This document shows positions 1 to 52,778 of a stretch of DNA of 52,778 bases, in pieces. The notes beneath the pieces are model-generated. The model saw only the letters and a list, made by a program, of their open reading frames with translations, searched no databases and was not told the DNA's origin. The translations under genes were made by a program, and so were the position numbers. The stretch's first letter is position 1; each line of letters starts with the position of its first letter. This DNA comes from Desulfobacteraceae bacterium (GTDB lineage Bacteria; Desulfobacterota; Desulfobulbia; Desulfobulbales; Desulfobulbaceae), in assembly GCA_011372855.1 (NCBI GenBank), contig DSAE01000231.1, positions 1 to 52,778 on the forward strand. The letters run 5' to 3'.

Positions 1-2
1 AG

Positions 3-110
3 GCATGGGAGTCGACAAGAAACGGAATGAAGGCCGGGGTTAACTGGCAGTTCACTGCTGAAGATGCCCGGATCAAACTGAACCGTCTTTATCCAACATT
101 AGAGATGTGA
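3..110 (+). mobile_element. 3' end of an IS630-like family transposase, truncated by the window edge
   Basis: Open frame from the left edge: AWESTRNGMKAGVNWQFTAEDARIKLNRLYPTLEM*. The motif 'VNWQFTxEDARIKLxRLYP' resembles the IS630 transposase C-terminus (recognised from memory). It is followed by a plausible IS end, TGACAGGACAG, next to TA at 119-120. Confidence 0.65.
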
Positions 111-131
111 CAGGACAGTAGTGTTTTTGCG

Positions 132-731
132 TCATGGTTTGTCAGTCTCCCTGCTCTTGATAATTTGTTCGATATTTTTCAACTGTTCTATCTGATTCTG
201 CAGTTCGATGTTTTTGAGCTCGACCTGTTCAAGACTGCCCTGGAGGAGGTCCAGCCGATCCTGCAGCTGTTTCTTCTCGTCCAGGAGTGTTTCCCGGGCG
301 CTCCAACTGTTTCTGATCTCTTCGTCAAGGCGCTCCAAAAGAATCCGAAGGCCGAGCATGTCGTTGCCCGCATCGGGATGATCCCGCAGATAGCGGTTAT
401 ACTCCTCGAGTCCCCGCCTGAACTGATCCACGTCGGCCTGGGCGTTCAGGCTCAGACAGACAAAGCGAAGGGAGTCCAGGTCTGCCCCCTGTTCGATGGC
501 TGATTCCGCCATGGCGAAACGGCGGCCAAATTCCTGGCGGTCCATATCCCGGGAATCCTGCAGACAGGAAAGGATATAGTAGCTGCTGAATGAACGGAAA
601 ACGATTACGGGGTCCCGGACTTCATCATCCTCGAACCGATACTGCCCGAGCTGCACGCAGCCGCTCAGGGCCGCCAGCCAGACAAGCAGTATCCCACACC
701 ATATCCCGTATCGCTTCATATTCCGCTTCAT
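132..731 (-). CDS. QseG/YfhG-like outer-membrane lipoprotein with a C-terminal coiled coil
   Basis: Signal peptide with lipobox LAALSGC; heptad-rich C-terminus; start overlaps the stop of the upstream histidine kinase (ATGA-type overlap). Confidence 0.7.
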   Translation of the reverse strand: MKRNMKRYGIWCGILLVWLAALSGCVQLGQYRFEDDEVRDPVIVFRSFSSYYILSCLQDSRDMDRQEFGRRFAMAESAIEQGADLDSLRFVCLSLNAQADVDQFRRGLEEYNRYLRDHPDAGNDMLGLRILLERLDEEIRNSWSARETLLDEKKQLQDRLDLLQGSLEQVELKNIELQNQIEQLKNIEQIIKSRETDKP

Positions 732-2167
732 GCTCCCAGCGGCAGAGTCACAGCAAACCGGGCCCCCCGACGGCCGGAAAGCAAACGGATGGAACCGCCG
801 TGATACTGCACATATTCCCTGCTGATGGCCAGGCCCAGGCCCGAGCCTTTCACCACCGACCGGGCCGATTCACTGCCTTGAAAAAACGGCGAAAAAATCC
901 GCGAACGCTCTTCCTCTCTGATACCCGGTCCGCTGTCCTCGATCAGAAAGAGTGCGTTTTTCCCGGCACCCTTCAAGGTGATCCGAATGAATCCCCTGTC
1001 GGGGGTAAACTTGACCGCATTGGACACCAGGTTGTCAAACACTGTCTTCAACTGCTTTCTGTTGCCGTCGACCGACAGCGGCGTGGTGTGCAGGTCGAGC
1101 CTGATTTCTCCTGCCAGGATGGAATGGTGTTGATCGGTCACCACTTCCTCGATGAGTTCATCCAACCTGACGCTCTTTTTTTCCAGGGGCATGTTCCTGG
1201 CCCCGGCCATATTGAAATTCAGAATATTTTCGATAAGCTTTTGCAGTTTCGTACAGTTGCTGTCCAGGATCCGGACAACCTCCTTCTGGCTGTCGTTCAT
1301 CGGCCCCACCAGCTCGTCCCTGAGAAGACCCGCCCCTTCCTTGATCGAGGCCAGCGGAGTTTTGAGGTCGTGGGATATGTGGGCGATCAACTTGACCTTC
1401 TCCATATCAAGCTTTGCCAGACGTTTTCGCAGCCAGTCCAGTTTTTCTCCCAGGGCTTCCAGATCCTGGGGCCCGGATACGGCAATAGGGGTGGCGAAAT
1501 CTCCGGTGCCGAGAAGTTCGATGCTTTTATCGATCTGCCGCACCGGCTTGAAAATGAGTATCATAAACACGATGCCGAACAGGATGGTAAAAGAAATCAG
1601 GCCCGAAGTCTGCCAGATCAGTTTCTTCTTGCCCTGGCTGACCTGCAGCTTCAACCCCTCAACCTCATTCAGCATCAGCTGATTGGATAATCTTACCAGA
1701 GATAGGGCAAGGTTTCCAATCTCCTGATACATGGACAGCACATACTCCCGTTCTTTCTTGTGCTGCTCTGGATCGCCGGCGACCCTGTTCAAGACCGCAA
1801 TGATATAGTTTTCCTTTGATTGCAGTTCGTCGATCAGTGCGCCAAGCTGATCGTCGCCGTCTAAATGGGCGAAGAATTCCAAGGTCTTGGCGATTTCATC
1901 ATGGGTTTTGTTCACCTCCTCGAGCTGGACCGGATCACCCAGCACATTGTACTGTCTTGCCTTGCGCTCCTCATCCCTGAGCAGATCGGCCACTTTTCTG
2001 CTTCTGGTGACACTGTCAACGGAACTGTACACGGCCGCCACACTCTGGCGGGTCAGGCCTTCCAGCAGTTGCACCGAACTGAACAGCGCGGCAAGGAGCG
2101 GCAGACAGACAAAGAAAAAGGCTGAAAGCAGCAGGGTAAAAAAGGAATGAGGCCGGAAAAATTTCAT
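728..2167 (-). CDS. Membrane sensor histidine kinase (QseE/GlrK-like)
   Basis: Two TM segments, HAMP-like linker, H-box 'LIAHISHDLKTPLASIKEGAGLL', N-box 'VFDNLVSNAVKFTP', G-boxes 'IEDSGPGI' and 'GSGLGLAISREYV'. Confidence 0.9.
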   Translation of the reverse strand: MKFFRPHSFFTLLLSAFFFVCLPLLAALFSSVQLLEGLTRQSVAAVYSSVDSVTRSRKVADLLRDEERKARQYNVLGDPVQLEEVNKTHDEIAKTLEFFAHLDGDDQLGALIDELQSKENYIIAVLNRVAGDPEQHKKEREYVLSMYQEIGNLALSLVRLSNQLMLNEVEGLKLQVSQGKKKLIWQTSGLISFTILFGIVFMILIFKPVRQIDKSIELLGTGDFATPIAVSGPQDLEALGEKLDWLRKRLAKLDMEKVKLIAHISHDLKTPLASIKEGAGLLRDELVGPMNDSQKEVVRILDSNCTKLQKLIENILNFNMAGARNMPLEKKSVRLDELIEEVVTDQHHSILAGEIRLDLHTTPLSVDGNRKQLKTVFDNLVSNAVKFTPDRGFIRITLKGAGKNALFLIEDSGPGIREEERSRIFSPFFQGSESARSVVKGSGLGLAISREYVQYHGGSIRLLSGRRGARFAVTLPLGA

Positions 2168-2375
2168 CCGTTAACACCAGTCCGGACGTGTTGGATCATA
2201 CCGGGTCGATCGAGTTGCGGGGCAATCCCGGCACCGGCATGGAGACCTGCGTCCTCCGGGAAAATTCAGAAGCGGTCCCGGGAGTTGCCGCCCATCCCGC
2301 CGGGACTTCACCGGACGGCGCTCCTCGGGGCAGACCAATCCCAATCCGGCCCCGGTCGGTTCCGGAACGGCGCTG

Positions 2376-3872
2376 TCAGATCGCCCCCCGGTCAATTCCT
2401 CCAAGGCACAGATACTTGATTTCGAGATATTCCTCGATCCCGTATTTCGAACCCTCCCTGCCGAAGCCGGACTCCTTGACGCCGCCGAACGGCGCCGATT
2501 CAGCCGACATGATGCCGGTATTGATTCCCACCATTCCGTATTCCAGTCCCTCGGCAACACGCCATATGCGGCTGACGTCCCGGCTGAAGAAATACGAAGC
2601 CAGGCCGTACGGAGTGTCGTTGGCCAGGGCGACGGCTTCTTCTTCCGTCGCAAAGGAAAAAAGCGGGGCAACCGGACCGAATGTCTCTTCCCGGCTGATT
2701 TTCATCTCCGGGGTTACATCCAGGAGGACGGTCGGTTCAAAAAAGAAGCCGGCACCCTCCACCCGCCTGCCGCCGCAGGCAATGGTGGCTCCCTTGTCCA
2801 CCGCGTCCCTTATCTGCTCCTCGACCTTCCTGACCGCCTGCATATCGATCAGCGGCCCCTGATTCACCCCTTCCTCAAAGCCGGCCCCCACCTTGAGCTG
2901 CGTTGTCACGGCCCGTACCAGCCTGTCGGCAAACTCCCGGTAAATGGTCTTCTGGATGATCAGCCGGTTGGCACAGACACACGTCTGGCCGCTGTTCCTG
3001 TACTTGGAGGCGATCGCCTCGGCAACCGCCGCGTCAATGTCGGCGTCATCAAAGACGATGAAGGGAGCATGTCCGCCGAGTTCCAGGGAAACACGCTTGA
3101 CCGTCGCCGCACAGGCCTGCATCAGCTTCTTGCCGATTTCGGTGGAGCCGGTGAAACTGAGCTTGCGGACCGCGGGATTCCCGGTCAGTTCCGCGCCGAT
3201 CACTGCTGCCGGACCGCAGACGACGTTGAAGACGCCCGGGGGCAGACCGGCTTCTTCACCAAGGCGGGCGAGGGCCAGCGCTGAAAAGGGGGTCCGGGCC
3301 GCCGGCTTGACGATAACCGTACAGCCGGCAGCGAGAGCGGGAGCGGCTTTCCTGGTGATCATCGCCGAGGGAAAATTCCAGGGAGTTATCGCGGCGCAGA
3401 CCCCGACCGGTTCCTTCAGGACTATTATCCGCTTCCCGGGCTGTCCCATGGGGATCGTGTCGCCGTATACCCTCTTGCCCTCTTCGGCAAACCATTCCAC
3501 GAACAATGCCGCATAGGCGATCTCGCCCCGTGATTCGGCCAGGGGCTTGCCCTGCTCCATGGTCATGATGACCGCCAGGTCCTCCTGATGCCGGATGATC
3601 AGATCATACCAGCGCCGCATTATCTGCGCCCTCTCCCTGGCGGTCAGCCGGCGCCACCGGGGATATGATTTCTCCGCCGCCCGGATCGCCGCCCGGGTTT
3701 CCTCCCGGCCGCAGGCGGGCACCCGGCCGATGATTTCGCCGCTGGCGGGATTGCGCACCTCGATGGTTTCGCCGCTGTCGGCTCCAAGCCACCTCCCGTC
3801 CACGAAACAGAGCTGTCTGAACAGATCAGGCTGCTGCAGCTGCATCAAAGACTCCTTATCGACAAAAAACAT
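2376..3872 (-). CDS. gabD: NAD(P)-dependent succinate-semialdehyde dehydrogenase
   Basis: Full-length ALDH: 'TPWNFPSAMITRKAAPALAAGCTVIVKPA', 'SFTGSTEIGKKLM', 'LELGGHAPFIVFDDAD', 'NSGQTCVCANR'. The start is probably the internal M of MQLQQPDLFRQ. Confidence 0.9.
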   Translation of the reverse strand: MFFVDKESLMQLQQPDLFRQLCFVDGRWLGADSGETIEVRNPASGEIIGRVPACGREETRAAIRAAEKSYPRWRRLTARERAQIMRRWYDLIIRHQEDLAVIMTMEQGKPLAESRGEIAYAALFVEWFAEEGKRVYGDTIPMGQPGKRIIVLKEPVGVCAAITPWNFPSAMITRKAAPALAAGCTVIVKPAARTPFSALALARLGEEAGLPPGVFNVVCGPAAVIGAELTGNPAVRKLSFTGSTEIGKKLMQACAATVKRVSLELGGHAPFIVFDDADIDAAVAEAIASKYRNSGQTCVCANRLIIQKTIYREFADRLVRAVTTQLKVGAGFEEGVNQGPLIDMQAVRKVEEQIRDAVDKGATIACGGRRVEGAGFFFEPTVLLDVTPEMKISREETFGPVAPLFSFATEEEAVALANDTPYGLASYFFSRDVSRIWRVAEGLEYGMVGINTGIMSAESAPFGGVKESGFGREGSKYGIEEYLEIKYLCLGGIDRGAI

Positions 3873-4420
3873 TTCCCCCTGCCTTCCCTTGGCAATCCGC
3901 TGCGGCGGGCGGGCGGGTGTTTTCTCTTTGAAAAATATCTGCGGACCGAGGACAATTACGTAACGGGACTGCAGTTTTTTTCATGCATGACAACAGCACT
4001 AATTTACCATGATGCAATTCCTTTTCAAGGGTATCTTCCGTCGAATCCGCCTTTCCCTGCCGGCGGGGGACAAATCACCACTCCCGCCCATACAGGGCAG
4101 GACGGTTATTGAGCAGTTGAAAATACAATAATCCACTCGGCGGTGACCCGCCCAAAACAACGTAACCAAGCGGGAATCGATCAATGGAAGCACAGCCGTA
4201 TATCCGCGGCGGCGGAAAATTTCCCATCGTTTCTGTTTTCATCATCCGGGAAAAAGAGTATAGTACTCTGCGCAAAAAGAATTTCACTTCTTGCCGCCGC
4301 TGCCTCCCCGGACTCCTCAAGCCGGGCTTGGCCGTGCCAACAGGGTGTGCAGCAGCGAATCCCGCATTGCTTTTTCATGTAGGGAAGGGGGGCGGCACGG
4401 CCGTGAATGGATGAAGCACA

Positions 4421-4879
4421 ATGATAACCGAACTCCGCCGTTCTAAACGATTCGCTGACTTTCTGCCCATTACCGTTTCAGCGGTTTCCGGCTCGGACGA
4501 CAAAGTCGTTGCCGGTCCCTTTTCCGGAAGAATCATCGACATATCCCGCCATGGCGCCTGCCTGCTGATGACGCAGGTGCTCCTGAAGACATTTCATATC
4601 TTCCACTCCACCCTGAAACAGGAATCCAACTATCTTCTCCTGCGCATCAACATCCCCCCTGATCTTGTCAATTTTTCGATGCCGGCCATGCCGGTCTGGA
4701 TGGGTCCGTATGTTCTCGACGAAATCAAGGTATACAGGATGGGGGTCGAATTCCTGACGGGCCCGGAAGGGGAACAGATGCAGCGGCTCGAGAAGGTCAT
4801 GCAGAAAAAGCAGTCGGAAAGGGACGATCTCTGGAACTCCGTATCCCATCCCTACCTGCAGAAGCATCGGGAAGAATAG
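4421..4879 (+). CDS. PilZ domain protein (candidate c-di-GMP receptor)
   Basis: RxxxR motif (RRSKRF) and DxSxxG motif (DISRHGACLL) at PilZ-like spacing. Confidence 0.75.
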   Translation: MITELRRSKRFADFLPITVSAVSGSDDKVVAGPFSGRIIDISRHGACLLMTQVLLKTFHIFHSTLKQESNYLLLRINIPPDLVNFSMPAMPVWMGPYVLDEIKVYRMGVEFLTGPEGEQMQRLEKVMQKKQSERDDLWNSVSHPYLQKHREE

Positions 4880-4933
4880 TCCATCGGTCCCCTGCCGTCG
4901 AAGGCTCCGGGCAGGCCCCTGCCCCCATGGTGT

Positions 4934-6511
4934 TCAGACGAAGAAGAGTTTCTCCCGGTCGACGGAATAGACCGGGATCAGTTTATGAACCCCGCGAAGC
5001 CGCATGGAACCCACTTCGGACAGGGCAAAATCCTCCTGCACATCCTCCATCACTTCCCTGGTAACATGAATGCCGCCCGCCGGGGAGGAGGACGCAATGC
5101 GCTGGGCGACATTCACCGGGGTGCCGATGACGGTGTAGTCAAAACGCTGGCGCGAGCCGACATTGCCGAGAAACACCTCGCCGCAGGTTACCCCGATGGC
5201 GATGTCGATAATGCTGAAGTCCTCGCGGCGGGCCACCCAGCGGAGCCGCAGGCGTTCAAATTGCTGCTGTATGTCAATGGCGGCCCGGACCGCGGCCAGG
5301 TTCTGATTGTCCAGCTCAATGGGAGCGCCGAAAACAGCCAGCACCGCGTCTCCCATGAATTTGTCCACCGTGCCCCTGCTGCGGAATACCGTTTCCGTGA
5401 AAATCTGGAAAAATTCATTGAGAAAGGACCGCAGCTCCTTGAGGGTCAACCGCTGCACCAGGGACGTCGACTCCCTGATGTCCGCAAAGAAGACCGTCAC
5501 CTTTTTTATCTCGCCGATCCCGACCAGGTCTTTGCCGCTGGAGATGAGCAGGTCGGCAACTTCGGGGGCAAAATACTGCTCCAGGATGGTGCGCATGCGG
5601 GTTTTCTCTTCCAGAACGGCCCGGAAACGGACATTGGCGAGAGCCATGGCCGCCTGACTGCATACCACGGCGAGCATCTCGATGTCGGCTTCGCTGAACC
5701 TGGCCTCCTCGCTTGACTGACTGATGTTGAGAACCCCGAGGATCTCGCCCCGCATCGTGATGGGGAACGAAACCGCCGCGGTGATTTCCTGGCGCTTGAG
5801 CAGCGGAGCGAAAATCGACCGGTTCTGCGACCCCTTGTTGAGGATGACCGGTTTTCCCCTCTGGTACACCCAGCCTGCGACCTGGTCCCCCGGGCGCAGC
5901 CGGATGGACCGGGCCAGTTCGGGATCAAGCCCCTTGGCGGCGACGATACGCAGACACCCCTCGTCTTCCCTGAACCACATGACCGATATGCGGGACGCCC
6001 TGGTCACCTCCGATACAATGTTGACCAGCCCGTCGAACGCATCCTGCTCGGTGGCCGCGGCAAGAAAATGTTCGCCGAAGCTGTAGAGGGGCAGCAGGGT
6101 TTTCAGCCGGGTCTCTTCCTCCTGGTGGCTGGCGGATTCCATGGCCCGGTAAATCCGCTGCAGCAGCTTGACCGGATCAACCGGCTTCTCGAGCAGTCCG
6201 GTGAATCCGACATCAAGGGCCTTGCGCAGAAGGTCCTCGCCGGCCTTGCCGGTCAGCAGGAGACCGGCAAGCCAGGGCCTGTGCCTGCGCAGTCCGGCAA
6301 ACAGATCGCAGCCGCTGTGACCGGGAAACTCCTCCTCGATGATGACGAGATGAACGTCGTTGTCGAGACAGGCCGAGACCAGCTCCCGGGGGTCCGTACA
6401 GGTCAGTACGTCATGCTCGATCAGCGCTTCCCGGATGTCGCGGATGTCGCTTTCGTCGGGAGCAACCAGCAGAATATTATTAAATTTCATGGAATGTATG
6501 GAGAAAACCAC
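4934..6511 (-). CDS. Receiver-like - GAF - class III adenylate/guanylate cyclase
   Basis: N-terminal REC-like fold (ILLVAPDESDIR...LLLTG...LEKPVDP), central GAF (ISVMWFREDEG...AAVSFPITMRGEILGVLNIS), C-terminal cyclase (VTVFFADIRESTSL...VDKFMGDAVLAVFGAP...DYTVIGTPVNVAQRI). Confidence 0.88.
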   Translation of the reverse strand: MVFSIHSMKFNNILLVAPDESDIRDIREALIEHDVLTCTDPRELVSACLDNDVHLVIIEEEFPGHSGCDLFAGLRRHRPWLAGLLLTGKAGEDLLRKALDVGFTGLLEKPVDPVKLLQRIYRAMESASHQEEETRLKTLLPLYSFGEHFLAAATEQDAFDGLVNIVSEVTRASRISVMWFREDEGCLRIVAAKGLDPELARSIRLRPGDQVAGWVYQRGKPVILNKGSQNRSIFAPLLKRQEITAAVSFPITMRGEILGVLNISQSSEEARFSEADIEMLAVVCSQAAMALANVRFRAVLEEKTRMRTILEQYFAPEVADLLISSGKDLVGIGEIKKVTVFFADIRESTSLVQRLTLKELRSFLNEFFQIFTETVFRSRGTVDKFMGDAVLAVFGAPIELDNQNLAAVRAAIDIQQQFERLRLRWVARREDFSIIDIAIGVTCGEVFLGNVGSRQRFDYTVIGTPVNVAQRIASSSPAGGIHVTREVMEDVQEDFALSEVGSMRLRGVHKLIPVYSVDREKLFFV

Positions 6512-6638
6512 GTTACTTTATTATGTTACTCTACCATCACGGAGATGCCGGCGCAAGGAATTGCACTGCGGCGGCGCCTCCCGGGGCCGGGCTCTCTCTT
6601 GACTATATTCTGCTTTATGTCAATAGTACAATACTGCG

Positions 6639-7985
6639 ATGCATGCACCTCTGGATTCCAGCACCCCTTTGGCTGAACGCATCCGCCCCCGTTCCCTGGA
6701 GGAATTTGCCGGACAGGAGCACCTGGTCGGCCCCGGGCGGCTGCTGCATCAGCTGATTCAAACCCGCAGGCTGCCCTCTCTGCTCCTCTGGGGTCCGCCC
6801 GGCTCTGGCAAGACGACGCTGGCGACCATTCTCGCCCAGGCCGTTGACGCCCACTTTGTTTTCTTTTCCGCGGTTCTTTCCGGGGTCAAGGAAATCCGGC
6901 AGATCGTCGAGGAAGCCCGCCGCAAGCGTGAGCAGAACATTGACACCGTTCTTTTTGTCGATGAAATTCACAGGTTCAACAAAAGCCAGCAGGATGCCTT
7001 TCTCCCCCATGTTGAAAGCGGCCTGCTGACCCTGATCGGCGCAACCACCGAAAATCCGTCGTTCAACGTCATCGCCCCCCTGTTGTCGCGCTGCCAGACC
7101 CTGGTCCTGGAACCCCTCGCCCCTGAACATATCAGGTCCATTCTGCTGCGGGCCCTCCGTGATCCTGACCGCGGCCTGGGTGCATATAATTTTTCCATTG
7201 ACGATGAAGGACTTGACGCGCTGGTCCGCCATGCCGACGGGGACAGCCGGCGGGGGCTGAACTGTCTGGAGACGGCAGCCGTTCTTGCCGCTGAAGCAAG
7301 CAGGACAAGCAATAACGACCAGCCGCGCATCACCGCCGAACTGGTGGCCGAAGCGGCCCAGCACCGCCCCCTCCGGTATGACGCAGGGGGAGAGGAACAT
7401 TACAACCAGATTTCAGCCCTGCATAAAAGCCTGCGGGACAGCGACCCCGACGGAGCCGTCTACTGGCTGGCCAGAATGCTGGAAGCGGGCGAGGACCCCC
7501 TGCATATCGCCCGCCGCCTCATCCGTTTCGCTTCCGAAGACATCGGCAATGCGGATACCAACGCCCTGCACGTTTCCTTGAACTGCAGGGCGGCCTATCA
7601 TCTGCTCGGCTCCCCGGAAGGCGAGCTTGCCCTGCTGCAGGCCGCCGTCTACCTGGCCACCGCCCCCAAAAGCAATGCCCTGTACGCCGCGGACAATAAA
7701 GTCCGCCGCGATATCGCCGGAACCGGGGCACTTCCCGTTCCCCTTCACCTGCGGAACGCCCCGACCAAACTGATGAAGGACATCGGCTACGGCAGGAACT
7801 ACCAGTATGCCCATGACAACCGGGACGCCCTCGTGGACCAGGAGCACCTGCCCCCGGAACTGAAGGGCCGCACCTATTATGAACCGACAAACCGCGGATA
7901 CGAGGCGACCATCCGCGACCGCTTGATGAAATGGCGCAAAATTCTTCAACAACGGGCCAATGAATATGAACGGAAAAAATCCTGA
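6639..7985 (+). CDS. rarA: Replication-associated recombination protein A (AAA+ ATPase)
   Basis: 'RPRSLEEFAGQEHLVGPGRLL', Walker A 'GPPGSGKTTLA', Walker B 'LFVDEIHRFNKSQQDAFLPHVE', C-terminal 'RRLIRFASEDIGNAD'. Confidence 0.95.
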   Translation: MHAPLDSSTPLAERIRPRSLEEFAGQEHLVGPGRLLHQLIQTRRLPSLLLWGPPGSGKTTLATILAQAVDAHFVFFSAVLSGVKEIRQIVEEARRKREQNIDTVLFVDEIHRFNKSQQDAFLPHVESGLLTLIGATTENPSFNVIAPLLSRCQTLVLEPLAPEHIRSILLRALRDPDRGLGAYNFSIDDEGLDALVRHADGDSRRGLNCLETAAVLAAEASRTSNNDQPRITAELVAEAAQHRPLRYDAGGEEHYNQISALHKSLRDSDPDGAVYWLARMLEAGEDPLHIARRLIRFASEDIGNADTNALHVSLNCRAAYHLLGSPEGELALLQAAVYLATAPKSNALYAADNKVRRDIAGTGALPVPLHLRNAPTKLMKDIGYGRNYQYAHDNRDALVDQEHLPPELKGRTYYEPTNRGYEATIRDRLMKWRKILQQRANEYERKKS

Positions 7986-9589
7986 CACTCCCCTGAGCGG
8001 ACCCGGCACCCTGCTCCTCCTTGTTGCCATGCTGTTCGTGCTGCTTCACCCGGCTGCGGTTTTGAGCAATGAATTCATCCTGCTTTACTCCAATGACAAC
8101 CGGGGAGAGACGGAGCCCTGCGGCTGAAGCTCGAATCAACTGGGCGGTCTGTCCAGAAAGGCATATATGATAGAGCAGGTCAGGAACGAATCGGACAAAC
8201 CTGTCCTGCTGCTCGACGCCGGTGGTCTGCTCTTCGAACGGCCGATGATTCCCGCGCCCCTCCTCGAGGCCAGAAAAATACAGGCAGCCGGCATCATCAA
8301 AGCCATGGGAGCGATGCAGTATGCCGCCGTGGGAATCGCGGCCCAGGATCTTGCCGTGGGTCTCAACTTTCTGGCACAACAGGACGATGCCCCTGCTCTT
8401 CCCTGGTTGTCGGCCAACCTGGAGAGCGAGGCGGTCCCGAAGGGGGCCATTCAACCTTTCATTCTCACCCGGGTTGCCGAACTCTCCATCGCCGTAATCG
8501 GTCTTACCGATGATCAGATCAACACCGCCCCCCTGTCGGGGCCGAAGGATTTCCGGATCCGGCCCTGGCCCGACGTTCTCGCCGATACCTTGAAGAACGT
8601 CAGGGGAAAAGCCGACATGATCATCCTGCTCTCCAGTTATCCCGATGAGGTCAACCGCCGGATCGCCGAGGAGTTCGAGGAAATCAGCCTTATCATCCAG
8701 TCCGGGGCCTCCACGGGCGCCAAGGCCCTTAGGCTGTTCGGCCATGCCCTCATCACCCAGGTCAGCAGCAGGGGACAATATCTCGGCCGAATGGACATCG
8801 ACTGGAACCCGTCCTCCCGGCAGTGGGGCCAGGCGGCATTCCGGCGCCACAAGGAAGCGAGGGGCCGTCTCGACCGCATCAACTGGCGTCTGGGGCGGAT
8901 GGAAAAACGACTGGATGAGCGGGAAAGAAAGGAGAACCGGGACTACCTGCAGCTTCTGGCGGAAAAGGAGCAGGCAGCCGAGGAAATCAGCCGGCTGGAG
9001 CGGCAGGTTCGGACGGAACAGGATCAGTCTTCATCCTACAGCGGGAATTTTATCGCCCTCAAGGTATCGCTGCCGGAAGATCCGGGGGTCAGGAAGATTG
9101 TCCTGCAGACCAGGGATGCGGTGAACAGCGTCCACAAAAAAACCCTGGAGGAGGCAAAACGGACAGGAAATGTCCCGGCTTCCGGGCCGGAGTCAGCCAT
9201 GACCGGGTGGCAGGCCTGCCGTTCCTGTCATCCCGAACAGACCCTGTTCTGGCAGCAGACCAGACATGCCGGAGCCTGGCAGACCCTGGAAAAGGCCCGG
9301 CAGCAATTCAACCAGGACTGTCTTATCTTGTCATGTGACCCTGCCGACCTACGACCTGGAAACGGTCGTCAGGGACAACCTGCTGGCCGGCCTGCCCCCG
9401 GAGCTCAAGGGCGTGGGCTGTGAAGCATGCCACGGACCGGGAAAACGCCATGCGGAAAATCCGAAGGAATTCGCGCCCCGCCGGCCGGATGAATCAACCT
9501 GCCTCCAGTGCCATACCCCCGAGCATGACACCAATTTCGTCTATGAAGAGAAAGTCGGCATCATCCGCTGCCCCGCCGCCGACCACTAA
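7960..9589 (+). CDS. Candidate selenoprotein: secreted UshA-like N-terminal domain fused to a multiheme c-type cytochrome. Contains an in-frame UGA at 8125-8127 and a 1-nt frameshift near 9328; could alternatively be a pseudogene
   Basis: Reading through the UGA gives a signal peptide and FILLYSNDNRGETEPCG-[UGA]-SSNQLGGLSRKAYMIEQVRNESDKPVLLLDAGG, so 5'-nucleotidase-like N-terminal homology spans the stop in one frame. Heme motifs: CRSCH, CLICH (restored by removing one T at ~9328), CEACH, CLQCH. The start may be 7960 or 7966. Confidence 0.7.
8140..8156 (+). promoter_or_regulatory. Candidate bacterial SECIS hairpin
   Basis: CTGGGC (8140-8145) - GGTCT loop (8146-8150) - GTCCAG (8151-8156): 6-bp stem including one G-U pair, G at loop positions 1-2, loop beginning 19 nt after the last base of the UGA. 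Confidence 0.6.
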
Positions 9590-9591
9590 AT

Positions 9592-9620
9592 ACAAAGGGC
9601 GGCCCGAGGCCGCCCTTTGT
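9592..9620. terminator. Bidirectional hairpin terminator between convergent genes
   Basis: ACAAAGGGCGGCC-CGA-GGCCGCCCTTTGT: perfect 13-bp inverted repeat with 3-nt loop, A/T at the stem base, between genes ending at 9589 (+) and 9644 (-). Confidence 0.85.
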
Positions 9621-9643
9621 CATTCCGCGTATGGCTGAAACTA

Positions 9644-10564
9644 TCAAAGCCCGAAAGCCTTCTGCAGATTGGGAATGGTCTGCTTTTTGCGGCTCATCAT
9701 CCCCTCGATCCACATGGAGTTGCCCTGCAGCTTGGCGTTGAAAGCTCCCTCGATCAGGGCCGGCTCGTCGGAAACAACCATCAGATCGGTTCCTTCCTTG
9801 ACAACGTCGGTGAGCATGAGCAGGACGGAGTGACGGCCGCCGGCCTTCTTTTCCTGCATGGCCTTGTACAGGGCGTCGCGCATGGAGGCGACCTGATCCA
9901 GGGTGGCGAGTTCCAGCTGGCCGACGCCGACCTTCTTGCCTTTCATGTCGAAATCCTTGTAGTCGCGGTCCAGCAGTTCCATGGCCGGCACGCCTTCGAC
10001 GGCGCTTTTGGCCTTCAGCATTTCCATGAAAAGCGCATCGGTATCAGTAACGCCGGCGATGGATTTCAGCTCCGCCACCGCCTTTTTGTCGGCATCGGTG
10101 CAGGTGGGTGACTTGAAATTGACGGTGTCGCTGAGAATGGCAGCCATCATCATCCCGGCAACGTTCGGCTTAATGGCGACTCCTTCCAGATCATAGAGGA
10201 CCTTGAGGACCGTTCCGGTACAGCCCACCGGCATGGCCCAGAAGAAAATCGGATTGTTGGTGGTGACATCCCCGATCTTGTGATGATCGACAATGGCAAC
10301 GACCTCACCCTGGCTCAGGTTGTCCGGCGCCTGGGCAAGATCACTGTGGTCGACAAGGGCAATTTTCTTGCCGGTGGCATCCGTCAACGACTCGGGAACG
10401 GCGGCGCCGAATCGCTTCAGCACGGTTTCCGTTTCCGGATTCGGCTTGCCCTGAATACACGGGATATAATCCTCTCCCTTGGCTTTCATCAATTCCGCAT
10501 AGGCGATGGCAGCGGTAACTGAATCCGTATCAGGACTTTTGTGACCCACGACGTAAACTGGCAT
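9644..10564 (-). CDS. ppaC: Manganese-dependent inorganic pyrophosphatase (DHH family)
   Basis: 'VYVVGHKSPDTDSVTAAIAYAELM', 'ALVDHSDLAQAP', 'IVDHHKIGD', C-terminal 'SRKKQTIPNLQKAF'. Confidence 0.95.
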   Translation of the reverse strand: MPVYVVGHKSPDTDSVTAAIAYAELMKAKGEDYIPCIQGKPNPETETVLKRFGAAVPESLTDATGKKIALVDHSDLAQAPDNLSQGEVVAIVDHHKIGDVTTNNPIFFWAMPVGCTGTVLKVLYDLEGVAIKPNVAGMMMAAILSDTVNFKSPTCTDADKKAVAELKSIAGVTDTDALFMEMLKAKSAVEGVPAMELLDRDYKDFDMKGKKVGVGQLELATLDQVASMRDALYKAMQEKKAGGRHSVLLMLTDVVKEGTDLMVVSDEPALIEGAFNAKLQGNSMWIEGMMSRKKQTIPNLQKAFGL

Positions 10565-10570
10565 GATTCG

Positions 10571-10578
10571 TTCCTCCT
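10571..10578 (-). promoter_or_regulatory. Ribosome binding site for ppaC
   Basis: Minus strand AAAGGAGGAACGAATCATG, a strong Shine-Dalgarno ~7 nt before the ATG. Confidence 0.7.
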
Positions 10579-10997
10579 TTTGTTTGAGAGTAAACCGGAA
10601 ACCGAAGAGGTGCCCCGCGCAACAGGGACAGGATTTCCGTCAACACAATCTTAAGACCCATGTCATTAAATTTGAATATTTAGTCGGTTCACCTGTGAGC
10701 GTCAAGAAGAAATACATAAACCGTATACCCGCTCCGGCATCCACCGCCCACGATGTGCCCTCGAGTCCGGGCGCATTTTCGCCCCAAGCGCTTTTTTCTT
10801 TTCCATTCCGTCCATTGTTCTGCTACATTTGAGTAAACAGCGTATAACCTTGCTCGGCACCACCTGACAGCGAAAAAAACCGCCGGCCGCGCCAGGTGCT
10901 TCGCCGGGCTGCAGCCCCCGGCGGTTCCTTGATCCGCCGGCCGTTCGCCGCCGGTTTTGCCTTGATGCACGGGTAACTTCAACCTCAACGGGCAATC

Positions 10998-11924
10998 ATG
11001 TCGAACCAGGAAAACAGACCCTCTCCCCGCCGCCGGGAAAAACCCAGCCCCCTGCGGCCGGTTCTCATCTTTTTTGTCCTTCTCGTGCTGACCATAGGGG
11101 CGGCCTTGCTGTTTTTTCCTCCCGGAGACCGGCAGCTCAGTGAACCGGAGCACCCGGCCCCTCCAGCCGTCGAGACCCCCCTCCTTCCACAGGAGCCGCC
11201 GGACGAGTCCGCTGCAGTACCTGACGGGGAGTTCATGCCCACCCCGGAAGCTGACGTTGCCGAACCCGAAGCGGCGCAGCCCTCGGAGGAGGAAATCCTG
11301 GCGGACCGATGCGCCGCTCTGGCGGGCCGGCTCAACGGTTTTTTCGATCATCTCGACAAGCGGGAATACATTCAGACCTTTAACCTGGAAAAGCCGTCCC
11401 GGGAATATTTCATTGCCCTGAGCTACCGGCTGCTTGACAACCCGCCCGTTGTTTCAAGGGAATCGGACGATCTCTACACCATCCTGAAGAACATGGCGCA
11501 CTTCTTCCGTATTATCGGCAAGGACAATATTGTCCTGATCAAAACGATCCTGGACAGAGAGCGGGACAAGATAGAGGATGTGGCCGCCGACATCTATTTC
11601 TGGTCGACCATTGAGGGGTGCGATCGGGGGCTGTTCGGTTTTTCCCCGGAACTCGCCGAAATGTATGAGTATGCGGGATTTTTTCTCAACACCATGGGCG
11701 GGAGGTCATATCTCTTTCGGCGGGATTCACGGTCACGGCTGGTGGTCAACTACTACTCGGTTCTGCTTCTCGACCTGGCCAATGAAAAGGGAATCAACCG
11801 CCACGGGCTGGATATCGCCCAGGTTCTCCCGCAGCTCGTTGAGGAAGTTGAATCCTCGAACAAATTGATTTACAAGGAAAACTATCTCGACCGGCTCTAT
11901 TCCCTGCTGGAAAAGTACCCGTAA
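10998..11924 (+). CDS. Membrane-anchored protein of unknown function with a Pro/Glu-rich linker
   Basis: Single N-terminal TM (PVLIFFVLLVLTIGAALLFF), P/E-rich linker, folded helical C-terminal domain with no family recognised. Confidence 0.7.
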   Translation: MSNQENRPSPRRREKPSPLRPVLIFFVLLVLTIGAALLFFPPGDRQLSEPEHPAPPAVETPLLPQEPPDESAAVPDGEFMPTPEADVAEPEAAQPSEEEILADRCAALAGRLNGFFDHLDKREYIQTFNLEKPSREYFIALSYRLLDNPPVVSRESDDLYTILKNMAHFFRIIGKDNIVLIKTILDRERDKIEDVAADIYFWSTIEGCDRGLFGFSPELAEMYEYAGFFLNTMGGRSYLFRRDSRSRLVVNYYSVLLLDLANEKGINRHGLDIAQVLPQLVEEVESSNKLIYKENYLDRLYSLLEKYP

Positions 11925-12119
11925 CGGTCGGCTCCACGGACTCGGGGGCGGACACTCCCTCCGGGAGCGTCAAAGTCCGGCGGTTCCCCCAGCCGTTGGT
12001 GTCGGGCGCGAAACCTGGGGACCGGCACCGCGGGGTTGCCCGCCGCAATTGCCTCTCCGGCCACAGGCCCGGACGAACCGCGGCGCGCCTTTGTGCAGTC
12101 CGCTCTTCCGGTCGGCGGA

Positions 12120-12836
12120 TTAGTCCCTGCTGCCGCCGAAAAACCTGAGCAGCATCAAAAACAGGTTGATAAAGTCAAGATACAGGGCCAGGGCGCCGAT
12201 GATGGCCCCCCTCCGGATGGCCGCCTCCCCCTGCTCCATTATGCCCTGCTCGCCCATGTTCTTGAGCTTCTGCACGTCCCAGGCCGTCAAGCCGACGAAA
12301 ACCAGGACGCCGATGACCGAGATCGTCCAGTACAGGCCGGAACTCTTCAGAAAGATGTTGACGATGGAAGCCAGGATAATACCGATCAGGCCCATGAACA
12401 TGAATGAACCCATGGCCGACAGGTCCCGTTTGGTGACCAGGCCGTACACCGCCATGGCCCCGAACATGCCGGCGGTGATGAAAAACGTCCCGGCAATGGA
12501 GGCCGAGGTGTAGGCGAGAAAAATGGTGGACAGGGTCAGACCGTTCAGGAACGAGTAGCCGACGAACAGTCCGGTGGCCGTGCCGGGCTGCATCCTGTCG
12601 ATTCTGGCCGACAGGTAAAACACGATGCCGAGTTCAGCCAGGATAAGAACAAAAAAGAGAGGGGTGGCGACTATGGCCATGGCCAGCCCCGAGTGGGCGG
12701 TCAGAAAGGCCACGATGCCTGTCAGGCCGAGACCGAGGGCCATCCAGTTGAACACCTTGGCAAGGAAAACCGTGGCGGCCTCCTGCCGGACTTGCGCCAT
12801 GGTCAACGAGCTGGTACCGTACTGTGCATTCATCAT
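12120..12836 (-). CDS. Bax inhibitor-1 / YccA family membrane protein
   Basis: Seven hydrophobic segments; 'VFNWMALGLGLTGIVAFL', 'VFVGLTAWDVQKLKNM', 'GALALYLDFINLFLMLLRFFG'. Confidence 0.93.
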   Translation of the reverse strand: MMNAQYGTSSLTMAQVRQEAATVFLAKVFNWMALGLGLTGIVAFLTAHSGLAMAIVATPLFFVLILAELGIVFYLSARIDRMQPGTATGLFVGYSFLNGLTLSTIFLAYTSASIAGTFFITAGMFGAMAVYGLVTKRDLSAMGSFMFMGLIGIILASIVNIFLKSSGLYWTISVIGVLVFVGLTAWDVQKLKNMGEQGIMEQGEAAIRRGAIIGALALYLDFINLFLMLLRFFGGSRD

Positions 12837-12926
12837 CCGTTCTCCTTAAGCTGTTACGGGTGTTTTTTTGTTTTCCGTATTGTAATCATTCTGGCCGGGA
12901 AGGCAACAAAATCAGGAAGCGAAGTT

Positions 12927-13682
12927 ATGAAAATAGCGATAAGCGGCAAGGGCGGCGTCGGCAAAACAACCATTATGGCGCTGGCTGCCAGGGAGTTTCG
13001 TCGTCTGGGCCGGGAGGTGCTCATCATCGACGCCGATCCCAGTCCGCATATGGCCCAGACCCTCGGCATCAGCCCGGAGGGCATCACGCCGCTCGCAGAA
13101 ATGACCAGGCTGCTGGCTGAACGGGCTGGAAAGACCCCCGGTTCCCCTTACTATCAGCTCAACCCGCAGGTCAATGACCTGCTCGAGCGGTTCATGATCA
13201 GCCGCGACGGTTACCGGCTCATGGTCCTGGGGGCCATTCAGAAGGCCGAAGCGGGCTGCGCCTGTCCGGAAAACCAGGTCCTGCGCAAAATGCTGCAAAA
13301 AATGCTGCTCGGTGACAACGATGTCGTTCTGCTTGACATGGAAGCGGGCGTCGAGCATCTCGGCAGGGGGACCGTCGCCGGGGTCGATCATCTGCTGATC
13401 GTGGTCATCCCTTCCAGGTCGAGCATCCGGACCGGATTGAAAATAAAAAAACTGGCCGAAGAGGCCCGGATTACCCATGTCGCTTTTGTCGGCAACCTGG
13501 TTGGTGGTGAGGACGACAGGCTGTTCCTCAGGGAAAACCTGGGGACCGAGCCCCTGGTCTGTTTTCCGGAATCGCCGCTTATCAGAAGAGCGGAACGGAC
13601 CGAACAGCCCCTTGTGGCCATCGAGGACGCCCTGGACAATGCCCCCGCCGAACTGGTCCGCAAACTCATCGCCACCCCCTAG
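12927..13682 (+). CDS. CooC-like nickel-insertion / CO dehydrogenase maturation P-loop ATPase
   Basis: Deviant Walker A 'ISGKGGVGKTTIMALAARE', 'VLIIDADPSPHMAQTLGI', CxC motif 'GCACPENQVLRKML', 'VVLLDMEAGVEHLGRGT'. Confidence 0.85.
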   Translation: MKIAISGKGGVGKTTIMALAAREFRRLGREVLIIDADPSPHMAQTLGISPEGITPLAEMTRLLAERAGKTPGSPYYQLNPQVNDLLERFMISRDGYRLMVLGAIQKAEAGCACPENQVLRKMLQKMLLGDNDVVLLDMEAGVEHLGRGTVAGVDHLLIVVIPSRSSIRTGLKIKKLAEEARITHVAFVGNLVGGEDDRLFLRENLGTEPLVCFPESPLIRRAERTEQPLVAIEDALDNAPAELVRKLIATP

Positions 13683-13712
13683 CCGGGCCTGACAGAGGCG
13701 GGGGGAGAAGAT

Positions 13713-15143
13713 TCAATATGCCCCCTTGCCGGTGAACACGCACCAGACGGTTCTGGCGATGATCTTGATGTCGTACCAGAGGGAATAGTTCAGAATATAC
13801 CAGTCATCCAGTTCAATGCGCTCCTGGTAGTCCTTCATGTCAGCGCGCATGGTGACCTGCCAGGGCCCGGTAATCCCCGGCTTCATGGAGCAGTAGCGGC
13901 CCGCGCTTTCCCGATCCTTGAGCTTGTAATACTCCTCGAGCTCCCTGCCGATGATCGGCCGGGCGCCGACAACGCTCATCTCCCCTTTCAGGACATTGAT
14001 AAACTGAGGGAATTCATCCAGGCTGGTGCGGCGCAGAAAGCGGCCTACCCGAGTAATCCGCGGGTCGTTTTTCAGTTTGTATGTCTTGTCCCATTCCTCT
14101 CGCAGCCGGGGATCCGCGGCCAGGATTTCCTCCAGCTGCTTATCCGCATCGACAACCATGGTCCGGAATTTCAGGCACTCGAACTCCCGGCCGCTGGTGG
14201 TTATCCTCTTGTGGGCGTAAAAAACCGGTCCCCTGCTGTCAAGCTTGATAAGCAGGGCGATGAGCAGCAGGAGTGGGGAAAAGATCAACAGCGCCAGTAA
14301 GGAAAAAACCACGTCGAAAAAACGCTTCCAGCTGCTGTAGGGATTGAAACTGAGCACCAGCATATCGCCGAGGGACTGGATCTCCGCGTGATGGAGGCCA
14401 TAGATATACAGATCGGGCACCAGGAAGATCTGGGCGCCGAGGTCACGGCATTCCTCGAGGATCTTGAATATTTTCCGCTCAGCCCGCATGGGCAGGGCGA
14501 TATAGACGTAATCGATATCATGCGCCCGCAGGTAGGGGGCGATATCGTCGATCCTGCCAAGCAAAGGTTTTTTCAGCCGTTCCAGGTTCTCCTGCGATTC
14601 AATCTTATCGTCAAAACAGCCGATCACCTCGATGCCCGCCCACGGAATGGCCTCCAGCTGCTTCATGGTTCTCAGCCCCAGATCACCGGCCCCGGCAATA
14701 ACGGCATGGCGGATATTCTTTCCCTGGGAGCGAAAATATCGGAGCAGCTTGCGGACAAACAGATGGGAGACAAAGATCAGCAGGGGGGAGAGAAAGGACC
14801 AGACCATGAACACGGCCCGGGAATAGGCTTCGGATATCTTGAAAATGAAAAAGTAAAACAACAGGACTCCGACAACGGTTGCCCAGGCCTTGACAATGAC
14901 GAGGAACTCCCGGTAGTACTTCCAGCCCCGCCAGGACCTGTACAACTGAAAATATTGAAAACTGAGGAAGCAGACAACGAAAATGACGCCCAGAAACCAC
15001 GAATAGTAGGTACTCCACGGCACATTGTACAGCCGCACCAGAAGCCAGAGAAACCCGCAGACCAGGGAACAGTCGATGATGTGCAGTATTCTGTAGATGA
15101 AGGAAGTGCGTTCTCGCAGGTTCCAGGAAAGGGCGGGAGACAT
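13713..15143 (-). CDS. Polyprenyl-phosphate sugar phosphotransferase (WcaJ/WbaP-like, bacterial sugar transferase)
   Basis: N-terminal TM bundle, CoA-binding-like domain, C-terminal 'RFFDVVFSLLALLIFSPLLLLIALLIKLDSRGPVFYAHKR...FRTM...FLRRTSLDEFPQFINVLKGEMSVVGARP'. Confidence 0.95.
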   Translation of the reverse strand: MSPALSWNLRERTSFIYRILHIIDCSLVCGFLWLLVRLYNVPWSTYYSWFLGVIFVVCFLSFQYFQLYRSWRGWKYYREFLVIVKAWATVVGVLLFYFFIFKISEAYSRAVFMVWSFLSPLLIFVSHLFVRKLLRYFRSQGKNIRHAVIAGAGDLGLRTMKQLEAIPWAGIEVIGCFDDKIESQENLERLKKPLLGRIDDIAPYLRAHDIDYVYIALPMRAERKIFKILEECRDLGAQIFLVPDLYIYGLHHAEIQSLGDMLVLSFNPYSSWKRFFDVVFSLLALLIFSPLLLLIALLIKLDSRGPVFYAHKRITTSGREFECLKFRTMVVDADKQLEEILAADPRLREEWDKTYKLKNDPRITRVGRFLRRTSLDEFPQFINVLKGEMSVVGARPIIGRELEEYYKLKDRESAGRYCSMKPGITGPWQVTMRADMKDYQERIELDDWYILNYSLWYDIKIIARTVWCVFTGKGAY

Positions 15144-16081
15144 TATGTTCCTTTACCGGCCGGTCCGGACCACCACCGCCTGTTCAAACTGCACAGCACC
15201 GCCAGGCGGCGAGGCAGAGCCGTGTATCGTTTACCAAGGTTATAGGCGAGAAATTTCATGCCGTTTCGCCAGAGGCCGGCCGGCAACCGCAGAAAATCCT
15301 TTTCCCGCACAAGGAAGGAAAATTCGGAAAACACATAATTCCGCCCCTCCCCGGCAGGAGTGCCGAAATCCCGCAACAGTTCCCTGTGCCGGGCATGGAC
15401 CACGCCGATGTCAAAATAGCGCCTGAATTCCTGCCAGGCCGAATAATTGTGCGAATGCCAAACTTTTGCGGCCGCGGCGTAGAACACACAATATCCGCTG
15501 CGCAGAAGTTTTGCCACTGTAAAGGTGTCTTCGCCGAACAGCAGTCCTTCCTCGAAAAAGCCGACCGCGGCAAGGGGCTCCTTGCGATAGGCCGCGAAGG
15601 AATTGGAAATAAAGGCGGTCCTGAAGCCGAACCGGTGCCGATCCTCCCAGCAACGGCTGGCGGAATTTTCAGGATAGTTGAACAAGCGGAGATGCCGGGC
15701 GAAACAGGTTGCGTCGGGAAAAGGCAGCTGCCGACCGTACACGGCGGCAACCCGTGGATCGCTGAAGGGCTCCATCAGATTTTCCAGGGCATGGATGTCG
15801 ACCGGGACTGCATCCTGGGTCATGAACAGGAGGATGTCGCCCGATGCTCTCCTGGCCGCCAGGGTCCTCGTCCCGCCATGGTCAAAGTCCCGCGGCGAAA
15901 TCGTCAGGACCGTGGCGCCGTATCGACCGGCCAGGTCCGGGGTCCCGTCCTCCGACCCCGAATCCACCACAAGCAGTTCCTCCGGGACGACGGTCTGTGC
16001 CTGCAGGGACGCAAGGAGACGGGCGAAGCGTCTGCCGCCGTCCAGGGTAGGGATGATGACGGAAATGGTGGCGCCGTGCAT
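15143..16081 (-). CDS. Glycosyltransferase family 2
   Basis: 'ISVIIPTLDGGRRFARLLASLQAQTVVPEELLVVDSGSEDGT', 'FMTQDAVP', C-terminal rhamnosyltransferase-like region. Confidence 0.9.
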   Translation of the reverse strand: MHGATISVIIPTLDGGRRFARLLASLQAQTVVPEELLVVDSGSEDGTPDLAGRYGATVLTISPRDFDHGGTRTLAARRASGDILLFMTQDAVPVDIHALENLMEPFSDPRVAAVYGRQLPFPDATCFARHLRLFNYPENSASRCWEDRHRFGFRTAFISNSFAAYRKEPLAAVGFFEEGLLFGEDTFTVAKLLRSGYCVFYAAAAKVWHSHNYSAWQEFRRYFDIGVVHARHRELLRDFGTPAGEGRNYVFSEFSFLVREKDFLRLPAGLWRNGMKFLAYNLGKRYTALPRRLAVLCSLNRRWWSGPAGKGT

Positions 16082-16093
16082 GACCGCCGCCGC

Positions 16094-16918
16094 TTATATC
16101 CGCAGCAGGCCCGCGGCGGCATATTTCGCCAGGGCCCAGAGGATATAGGGGGAAGGGTGCCGTTGATACAGGAGCACCTCGTTGCGCGCCGACATGGCGC
16201 GGGCATCCGGGCTCATCCGTCTCCGCCGGCGCTGCCAGCCCCGGCCGTGCAGTGCGGCAACCCCCGGCTCATACCAGATGGTCCAGCCGGCCTTTCGTAT
16301 CCTGAGGCACAGTTCGATATCCTCCTTATACATGAAAAACGCGGGATCAAAAACGGCCCCGCCGGCAACCAGCACATTCTCCAGGGCCTTTTTCCTGCAG
16401 AACATCAGGGCCCCGCAGGCAGCGGGGACCTCCTCCGGACTCGAATACTGCCCGCGGTCGACCTCCCCCTGCCCCCTGTCAAACCATCTGCCGTACCATT
16501 TCCTGAAGACACCCGTTGAATCGAGGCGGCCGGTGGCCTGCCGGACGCCGATATCATACCCCAGGAGACGTCCGGTCAGGATGCCGGCGGCGGGATTCGC
16601 CGCCAACGATTCCGCCGCTTGTTGAATGCACTGGTGGTGCGGCACCGTATCGGGATTGAGAAAAAGGACATGGTCGACACCGCCAAGCCGGTTGAACCCC
16701 TCGTTGTTGGCCGCGGCAAAACCGATGTTTGCCGGAAACCGCAGCACCCCGACGCCGAATTTCTTTTCCGCCGCCTGCAGGTACGAGATATCCGCCGAAC
16801 CTGAATCCGCCACCCATACAACATCCGGCGGCGTGCTCTGGCCGGCCAGCGACGAAAGGCATGGTTCCAGAACGGCCGCCGAGTTGTGGGTGACGATGAT
16901 AACCGCGGTTGACGCCAT
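16094..16918 (-). CDS. Glycosyltransferase family 2
   Basis: 'STAVIIVTHNSAAVLEPCLSSLAGQS', 'HVLFLNPDTVP', 'FFMYKEDIELCLRIRKAGW'. Start assigned to MASTAVIIVTHNS rather than the longer ORF start at 17371. Confidence 0.9.
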   Translation of the reverse strand: MASTAVIIVTHNSAAVLEPCLSSLAGQSTPPDVVWVADSGSADISYLQAAEKKFGVGVLRFPANIGFAAANNEGFNRLGGVDHVLFLNPDTVPHHQCIQQAAESLAANPAAGILTGRLLGYDIGVRQATGRLDSTGVFRKWYGRWFDRGQGEVDRGQYSSPEEVPAACGALMFCRKKALENVLVAGGAVFDPAFFMYKEDIELCLRIRKAGWTIWYEPGVAALHGRGWQRRRRRMSPDARAMSARNEVLLYQRHPSPYILWALAKYAAAGLLRI

Positions 16919-16929
16919 GCTCCTGCCCT

Positions 16930-18003
16930 TCACACCTGTAAAAAAAGTCGGGCATACAGCTTCAGCATTCCGTTCCCCTTGCCCTGGGACTGCCGGCGGC
17001 GCATGATGGAACCGATGACGTCCTGCTCCGCATGCAGGATGCGCCCGATGAGTTCCCGGTCGCTGATGCCCGGAGCCCCGAGGGTTGTTTTTCTTTTTGC
17101 CAGCACCGGACCGATGTTGCCGAAAAAACCGGCGACGCCGGCCGCGTAGCCGCGAAGCTGCCCCTTTTTGACCACAAAAAGGAGCCAGAAAAACTGGTAT
17201 ATCAGAATGGGAGCCAGAAACCTGATGAAAAAAGATGCGGGATAATTTTTCAAGAGAAGAAAAAAATTGTTGCGGGTGGAAAGCCGGACGGTAAAAAAAT
17301 TGATCCGGGATCCGCTGGTGGCGCTGCCGATATGATACACTCTGGCGGCCGGCACATAGCGGCACGTGCAACCGGCCCGGTTGGCGCGGAAATTGAGGTC
17401 GACATCCTCCAGGTAGGCAAAAAAATCTTCGTCGAACAAACCAAGCCGTTCAAACATGGTCCGGCGGTACAGGGCCGCACCGCCGCAGGCCCCGAACACC
17501 CGGCGCGACCGACCATACACCTCGCCATCGCGCTCCATGGTCCCCAGGCGGTAGCCCACCCCGCCCCGCAAAAATCCGTCTCCCGCCCCGTCCAGGATGT
17601 CACGGTGCCGGTAACTGAGCATCTTCGGGGCAAAAAAATCCTCATCGCTGCCAGCGGCGGCCCCCGCCAGTTCCGCAAGGCAGTCCGGCGCCAGTTCCGT
17701 ATCATTGTTGAGGAGGAAAATCAGGGGGGCTGAGCCGGCCGCAATGCCGGCATTGACCGCGGCGCTGAATCCCCTGTTGGCATCCAGGACAATCAGCCGG
17801 ACATCGGGAAACCCGGCGCGGATATAATCGGCGCTGCCGTCGGTGGAGCCGTTGTCGACAACAATGACCCGGAAGGACGTGAACGACTGATTGAAAATCG
17901 ACTCCAGGCAGGGCCCCAGGAACTGCTTCCCGTTCCATGTCGGAATGACAATATCGATTTCATGGAGGTCGGCACGCTTCTGATCGCTCATCCCTTCCTG
18001 CAT
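16930..18003 (-). CDS. Glycosyltransferase family 2
   Basis: 'DIVIPTWNGKQFLGPCLESIFNQSF', 'VIVVDNGSTDGSADYI', 'LIFLLNNDTELAPDCL', 'FFAYLEDVDLNFRANRAG'. Confidence 0.9.
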   Translation of the reverse strand: MQEGMSDQKRADLHEIDIVIPTWNGKQFLGPCLESIFNQSFTSFRVIVVDNGSTDGSADYIRAGFPDVRLIVLDANRGFSAAVNAGIAAGSAPLIFLLNNDTELAPDCLAELAGAAAGSDEDFFAPKMLSYRHRDILDGAGDGFLRGGVGYRLGTMERDGEVYGRSRRVFGACGGAALYRRTMFERLGLFDEDFFAYLEDVDLNFRANRAGCTCRYVPAARVYHIGSATSGSRINFFTVRLSTRNNFFLLLKNYPASFFIRFLAPILIYQFFWLLFVVKKGQLRGYAAGVAGFFGNIGPVLAKRKTTLGAPGISDRELIGRILHAEQDVIGSIMRRRQSQGKGNGMLKLYARLFLQV

Positions 18004-18095
18004 CGCCTTGGCCGGCAGCAGCAGAACCGGTCCACACTCAGTGTCAGGGCAAGATGTCTGTTCATCGGCTCTTCAAAGGAGGAAACAGCACTCCG

Positions 18096-19049
18096 TCATG
18101 GACGACGGATCACTTCCTTGACGTAATAGATCGGCTTGTTCTGCGACTCGTGATAGGTCCTGATCTGCAGTTCGGAAATGAGGCCGAAGGTGACGAACTG
18201 AATGCCGATGAAAATCAGCAGTATGGCGAGCAGCAGCATGGGCCGGTCCGCGAGGGGCATGGCATAGAGCTGTCGCTGTACGACGAGGACAAACGAAATC
18301 AGCGCGCCCAGGCAGAGGGAAATCAGGCCGATAAGACCGAAGATGTGAATCGGCCGGTTTGAATAGCTGAGCAGGAATTTAACGGTAATCAGGTCGAGGA
18401 TGACCCGGAAGGTGCGGGAAATACCGTACTTGGACGTCCCGTGCTGACGGGGCCGGTGATTCACCCTGACTTCGGCGATGGATATGCCGACGGCGCTGGC
18501 GATGGCCGGGATAAACCGATGCATTTCGCCGTACAACTTGATATTCTCGACCACATACTTCCGGAATGCCTTCAGCGTACAGCCGTAATCATGGAGCTTG
18601 ACCCCCGTTATCCAAGATATGAGACGGTTGGCGATCATGGAAGGCAGCCGGCGGCTCCAGAAGGGGTCCTGCCGCTTGAACCGCCAGCCGGCCACCACGT
18701 CGTTGCCCTCGTTGATTTTATCCAGAAGTTTCGGAATATCAGCCGGATCGTTCTGCAGGTCCCCGTCCATGGTGACGATGACATCGCCGCATGAATAGTC
18801 GAACCCGGCCGACATGGCGGCTGTCTGCCCGAAATTCCTTCGGAAGTTGACGACCACCACATGCTGATCTTCGGCGCCGATCTCCCTGATCAGTTCAGCC
18901 GTCCGGTCGGAACTGCCGTCATTGACAAAAAGAATTTCATAGGACCGGCCGTCCATCACCGAAATAAGTTCCCGGTACAGTTCCCGAACGTTGTCCTCTT
19001 CATTATACAGGGGAACAACTATGGAGACATCAACTTGTTTGTCCATCAC
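18096..19049 (-). CDS. Polyprenyl-phosphate glycosyltransferase, GT2 (DPM1/GtrB/ArnC-like)
   Basis: 'VSIVVPLYNEEDNVRELYREL', 'ILFVNDGSSDRTAELI', 'VIVTMDGDLQNDPADIPKLL', two C-terminal TM helices. Confidence 0.93.
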   Translation of the reverse strand: MMDKQVDVSIVVPLYNEEDNVRELYRELISVMDGRSYEILFVNDGSSDRTAELIREIGAEDQHVVVVNFRRNFGQTAAMSAGFDYSCGDVIVTMDGDLQNDPADIPKLLDKINEGNDVVAGWRFKRQDPFWSRRLPSMIANRLISWITGVKLHDYGCTLKAFRKYVVENIKLYGEMHRFIPAIASAVGISIAEVRVNHRPRQHGTSKYGISRTFRVILDLITVKFLLSYSNRPIHIFGLIGLISLCLGALISFVLVVQRQLYAMPLADRPMLLLAILLIFIGIQFVTFGLISELQIRTYHESQNKPIYYVKEVIRRP

Positions 19050-19137
19050 ATTTATCCACGATCACCGCTGTCTTTACAAAATGGGAAATCGAAAAAAAAA
19101 TGAAAATCCGTCAAAGACGGCACCAAAGAAAGGCCCC

Positions 19138-19866
19138 TTACGATTGTCCAAGCAGCAGGTACATCCAGGATTTAGGTAAATTTCTCCGATAATGCTCCAT
19201 TACATATTCATACCACTCGGCAGCCATCACCTGGAAACCATATTCATTGGGGTGCAGCTTGTCTCCATAACAGCCGTACGGGTAGACATAATCCCGCCAG
19301 TCAGGTTCCATCCTCGCATACAAATCAACCAGTACGACTTCCTTCTCAGCCGCCAGCATGCGAATGTTTTCGTTCATCCCCTGGATATCTTTCCATTCAT
19401 ACCGGGGATCCGGGGTTATGGTGGCAAGAAACGGCACTAATCCCCGCGCACGGGCTTTATCAATCATAACTTCGAGATTGAAACGTATCGTCTCAAAGGA
19501 AGAGAGAAATCCCAAATCATTCGTCCCTTCCAGGATGAGAATATACCCCGCCTCCCTGTTGCATACGTCGTCCAGGACTTCATCAATCCTGTTGGCTCCG
19601 TCATCCGTCGTTTCTCCCCGCCTGCCGTAATTGTAAACCGGGAGGTTCAGCCCGTCCGCTTCCAGCAGGAGCTGCAGTTCATTGGGGTATCCGTATCCGC
19701 CGCGCATGCCGCAGGTGACGGGGATAGGATTGCATCCCTGCGTCAGGCTGTCGCCGAAGGCGATGATATTTTCGGCAAACACTGTTTCGCAGGCAAGAAG
19801 GATCATTATGACGTTCAGCCAGAGAGCAGGAAGACCGGCTCTCAACCCTGTTGCTTTCAATTTCAT
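19138..19866 (-). CDS. Secreted SGNH/GDSL hydrolase
   Basis: Signal peptide; 'IIAFGDSLTQG', 'YNYGRRGETT', 'LILEGTNDLG', 'KLHPNEYGFQVMA'. Confidence 0.9.
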   Translation of the reverse strand: MKLKATGLRAGLPALWLNVIMILLACETVFAENIIAFGDSLTQGCNPIPVTCGMRGGYGYPNELQLLLEADGLNLPVYNYGRRGETTDDGANRIDEVLDDVCNREAGYILILEGTNDLGFLSSFETIRFNLEVMIDKARARGLVPFLATITPDPRYEWKDIQGMNENIRMLAAEKEVVLVDLYARMEPDWRDYVYPYGCYGDKLHPNEYGFQVMAAEWYEYVMEHYRRNLPKSWMYLLLGQS

Positions 19867-20068
19867 ATGCTGAAATCCTGAGTGTGGTCAACCCCGAGGA
19901 ATGATCTGATCTGCAATCCGGGGCTGTCATGATCAGCCCCTCTTTTTCGTACAGGCAGACTCCGTGGGCCCATGTCAGAGCGGCAGGCCGGCGGAATGCC
20001 AAACAATATGTCAGGTACGGCTCGAAGCTGCGTTGACAAGGTATACATGCATTGCCCGGCCCATCACC

Positions 20069-20899
20069 TCAATTCGAAAACCGCGGGATCTGCGAAACCC
20101 GGACAGTCCTTTTCCCCTCCCCGTCATTTATGAAAAGCGCCGCCTGATTCGGGTCCTGCACCATATCCTGAACAGCAACCAATTCTTCCTGCAGCAGCTC
20201 TGTCCCGCGCAAGACGTTCTCTCTCTCCTCCCTGTCGTCTACCTGCCAATTCTTGCCGTCCCATACCTGGTAAACATGCGTATATCTTCCGTTGGCAAAG
20301 GTTTTCCAGGACAAAATCACCCCGCCGGAAGCATCGTTCAAGAGCGCGGGGCGCAGATCCGGGACATCGTTCTCGTCATGGGCTCTTGCGGGAGGGACCC
20401 ATGCGCCTGCCGACCAGCGGCTCCAATAGATGTCCTCGAACCTTGCCTCCGGGCTTCTTCCCTCCCAGGCTATCCAGGGAGTATTCTCCCGGTCGATCAT
20501 GATTGACGCCACACCATTGCTCGCAAGCCCTGTGGATATTTTTTCAGGATGTCTCCATCCTGATCCGTTGAAATAGGTGTATTCGAGAAAACTTCCCCCG
20601 CTGCCCCTTTTGCTCCACACAACCCAGATTTTCCCGTCATCGCCGGAACCGACGGAAGGGGAAAAAACCGCCTCCGGACCCTGGCTGAGCTGCACGGGGG
20701 CCGTCCAGCCGTTCTTTTCGCAACTGCTGTAGTACACCTGCGCGCCCCGGCCATAATCCGCCGACCAGACAAGTTTCAGCTCCCCTTCCATGGCCGCGCC
20801 CCCGGAGGCATTGGCAATAAAGAGCGGGCTCCAGGCAAAAACAAAAGTCAACAGAGGCAGGAGCGCATGCCGAAAGGCATGAAACATTGTCACCTTCAT
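20069..20899 (-). CDS. Secreted BNR/sialidase-like beta-propeller protein
   Basis: Signal peptide; repeated blades 'GKIWVVWSKRGSGGSFLEYTYFNGSGW', 'NTPWIAWEGRSPEARFEDIYWSRWSAGAW', 'GGVILSWKTFANGRYTHVYQVWDGKNW'. Confidence 0.65.
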   Translation of the reverse strand: MKVTMFHAFRHALLPLLTFVFAWSPLFIANASGGAAMEGELKLVWSADYGRGAQVYYSSCEKNGWTAPVQLSQGPEAVFSPSVGSGDDGKIWVVWSKRGSGGSFLEYTYFNGSGWRHPEKISTGLASNGVASIMIDRENTPWIAWEGRSPEARFEDIYWSRWSAGAWVPPARAHDENDVPDLRPALLNDASGGVILSWKTFANGRYTHVYQVWDGKNWQVDDREERENVLRGTELLQEELVAVQDMVQDPNQAALFINDGEGKRTVRVSQIPRFSN

Positions 20900-20977
20900 G
20901 CTGTTATTGCCTTGTTGTCACATCAACGGCTTGCGGGTGCACCAGGGTTCTCAAGCGGCTGATCCTGTGTATTTTTG

Positions 20978-21550
20978 TCATTTGAACCTCTTATCCAAAA
21001 GCAAGAGGTTGGGGCCAAGATGTGCCGGAGCCGCTGCGGCAAAGTTGGTGGAAGGCACTTTCCAGTTCAGCATGACGATGTTGCTGCGTTCCCGGACATT
21101 CGGGGAAACATGGTTCCGCGCCGTGCCGCTGACCATGAATCCGTACAGCTCGCCTGTTCTCGGAGTGAAAGTGGTCAACGGATCTTTCTTGATATGATCG
21201 CCGTTCACCGCATACAGTCCTTTGACGGTCTGGCCAAAACGCAGCCACTCCCAGGTGGCCGCATACCAGTTGTTGTTGCGGTAGACGAAAATCCAGGGAT
21301 TGGCGTTCAAATTTTCCGGCCAGACGCGGGCCTTGTCATAGTCGAGGGTAATATGAGAGGAACTGATGGTCACACACCTGAGGTTTGCGGTCTGTTTCCA
21401 GGAGGAGACGTCGGCATCCAGCCAGATCACATTGCTCAAGTCATCGGCGATGGGCGGCGGCGTCTGGGCATGGAGAGCGGGTCCCGACATGCCGCAGAGA
21501 AACAGTACCAGTGAAAACAGACCAATACGTATCGTGTTCTTCAATCTCAT
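20978..21550 (-). CDS. Secreted protein of unknown function
   Basis: Signal peptide (LFSLVLFLCGMSGPALHAQ), compact W/N-rich domain, no family recognised. Confidence 0.6.
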   Translation of the reverse strand: MRLKNTIRIGLFSLVLFLCGMSGPALHAQTPPPIADDLSNVIWLDADVSSWKQTANLRCVTISSSHITLDYDKARVWPENLNANPWIFVYRNNNWYAATWEWLRFGQTVKGLYAVNGDHIKKDPLTTFTPRTGELYGFMVSGTARNHVSPNVRERSNIVMLNWKVPSTNFAAAAPAHLGPNLLLLDKRFK

Positions 21551-21795
21551 CAGATTCTCCCGGAAAATTTGATTTTGACAATGGCTGTCTTGACAGAGGG
21601 CTGCTTTTCCGTCTCCCTCCCCCGGACTGCTGCCGGGAAGTGATCCCCGCGGCGACGAAAAAGCATAAAAAAAATAATCGTATTCTTAAATTACATTGTC
21701 GCAAATATCAACTTTAATTTTCCATACTTGCGAATAACATGCCTCCATGAACCGCGTTTTCCCCTCATCCCCGGAAACCGGCTTCGCCCGCCTTG

Positions 21796-23871
21796 TTACT
21801 CCCGCAGGAAAATATCGGGCCAGCAGTCATTGCCCGTATGATAGGTCAGGCGCACCGCCTCTGTCCAGGGGGAACCGGTCCGCCAGAGAAAAATTTCATA
21901 ATCGGCCGTATCGTGTTCATGCCCTTCGCTGCTGGCGCCATAAACCAGGAACCGGCCGTCATTGGAAACCCGGGGGAAATACTCGTGACTGTATTCACCG
22001 GGAGCGTCAAACCAGAGTTCTCTCTGGAACCCGGCGGGATTAATCTTGTAGACGGCGTTCTGTTTTCTTCCGCCATGGTCGATCGCATAGAGATATTCAT
22101 CCCCGGGTCCCCAGCTCAACTGACAGCCGCCGCCAACGCTCCTGACGTTTCCCTCCGAATCGATAACCGCGGTTTCCCTCCTGCCCTCCCTCAGGGTTAC
22201 GGCAAGCAGCGTGCCGTCCCCGCTGACCATCGGGGTCTGCAGGATCACCGAACCAGGCACCTGTACATTCACGCCTGAATGGAACAATACTTTCTCCGAC
22301 CCGGAGAGGAGATCAATTTCAACCACCTGGTTGCCCTCCCGCTGGAAATAGATCTTGCCGCCGTCAGCCGACCATGTCGGGACATTGCCGTTTTCGGCGA
22401 CAAGCTGCTCAACGCCGCTTTCCAGGTCCAGCAGATAAATGTCCCAGGCATAATAATTCCGCTGGGAAACCCAGGGCTGCTGCGACCGGGCGAACACGAT
22501 CCGCCTGCCGTCCGGTGCAATGCGGGGATAATATTCCGTATGCGGATGGGTGGTTAGGCGGACAATCTCCCTGCCGGGCAGGGTCAGTTTGAGAATATCG
22601 TGATTGCCGAACCTGTTGGAGCTCCAGACAACAAACCCCTCTGCTTCGTTCAGGAAGTTCTCGTTCAGCCCCTCGTTCTGCTCAACCGGCACGACCTCCC
22701 CGCTGTCCGGGGCAACCAGGGAACCCTGTTTCTGCAGGCCCTTAATCTGCACGGCAAGAAAAAGCATGCCGCCGCAAAAAAGAAAGAATGAGACCAGCAG
22801 GTAGCGTTTATTGAGCGCTAAAAAAGAAGCGCCTTTATGCAGGTGGAGCGAACCGGTCCTGACCAGAAAAGTGATCAGGGCGATGCCCCCAAGGGTGTAG
22901 TCGACGATCTGGCTCAATATGTGCAGACCCAGCATGATAACCAGCGAGGCGGACCGGCTCGCTCCCAGGGCGACCATGGCAAGCATCCCTGTCGCTTCAT
23001 AGGTGCCGAAACTCATGAACGTGGGAACCGGCAGGCTGGCTCCGGCCTCCGCGCTGACAAGCGCTATCAGAACCGAAACAGGATGGGTTGAGATGTCGGC
23101 AAAATGGGTCGCGACAACCCCGAAAAACAAACAATACAGCCCCAGATATTTACTCAAACGGATACCCAGCGAAAGAAGGAGCAAGCGGCCGAGAATCCCT
23201 GCTTTTCTTGTCTGCTGCAGCGCTGTCGCCGTTTTCCGCAGCAAGGCGACGATCCTGCCGGCAAGGCCCCTGCTGCCCCACGAGGTACGGGCGAGAAGTG
23301 TCGTACCATACTCGAGAAACGGAAAAAGAAAGAACAACAGCGTGGCGATGACCACGATCAACATCCCCAATACCCCGATCACCCAGAGCTGCAGGCCGAT
23401 TGTCAGCAGTTGATAAAGGATTATCCCCGCGATCATAACGCTCAGGGCCACTAAATCGAAAACAAAACTGATGGCCAGGGAAGACAGGCAGGACTGGGCG
23501 CTGACCGAATACCCCCGGTTGAGCATGGCGATGTAGCTTAATTCCCCCAGCCTGGCGGGAAGCATGTCGACAAACATATTGCGGCTGACCGTCACCAGAA
23601 GCAGATGGAAAAAACCGGGAGGATCGGGTTCGGATGATTTCAGCAGCAGGCCGTAGCGAAACGCCCCCAACACCGATCGCACCAGTACCGCGGCGCAATA
23701 CAGAACAACCATCAGCAGGGGAACACCGGTCAGGGCGGCAACCAGCGACGGCCATACGGAAGGTTCAGCCGAAGACGTGGCGGCATGTATCAATACGGCA
23801 ATGAGCATGCCGGAAACTCCGGCGGAAAGGAGAATATGAGAAAAATTGGTACTGAAAACGGCCTTATTCAT
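21796..23871 (-). CDS. Flippase-like (LPG-synthase TM-type) membrane domain fused to a TolB/PD40-like beta-propeller
   Basis: N-terminal ~330 aa multi-TM with 'VSRNMFVDMLPARLGELSYIAMLNRGYSVS', 'PVPTFMSFGTYEATG'. C-terminal propeller 'VWSSNRFGNHDILKLTLPGREIVRLTTHPHTEYYPRIAPDGRRIVFAR'. Confidence 0.85.
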   Translation of the reverse strand: MNKAVFSTNFSHILLSAGVSGMLIAVLIHAATSSAEPSVWPSLVAALTGVPLLMVVLYCAAVLVRSVLGAFRYGLLLKSSEPDPPGFFHLLLVTVSRNMFVDMLPARLGELSYIAMLNRGYSVSAQSCLSSLAISFVFDLVALSVMIAGIILYQLLTIGLQLWVIGVLGMLIVVIATLLFFLFPFLEYGTTLLARTSWGSRGLAGRIVALLRKTATALQQTRKAGILGRLLLLSLGIRLSKYLGLYCLFFGVVATHFADISTHPVSVLIALVSAEAGASLPVPTFMSFGTYEATGMLAMVALGASRSASLVIMLGLHILSQIVDYTLGGIALITFLVRTGSLHLHKGASFLALNKRYLLVSFFLFCGGMLFLAVQIKGLQKQGSLVAPDSGEVVPVEQNEGLNENFLNEAEGFVVWSSNRFGNHDILKLTLPGREIVRLTTHPHTEYYPRIAPDGRRIVFARSQQPWVSQRNYYAWDIYLLDLESGVEQLVAENGNVPTWSADGGKIYFQREGNQVVEIDLLSGSEKVLFHSGVNVQVPGSVILQTPMVSGDGTLLAVTLREGRRETAVIDSEGNVRSVGGGCQLSWGPGDEYLYAIDHGGRKQNAVYKINPAGFQRELWFDAPGEYSHEYFPRVSNDGRFLVYGASSEGHEHDTADYEIFLWRTGSPWTEAVRLTYHTGNDCWPDIFLRE

Positions 23872-23903
23872 CGAACATCAATCCTTGCAGAAAACAGATA
23901 CGA

Positions 23904-24875
23904 TTAAACGACACGGTCAACGGTTCTCTTCGGCGAAAACGCCCGGACAAGATACAAAAGCCCCCCGATCATTGAATAGCAAAGGGTCATGGCGAGAAAC
24001 AGCAGGGCCAGCGACCTGGTTTCCAGATCGGTCATCCCTGCCAGGCCGAAGAAATACACATAACCGACATCTCTGACCCCTATGCCGTAAATGGATATCG
24101 GCACGGCCTCCATCAGGGTAATCAGCGGGACAAAGGCGCCGAAATACATGAAAGGAACAGCGACATGCAGGGAAAGCGCCATGAGGTACACCGCCAGAAT
24201 CATAAGAAACTGGAAGATAAAGGAAATAAGCATGACCCGCCTGACAGTCCGCGGCGCCGAGCCGTATCGGGAAAACGTTGCAAAAAACTTCTCCACGATG
24301 CCCACAAGGGCCGGAAAACGGTCCAGGGAAGTTATGCGCAGCACCCTGAGCACCGGTTTCCTCTTCCATACCATATACAGCGCGACAAGGAGCAGCAGCA
24401 GCAATCCAAGGGGCAGGAGGACAATGGTGAAATTTTCCATCCGGGGCGCCGCCAGCAATGACGAAATGAGACTGAGACAGACAAGAGCGAAGAATCCGGT
24501 CAGGCGATCGGCAAGAACGGAGGCGACGGATTTTACCGTCTGCTTGCTTTTTTGGGCGACATCGTAAATTCTGTATGAATCCCCCCCGATATTTGACGGA
24601 AGAAATACATTGAAAAAACCGCCGATAAGGTAACTGACGACAAGCTTGCGCAAAGAAATATCCACACCATCGCTCAGAAGGAGGATCCGCCACTTGAGGG
24701 CGCTGAAGGTCGTATTGGCCAGCAGAATACAAAAAACCAGGATGAGCAGGAGAAAATTGCACTCGGCGAACAGGGCGAGAATCTTTTCCAGGGGCGTTTG
24801 CTGGTAGAGCAGAAAAAAGAGGATACCGCTGACGAGAAATTTGAAAAGAAAAAAAAGGGCTCTTCCGGACTTCAT
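23904..24875 (-). CDS. Flippase-like / LPG-synthase TM family membrane protein
   Basis: 'WRILLLSDGVDISLRKLVVSYLIGGFFNVFLPSNIGGDSYRIYDVA', 'EAVPISIYGIGVRDVGYVYFF'. Confidence 0.88.
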   Translation of the reverse strand: MKSGRALFFLFKFLVSGILFFLLYQQTPLEKILALFAECNFLLLILVFCILLANTTFSALKWRILLLSDGVDISLRKLVVSYLIGGFFNVFLPSNIGGDSYRIYDVAQKSKQTVKSVASVLADRLTGFFALVCLSLISSLLAAPRMENFTIVLLPLGLLLLLLVALYMVWKRKPVLRVLRITSLDRFPALVGIVEKFFATFSRYGSAPRTVRRVMLISFIFQFLMILAVYLMALSLHVAVPFMYFGAFVPLITLMEAVPISIYGIGVRDVGYVYFFGLAGMTDLETRSLALLFLAMTLCYSMIGGLLYLVRAFSPKRTVDRVV

Positions 24876-24878
24876 CTG

Positions 24879-25628
24879 TCACCCGTATCCGTTGCGATCT
24901 CTTCTGTTTTTCATGATCTTTGCCGGCACCCCCGCACATATGCCGTATTCGGGAATGGACCGTGTCACAACCGCCCCGGCGGCGACAACCGCGCCCCTGC
25001 CAAGGACCACCCCTCCAAGAACAGTCACCTTGCCGCCGAGCCAGACATCCTCCCTGATCTCCACCCCGCCGTCATTCCGAATCCCCTGTTTGCGAATAGG
25101 GATATCCAGCCGGTCGAAATTGTAGCTCCCCCCTCCGATGACAAGACATCCCTGGCCCAGTATGCAATCCCTGCCGATAACCACCGGGCACCCGTTCGTT
25201 GACTGTATAATTGTTTGCGCATTAATACCCGTATTTTCGCCAATCGTTATTGAGCCGTCCTTGCAGGAGAGCATGACCTGATTCGACATGATGACGTTCC
25301 TGCCGATATGGATGGTTGCATCGGACTCCGAGGATCTGCCGTCAAGAACACAGTTTTCACTGATGACGACGTTGTCGTCGATGCGGATCCGGTTCGGATG
25401 GCGGACCACTATCCCCCCGGCGAACACCGCGCCCCTGCCGCACGAACCAAACATCCTCGGCCAGAAAATTTTTCTGAGCGCGATTCCAAACGCCCCCGGA
25501 AAACAGCCGAGGAGCATGCACCATTCGAAATACAGCAGACTGAGGAATGAGTGAGAACCCACCATTGTTTCCTGATATCTGCTGAGTGCCGATCCCCTGC
25601 CGGTGACAGCATCGTGTGTTTTTTTCAT
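24879..25628 (-). CDS. Left-handed beta-helix acyltransferase (WbbJ/Maa-like)
   Basis: Hexapeptide repeats ending 'REDVWLGGKVTVLGGVVLGRGAVVAAGAVVTRSIPEYGICAGVPAKIM'. Start taken as MKKTHDAVTG. Confidence 0.88.
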   Translation of the reverse strand: MKKTHDAVTGRGSALSRYQETMVGSHSFLSLLYFEWCMLLGCFPGAFGIALRKIFWPRMFGSCGRGAVFAGGIVVRHPNRIRIDDNVVISENCVLDGRSSESDATIHIGRNVIMSNQVMLSCKDGSITIGENTGINAQTIIQSTNGCPVVIGRDCILGQGCLVIGGGSYNFDRLDIPIRKQGIRNDGGVEIREDVWLGGKVTVLGGVVLGRGAVVAAGAVVTRSIPEYGICAGVPAKIMKNRRDRNGYG

Positions 25629-25724
25629 TACCTGCTTTTCCTGCTCTCCGTTTTCCTGTTCCTGCCCCGGCAGCCCCGGCACGGCAATGGCAACGGGGTT
25701 GCTGCATCAGCGAACATGTCCTGA

Positions 25725-27590
25725 TCACAGGCAGTTTGCATACATGGCAACGTCGTACAGGCCGACAAAAATAAAACTGTATAATGACAGAATGAACAGA
25801 ACGACCAGCAAGGGCTGGAAGAAGATCCGAGGCAGCAGACGTTCCGTTTTATACAATAATATCGAAAACATGGCTATTAGGGGAAGAAAATATCTGCCCT
25901 GGGCCTGGAAATTGTCCGTCCAGGCAAGATAGAGAGCAACCACGACGAGCGCGAGGAAAGACAAAAGAGTGATGCCAAGCAGAGTATTGCCGGACAGACC
26001 TCCCCTGACACATGTCCAGACGATGACCAGGGCCAGGAACAGCGCGCCGCATATTCTGACCAGATCATAATAGGCATATTGAGCGGTAATGGCGGTATAG
26101 CCGTAAACGCCGAATGAGGTCCAAAAAGACTTCTCCGCCCATCTGTCGATCAGAATAAAATATTTCAGCGTTGTTCCCCGTTCTTTCATCTGCAGGTGGG
26201 CATGTTTCAAATGGAGCGGGGTACTCGGCCTGAACAGTTCATGGGCGAAATTTTCTCTGGCCTCCAGCAATTTCTGCTCTTTTTCAAAATCATTTACCGC
26301 ATAATCAGCGACTCGGAAGATCCCGAACAGCGACACTCCAAGGACTGCAATCACTCCTATCCTGACTATATTTTCTTTGCGCAGGGGGAATTTCTCAAAA
26401 ATAACTTTCCAGACAAAGTAGAGAAAGAGATACATACAGAAGAAATAATAATTCTGCTTCAACAGAAGCAGGAGTCCAAAGAGGAAACCCAATGTCACTG
26501 CATAAGGGAACGCCCTGCCTTCACTTCTGTTCTCAACGTACCTATGAAACATGGAGCTCGGCACCGCGATCTGATAACCGGTGAGCAATGCGATGAACAG
26601 GGCGAAGCCGTCTGAATTGAAATAGCTGAAAACATACCAGATCTGAGGCGATATCAAGAGCGGCAAAGCCATCAGTCTGAAATCGTTGCTGCCCATGGCA
26701 AAAACCATCAAACCGGCAAGGAGCAGCAGGTTAAACAGGCGAAGCGTAAGATAGGGATCGAAGTGGAGCGGTTCCAGAATCTTCATGAATTTACCGGCGA
26801 TCAGATAGACTATCTCGCCGGAATGCAGGCGGGACACCCCGTAAACACTGTACGTATTAATTATTTCAGGGGAGCCTATCCTGGGCGGCAAAATGTGATC
26901 CTGATAATATTCCGCCGCGGCAACATGAACATATTCATCGGGATGCATGTTGTTCTTGCTGATAAAAGCCATGACGGCCGCAAGGGTCAGGACAACAACG
27001 ACCAGGTAGGGAATATACTTATACCCCGCAAATACGGAGGAAGGAAGAAAAGCAAGACACAGCACCAGCAGAAAAATGAAAATGATCCTGGGCGCCTCAG
27101 ACAGGATCTCGGGTTTGGGGGACAAAGGCGGCAGCGAGAACAGCAGTTGGGGATCGATCCCCGCCGGCACAATGGTAATGCCTTCTTCTTCCAATATAAC
27201 CTCCTCCACACCTTCGAGGACTTCAAGCTGTGTGAGGTCTTCCCTGCCCTGCAATGTTATCGGCGAATAGCCTTGTTGGCCGATACGGACCTCCTTGAGA
27301 GTCACCTGGGCAGGTTTTTCGTCGGAGGGGTCTATGCGAATGGAATCAATCCTCGCAAGGTCCCCGATCCGGAAGCTGTATTGTTGCCGGCCCGGTTTCA
27401 AGACTATCCGGGCCATTCTTTTTTCCGTAAACGGCTCCCCTTCTTGGATCCAGTAAATTTTCAGGGTGGTTCTGGCATCAGTCTTGACGGTCAGGTCCAC
27501 GACCGCCTTCCGGACAATCTGGAAATGAAAGAGGCCCGAGAGCAACGCTCCCAGCAGCAACAACAAAAGGCACTTCCTGGTCGTTGTCAT
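25725..27590 (-). CDS. Polytopic membrane protein, GT-C/DUF2142-like, with an N-terminal extracytoplasmic beta-rich domain
   Basis: TM1, then ~90 aa beta-rich domain, then multi-TM core with 'NNMHPDEYVHVAAAEYYQDHILPPRI'. Confidence 0.7.
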   Translation of the reverse strand: MTTTRKCLLLLLLGALLSGLFHFQIVRKAVVDLTVKTDARTTLKIYWIQEGEPFTEKRMARIVLKPGRQQYSFRIGDLARIDSIRIDPSDEKPAQVTLKEVRIGQQGYSPITLQGREDLTQLEVLEGVEEVILEEEGITIVPAGIDPQLLFSLPPLSPKPEILSEAPRIIFIFLLVLCLAFLPSSVFAGYKYIPYLVVVVLTLAAVMAFISKNNMHPDEYVHVAAAEYYQDHILPPRIGSPEIINTYSVYGVSRLHSGEIVYLIAGKFMKILEPLHFDPYLTLRLFNLLLLAGLMVFAMGSNDFRLMALPLLISPQIWYVFSYFNSDGFALFIALLTGYQIAVPSSMFHRYVENRSEGRAFPYAVTLGFLFGLLLLLKQNYYFFCMYLFLYFVWKVIFEKFPLRKENIVRIGVIAVLGVSLFGIFRVADYAVNDFEKEQKLLEARENFAHELFRPSTPLHLKHAHLQMKERGTTLKYFILIDRWAEKSFWTSFGVYGYTAITAQYAYYDLVRICGALFLALVIVWTCVRGGLSGNTLLGITLLSFLALVVVALYLAWTDNFQAQGRYFLPLIAMFSILLYKTERLLPRIFFQPLLVVLFILSLYSFIFVGLYDVAMYANCL

Positions 27591-27900
27591 TTCCTCAAAC
27601 CCATCCTTGCCGTTTTCTTCTTTTGCATAGATTTTTCAATCATAGTATACAGCATGGGATTCGCCGCAATGTTTTGTCCCAATGCCGGTGGAAGCATAAC
27701 CGGAAATCGAGCCCCTCCGGCGAACCGCCATGACTTCAGGCCAACGAAGAAGCCGGAGCAAGGCAGGCGCGCCGAGTGCGCCGACGGCAGAAAATGTACC
27801 CTGTCCACCGCAACACTTTTTTCCCACCCGACCCGGAGGCGATCACCCCACGGGAAGCGGGATCATGTTCTAACCAAATTTTTCAGATTACTTCATTTTT

Positions 27901-29295
27901 TTGGCCATGACAACAAGCGAGAGACATATAATGCCGAATTTACGCAGATTTTTCTTCCAGGAACCATCCCCCGAATATTCCGGCAACCATTTTGCCGATC
28001 AGCGCAAATTCACTATTCTGTCCATGGTGATTTTCATGGCCGCCCTGTTCATCCGCTCATGGGAGAACATACTCCATCCAAGCCTGTACATGGAAGATGC
28101 CGGTCACTATTTCAACGTATATTACGGCGGGACCCGTTCCTTTTCCTATGCTGTTTTTCATCATCCAAACGGATATTTCAATATTTTAAACAACATTGTG
28201 GCCTGGGCCGTCGCCATGCTTGACGTCAGGCTGCATCCGATTCTTTATCAAGTATTTTCCTTGACCATGGGGATTGCGACCGCATTGGGATTTCTTTTCA
28301 CGGGACTTATCCGGAATCGTTTCATGATCTTGGCTGCCCCCATTGTCCTCGGACTGTCAGGGATGAACCATATATTTTACTACAACTCATTAACGTTCCA
28401 GATGTACAATGTCGTAATATTATTATTGCTGATAATTTTGGCGACAACGACGCGATCAAAAGTTAATCCAATATTATATCCAGTCTCAGCATTATTGATA
28501 TGGTCAGGCCCATATTCAGTAGTGGCCCTGCCAATATCGATCCTCTTAATTTTTCTTTTCAGAAATTTACAGAGGAGTCTTTTTTATATCTGGATAATTG
28601 TTGTTGTTGCCATGTATTCACTCTCAGTGAGGGAGAATACCATCCAGATTAACAATATCTTTAATGAGCGCTTCAGGAGCTGGGCAACTGAGGTGTTTAC
28701 CGACAGAATACTTTTCCTTGATCTTCTGGATAAAGTATCGACGATCCATATCGCCCTTTTATTCCTATCCATTTTTTCTGCATTATATATATTACGCAAG
28801 GATTCTTTTTATATTAAAATTTCTATTATAATTGCTGCCGTTATAACAGGATCTCTTGCTCCGTTCTTCCTCAGCATCAAATCGATTCTTTACGGAACCG
28901 TTTTTCCCTGCCATATTTATATTTCACAGTTTTTCTGGCTGGCATTTATTCTTTTCACCGTTGACAGATTATTTGAAAAATTCCGCCCCCATGTTTTCCT
29001 TCAAGCCGGCGTCCTGACAGCATTCCTGCTGTTGGTCGTAACCGACAATATCCGTCATCCCGAGAAAGGACAGATAGATATCCTGCCCGCAATCCCTGCC
29101 TTTGTGCAGACCATCCACCTGGTTGAGGAGCTCGGACTTGACGAGCGGAACCAATATGTCATCCTGCGAACCGATAACCTGAAACCCCCCTTTCTCTCTC
29201 CCACGGTGCGGGTCGGAAGCCTGAGTAAAGATGCCCGGCGGCTCGAACGGAAGGATCTCGATCTCCCCTCCGGCAGTAAGTTTATTGTTGAATAG
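27901..29295 (+). CDS. Polytopic membrane protein of unknown function (GT-C-like or polymerase-like)
   Basis: Long ORF with ~10 hydrophobic segments; 'LYMEDAGHYFNVYYGGTRSFSYAVFHHPNGYFNILNNIVAWAVA'. Only plus-strand gene in the glycan cluster; locally AT-rich. Confidence 0.7.
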   Translation: MAMTTSERHIMPNLRRFFFQEPSPEYSGNHFADQRKFTILSMVIFMAALFIRSWENILHPSLYMEDAGHYFNVYYGGTRSFSYAVFHHPNGYFNILNNIVAWAVAMLDVRLHPILYQVFSLTMGIATALGFLFTGLIRNRFMILAAPIVLGLSGMNHIFYYNSLTFQMYNVVILLLLIILATTTRSKVNPILYPVSALLIWSGPYSVVALPISILLIFLFRNLQRSLFYIWIIVVVAMYSLSVRENTIQINNIFNERFRSWATEVFTDRILFLDLLDKVSTIHIALLFLSIFSALYILRKDSFYIKISIIIAAVITGSLAPFFLSIKSILYGTVFPCHIYISQFFWLAFILFTVDRLFEKFRPHVFLQAGVLTAFLLLVVTDNIRHPEKGQIDILPAIPAFVQTIHLVEELGLDERNQYVILRTDNLKPPFLSPTVRVGSLSKDARRLERKDLDLPSGSKFIVE

Positions 29296-29299
29296 ACGT

Positions 29300-30808
29300 T
29301 TACCGCTCGGCTCCTTCGCCGATTTCCGACTGTCTTTCCCTTGAGACCCGGATGGCTTTGGCAAGCAGGTATTCAAGCGAATATTTCGGCTTGACGTATA
29401 TGAGCAACTGATAACTGAAGAGCGAAGGGCGCAGCCTGATACAGGCCATGTGAATTTTCGAAAGAACAGGGGCGATGCCTTTCGAAGCAATGAACTGATT
29501 GTAGGGAATCGGCACGCCGATGATTTTTTCGCAGTCAAATCCGTTCTGCGAGAACAGTTTTTTCAGCGTTCGCAGGGTAAAAAGACGAAAATGACGGAGG
29601 CTGAGGATTCCTTTCCTGGTATAGGAGAACCTGCCGAAAAGCAGAAGGAGCCGAGTCACGATGAAGCCGATATTCCCCACCGCCATAACAATCTTTACGT
29701 CGGGATAGAGCCGGCAGAGTTCCTGCAGCTTCTCAATAAGTTTTTCCGGCTGTTGGGCCAGGTCCGTGTCATCGATCATCACAAGATAGTCGATATCCTT
29801 GCAGTCCTGCAGGTCGGATTGCAGAATTCCCCGGCGCTCCACCGTCACACTGTGCCCTTTTTCCCGCAATGCGGAGAGAAAATGACTGCTCGCGTCTCCC
29901 AGAACGTAGATCCTCGAATTCTGCCTGATATCACCCATGATGAGCGCCTCGGCCGAAAACCGTTCCCATGCCTGTGAACCGTCGGCCTCATCAGGAATAC
30001 AATCAAACTTCCGATCGTAAAAGATATGGTATTTCTGCACCCTGGCGTGCAAAGTGGTGCGAAACACATCCCAGGCATACTTCAGGCCGTTGACATGGCA
30101 AACTTCCTCGCCGTAAAAAGTCGGAATCGGCAACTCCTTGATCTTCTGCCCCGCAAAGACCAGTTGGATAATAATCTCCGTATCAAAATGGAAGTCGTTG
30201 CTGTTCAGTTCAAAGGGGATTTTCGCCAATGCATGGGTGGAATACAGCCTGTATCCGCTGTGGAACTCGCTGAGATTTGTCCGCAGAAGTAAATTCTGAT
30301 ACCGGGTCAGGATCTTGTTACCGACGAATTTGTAAAAAGGCATGCCTCCTTTCAGGGCGGCATAGCCCTCCATCATTCTCGATCCGAAAACCGCATCCGC
30401 CTCACCTTTTGCCAGCGAACCAACAAGGTCCGGAAGACACTCGGGTGCGTACTGACCGTCACCGTGGACCAATGCAACCCAGTCAAAATCATTTTTTATC
30501 GCATAATGAAATCCTATCTTCTGATTCCCGCCATAGCCCTGGTTCACAGGATTGAAAAGAACGGTCATGGTGAACGGAATAACCCCTGCCCGCCTGATCG
30601 TTTCACTGCGGAAAAACGTCTCGTCCTGGGACGAGTCGTCGATAATAAGCACTTCGACTTCATAGGAATCCGAGAGGCTTACGGGAATCCGTTTCAGCAC
30701 GCTCTCAATGGTCCGTTCAGCGTTGTAGGCAACGATAAATATGAGAAGCCGCCCCTTTTTACGTCCGTGCGCCGGATTGCTCTCACTGTTTTCTTCTTGC
30801 TCCGTCAT
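29300..30808 (-). CDS. Glycosyltransferase family 2 fused to a C-terminal methyltransferase-like domain
   Basis: GT2: 'LIFIVAYNAERTIESVLKRIP', 'VLIIDDSSQDET', 'WVALVHGDGQYAPECLPDL'. C-term: 'SRIYVLGDASSHFLSALREKGHSVTVERRG...IDYLVMIDDTDLAQQPEKLIEKLQELC...HFRLFTLRTLKKLFSQNGF'. Confidence 0.82.
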   Translation of the reverse strand: MTEQEENSESNPAHGRKKGRLLIFIVAYNAERTIESVLKRIPVSLSDSYEVEVLIIDDSSQDETFFRSETIRRAGVIPFTMTVLFNPVNQGYGGNQKIGFHYAIKNDFDWVALVHGDGQYAPECLPDLVGSLAKGEADAVFGSRMMEGYAALKGGMPFYKFVGNKILTRYQNLLLRTNLSEFHSGYRLYSTHALAKIPFELNSNDFHFDTEIIIQLVFAGQKIKELPIPTFYGEEVCHVNGLKYAWDVFRTTLHARVQKYHIFYDRKFDCIPDEADGSQAWERFSAEALIMGDIRQNSRIYVLGDASSHFLSALREKGHSVTVERRGILQSDLQDCKDIDYLVMIDDTDLAQQPEKLIEKLQELCRLYPDVKIVMAVGNIGFIVTRLLLLFGRFSYTRKGILSLRHFRLFTLRTLKKLFSQNGFDCEKIIGVPIPYNQFIASKGIAPVLSKIHMACIRLRPSLFSYQLLIYVKPKYSLEYLLAKAIRVSRERQSEIGEGAER

Positions 30809-30921
30809 GCTCGTTATCCAGTTTTCATTCCAATTGGAGATTCCGGTTTCAGTCGTTTCAAGCGATTTCTGGGAATTTTTCGGTTCACCCTCTGCAAAAG
30901 ATCGAGACCGGAACCCCGAGT

Positions 30922-32757
30922 TTATATGTCAAGGTCCGATCTCACCTCGATGGACCTGAAATCAAGGGCATCTTCTTTTTGCACAAGGGAGATGGTCATA
31001 CTTGCGGCCGGCTCCATCGGCGCCTCCAGAAAAAGCACATTATGACCGGGAGTAATGTCGTGGACGGATTTGGCGAGCTGCCTGCCGTCGCTTCCCATGA
31101 AACCGATTGCCGCTTTTCCCGGCCCATTGCCGTGCAGTTCCAGTTTCACCAGGCGAACCTCTTCGGCTTTCATCGGCTTCATGTCGGGCAGGGTCACCTC
31201 CCAGTAACTCCGCCCGTCTTGCCTTTTCTCAACGAAACCCTCCGAATCCGCCCGAAAAAGGATATTATCCCCGCAGTCGCGAAACTTCCCCCTGAGGTAA
31301 CTTTTCCGCAAACCTGGAGGATTCTGCGGGGGAGGCCGCAGAATAAACATATTGAGGATCTCCTGCACCACAATATCAGGTTTCTCATGGCGGAAAATCT
31401 TCTCAGGAAAGTTGACTATGGTCCGGTAATTCAATACCCGTTGGGCGTTTGCGCTGAAAAAATACACGCATTTTTCCATGAATGAATCTCCAAGCAGGAG
31501 AATCGATTGTATCGGAGCCTTCGGGTTGAGAAGCAGGGGAATATTCATGGCCGTCCCGTCCTCGGCGTAAATCGGCCGCTCGGGAGGATAGACATCGTAA
31601 ATTCCCTCGGGGGGGATATCCAGCGCATGGTCATAGAGCCCGCCCGGCTTCGGAACCAGGGTGATGTAATGTTCATTCCTGTACAAAGAAGGCGGCAGCC
31701 CCAGCATATACATGAAACGTTCATGGACCCAGTGTTCGTCGATTTTCAGTTCAAAATCATCAAGTTCCGGCCGCGGCAATGCATATTGGGGGAAAAAGCC
31801 GCTCATCTTGTCAATAATCGCCTTGTAGACGACAAATGCCCCGTAAAAATTCCAGTGAAAATCCGTTTTGTAAAAAAGAAGCGGATACGACCTGTTTGCC
31901 TTTGCCTCCAGCAAAGGAGGCAGCAGATCAACGAAATGAACATCGGCATGATTTTGCAGAAAACCTGACAGCTGTTCGTACCTGGTGACCCCTTTTTTCA
32001 CTTGCTGCAGACGGGCAGGGAGATATTCGGGATAGACGAAGGCCTTGGTCGGCGCCAGGACAAAAACATAATCAATTCCCTGCTCCCTGAGCCAGTAGCT
32101 CCTCTCCTCGAGAACTCTTTTCCATTGACGCAGCTCGTTATCGGAAAATGGTATGTGCCCCATATAATCGGCAATATTGTCAAAACTTTCCGTTATTCCT
32201 TTCTCCACCTTTCTCGCCCCCCAGCCTTCAAAGTAGAACCCGTTTTTGCCGACGGCGATGTTGGTATTGGGCGATATGCCCAAACCAAACACCTTGATAA
32301 AGGCTTCGAGCTGGATGAAAGCATCCGGCAGCTTGAAATGGTCCTCGGCATGCTGCTCGTATTTTTCGGGAAAGGTTCTGGCCAGGGCGAGAATTTTTCC
32401 CCCGGGAGCATCATGCTCACTCGATATGGAGGCAGCCACTTCCTTCATGTTTTTCCCCACCTGGGAATATTGGGAGAAGAGGGGATAAAACAGGACTCCC
32501 AGAAAAATGAGACAGAGGAAAAAACCCTTGCCGGCCTGAGGCGTTGTAATGGAAATGGGCCTGGTCAGCCGCGATGCAACGATCAGGCTGGCGAGAGTTA
32601 TCAGGCCGAGCCGGATGGACAGGCTCTCCCACTCACCGGCCTGAAAATCGGAGACAATCTTGTCCGGCACGCACAGGAGCAGAAATCCTCCTCCCAGCAC
32701 GGCATAGGCGGCCAAACCTGCCAACCCTTGTTTCAATGCTCCGGTGAATTGCGGCAT
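30922..32757 (-). CDS. AlgJ/AlgX-like polysaccharide O-acetyltransferase (SGNH-like)
   Basis: 'GKNGFYFEGWGARKVEK', 'VFVLAPTKAFVYPEYLP', 'LLFYKTDFHWNFYGAFVVYKAI', 'SILLLGDSFMEKCVYFF'; adjacent to an AlgI-like MBOAT. Confidence 0.88.
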   Translation of the reverse strand: MPQFTGALKQGLAGLAAYAVLGGGFLLLCVPDKIVSDFQAGEWESLSIRLGLITLASLIVASRLTRPISITTPQAGKGFFLCLIFLGVLFYPLFSQYSQVGKNMKEVAASISSEHDAPGGKILALARTFPEKYEQHAEDHFKLPDAFIQLEAFIKVFGLGISPNTNIAVGKNGFYFEGWGARKVEKGITESFDNIADYMGHIPFSDNELRQWKRVLEERSYWLREQGIDYVFVLAPTKAFVYPEYLPARLQQVKKGVTRYEQLSGFLQNHADVHFVDLLPPLLEAKANRSYPLLFYKTDFHWNFYGAFVVYKAIIDKMSGFFPQYALPRPELDDFELKIDEHWVHERFMYMLGLPPSLYRNEHYITLVPKPGGLYDHALDIPPEGIYDVYPPERPIYAEDGTAMNIPLLLNPKAPIQSILLLGDSFMEKCVYFFSANAQRVLNYRTIVNFPEKIFRHEKPDIVVQEILNMFILRPPPQNPPGLRKSYLRGKFRDCGDNILFRADSEGFVEKRQDGRSYWEVTLPDMKPMKAEEVRLVKLELHGNGPGKAAIGFMGSDGRQLAKSVHDITPGHNVLFLEAPMEPAASMTISLVQKEDALDFRSIEVRSDLDI

Positions 32758-32762
32758 TTCCC

Positions 32763-34220
32763 CTAAAACCTGAAATAGAGAAAGGGATTATAGGAGCCCC
32801 TCATGATATTGGCGATGGCATACAGGAAGATAAAGAGTAAAAAGCAGATGCCCGCCACCGAGCCAAGGCCGCCGGCCAGCTTGCCGGAAAGTGAAGATCC
32901 GGCCGGCAGAAAGTCCCCTGCCCGCTTTTCAATGTGCTTATACACCGGGGCGGAAAAAATAATCCCAATGGCAAGCACCAGATAAAATTCGTTGTTCAGG
33001 TGCAGAAAAATCTGCGAATTATACAGGGGGGGAGTGGAGAAGTCGACCATGGCCCGCAGGTATCCCAGAGCATGGGCAAATGTTTCCGCCCGAAAAATCA
33101 CCCAGCCGACCATGACAACCAGCATCGTATAGAGATGCTGCAATGCCCTGGGAAGGCGTTCGAGAACAAAATGCACCGGAGCTGTTCTTTCCAGCACAAG
33201 AAAGAACCCGTGGTACAGACCCCATACTATGAAAGTCCAACTGGCGCCATGCCACAGGCCACAGAGAAAAAAGACGATCACCAGGTTCAGGTATGTCCTG
33301 GACGGTCCCTTCCGGTTGCCTCCTAAAGAAATATACAGATAATCCCTGAACCACGAGGACAGGGAAATGTGCCATCGCCGCCAGAACTCCCGTATCGAAC
33401 GGGAGATATAGGGATAATTGAAGTTTTCCAGGAAGCGGAAACCGAACATCCTGCCAAGTCCGATGGCCATATCGGAATACCCTGAAAAATCGTAATATAT
33501 CTGCAGAGTATAGGAAACAGCCCCCACCCAGGCCAGGCCGACGGGAACCCTGTCCGGCGGCAGGGAAAAAATATAATCCGCCGTTTCCCCGAGAACATTG
33601 GCCACAAGAACCTTTTTTCCCAATCCGATGATGAATCTCCGCACCCCGTAACTGAAATCGTCGATCCCGGTCGTGCGCCGTGTGATCTGGGAAGAGATGT
33701 CGTGATAACGGACAATCGGGCCGGCAATGAGCTGGGGAAACAAGGAAATATACAAGGCAATGTTGACGGGATTTTTCTGCACCCGGGCATCGCCCCGATA
33801 TACGTCAATGACATAGGACATTGCCTGGAAGGTGAAAAAGGAAATCCCGATGGGGAGGTGCACCTCCTGGAAGATCACCGGTTCGAACTGCAACCACGTC
33901 AGAATACCATTCAGATTGTCAACGATAAAGTTGGCATATTTAAAAAAGCCAAGCAGGCCAAGATTGGCGGCCAATGCACCAATAAGAGCGCTCTTGCCGC
34001 TTTTTCCATTTTTCCGCGCCCTGTCGATCAGCAGGCCGAAGATATAATTGGCCGTGATGGAGAAAAGCATTATCAGAACGAAAATATTTTCGCCCCAGGT
34101 GTAGAAAATAAGGCTGGCAACAAGAAGGACGAGATTCCTGACGCTCCTGCCGGCAAGAAGATAGGCCAACAGGGTTAACGGCAGGACCTGAAACAGAAAA
34201 ATTGTTGAGCTAAAAACCAT
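32763..34220 (-). CDS. MBOAT-family O-acyltransferase (AlgI-like)
   Basis: 'MVFSSTIFLFQVLPLTLLAYLL', 'LPIGISFFTFQAMSYVIDVYRG', 'YYDFSGYSDMAIGLGRMFGFRFLENFNYPYISRSIREFWRRWHISLSSWFRDYLYISLGG', 'FFLCGLWHGASWTFIVWGLYHG'. Confidence 0.96.
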   Translation of the reverse strand: MVFSSTIFLFQVLPLTLLAYLLAGRSVRNLVLLVASLIFYTWGENIFVLIMLFSITANYIFGLLIDRARKNGKSGKSALIGALAANLGLLGFFKYANFIVDNLNGILTWLQFEPVIFQEVHLPIGISFFTFQAMSYVIDVYRGDARVQKNPVNIALYISLFPQLIAGPIVRYHDISSQITRRTTGIDDFSYGVRRFIIGLGKKVLVANVLGETADYIFSLPPDRVPVGLAWVGAVSYTLQIYYDFSGYSDMAIGLGRMFGFRFLENFNYPYISRSIREFWRRWHISLSSWFRDYLYISLGGNRKGPSRTYLNLVIVFFLCGLWHGASWTFIVWGLYHGFFLVLERTAPVHFVLERLPRALQHLYTMLVVMVGWVIFRAETFAHALGYLRAMVDFSTPPLYNSQIFLHLNNEFYLVLAIGIIFSAPVYKHIEKRAGDFLPAGSSLSGKLAGGLGSVAGICFLLFIFLYAIANIMRGSYNPFLYFRF

Positions 34221-34383
34221 ATGCGACGGGGAAACTGTCCTGTACGGATTTGTTGGCCGATACCGGGCAACACGAATGGTTTCCGGAGGCGATTATGTTG
34301 CCCCTTCCCGGACCGGTGCACGAAGCACCGCGCCGTGAGGATGCCGGGTCACTGTTCGCCCCCCGGGGCCTGTTCATCGGAAT

Positions 34384-35367
34384 CTAAAGGTATCCTTCCG
34401 CCTTGTACCAGGCGGCCGTCCTCTTCAACCCTTCGTCAAGAGTGATAGTCGGCGCGTAGCCCAGGTCCCTCTTGGCCTTGCTGATGTCAAATGCCCGGTT
34501 CTGCCTGTACCAGTCCACCCGACGGGGAAATATGGGAGGCTTGATGTGAAACGGCTTGCAGACTTTTTCACAGACATGTCCGGCGATGATGAGCGGCCAG
34601 AGAGGATAATGCGGTATCTTGACCTGAACGCCCAGCGCTTCTGCTGTTTTCCTGACCAGGTCTTCAATCCCGACATACTCCTCGTCGGCGATCAGATACG
34701 CTTCTCCGTCCCCTTTCCCATCTTCCTGGGCCAGGAGGAAAGCGTCAACCAGATGGTCAATATAGAGGGGATGATACAACGTTTTTCCGCTGCCGAACAT
34801 GGGGAACGTCCCCCCGGCAACTCTCTTGAAAATCATATAAAACCGCTCGGGGTCCCCCGGCCCGTAAATAGCCGCGGGCCTCAGGATAACCGATGTCAAC
34901 CCTTTTCGGTGGTAGTCCAGGACGATGGGCTCGGCATCATATTTTGTCTGCTGATAGTAATCCGCCGCGTTGATCGGCGCATTTTCGTCACCGGGCGGGT
35001 TATCCACATTGCCGTGAACACCGCAGGTCGAGCAATAAATGAAACGTTTCACCCCGGCTGCCCTGGCCGCTTCCAGGACGTTGCGCGTCCCCTCGACATT
35101 CACCTCCCGGTAATAACTGTTGGGAACATCCAGTTCCCGGAATGCCGCGGCCAGGTGATGAACAACTTCCACACCCCGCACACACCTGCGGACAACGTCC
35201 TTGTCCGTGACGGAACCGATGACGACCTCCGCGCCCCAGGTGCGCAGCTCCTCGGTTTTCAACCCTTCCCGGTAATCCAGCGCGACCACCTGGTGCCCCT
35301 GCTCAAGCAATCTTTTCACCAGGGCCTTGCCCGTAAAACCGGTACCCCCGGTAACCAGTATTTTCAT
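34384..35367 (-). CDS. NAD-dependent epimerase/dehydratase (extended SDR)
   Basis: 'KILVTGGTGFTGKALVKRLLEQGHQVVALD', 'YYQQTKYDAE', 'LRPAAIYGPGDPERF'. Confidence 0.93.
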   Translation of the reverse strand: MKILVTGGTGFTGKALVKRLLEQGHQVVALDYREGLKTEELRTWGAEVVIGSVTDKDVVRRCVRGVEVVHHLAAAFRELDVPNSYYREVNVEGTRNVLEAARAAGVKRFIYCSTCGVHGNVDNPPGDENAPINAADYYQQTKYDAEPIVLDYHRKGLTSVILRPAAIYGPGDPERFYMIFKRVAGGTFPMFGSGKTLYHPLYIDHLVDAFLLAQEDGKGDGEAYLIADEEYVGIEDLVRKTAEALGVQVKIPHYPLWPLIIAGHVCEKVCKPFHIKPPIFPRRVDWYRQNRAFDISKAKRDLGYAPTITLDEGLKRTAAWYKAEGYL

Positions 35368-35414
35368 TTCCGCCTCAAAAGTTTATTTGGTCTCATACAG
35401 GGACATCAAACGAC

Positions 35415-37280
35415 TCACCTGAAAAACCGGTTATGCCAGATGGCCGTATTGATGAGTGCCCATAATATATGGTTGTGATTATGCTTCAGGCTGCAATGCT
35501 CATCGATGAGGAGATTGACATACCCGACATCCAGACTTTCGCGAATAATCGGTGAATCATTGAGCAATTCCTGCATATATCCTTTCAGTTCATCCCGCAA
35601 TAAATGCTTGACCGGCAGGCTGTACCCCTGTTTTCCCCTGTTCACGACACTGTCGGGCAGGAGGTCGGCCAGGGCGGCGCGAAAAATATGTTTTGTCTGC
35701 ATTCCCTTTAATTTCCAGTCGCCGGGAAGCGCGGCGAGAAATTCAACCAGAACATGATCGAGCAGCGGCACCCGGATTTCGAGGGAACTTGCCATGCTCA
35801 TTCGATCCACCTTCATGAGCACACTGTCTGTCATCATGAATCGCATATCCAGGTAGATCTCCCGGTTTACCTGGTCTTCGGCGTCGCATTTCCCGGCATA
35901 ATCCCTCACCTGACGGAAAGGGTCCCTGGTGATCCGGCCTTTCATCATTTCAGAAAACAAATTCTGCTCCAGGCCCTCGTTCAGGAAATACTGCCACCGC
36001 AAATGACTGCCGGACGGGTCAAGATTGGCTCCTTCGACAAAACGCTTGAGCATGTTGACCATTCCTTTCTTCTGCGGCTGGTCAGGGAGTCCGGCGGCAA
36101 GCCGGCCGATCAGGTGCCTGCGGACGGCAGCCGGCAGCAGCCGGAACCAGTTGTCTATCCGGCTGGCTTTGAAACGGTCATAACCGGCATAACTTTCATC
36201 CGCCCCCTCTCCCGACAGGCAGACCGTCACATGCTCCCTTGCCTCCTTGCAGAGCAGATACAGGGGAACGGTCGAAAGGTCGGTCATAGGTTCATCAAGA
36301 TGCCAGAGCACCTTTTCAACATACGCCGGAGAGAGATCATCGAGCATGAGAACCTGATGCTCCGTGCCGCAATGGCGGGCGACAATCTCGGCGTAATCAA
36401 GTTCACTGAAACTCTTGTCTTTATACCCGATGGTAAACGTCCTGAGCGGTCCGTTGATATGTTTTCTCATCAAGGCGACTATGCAGCTTGAATCCAGGCC
36501 GCCCGAAAGAAAAACGCCAAGCGGCACATCGCTGACCAGGTGACTGCTGACCGCCTCATCAAGGAGCGCTTTCTGCCGTTCAACCGCCTCTGCGAAAGAA
36601 GGGGCCGCCTCCCGGGGTTTGAAGTGTAAATCCCAGTACTCCCTGACTTGGATGGAGCCATCCTCGTGGACGAGGAGATGCCCTGCCGGCAACTTGTAGA
36701 TGCCGCTGAACATGGTCTCGGGCGCCGGCACGAATTCAAAGCCGAGATAGTCGTATAATGCCTGATAGTTGACGCGCCGCTCCACTGACGGATGCTGGAG
36801 AATGGCCTTGATTTCCGAGGCAAAAATTAATTTTCCGCCGGTAAAAGAGTAGTACAGCGGCTTGATGCCCACCCGGTCCCGGACAAGAAAAAGCTTTTTT
36901 CTGTTCAGGTCATACAGGCCGTAGGCGAACATGCCGCGCAGCCGGTGAACGGAATCGATCCCGTATTCCTCGTAGGCATGGAGTATGACCTCTGAATCGG
37001 ATCGACTTGTAAATACGTGACCTTTCTGCTGCAGTTCGCGGCGCAGTTCCTGAAAATTGTAGATTTCTCCATTGAAAACCAGACAGACCGATTGATCCTC
37101 ATTGAACATCGGCTGCCGGCCGTTCTCACTCAGGTCAATGATGGAGAGGCGCCGGTGGGCAAGGGACATCCCGTCACAACAGAATATTCCCTCCTGGTCA
37201 GGACCGCGATGAACAAGCTGACCGGCCATTTTCCTGGCCAATGTCTCATCGTTCCAGTTGAATCCGCTTATACCGCACAT
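35415..37280 (-). CDS. asnB: Glutamine-hydrolysing asparagine synthase family protein
   Basis: N-terminal Cys nucleophile 'MCGISGF', 'RGPDQEGIF', 'LAHRRLSIIDLSENGRQPM'; synthetase 'GVFLSGGLDSSCIVALM'. Confidence 0.94.
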   Translation of the reverse strand: MCGISGFNWNDETLARKMAGQLVHRGPDQEGIFCCDGMSLAHRRLSIIDLSENGRQPMFNEDQSVCLVFNGEIYNFQELRRELQQKGHVFTSRSDSEVILHAYEEYGIDSVHRLRGMFAYGLYDLNRKKLFLVRDRVGIKPLYYSFTGGKLIFASEIKAILQHPSVERRVNYQALYDYLGFEFVPAPETMFSGIYKLPAGHLLVHEDGSIQVREYWDLHFKPREAAPSFAEAVERQKALLDEAVSSHLVSDVPLGVFLSGGLDSSCIVALMRKHINGPLRTFTIGYKDKSFSELDYAEIVARHCGTEHQVLMLDDLSPAYVEKVLWHLDEPMTDLSTVPLYLLCKEAREHVTVCLSGEGADESYAGYDRFKASRIDNWFRLLPAAVRRHLIGRLAAGLPDQPQKKGMVNMLKRFVEGANLDPSGSHLRWQYFLNEGLEQNLFSEMMKGRITRDPFRQVRDYAGKCDAEDQVNREIYLDMRFMMTDSVLMKVDRMSMASSLEIRVPLLDHVLVEFLAALPGDWKLKGMQTKHIFRAALADLLPDSVVNRGKQGYSLPVKHLLRDELKGYMQELLNDSPIIRESLDVGYVNLLIDEHCSLKHNHNHILWALINTAIWHNRFFR

Positions 37281-37417
37281 TATTTCAAGCCGGCTGTTTT
37301 CAAGAAAATCAACGAGGAGGGGAAACCGACACCGGAGTTTTCATCAAAAAGATTGAAAGAGAACGAACCTACATTATTTTCAGCTGTGAGGCAAGAACTA
37401 AACCATGCGGCCGATTT

Positions 37418-38608
37418 TCATCGATCTTTTGCCGCGAGTGTAGAATATCTGTCCATAAGTTTCTGTTGGACAGCTGCCATTGAGTGGTTTGTCCGGGCGA
37501 TCTCCCGGTTCCTTCTTCCTTTCTTCACGGCATCTTCCGGGTTGTCAAGCGCTGCGACAACTGCTTCAATATACGCTTCCCGGGTGAGGGACTCGGCAAA
37601 GAATCCGGTATCGGACAAAATCTTCCTGTTGTTGCCGGTGGGGAAGCAAACAATCGGCAGACCGGCGGCCATGTAATGAAGAACCTTGCCGCTGGCTTCA
37701 CCCGCATCATCGCTTTTCGGCTCCAGGGCCAGATCCGCGACCGTCAGCCAGAAAGGCAGTTCGTCGTACCGCACCTGTCCCGGAAGCAGACAGATATTTT
37801 CCAGATTATTCTCCCTGACGAAATCCCTGGTGTCCTCCAGGGGATAGCCGACCAGCAGCCAGAAAAGATCCTGCCGCCGGCTGGACAATGTCCGCATGGC
37901 CTCCCACACATGGTGAATTCCTTTGCCTGCAAGCAAAGATCCCGTATACAGAAGTATCTTTTTATCACCCGGGATATGGAATTTCCCTTTCCAGAGATCC
38001 CGGTCACGCTCTGCAAAAAAATCATCCGGCACCACATCCTGGAGAAGCAGGACTTTATCCGGTTTGATCCGGAAATTCTCGACAAGCAGCCTGCAGCTCG
38101 CCTCGGATGAGCAGAAAAAGAAGTCCGGGAATCCGCAGATAATCCGTTCAACATGATGAAATAACCTGAGGACGGCGGGGACCGATCGAAAGGCCCCGTA
38201 GGCAGCCAGCTCGCCGGCAAGACTGCCCTGCATGTCCATTATCAGGGGGAGCCGCCGCCAGAAAAGCAGGATGCGCACAAACCAGCCGATCAGGGCGCCC
38301 TCGTGGAGATGGGCATGCAATATATCCGGCCGTTCCCGCCAGGCCGTCCTGAGTACCAGCAGGAACAGGAAGATATCGGCAATGAATCTGAATGGAGAAT
38401 ATCCGGCCTCCAGTTGATTGTAGCCGGGTATGCGGGGTATCCTCCGTATATCGATATCGTCGAATCCCTTACCGTGATGATAGGTGCAGAGGATAATCCT
38501 GACGGACTGGTCCCGTAACGAATAAATTTCGTTGCGAATGCGGATGTGACACCCCCGATCGGCAAAAAATGGGGTCGGAGCGATATGAATTACCTTCAAC
38601 GTACGCAC
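37418..38608 (-). CDS. Glycosyltransferase family 4
   Basis: 'DILHAHLHEGALIGWFV', 'KILLYTGSLLAGKGIHHVWEAM', 'EPKSDDAGEASGKVLHYMAAGLPIVCF'. Confidence 0.9.
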   Translation of the reverse strand: MRTLKVIHIAPTPFFADRGCHIRIRNEIYSLRDQSVRIILCTYHHGKGFDDIDIRRIPRIPGYNQLEAGYSPFRFIADIFLFLLVLRTAWRERPDILHAHLHEGALIGWFVRILLFWRRLPLIMDMQGSLAGELAAYGAFRSVPAVLRLFHHVERIICGFPDFFFCSSEASCRLLVENFRIKPDKVLLLQDVVPDDFFAERDRDLWKGKFHIPGDKKILLYTGSLLAGKGIHHVWEAMRTLSSRRQDLFWLLVGYPLEDTRDFVRENNLENICLLPGQVRYDELPFWLTVADLALEPKSDDAGEASGKVLHYMAAGLPIVCFPTGNNRKILSDTGFFAESLTREAYIEAVVAALDNPEDAVKKGRRNREIARTNHSMAAVQQKLMDRYSTLAAKDR

Positions 38609-38658
38609 AGTTTTCCTGCGGGATTTTTTTCAGCAGATGGCGGGCGCCGGAATTCCCG

Positions 38659-40338
38659 TCAACCCGACCGATAACGATACCTTTCATTAATCGTGGCTAT
38701 CTGTCGTTCCCGTTCCTGCCCATCCCAACCCAGGAGGTCGCCCATGATCTCCGCGCACCTGGCCAGTGCTTCCTGTCCGGGATGACCCTGGGTCCCCAGA
38801 CCCGTCCTCCTGAATACGACGTCTTCGAGGGTTTGGGCCATTTCCTCCGCTACGGCCAGGTACACTTCAACTTCCAGGGTAAACGTTTCAGGGTGCAGCC
38901 TGATCAGCATGTTCTTCTGGAGACCGGTTTCGACAACATTTTCGATTTCCGTGCCATGATACCGAATCAGGTGGGTGATGACTTCCTGATCCAGGCGGGA
39001 AGAATATTTCTCCAGGCAACGGTGTTTGAATTCTTCCAGGTCCTCAATATTCCCTTCACTCAGCCTGACCTCAACCGTCCGGCAGGGGAAGGACGGGGTG
39101 GGCAATTTGCCTGCGGCCAGGTTGACGGTTTTCTCGGCCACCAGGCGGGCGGTAGTATACTTTGCCCCCAGGGCGGTGACAATACCGTCGATATTATCAG
39201 CTCTGCTGTGATCGATGATCTGGTAGTCCCCGGTCCCCTGGTAGGTATCCTTTTTTACTTTCCTTGAAATCAGGGGGTAGAGACCCGTAAATGCGTAAGA
39301 CACATCGCTCCTGGTCAGATTGAGACCTGGCACGGACCTGTTGATTTCCTCCAGAAATTCTTCGATATCCTTTTCGCTGACCTGTATGTCATCCGGATTG
39401 CCGCTGAACGGCACATTGGTGGTTCCGATCAGGGACCGGGTGCGCCACGGAATGATAAAAAAATGACGTCCGCCCCTGGTGATCAGGCCCTCTGTCTTCT
39501 GTCTGGTCGTCAAGGCAAGGGCGTACCTGTCTTCCAACTGCCTGGTGACCAGGTGGACCCCCCGTGAAAATCCCGTTATTTCCTTTTTCAGTTGCAAGGC
39601 GGGGACGCTTCTGTTTACCGACTGGACATAAGGACCCGCGGCATTGATGACCAGAGCGGCCCTGACCGGAAAACTCGTCCCCGTCAGGACATCTTTTACC
39701 AGGGCGCCGGCGACCCGGGATCCCTCCCTCAACAATTCGACAACCTCGGCATAATTGGCGGCCGCGGCGCCGTTATGGACGGCGGTCTTGACGAATGCCA
39801 GGACCATTCGCTCGGAACTGTACATATGGGATTCCCACAACTCCTGCGCGCCGGTGATCCCCCCGATTCCTTTTAAGAAGGGAACACGCTGAAACAGTTC
39901 GCCGGGCCGATAAAATCGCGCAGCGGGCGGTCTTTTCCCTGAGTCACGGATGAGTTCGGTCAATCCGGCGCAAATCCCCCGATAGATATACATTGCGACC
40001 TTCAGGGCAAGGGCTCCCTGCACCAGTGCTTCTTTCCTGGTCGGGATAAGGAACGGCACCCATTGGGTCAAATGCGGCGCCACATGCTGCAGGATTGCCT
40101 GTTCCCTCGCAGATTCCCGTATTTTCCAAAACTGGGCCTTGGGAAGGTAGCGAATCCCGCCATGCAGCAGTTTGGATGAGGCGGAGGAAGTAAATCCGCC
40201 AAAATCCCTTTTCTCGACAAGGGCGACCGCAAGTCCGCGCAATGCTGCGTCATGGGCGATGCAGGCGCCGGTAATGCCTCCGCCTATAACAAGAACATCG
40301 AAGGTTTTGCCGCCAAGACTCTGAATATCTCTTTTCAT
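38659..40338 (-). CDS. glpD: FAD-dependent glycerol-3-phosphate dehydrogenase
   Basis: 'FDVLVIGGGITGACIAHDAALRGLAVALVEKRDFGGFTSSASSKLLHGGIRYL', 'RSLIGTTNVPF', 'AFTGLYPLI'. Start taken as MKRDIQSLGGKTFDV. Confidence 0.9.
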   Translation of the reverse strand: MKRDIQSLGGKTFDVLVIGGGITGACIAHDAALRGLAVALVEKRDFGGFTSSASSKLLHGGIRYLPKAQFWKIRESAREQAILQHVAPHLTQWVPFLIPTRKEALVQGALALKVAMYIYRGICAGLTELIRDSGKRPPAARFYRPGELFQRVPFLKGIGGITGAQELWESHMYSSERMVLAFVKTAVHNGAAAANYAEVVELLREGSRVAGALVKDVLTGTSFPVRAALVINAAGPYVQSVNRSVPALQLKKEITGFSRGVHLVTRQLEDRYALALTTRQKTEGLITRGGRHFFIIPWRTRSLIGTTNVPFSGNPDDIQVSEKDIEEFLEEINRSVPGLNLTRSDVSYAFTGLYPLISRKVKKDTYQGTGDYQIIDHSRADNIDGIVTALGAKYTTARLVAEKTVNLAAGKLPTPSFPCRTVEVRLSEGNIEDLEEFKHRCLEKYSSRLDQEVITHLIRYHGTEIENVVETGLQKNMLIRLHPETFTLEVEVYLAVAEEMAQTLEDVVFRRTGLGTQGHPGQEALARCAEIMGDLLGWDGQERERQIATINERYRYRSG

Positions 40339-40480
40339 ATTGTCACAACATCCATTAAACGCGAAAAAACGTATCACCGCACCGGAAACCCGTATCATCC
40401 AACACCCAACCTGCCCTGCGGCCGCCGTCTCAACCGACGATCAGGTATACTTCCGGCGGACATTGGGTCGGGCGTGCCGC

Positions 40481-42118
40481 CTACCGGGTAAAGGGCCTCT
40501 CTATGAAGGCATACGTGAAGCAGGAGACAATATACGCTGCCGTGATCGTCAATATGAACATCGGAATGCCGGTAACGAAAATTCCGGTATAATGTTCAAT
40601 GCCCGACCTCAGGGTCTTCATGATAATCGGGTGCAGCACATAGACGCTGAAGCTGACAATGCCTATGGCCCGCAGCGGCATCAGGGACAGGAGTCTGTCG
40701 AGGAAGGTGTTGTCCGCTCCGAGAATACAGAATATGAATATCGCCGCGGCTATCCCGTACCACAGATAATATGTCAGGCCGGGGATGGACTTGATCCCCC
40801 ACATCGTGCCGGTCGTTCCCAGCAGAAATCCGACCAGCAGCACCAGCCCGATCCAGGAGAAGGCCTGCCGGTTGACACGTTCATGCCACACCTCATTGAA
40901 TCGGGAAGGCAGGTAAACGCCGTAATAGAGATAGGACGACATCATTCCGGAGAGGAAGATGCCGGCAAAAAGCAGCAGGTCCTGGCGATTCATGCCGTAC
41001 AGGGAGAATACTTCGCGGGTCAGGTATTTGTTCGTCAGGAAGGTCAGCACGGCGAGGCCGCCTATAATCAGCCACGGCCTGCCCCGGAACAGGAGATAAT
41101 TCATCGCCATGATAAAGGGAACGGAAAGATAAAAGACCATCTCCTGGTTGATCACCCAGAGGACACCGTCGCCCTGCAGGAACATGAAGTGGCGGAATGC
41201 TTCATCGTATCGCATGTTTATGAGAAAAACCACTGTCAGGTAAGCATAATAGAGCGGGACAATCCGCCTGATGCGCCGGGAGAAGAAGTGGGTCATGTAT
41301 TGCAGGGACAGCGCATTCTCCGGGTGCTTTACAAAGGGTTTGGCCAGCAGGAAGCCGCTCAGGGCCATGAACAGCCAAACCCCGATGGCCCCTATGCCGA
41401 TGACCTGGCCGATGGTGTGATCGGCCACGATGATCAGGGCGGCAAGGCCGCGCAACCCGTCGAGCGAAGTGATATTTTTGCCGGAGGAGGGCTTCTTGCG
41501 CGTAATGTCGTAAAACGCCGGGAAGGAGGCGAAATCGAACCGCAGGAGAAACAGAAACAGAACGGCGGAAAAAGCAAGGGCAATGCCGTAGGGCACAATC
41601 AAATTTCCCTTTATGAGGGGAGCGGTGGCGACAAGATACGGATCCTCGACCGCGGAAACAATGGTGACGTGGTCCCCTTCCAGGGCAACGGATACATCTT
41701 CCCTGCCCGGCCGGAACAGCTCATGAATGGCCTGGGCGTCGTAGTAAACGGGTTTGGCAAAATGGCTGTGCAGGGTAATCCCGTATATTCTGACCGTACC
41801 CGGCTGGTCGCCCGTGTCGAGCCGGGTCCTGTTGACGGGGCTGTCCCCCATCTGGATGGCAACGGTTGTCCTTGCTCCCTCCTCGACCATGTCCGACTTT
41901 CTTGAATACTCCTCCTGGAAGCTGATCCTGCGGAAGGAGTTGCTGTAGTAGATCTGAAAGCTGTCCGGGTGGTCGAATTCCGCCTCAATCTGAATGACCG
42001 AGGCGGCAGGCCAGACGGACAGGACCACGCCCAGCAGAACAACAAAGGCTCCGGCCGCGACACCAAGGGAAACCAGTGCCCTTCCGTACGACGCTGCAAA
42101 AATACGTATCCTCTCCAC
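40481..42118 (-). CDS. Acyltransferase family 3 (OafA/YrhL-like) with an N-terminal extracytoplasmic beta-rich domain
   Basis: 'ITSLDGLRGLAALIIVADHTIGQ', 'VWLFMALSGFLLAKPF', 'FFSRRIRRIVPLYYAYL', C-terminal 'FIERPFTR'. Confidence 0.9.
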   Translation of the reverse strand: MERIRIFAASYGRALVSLGVAAGAFVVLLGVVLSVWPAASVIQIEAEFDHPDSFQIYYSNSFRRISFQEEYSRKSDMVEEGARTTVAIQMGDSPVNRTRLDTGDQPGTVRIYGITLHSHFAKPVYYDAQAIHELFRPGREDVSVALEGDHVTIVSAVEDPYLVATAPLIKGNLIVPYGIALAFSAVLFLFLLRFDFASFPAFYDITRKKPSSGKNITSLDGLRGLAALIIVADHTIGQVIGIGAIGVWLFMALSGFLLAKPFVKHPENALSLQYMTHFFSRRIRRIVPLYYAYLTVVFLINMRYDEAFRHFMFLQGDGVLWVINQEMVFYLSVPFIMAMNYLLFRGRPWLIIGGLAVLTFLTNKYLTREVFSLYGMNRQDLLLFAGIFLSGMMSSYLYYGVYLPSRFNEVWHERVNRQAFSWIGLVLLVGFLLGTTGTMWGIKSIPGLTYYLWYGIAAAIFIFCILGADNTFLDRLLSLMPLRAIGIVSFSVYVLHPIIMKTLRSGIEHYTGIFVTGIPMFILTITAAYIVSCFTYAFIERPFTR

Positions 42119-42121
42119 TGG

Positions 42122-42403
42122 CTACACCCCTTCCCTGTGGGTTGAATCCTCTTCAACATTCCCTTGCCGCAGTTTCTCCCGCAACCTGTAGAGGGCGTTC
42201 AATTGCCGCTCGTACCGGATCAGGACTCCAAACAGCGGCCTGCCGAGGTAATGCAGGAGCGAAAAAATCACCAGGCACCTGATGCCCGCTCCGCCCCGGT
42301 AATTGCCCAGGGGGAGGCAGCGGGCCAGCAGTTGATGCCGGAACACCCGCAGAATCGGGTTCCCGGTGATGTCGCAATTTTTATTGAGTACTGATCTGTC
42401 CAT
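42122..42403 (-). CDS. Small hypothetical protein
   Basis: ~93 aa frame starting MDRSVLNKNCDITGNPILRVFRHQ, tightly packed between two cluster genes; one hydrophobic stretch. Confidence 0.45.
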   Translation of the reverse strand: MDRSVLNKNCDITGNPILRVFRHQLLARCLPLGNYRGGAGIRCLVIFSLLHYLGRPLFGVLIRYERQLNALYRLREKLRQGNVEEDSTHREGV

Positions 42404-42426
42404 GTCGTCCGTGTGATCCCTTTGTC

Positions 42427-44505
42427 TTATTCGTTGAGCCGGTCCTTGATGTGCCGCAGGAAATATCTGATCCTGAGCAGGGGGCTGAATCTGAGCGCCA
42501 TCGTCGACCTGTCCCACAGAGGCGGCCGGGAATTGGCGTACCTGGGCAGGGGTTTCTTTTCGCCGTGAAAATCATCCAGATGGTGCCTGTGCTTGATCTT
42601 CATGACCTCGCCGGTGGTCGGGAAGGCCAGCTTGTTGGTCAGCAGGTAGTTGAGCCAGGGCTTATAGTCGTCGAGCGAATAGCCCAGCAGGGCGGACGCC
42701 GCCCCAAACCGCGCCGCCCCGTCGATGATTCCTTCCTGCAGGGGGGAAAAATGTCTGTCCTGCTCGTGTTCGGCCCTGCCGGTTGCGTCATCCACCCGGC
42801 GGAACTCGAGTTCATAGCCCTTGTCGGTCAGCCGGTAGCGGTTCAGGGTCGGATGGGGCGCCCTGCACGCCTCTTCAAAGACATCCCGGGCGTAGAGAAC
42901 GGAACTGCCGGCCAGGTCAAACCGGTTGCGGTCGTAGACGATCCCCTCGATATAGTTGTCCGGGGTGGCCGGATAGGGAATGCCCCGGGTCGCGCAGAAC
43001 AGGAAGCCGTGGCAGCGGGGCTTGTCCGGCCGATGGGCGACGGCCTCGTACAGAAAGCGCTGAATCGTTCCCAGCCAGCCGATGTCGACGATGGCCACAT
43101 CGCCCTGAGCAAAGAAACCGGCCTGTTCCAGATAGAGCTGCAGGGCATCGTTAAAGGGCCTGACCCTGCTCCTGACCTCGGCCTGAAAGTCGTCATCCTC
43201 GAGCATCTCGTTGAACCGCAGCCTGTTTTTGGGATCATAGCCTTCATGGTGGGGACTGAGGGCGGTCTCGGGGGTCAGCTTGTGCCGCTGCAGATAAGGG
43301 AGCAGCGCGGTGACGTCCAGGTCGAAGATCCTGCAGACATCCCGGAAGTCGCGGTTGCCCACGGGCAGGAAGGCGATATCGGCATTAATCCTGGTCAGCC
43401 CCTGGTAGGCGCAGCTCGCCCCGGCCAGCGCCATCCGGCTCACATACAGGTATTCCGTGGCCGGCAGCCGCCCGTCAGGGAACAGCGGGGGGGTAATCGC
43501 TTCCCACACCTTTTTGAAGGTCCACCCCTCGCGCGACAGGAAGAAGATCTTCGCTATCCGCAGCTCCCGGCAGCGCCGGGCTATTTCCTGGATCATGGCG
43601 CCGATCAGCGGCGCGAAAAAATTGAACCCCTCGATATAGAGGGGATGCCGCGCCACGTTTTCCCCTTCCAGCGGCATCATGAGCTGCTGGAGTATCCGGC
43701 CGCGCCAGAACGGCCTGCCGCTGCTGTAATTGAAATAGCGCTTGACAAGCGCCTTGCGCCATTTTTCCGACCCGTCATGCAGGACCAGGGCCCGGATGCC
43801 GAATTCCGCCGGCCGCAGCCCGTCGGAGACGGGATTGTCACCGACGTGCAGCCATGACGCCGTATCCAGCCCGTAGGCATCCCGCAGGCGGACAAAACCC
43901 TTGCCCGAGGCCTTGGCCAGAAAGGTGTCGGCCGAGGACACAACCGCCTCGGCGTATTCCATCAGGCCCGCATTGGCGGCCAGCCGCTCCAGATGGGAGG
44001 CGGGCAGATAAATATCCGAGATGATGAAAATCCGTTTGCCCTGCGCTTTCAGCTCCCGCAGCCAGTCGGCGAATTCCCGCCGCACCACCAGCATGGTTGA
44101 CTCCATGGCCAGTTCATAGTCCGTCACCCGGGTCAGGAGCTCCTCCTCCATCCGCTCCCCGAAAATGGCCTCCAGGGTTTCCCGCATGAACAGGGGATAG
44201 CAGGCCTCCAGATCCTCGAACTGTTCGCCGGTCGCGCACCGATGGCGCTTCTCGATGTCGTCGCGCAGGCGCTGGACCCTGTTCCACGACCAGTTGAGCC
44301 CCGCTTCCTCCGCCAGGGCGGAAATAAACCTGGCCACCGGCAGCTTGACCAGATCGGGGTCATGAATCCGCCGGATCAGGAGGGTATCGAACAGGTCGAA
44401 AGAAATGACGGACAGCGATGCCGACCGTCTCCGTCCCTCCTCAACCAGCTTGCGTATGGAATAAAAGATTTTCACTTCGAGGCGATATTCTCCAGCCGCC
44501 GGCAT
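42427..44505 (-). CDS. HAD-superfamily hydrolase-like protein with a large C-terminal domain of unknown function
   Basis: HAD motif I 'ISFDLFDTLLIRR', motif II-like 'RIFIISDIYLPASHLERLA', motif III/IV-like 'WLHVGDNPVSDGLRPAEFGIRAL'; ~430 aa C-terminal extension. Confidence 0.82.
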   Translation of the reverse strand: MPAAGEYRLEVKIFYSIRKLVEEGRRRSASLSVISFDLFDTLLIRRIHDPDLVKLPVARFISALAEEAGLNWSWNRVQRLRDDIEKRHRCATGEQFEDLEACYPLFMRETLEAIFGERMEEELLTRVTDYELAMESTMLVVRREFADWLRELKAQGKRIFIISDIYLPASHLERLAANAGLMEYAEAVVSSADTFLAKASGKGFVRLRDAYGLDTASWLHVGDNPVSDGLRPAEFGIRALVLHDGSEKWRKALVKRYFNYSSGRPFWRGRILQQLMMPLEGENVARHPLYIEGFNFFAPLIGAMIQEIARRCRELRIAKIFFLSREGWTFKKVWEAITPPLFPDGRLPATEYLYVSRMALAGASCAYQGLTRINADIAFLPVGNRDFRDVCRIFDLDVTALLPYLQRHKLTPETALSPHHEGYDPKNRLRFNEMLEDDDFQAEVRSRVRPFNDALQLYLEQAGFFAQGDVAIVDIGWLGTIQRFLYEAVAHRPDKPRCHGFLFCATRGIPYPATPDNYIEGIVYDRNRFDLAGSSVLYARDVFEEACRAPHPTLNRYRLTDKGYELEFRRVDDATGRAEHEQDRHFSPLQEGIIDGAARFGAASALLGYSLDDYKPWLNYLLTNKLAFPTTGEVMKIKHRHHLDDFHGEKKPLPRYANSRPPLWDRSTMALRFSPLLRIRYFLRHIKDRLNE

Positions 44506-44566
44506 ACCGGGAAACCTTCCGGATCATGGCCGGCCAGGGGGCGGCCGCTGAATTCCTGATTGTTTT

Positions 44567-45481
44567 TCAACGGGTGCGGCCCAGTGTTTTTCTTATCTTG
44601 TCCCGCAGGGCCGCGGCAAGCTGCCTGGCAAGATTCTTCACCCCGGGGGACATGTTGCCGGCCAGGGCGCTCCTCACCTCCTGCAGCTCCCGTTCGAGCT
44701 CGACGAGGCGGTCGGCCCCGGCCGCGGCAAAGGGCCTGCTCTCCTCGGGAATCGCGGCAAGCATGTACTTCCGGATCAGCTCCCTGTCCTGCTCCCGGCC
44801 TGTGATTGCCGCCTCGCTCAGGGTGTTGCCCGAATGGATTCTGTAGTAGAGCAGTTTTTCGTCGGCAAGATATCGCACTTTGCCGGGATACGCCAGCATC
44901 ATCCGAAAAATGTAATCGTAGTCATGGAGATAGCGGAGGGAGCTGAACCGTCCGACTTTCCGGGCCGCCTCGGCCGTCATGAACAGGTTCGAGGTGGTCA
45001 CCATGAAGTTGCCCTTGAGAAAGGCCGCATACAGGTCGCCGCATTCCCGGTGAAATTCCCTGTTTTTCCGGTGCCAGACATTCCAGCCGAATTCCGGGTC
45101 GGTGAATTCCACCCCTTCATCCGAGACGGGCACCACGTCGGTGAACAGGCAGTGGGCGCCGGTGGCCTGCTGCTCGGCGATCAGGCGCCGCAGACGGTCG
45201 GGAAAATAGACGTCGTCGGAATTGAGAATGGCGATATACTCGCCGGTCCCCAGGGACAGGCCCCGGTTGATGGTGTTGTAGGCGTCCTGGTTATCCTGAT
45301 ACAGGTAGGTGAGCCTGTCGTCCCTGTAGGACTGAACCACCTCGCCGGTCCGGTCCGTTGATCCGTCGTTGATGACGATCAATTCGAAGTTGCCGTGGGA
45401 CTGGTCCAGCACGCTCTCGACCGCGGCGCCGACAAACCGTTCATGATTGTACGCGGGAATGATGACTGAAACCTTAGGCAT
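44567..45481 (-). CDS. Glycosyltransferase family 2
   Basis: 'KVSVIIPAYNHERFVGAAVESVLDQSHGNFELIVINDGSTDRTGEVV', 'YIAILNSDDVYFPDRL'. Confidence 0.93.
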   Translation of the reverse strand: MPKVSVIIPAYNHERFVGAAVESVLDQSHGNFELIVINDGSTDRTGEVVQSYRDDRLTYLYQDNQDAYNTINRGLSLGTGEYIAILNSDDVYFPDRLRRLIAEQQATGAHCLFTDVVPVSDEGVEFTDPEFGWNVWHRKNREFHRECGDLYAAFLKGNFMVTTSNLFMTAEAARKVGRFSSLRYLHDYDYIFRMMLAYPGKVRYLADEKLLYYRIHSGNTLSEAAITGREQDRELIRKYMLAAIPEESRPFAAAGADRLVELERELQEVRSALAGNMSPGVKNLARQLAAALRDKIRKTLGRTR

Positions 45482-45612
45482 GGAATTCTCTTCTATTCCG
45501 CTCCGCTGCGGAGCTTTTCCGTTCTGCCGCCGTATCCGGGGTCATGGTTGTAAATCCTTTGCCGTCCGTTGGCAATCAAAATCACCGGCTGTCTCTCTGG
45601 GCGCGGGAAGCA

Positions 45613-46536
45613 TCAACCCCTGCCGGTGATCTTCACCCCCGCCGAGAATCCCCGGTTGGCGTAGCCGATGTACCTGAAGGAGCAGCCGGAGGCGGCGATG
45701 AACTCGCTGAAAGCCCTGTACTCATGCTCCTGCCAGCCCGGGTAATTGAAAAATTCGTCGAAGACAATGACCGTACCGGGCACGATCCGAGGTTGCAGGG
45801 CGGTCAGGATGGTCCTGGCCGAGGAATACAGGTCGGAGTCGATGTGGAGGAACGCGACGGGCTCATCATTCGCCTCCAGGAACTTCGGCAGGGTGTCCTC
45901 AAACCAGCCCACGTGCAGTTCAACGTTGTTCCGGACCTCGGGCAGGTCGCCATGGCGGGCGAACTTGCCGGCCGGCACGCTGCCCCACTGTTCCGGCAGC
46001 CCTTTGAAGGAATCGAAGCCGTGCACAATCCTGCCGACCCTGGCGGCTATGTGGTTGATGGTCGTGCCGGAATAAACCCCGAATTCCATGTACAGGCCAT
46101 CTGTTCCGACCTGGTCCAGGCAATGGCTCAGGACATCGAAGGGGGTGTCAAGCCCCTTGACGTCGCTCATGTGTTCCATCGCGAACCGGGCCGACTCCCT
46201 GACGGCGGCGCGGAAGATCTCGTCCTTGACGCTGTTGGGAATAAAGGCGTAACTGAACTCCTCGGTCGAAGGACGGAGGTTGCACTTCTTCCACACCTCC
46301 CCGCCGACCCGCTCATCCCCGAGCACCGCCGCGGTCATTTCCCCGACGCTGACGCGGACGGCGCCGTCGGCCATGGCGTGGCGCAGCAGCCCGTTCACGT
46401 GCAGCCGGACAGTCGGATCATCGAGCAGTTCCGTGGCGATGGCCCGGACATCATCCCGCACTTCCCCGTCATGGAGGGCGGACCGGAACAACCGGACCAG
46501 CTTGCGGACAATTGCTGCCTTTATTTTCCCCAGCAT
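45613..46536 (-). CDS. TylF/MycF-like SAM-dependent O-methyltransferase
   Basis: 'GLYMEFGVYSGTTINHIAARVG', 'VHGFDSFKGLPEQW', 'VAFLHIDSDLYSSARTILTAL', 'GTVIVFDEFFNYPGW'. Confidence 0.85.
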   Translation of the reverse strand: MLGKIKAAIVRKLVRLFRSALHDGEVRDDVRAIATELLDDPTVRLHVNGLLRHAMADGAVRVSVGEMTAAVLGDERVGGEVWKKCNLRPSTEEFSYAFIPNSVKDEIFRAAVRESARFAMEHMSDVKGLDTPFDVLSHCLDQVGTDGLYMEFGVYSGTTINHIAARVGRIVHGFDSFKGLPEQWGSVPAGKFARHGDLPEVRNNVELHVGWFEDTLPKFLEANDEPVAFLHIDSDLYSSARTILTALQPRIVPGTVIVFDEFFNYPGWQEHEYRAFSEFIAASGCSFRYIGYANRGFSAGVKITGRG

Positions 46537-46619
46537 ACACTACTCACATGAAGACCAAATGATTGACTGGATAATGTCACCCGTAAATCCGCCACCCCGG
46601 TGGTTATGTACCATTAACA

Positions 46620-46660
46620 CCCTTCTCCCCGCGGGAGAAGGTGCCCCGCAGGGGCGGGGA
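46620..46660. repeat. GC-rich palindromic intergenic element (possible REP-like repeat or terminator)
   Basis: CCTTCTCCC-CGC-GGGAGAAGG (46621-46641, perfect 9-bp stem) followed by TGCCCCGCAGGGGCGGGGA containing CCCC-GCA-GGGG. Confidence 0.6.
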
Positions 46661-46700
46661 GCGGCGTGCATAGGCTCATCCCAACTTGCTCGACCCGTAT

Positions 46701-49235
46701 TCACCCGCCCGCATACCATTCAAGCCACTGTTCCCGGCTCATCCCGCTTTCGGCAAGGACCCGGCCGGGGTTGTAATAGGGGTCGCCCCGCCGCAAAAGA
46801 TCCCGCCACTTCGATTTGAAGCCGATGAACTCCTGCTCCCCGCCTGCCGCCATTGGCGCGTCGCGGTCCATGGGCAGTCGCTCCCCGCGGCATAGCGGAG
46901 TATAGACGTTGCGCAGACCCATTTCGTGCAGCCGCAGACAGAAGTCGATGTCAAAAAAGAACCGGGGAAAAAGGCCCTCATCGAATCCCCCGGCCCGTTC
47001 AAACAGGTCCCGCCTGACCATGCACAGGTCAATGGGCACGGCCAGGACGTCCTGCCCGCAGTACGCGTTGTTGCTGTCCCTGGAGGCGTACAGGAAAAAG
47101 GGTCTGAACCGGTCCCAGGTCATTCCCCCGCCGGTCCCGAATCCCAGGGCGGGCATCCCGTCATTCTCGATACGGCCGGTTACCGCGCCCATGGTTCTGT
47201 CCATGGAATATTCAAGCAGGACGCTGACCCAGTCGCTGTCCCGGGGAACAAAGTCAGGCGCGGCAAAGAGCAGGTGGGAGGCTTTGCTCTCCGACGCCAT
47301 GCGGTTCAAGACCGCCGCCGGGCTCATCTCCCCCAAAACCGTCTGAATCACGACACCGGGCGGTGCTTTCTCCTCGGGATCCGGCGCGCCGACGGTGACA
47401 AGACGGACGTCCAGCGGCTCGTAGCCGAGCCGGGGAGTCATGCGTTCCAGCCACTGTGCCGGGTTTTCGCCGTTGCCCGGCATCATGACAATCAGCGTCA
47501 CCGGCGGTTTTACTGCAAGCTCGCGCCGGACCCGATAAAAGAACTTCCATTCGCCGGGCTCCACCCTGGCCTTGATCCCCCGCCGTGCCAGGGCGGCATC
47601 CAGGGCTCTCCGGCCCGCCGCGTCGGCGTAGGTCTTCCGGGCAGGATCGACGCTGGTCGAGGTGTCGGAGGCCCGCCAGTGGTAGAGGGGTTTGGGGATA
47701 TGGACGATGCTGCCGGTCAATTCCGTCAGCTTGAGGACCAGGTCATAATCCTGGGCTCCTTCGTATTCCCCGGCAAATCCTCCGGCCGCCGTGAACAGGC
47801 CTCTCCTGGCCACCAGGAAATGGGTGATGTAGTTGTGGGTCAGCAGCAGTTCGGGGTTGTAATCCGGTTTGAAAAAGCTGTCCAGGTGCCTGCTTTCCAG
47901 GTTGATCAGGTCTTCATCGCTATAGATCACCTCGGCGCCATGGTCGTTGATTGCCCGGACCACCTCGTACAGCGCGTCAAGGCTCAGCTCGTCGTCATGG
48001 TCGAGAAATCCGAGATAATCGCCTCCCGCCAGCTCCGCCGCCGCGTTGGAGGCCCCGGCGATGCCCCTGTTCTGTTCCAGGCGCCGAACTTTGATCCGCG
48101 GGTCGCGGGCCGCGTACTCCTCAAGGATCTCCCGGACGTGCGGCCTGTCGCTGCCGTCGTCAGCCAGGCACAGCTCCCAGTGGGGATACGCCTGGTACAG
48201 CACCGAGTGGATGCACCGGCGCAGCAGGTGTTCATCGGTGTTGTACACCGGTGTAATGACCGAGATCACAGGTTTTTCGGCCAGTTTCGCCACCTCGGCA
48301 CACGGATGGCACCGCCTGGTTATCCCCTCTTCCTGATAGTGCAGGAGGGGATGGAGGTGGGTATCGGCAGAGTGCGGACAGGTGCGGGCATAGTATTCGG
48401 GATCGAACAGCGGGTTGGGCCGGTACCCGAGGCGCCGGCCGACACCGTTGAAGTGCAGGAAAGCGGTCAGCCCAGACGGCCCCGCTTCCGGATGGCAGGC
48501 CAGATAATACTGCGGATCGAAAAACCGGTTGGGCCTCCGTCCTTCGCGAACTCCGTACTGGAGGTAATGGGCCAGGGGCGTCATGGCCAGCCCCGCCGCG
48601 GCCGGATTATCCTCCAGGTAATAGGCTTCGTCGAAAAAGGGCAGCGGTCCGCGATCAAGCCTGTATCCGCCGTCCAGAAAATGGGCCAGGGGATTGATCC
48701 CCTGGGCCGCCGGTTCCGGGCGGGCCGCGAGATAACCGCTGAAATCGGTATAGGGATTGGGCCTGTTTCCCTGCCGCCAGCCCCTGCGCAGATAATGGCA
48801 CAGGGGCGTGAACCCACGCCGAACACTCTCAGGATATTCCCCGGCGTACCAGGCGGTGAAAAAAAGAGGGGTGGGGTCCGCCACCTCGCGCCATCCCTTT
48901 TCAATGTAATGCAGCAGGGGATCGCCGTCCGCGGCCGCCGGATTCATCTCCCGGTAATAGGCGCTGTCAAACAGGGGGTTGGGCTTGCGCCCTTCCCTCC
49001 ATCCGGCCTCCAGATAATGAATGAGCGGATCGATGTAGCGGGGGTCGAGGCCGGGATCGCTGTCCATGTAATAGCGCCTGTCGAACAGCCCTGAACGGGC
49101 CAGAGTCCTGTAATGGGGATCGGTCAGATAGAATCTGCAGGTCCGCCACCACCTCTTCACCCTGAAATAGACTTTCCGCACAAACCGGACGGGATCTTCC
49201 TGCCCGGCAGTCATGATTTTTCTCTTTCCGGTCAT
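46701..49235 (-). CDS. Glycosyltransferase family 2 protein with seven N-terminal ~37-aa repeats and two GT2-like modules
   Basis: Repeats of the type 'PLFDxxYYxxxNPxxxxxxxxPLxHYLxxGxREGRxPN', then 'KPVISVITPVYNTDEHLLRRCIHSVLYQAYPHWELCLADDGSD...YLGFLDHDDELSLDALYE'. Start estimated (49235 or 49214). Confidence 0.9.
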   Translation of the reverse strand: MTGKRKIMTAGQEDPVRFVRKVYFRVKRWWRTCRFYLTDPHYRTLARSGLFDRRYYMDSDPGLDPRYIDPLIHYLEAGWREGRKPNPLFDSAYYREMNPAAADGDPLLHYIEKGWREVADPTPLFFTAWYAGEYPESVRRGFTPLCHYLRRGWRQGNRPNPYTDFSGYLAARPEPAAQGINPLAHFLDGGYRLDRGPLPFFDEAYYLEDNPAAAGLAMTPLAHYLQYGVREGRRPNRFFDPQYYLACHPEAGPSGLTAFLHFNGVGRRLGYRPNPLFDPEYYARTCPHSADTHLHPLLHYQEEGITRRCHPCAEVAKLAEKPVISVITPVYNTDEHLLRRCIHSVLYQAYPHWELCLADDGSDRPHVREILEEYAARDPRIKVRRLEQNRGIAGASNAAAELAGGDYLGFLDHDDELSLDALYEVVRAINDHGAEVIYSDEDLINLESRHLDSFFKPDYNPELLLTHNYITHFLVARRGLFTAAGGFAGEYEGAQDYDLVLKLTELTGSIVHIPKPLYHWRASDTSTSVDPARKTYADAAGRRALDAALARRGIKARVEPGEWKFFYRVRRELAVKPPVTLIVMMPGNGENPAQWLERMTPRLGYEPLDVRLVTVGAPDPEEKAPPGVVIQTVLGEMSPAAVLNRMASESKASHLLFAAPDFVPRDSDWVSVLLEYSMDRTMGAVTGRIENDGMPALGFGTGGGMTWDRFRPFFLYASRDSNNAYCGQDVLAVPIDLCMVRRDLFERAGGFDEGLFPRFFFDIDFCLRLHEMGLRNVYTPLCRGERLPMDRDAPMAAGGEQEFIGFKSKWRDLLRRGDPYYNPGRVLAESGMSREQWLEWYAGG

Positions 49236-49302
49236 CTTTCTGGAATCCGCCGGCCGGCCGCGGAACGACACCAGGCCTGAAGGCCGCAAAATAAAGCCGC
49301 CA

Positions 49303-50283
49303 CTATTCTTCCTCAATGCTCCGGTGAGCGATTTTCATCGTCCCGTCTTTTGCCAGGGCCACCGTACAATACGTTCCGTCCGGAACCAGCGGGCACAAAT
49401 ACACCGGGATCGAACCAAGCCTGGCGGATAGCGCCTGGTGAATATGGCCGTTGAATATCGCGGCTATCTTTCCCTGCTGCTCTTCCAGCAGCCTGTACAG
49501 GGAATCGTCGGCCGGTATGGTCAGGTTCGTCTTGTTGAACCAGACCCCGGCTTCGAGGGTTTCAGGCGTCCGGACCGGGACATGGCTGAGCAGGATGACG
49601 TTATTCGGCGCCGCCTGGATTGCCGCCGCCAGCCAGCTCAACTCATCGACCGTCAATACATCCCGGACATGCTCTGTTTCCATGCCGAAAGAGGCGCGCC
49701 GGACATCGAACCAGATAAAGCGGATCTCCCGCCAGTCAACAAACCCTCTTTCCGGGCCGAATACGGCGACAGCCATATCCCTGGTAACATTTTTCGCCCC
49801 GTAGTCGTGCCCGGCCCCAAGGGCGTGGACAAAAGGAATGGAGGGCAACTCGTTGCGGAGGATGAGATATTTCTCCACATCCTTCCGCCAGTGTTCGGGC
49901 GACCCAGCAATGACAGTTTTGCCGACGGAAATCGCATTGTCGACAATATCTCCAATGATAAAAATTTTCTCCGGTTTATACTCGCTATTTTTAACTTTTT
50001 CAATAAAATCAACGAACAGTCCATTCCCCTGCTGCATGCGCCCCTCATCAGACGACACATGTATATCACTGGTAATGATGATATAGGGTTCTTCATCGGG
50101 ATCGTACCCGCCACAGCCCGTCAGAAAAAAAAGCAGAAAAAGGCCAATGCCCCGGGCAATCCGGGAACGGCCCGGGATGATGAAGCGTTTGCTGTTCCCT
50201 GGCGGAAACGGAAATCCAGGGCTGCCCGCCGGCGCGCCGCTACCTGATCGCGGGAACAAAAATAACCGGGACCGCCTGATCAT
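49303..50283 (-). CDS. Calcineurin-like metallophosphoesterase lipoprotein
   Basis: Lipobox-like 'FLTGCGG'; 'IIITSDIHV', 'IFIIGDIVDNAI', 'VILLSHVPV', 'IFNGHIHQAL'. Start overlaps the upstream stop (ATGA). Confidence 0.82.
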   Translation of the reverse strand: MIRRSRLFLFPRSGSGAPAGSPGFPFPPGNSKRFIIPGRSRIARGIGLFLLFFLTGCGGYDPDEEPYIIITSDIHVSSDEGRMQQGNGLFVDFIEKVKNSEYKPEKIFIIGDIVDNAISVGKTVIAGSPEHWRKDVEKYLILRNELPSIPFVHALGAGHDYGAKNVTRDMAVAVFGPERGFVDWREIRFIWFDVRRASFGMETEHVRDVLTVDELSWLAAAIQAAPNNVILLSHVPVRTPETLEAGVWFNKTNLTIPADDSLYRLLEEQQGKIAAIFNGHIHQALSARLGSIPVYLCPLVPDGTYCTVALAKDGTMKIAHRSIEEE

Positions 50284-52778
50284 GTCTTTTCGATCAGGTA
50301 ATAGACGCTGCCGCGGTCTTCGGGTCGCGGGTTGCCTTTCAGCTCGTTGAAGGACTGGTCAATGATCTTCCAGTCCAGATCCCGGACCAGCCGGTCAAAG
50401 GACTGTCTGGAAAACCGGGTGCCCCACGTCCAGCCGGGGGCCGGAGCTTTGAAATAGTTCTCATCCGCGGTGCTCAGCGAAACGACGTTGCGGATGATCA
50501 GATAGCGCTCGGCCATGGCATAGGACCGGGCCAGGACTTCCCTGGGGTTGGACACGTGATACAGTCCCCCGATATTGGCGACGATGGAAAAACGCCGGTC
50601 GGACTCGATTTTTTCCATATCGGCCTTGACGAAATCAACCTGGCCGCACCCCAGATATTCGCTGATTTTCATGGCCCTGGCCAGGTGACCGTCTGAATCG
50701 TAGTCGAATCCTGTCGCCCGGTCGGCGCCGAACTTCCTGGCAAACAGGGTATAGTACCCGTCCGTGCAGAAAAGCTCCGCAAAGCTGACCGGATAGACCT
50801 CCGCGGCCTTGAGCCGGGCGATGGCCATCAGAATATACGCCAGTATCACCGGCTCCTCGGACCGCTGGTTCCCGGGAAAACACCCCCCTTTTTGCAGGGT
50901 CTTGAGCCCCAGCAGTTCGAAATCATGATCGACGGGACCCAGCTGCTCGACAAAGCGTCTTTGACTTTCCGCCCCTCCGCCCAGTTTGCCGATAATGTTT
51001 TTGAACACCGCGTTCAGGCCGCCTCCGGGCAAGGATACGTCCCTCTTCAATTTTTCCGGAAATGCAGAGGGAGCCGACTCCACGGCCGGGACGGATCCTT
51101 CCTGCCCGCCCCCGGACAAATCCTCCCCCGGACCTTGTAGGCCCATCGGCGAATAAAAAAGGACTCCCGTTGAAAAAGACAGGCCTTCACGGGCCACTTC
51201 GGCGTGAAACTGATCTTCCAGGGAAAAACAGGTTTTCAGCCTCGGCTGCAAAGGGATGTCAAGGGACCGGAAGCAGTCGCTGACAAAGTCTTCCACTTTC
51301 CGCCATCCCCTTTCTCCGCCGAACCGCGACAACAGATACCGGTTATGATGGCCGAACCACAGCAAGGCCCTGAACAGGACGTAATCAACATCAAAATCCC
51401 TGGAAAAACTCCATTCCAGGTCAATCACCGCATAGGACGGAGTGGAGTCCGTGACAATGATATTATTGGGGAGGAGATCAACAAGGTCACCCCGCCGTGC
51501 CGCCGTCTTGAACGATGTTGCCAGGTATTCCCGGTACGCCCGGAGCAGTTCAGCAAAAGACCGGCCTCCGTCATCCCTGCAGCACGCGGCAAGCCAGACG
51601 GTGGTCAGCAGGTCTCCCCTCAGGTGCCTGGTGTCATGCGTCAGCTGCGCAACATGGCCGTTTCCGTCCGGCAGCTGCAGCGAGGCCGCGATTTTCTTCT
51701 TTCGGACCAATTCCTCCGTTTTCCGCTTCTCGGTCACCGTTCTGAAATGAACCTTTCTTCCTTCGGAGGAAAAATGGACAAAATCAAAGGGGACCGCCCG
51801 GGCCACTGCCGCCTCCTCGGTGGAGGCAACGATGAGGAATGAATTGGCAAACTCCCCGAGATAGCCGGATTCATGCAGGGCCTTCCAGCGCAGAAATTCA
51901 TCGTCGGCCGCCCGCCAGCCGCTCAGGTGGTCCGTCGAACTGATACGCTGCAGAAGGGAATAGGCGTAGGGGTCCCTGGCCAGGAAATCATCATTGATCA
52001 GGACGCGGGGCATTTTATAGTCCGGGAAGGGATACACAAAGGCATGCTTCCATATCCCGCCGGAAAATATCTGCTCCCACTGGCGTTTATCATAGGTCCG
52101 GACCCCCTTGTCCGCCGGGTATCCGTACAAGCCGATATCCGGTTCGCCGAAATGGTCTTCCCCCGCGCCGATCCAGTATTTCAGGCCCATCCTGTTCTCG
52201 ATGGCGATCACCAGGATGCCGCCGGGCTTCAGGGCCTTCTGGACAATTTCGAGAATCGCCGTCAGGGATTCCCTCGCGCCCGCCCTGCCCGGCATGAACA
52301 TCCCGGCATACTCGAGGACGCCGATAAGAAAAACGGCATCATACTGCTGGGCCGGGATGTTGAGGGCATTGAAATTTGCGTTGACGATATGAACATTGTC
52401 GAGCTCACGGCAGCGTTGGCGGGCCAGCTCGGCCCGCGGCCGGCTGCCGTCCACGGCCTCGACCATGCACTGCCGCTCGCCCAGATACCGGGTGATCGCC
52501 CCGCATCCGCACCCCAACTCCAGCACATTCTTCATGCCGTCCAGCCTGAGGGGACGGACCAGGTTCGCCCGGGCCGGGCTCAGGTGATATTCCGAACTCC
52601 AATCCCTGATCTTTTCCTGCAGTTGCATGGAGTCGACCGACAGATCGTCAACGGCTTCGAAACAGGCCCGCAGATACTCCTCAGCCTCCGACCCCTCGCT
52701 GTAGTCGAAGGGTTCGGAAGTTTCGAGGACCCATACCTGTTTGCCGGCAAGCGACAGCCGGTTGTGCCGTTTAAGCGG
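50280..52778 (-). CDS. Multi-domain SAM methyltransferase - kinase-like - SAM methyltransferase-like protein, 5' end beyond the window
   Basis: N-terminal MT 'MKNVLELGCGCGAITRYLGERQCMVEAVDGS'; central APH-like 'RGDLVDLLPNNIIVTDSTPSYAVIDLEWSF'; C-terminal MT-like 'FAELFCTDGYYTLFARKFGADRATGFDYDSDGHLARA'. The frame stays open from 52628 to the right edge (PLKRHNRLSLAGKQVWVLETSEPFDYSEGSEAEEYLRACFEAVDDLSVDS-MQLQEK). Confidence 0.82.
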   Translation of the reverse strand, partial: PLKRHNRLSLAGKQVWVLETSEPFDYSEGSEAEEYLRACFEAVDDLSVDSMQLQEKIRDWSSEYHLSPARANLVRPLRLDGMKNVLELGCGCGAITRYLGERQCMVEAVDGSRPRAELARQRCRELDNVHIVNANFNALNIPAQQYDAVFLIGVLEYAGMFMPGRAGARESLTAILEIVQKALKPGGILVIAIENRMGLKYWIGAGEDHFGEPDIGLYGYPADKGVRTYDKRQWEQIFSGGIWKHAFVYPFPDYKMPRVLINDDFLARDPYAYSLLQRISSTDHLSGWRAADDEFLRWKALHESGYLGEFANSFLIVASTEEAAVARAVPFDFVHFSSEGRKVHFRTVTEKRKTEELVRKKKIAASLQLPDGNGHVAQLTHDTRHLRGDLLTTVWLAACCRDDGGRSFAELLRAYREYLATSFKTAARRGDLVDLLPNNIIVTDSTPSYAVIDLEWSFSRDFDVDYVLFRALLWFGHHNRYLLSRFGGERGWRKVEDFVSDCFRSLDIPLQPRLKTCFSLEDQFHAEVAREGLSFSTGVLFYSPMGLQGPGEDLSGGGQEGSVPAVESAPSAFPEKLKRDVSLPGGGLNAVFKNIIGKLGGGAESQRRFVEQLGPVDHDFELLGLKTLQKGGCFPGNQRSEEPVILAYILMAIARLKAAEVYPVSFAELFCTDGYYTLFARKFGADRATGFDYDSDGHLARAMKISEYLGCGQVDFVKADMEKIESDRRFSIVANIGGLYHVSNPREVLARSYAMAERYLIIRNVVSLSTADENYFKAPAPGWTWGTRFSRQSFDRLVRDLDWKIIDQSFNELKGNPRPEDRGSVYYLIEKT

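Follow-up and report, generated by a model that had tools for sequence, protein, structure and literature searches.

We propose that the plus-strand gene at positions 7960 to 9589 of the window (the whole stretch of 52,778 nucleotides analyzed here) codes for an exported selenoprotein of the NCBIfam family NF041198, in which an in-frame UGA would be read as selenocysteine (Sec) through a SECIS element and a Cys–Sec pair would likely carry out redox chemistry with a tetraheme domain, hemes 2 to 4 of which are frameshifted in the assembled copy. From the sequence comparisons presented below, we give this reading a probability of about 95%.

The TGA at 8125–8127 lies in plus frame 1 and, as an earlier note on this DNA had claimed, is flanked on both sides by family-typical sequence, in a frame that is open from the ATG at 7960 and continues past the TGA until the region of 9330; its translation reads ...NEFILLYSNDNRGETEPCG-*-SSNQLGGLSRKAYMIEQVRNESDKPVLLLDAGG..., as first quoted. 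When the TGA is taken as Sec, the product starts with a signal-peptide-like N-terminus (putatively 7960–8070, with an approximate end, judging from a hydrophobic stretch early in the translation) and goes on with ...SNDNRGETEPCGU-SSNQLGGLSRKAY..., where the Sec is the final residue of the PCGU motif, then with a UshA-like domain (8071–8820), a long helical hairpin between the two domains (8830–9040, for which DSSP assigns helices 265–290 and 300–329 of the modeled stretch) and a cytochrome c554-like heme domain (9200–9550), all on the plus strand. Standard ORF calling loses the N-terminus of this protein, because the listed ORF begins only at the ATG at 8167, an omission already pointed out in the earlier note. 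As for the genomic context, the start of the gene overlaps by 26 nt the end of an upstream rarA/mgsA-like gene (6639–7985), and a manganese-dependent inorganic pyrophosphatase gene lies downstream in convergent orientation (9644–10564). The order rarA–selenoprotein–pyrophosphatase is kept in many Desulfobulbales loci; these neighbors nevertheless tell little on function, given their housekeeping nature and the convergent orientation of the pyrophosphatase gene.

With regard to family membership, the part of the readthrough protein that precedes the frame break scores 474.8 bits against NF041198 (cut-off 275) and the part that follows it scores 86.3 bits over model positions 448–519. In the whole-genome search, the family was again found in two pieces (466 bits), the C-terminal multiheme part of the model being present but in another frame owing to a one-base insertion. 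The PCG-TGA at 8116–8127 corresponds to the PCG followed by Sec or Cys that NF041198 requires, and the NCBI name "UshA-like (seleno)protein", which the earlier note had given, is correct and designates this very family. Since NF041198 is curated and listed as a selenoprotein family, the kind is already known and the gene is a new member of it. Indeed, in the relevant passages of the sources, the UshA-like PCGU family appears with the motif CxU in lists of prokaryotic selenoproteins (PMC13188914, PMC9312934), and a COG0737 UshA-like CxU family was counted as early as the 2008 GOS survey (PMC2398784). No experimental proof of Sec in the UshA-like PCGU family was found in the sources consulted.

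The case for Sec is first of all carried by the residues that relatives display at this column. The NF041198 gene is found over cut-off in 49 of 58 related genomes, nearly all with exactly one in-frame TGA. Among the 30 sequences with readable context (the window counted in), the position after PCG is a TGA in 26 and a Cys in 4, and in a scan of GTDB genomes, whose 80 loci overlap this first set in that some come from the same genomes, it is TGA in 20, TGC or TGT in 60 and another codon in 0. The homologs with Cys or UGA that the earlier note had called for are thereby present in 30/30 and 80/80 cases; a close relative with a non-Cys sense codon at this column was also looked for, and none was found. 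Sec forms dominate Desulfobulbales, where Desulfurivibrio has one (L053), and are further found in three remote sequences (L057, L103, and L054) that are recorded under Myxococcota, Bdellovibrionota, and Pseudomonadota and are about 25–28% identical to the query. Cys forms abound in Myxococcota, Planctomycetota, and Verrucomicrobiota. The three remote Sec forms have the GGGCGGTCTGTCC hairpin core in common with Desulfobulbales, and this shared core would reflect either one old origin or a spread of the Sec form. Separately, many proteins of Planctomycetota, Myxococcota, and Verrucomicrobiota (L058–L117) have a PCGC motif and combine a UshA-like domain with c554-like heme motifs, and in the aligned set, Pfam covers the heme part only in nearly all members.

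The hairpin CTGGGC-GGTCT-GTCCAG that had been described downstream of the TGA was recovered at exactly 8140–8156, with a 6-bp stem, a 5-nt loop and GG at loop positions 1–2; its loop starts at 8146, the 19th base past the TGA (18 nt between the UGA and the loop), also as first counted. With an MFE of −8.4 kcal/mol, it satisfies the bacterial SECIS model in the form set out in PMC13188914 (loop of 3–9 nt, stem of 4–16 bp, G in the first two loop positions, spacing of 16–37 nt and MFE <= −7.5 kcal/mol). Taken alone, the hairpin says little, because 246 of the 1778 TGA triplets of the window (14%) satisfy the same model, and scanning the window for further in-frame TGAs that have SECIS-like folds was not discriminating either, returning dozens of candidates, mostly in antisense or wrong-frame ORFs. 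The 15-nt hairpin core occurs a single time in the 2.7 Mb genome, and the pattern running from the TGA to the hairpin, when <=3 mismatches are allowed, has a single occurrence in the window vs. 0.09 expected.

More telling is the constraint observed at the RNA level. At codons +6 to +9 past the UGA, which specify Gly-Gly-Leu-Ser, the 42 Sec forms use GGC in 42/42, GGT in 39/42, and CTG in 42/42, and TCC accounts for 35/35 of the Ser codons at the SECIS Ser position; the codons flanking these four residues vary in Sec forms, and the same residues are written with many synonymous codons in 58 Cys forms. In the stem, 95.5% of pair cells are standard and 14 cells are changed on both sides, with a covariation score that none of 500 shuffles and no slid version equaled. 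At the outermost position of the stem, 18 sequences have C-G and 13 have U-A; the second position is U-A or G-C and the fifth G-U or G-C, these changes being partly inherited jointly, so that the counts are not those of independent events. In L052, several hairpin positions are altered, and by eye a 6-bp stem can still be drawn one base out of register. Being conserved in Sec forms, covarying, and relaxed in Cys forms, the hairpin at 8140–8156 is, as judged by sequence comparison, a real SECIS element. Neither Rfam SECIS_1 nor a whole-window Rfam scan gave a match, but the SECIS_1 result is uninformative, since that model matched no control genome either.

The genome also encodes the selenocysteine machinery for which the earlier note had proposed a check, with SelA at 634, SelB at 371, SelD at 374, and tRNA-Sec at 72 bits, all exceeding their cut-offs. 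In the mechanism suggested by the comparative evidence, SelB with Sec-tRNA(Sec) would bind the hairpin at 8140–8156 and deliver selenocysteine at the UGA at 8125. The selD gene of this genome (G000:C59:759-1685, L119) itself has one in-frame TGA, and the SelD of the genome is probably a selenoprotein too. In this regard, one genus of cable bacteria (g10, in which L040 is Ca. Electronema) is, as far as its genomes tell, a natural experiment, with Cys at the column where selA is absent. This genus is nested in the Sec clade and displays TGC or TGT at the column; selA gave no match in three g10 genomes, and no tRNA-Sec comparable to that of the neighbors was found in them (best 46–47 bits vs. 69–75), the Sec-form neighbors carrying both. 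One g10 copy (L008) lies at zero tree distance from L040, which comes from Candidatus Electronema aureum. Cys instead of Sec is seen in the cable-bacteria loci L008, L040, L023 (G033), and L033 (G015), and L008 retains part of the SECIS sequence (GGCGGTCTGTCCAGA) despite its Cys. Another genome (G054), which has the machinery, carries one copy with Cys (L022) and another that contains a TGA.

At the other end of the protein, PF13435 (cytochrome c554) matches both parts over its gathering score, and intact relatives harbor four nearly invariant CxxCH motifs (alignment A1). In the window copy, motif 1 is in frame, motif 2 is split by an insertion, and motifs 3–4 are in the shifted frame. The frameshift mentioned in the earlier note is real and is due to an additional T in the TT at 9328–9329, inside the second CxxCH: the sister sequence L029 (93% DNA identity, blastn) has a continuous frame that reads CLVCHVT at this motif, and the remaining aligned relatives likewise have the motif in frame. 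Past the insertion, the sequence is conserved and its open frame ends at 9589. The extra T would be an assembly error or recent damage, in a draft of 304 contigs, and the assembled copy codes for an incomplete cytochrome because hemes 2 to 4 are out of frame. There is no sign of programmed frameshifting among the aligned relatives, and since none of them shows the frameshift, nothing favors it.

These observations bear on two readings in which the gene would be damaged. According to one, the gene is decaying, its TGA being a genuine stop or a sequencing error, and the hairpin arose by chance, which would fit the presence of a one-base frameshift in the same gene and the ease with which SECIS-like hairpins turn up past TGAs in the window (14% of them). 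However, this TGA is common to dozens of related genomes across the whole order and to distant lineages, and the hairpin is under strong RNA-level constraint, as seen at synonymous sites and in covariation; we consider this reading refuted by TGA conservation and synonymous-codon constraint, and its residual probability as negligible. According to the other, the family is indeed a selenoprotein family but the window copy is a recent pseudogene, in which the insertion at 9328–9329 is biological and removes hemes 2 to 4. It is supported by the one T that the sister does not have and by the in-frame second CxxCH of other aligned relatives; the sequence past the insertion, still close to that of the sister with a frame open to the stop, and the draft state of the genome (304 contigs, one-base errors being common in drafts) speak against it, and we deem such a recent inactivation unlikely, although its chance is appreciable.

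Another set of alternatives concerns what the protein does. The AlphaFold2 model (mean pLDDT 88.8) has CD73 and UshA 5′-nucleotidases as its best solved neighbors in Foldseek (E 1e-18 to 1e-15), and the profile search also points to 5′-nucleotidases (E 4e-24), with SoxB among the matches, so that the resemblance of the protein to UshA, CD73, and SoxB in fold and profile might suggest a working nucleotidase or thiosulfohydrolase. However, of the di-metal ligands (DxH, GD, GNH, H, GH), whose equivalences derive from profile alignments and our own reading of the UshA motifs, the window protein keeps the first Asp only, the others being R, G, A/Q, S, and G. The equivalents of UshA H43, D84, N116, H117, H217, and H252 are all replaced; across 40 family members, the first Asp alone is common among ligand positions and the N116 equivalent is Asn in 0/40, distant Cys forms retaining some further ligands, e.g., GD and GH. 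Both residues of the C-G-U/C motif, which sits in the loop past the first beta strand according to the alignment and the predicted structure, are invariant. Because nearly all metal ligands are lost while CG(U/C) is invariant, a nucleotidase role is unlikely, and the window protein is probably not a nucleotidase. The NCBIfam scores, far under cut-offs, go in the same direction (UshA 38.9 of 600, SoxB 39.1 of 550); nucleotidase or SoxB activity, rejected on ligand loss, is in our view very improbable.

Because a CxU motif is fused to a heme domain, we rather infer a redox role: the mature periplasmic protein would have kept the UshA/CD73 fold and lost nearly all catalytic-metal residues, and redox chemistry at the Cys–Sec pair would send electrons to, or receive them from, the C-terminal tetraheme c554-like domain. 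The earlier note saw here a Sec in the CG-U motif of a periplasmic redox cytochrome; the Sec stands on comparative evidence, the redox role is deduced from motif and fusion, and the cytochrome is incomplete as assembled. A selenol/thiol redox site linked to the hemes would have metal binding as its main alternative. Sec is seldom retained for a structural role, and the fused heme domain suggests electron transfer, which both argue against a Cys-Gly-Sec site that is metal-binding or structural instead of a redox pair. Such a site, doubtful in our opinion yet deserving serious consideration, would be in keeping with a CxC/CxU motif that is short, ligand-like, and near the old metal site, and with the GOS survey, which places the UshA-like family with those exceptions that lack a conserved redox motif based on Cys (PMC2398784).

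On the whole, the analysis corrects a gene whose N-terminus is cut off by ordinary annotation and, compared with the published passages on the family that we could consult, adds wobble and covariation support for the SECIS, the loss of the phosphatase site, and, in a cable-bacteria genus that lacks selA, the presence of Cys in the place of Sec. Jointly, the evidence points to a selenium-dependent protein for electron transfer in the periplasm of sulfur-cycling bacteria, within a biochemically unstudied family. It is tempting to go further and to suggest, tentatively and at a little under even odds, that a metal-less metallophosphatase fold rebuilt around Cys-Gly-Sec/Cys and wired to a tetraheme domain constitutes a widespread periplasmic oxidoreductase; if so, this enzyme would use Sec in Desulfobulbales as well as in a small number of distant lineages, and Cys in Planctomycetota, Myxococcota, and Verrucomicrobiota.

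Among known systems, NF041198 (UshA_like_PCGU) is like the window protein in its full-length sequence, its PCGU motif, and its heme C-terminus, the window copy differing by the frameshift in the second heme motif. NF049981, the UshA-like (seleno)protein family 2, belongs to the same fold family and also has Sec members, with a CxxU motif according to PMC13188914, and membership in it was rejected (41.6 bits vs. a cut-off of 140). ExtKL (NF040886), which the list in PMC13188914 includes among prokaryotic selenoproteins, is a multiheme c-type cytochrome too but a different family, and it is absent from the profile matches of the window protein. The arrangement of the C-terminal heme motifs is like that of cytochrome c554 (PF13435), with the difference that the cytochrome is joined here, as one domain, to a UshA-like one. 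Finally, the UshA/CD73 nucleotidases and the SoxB thiosulfohydrolase have their N-terminal fold in common with the window protein, whereas the latter is devoid of nearly all their metal ligands and continues, past its N-terminal domain, into long helices and a heme domain.
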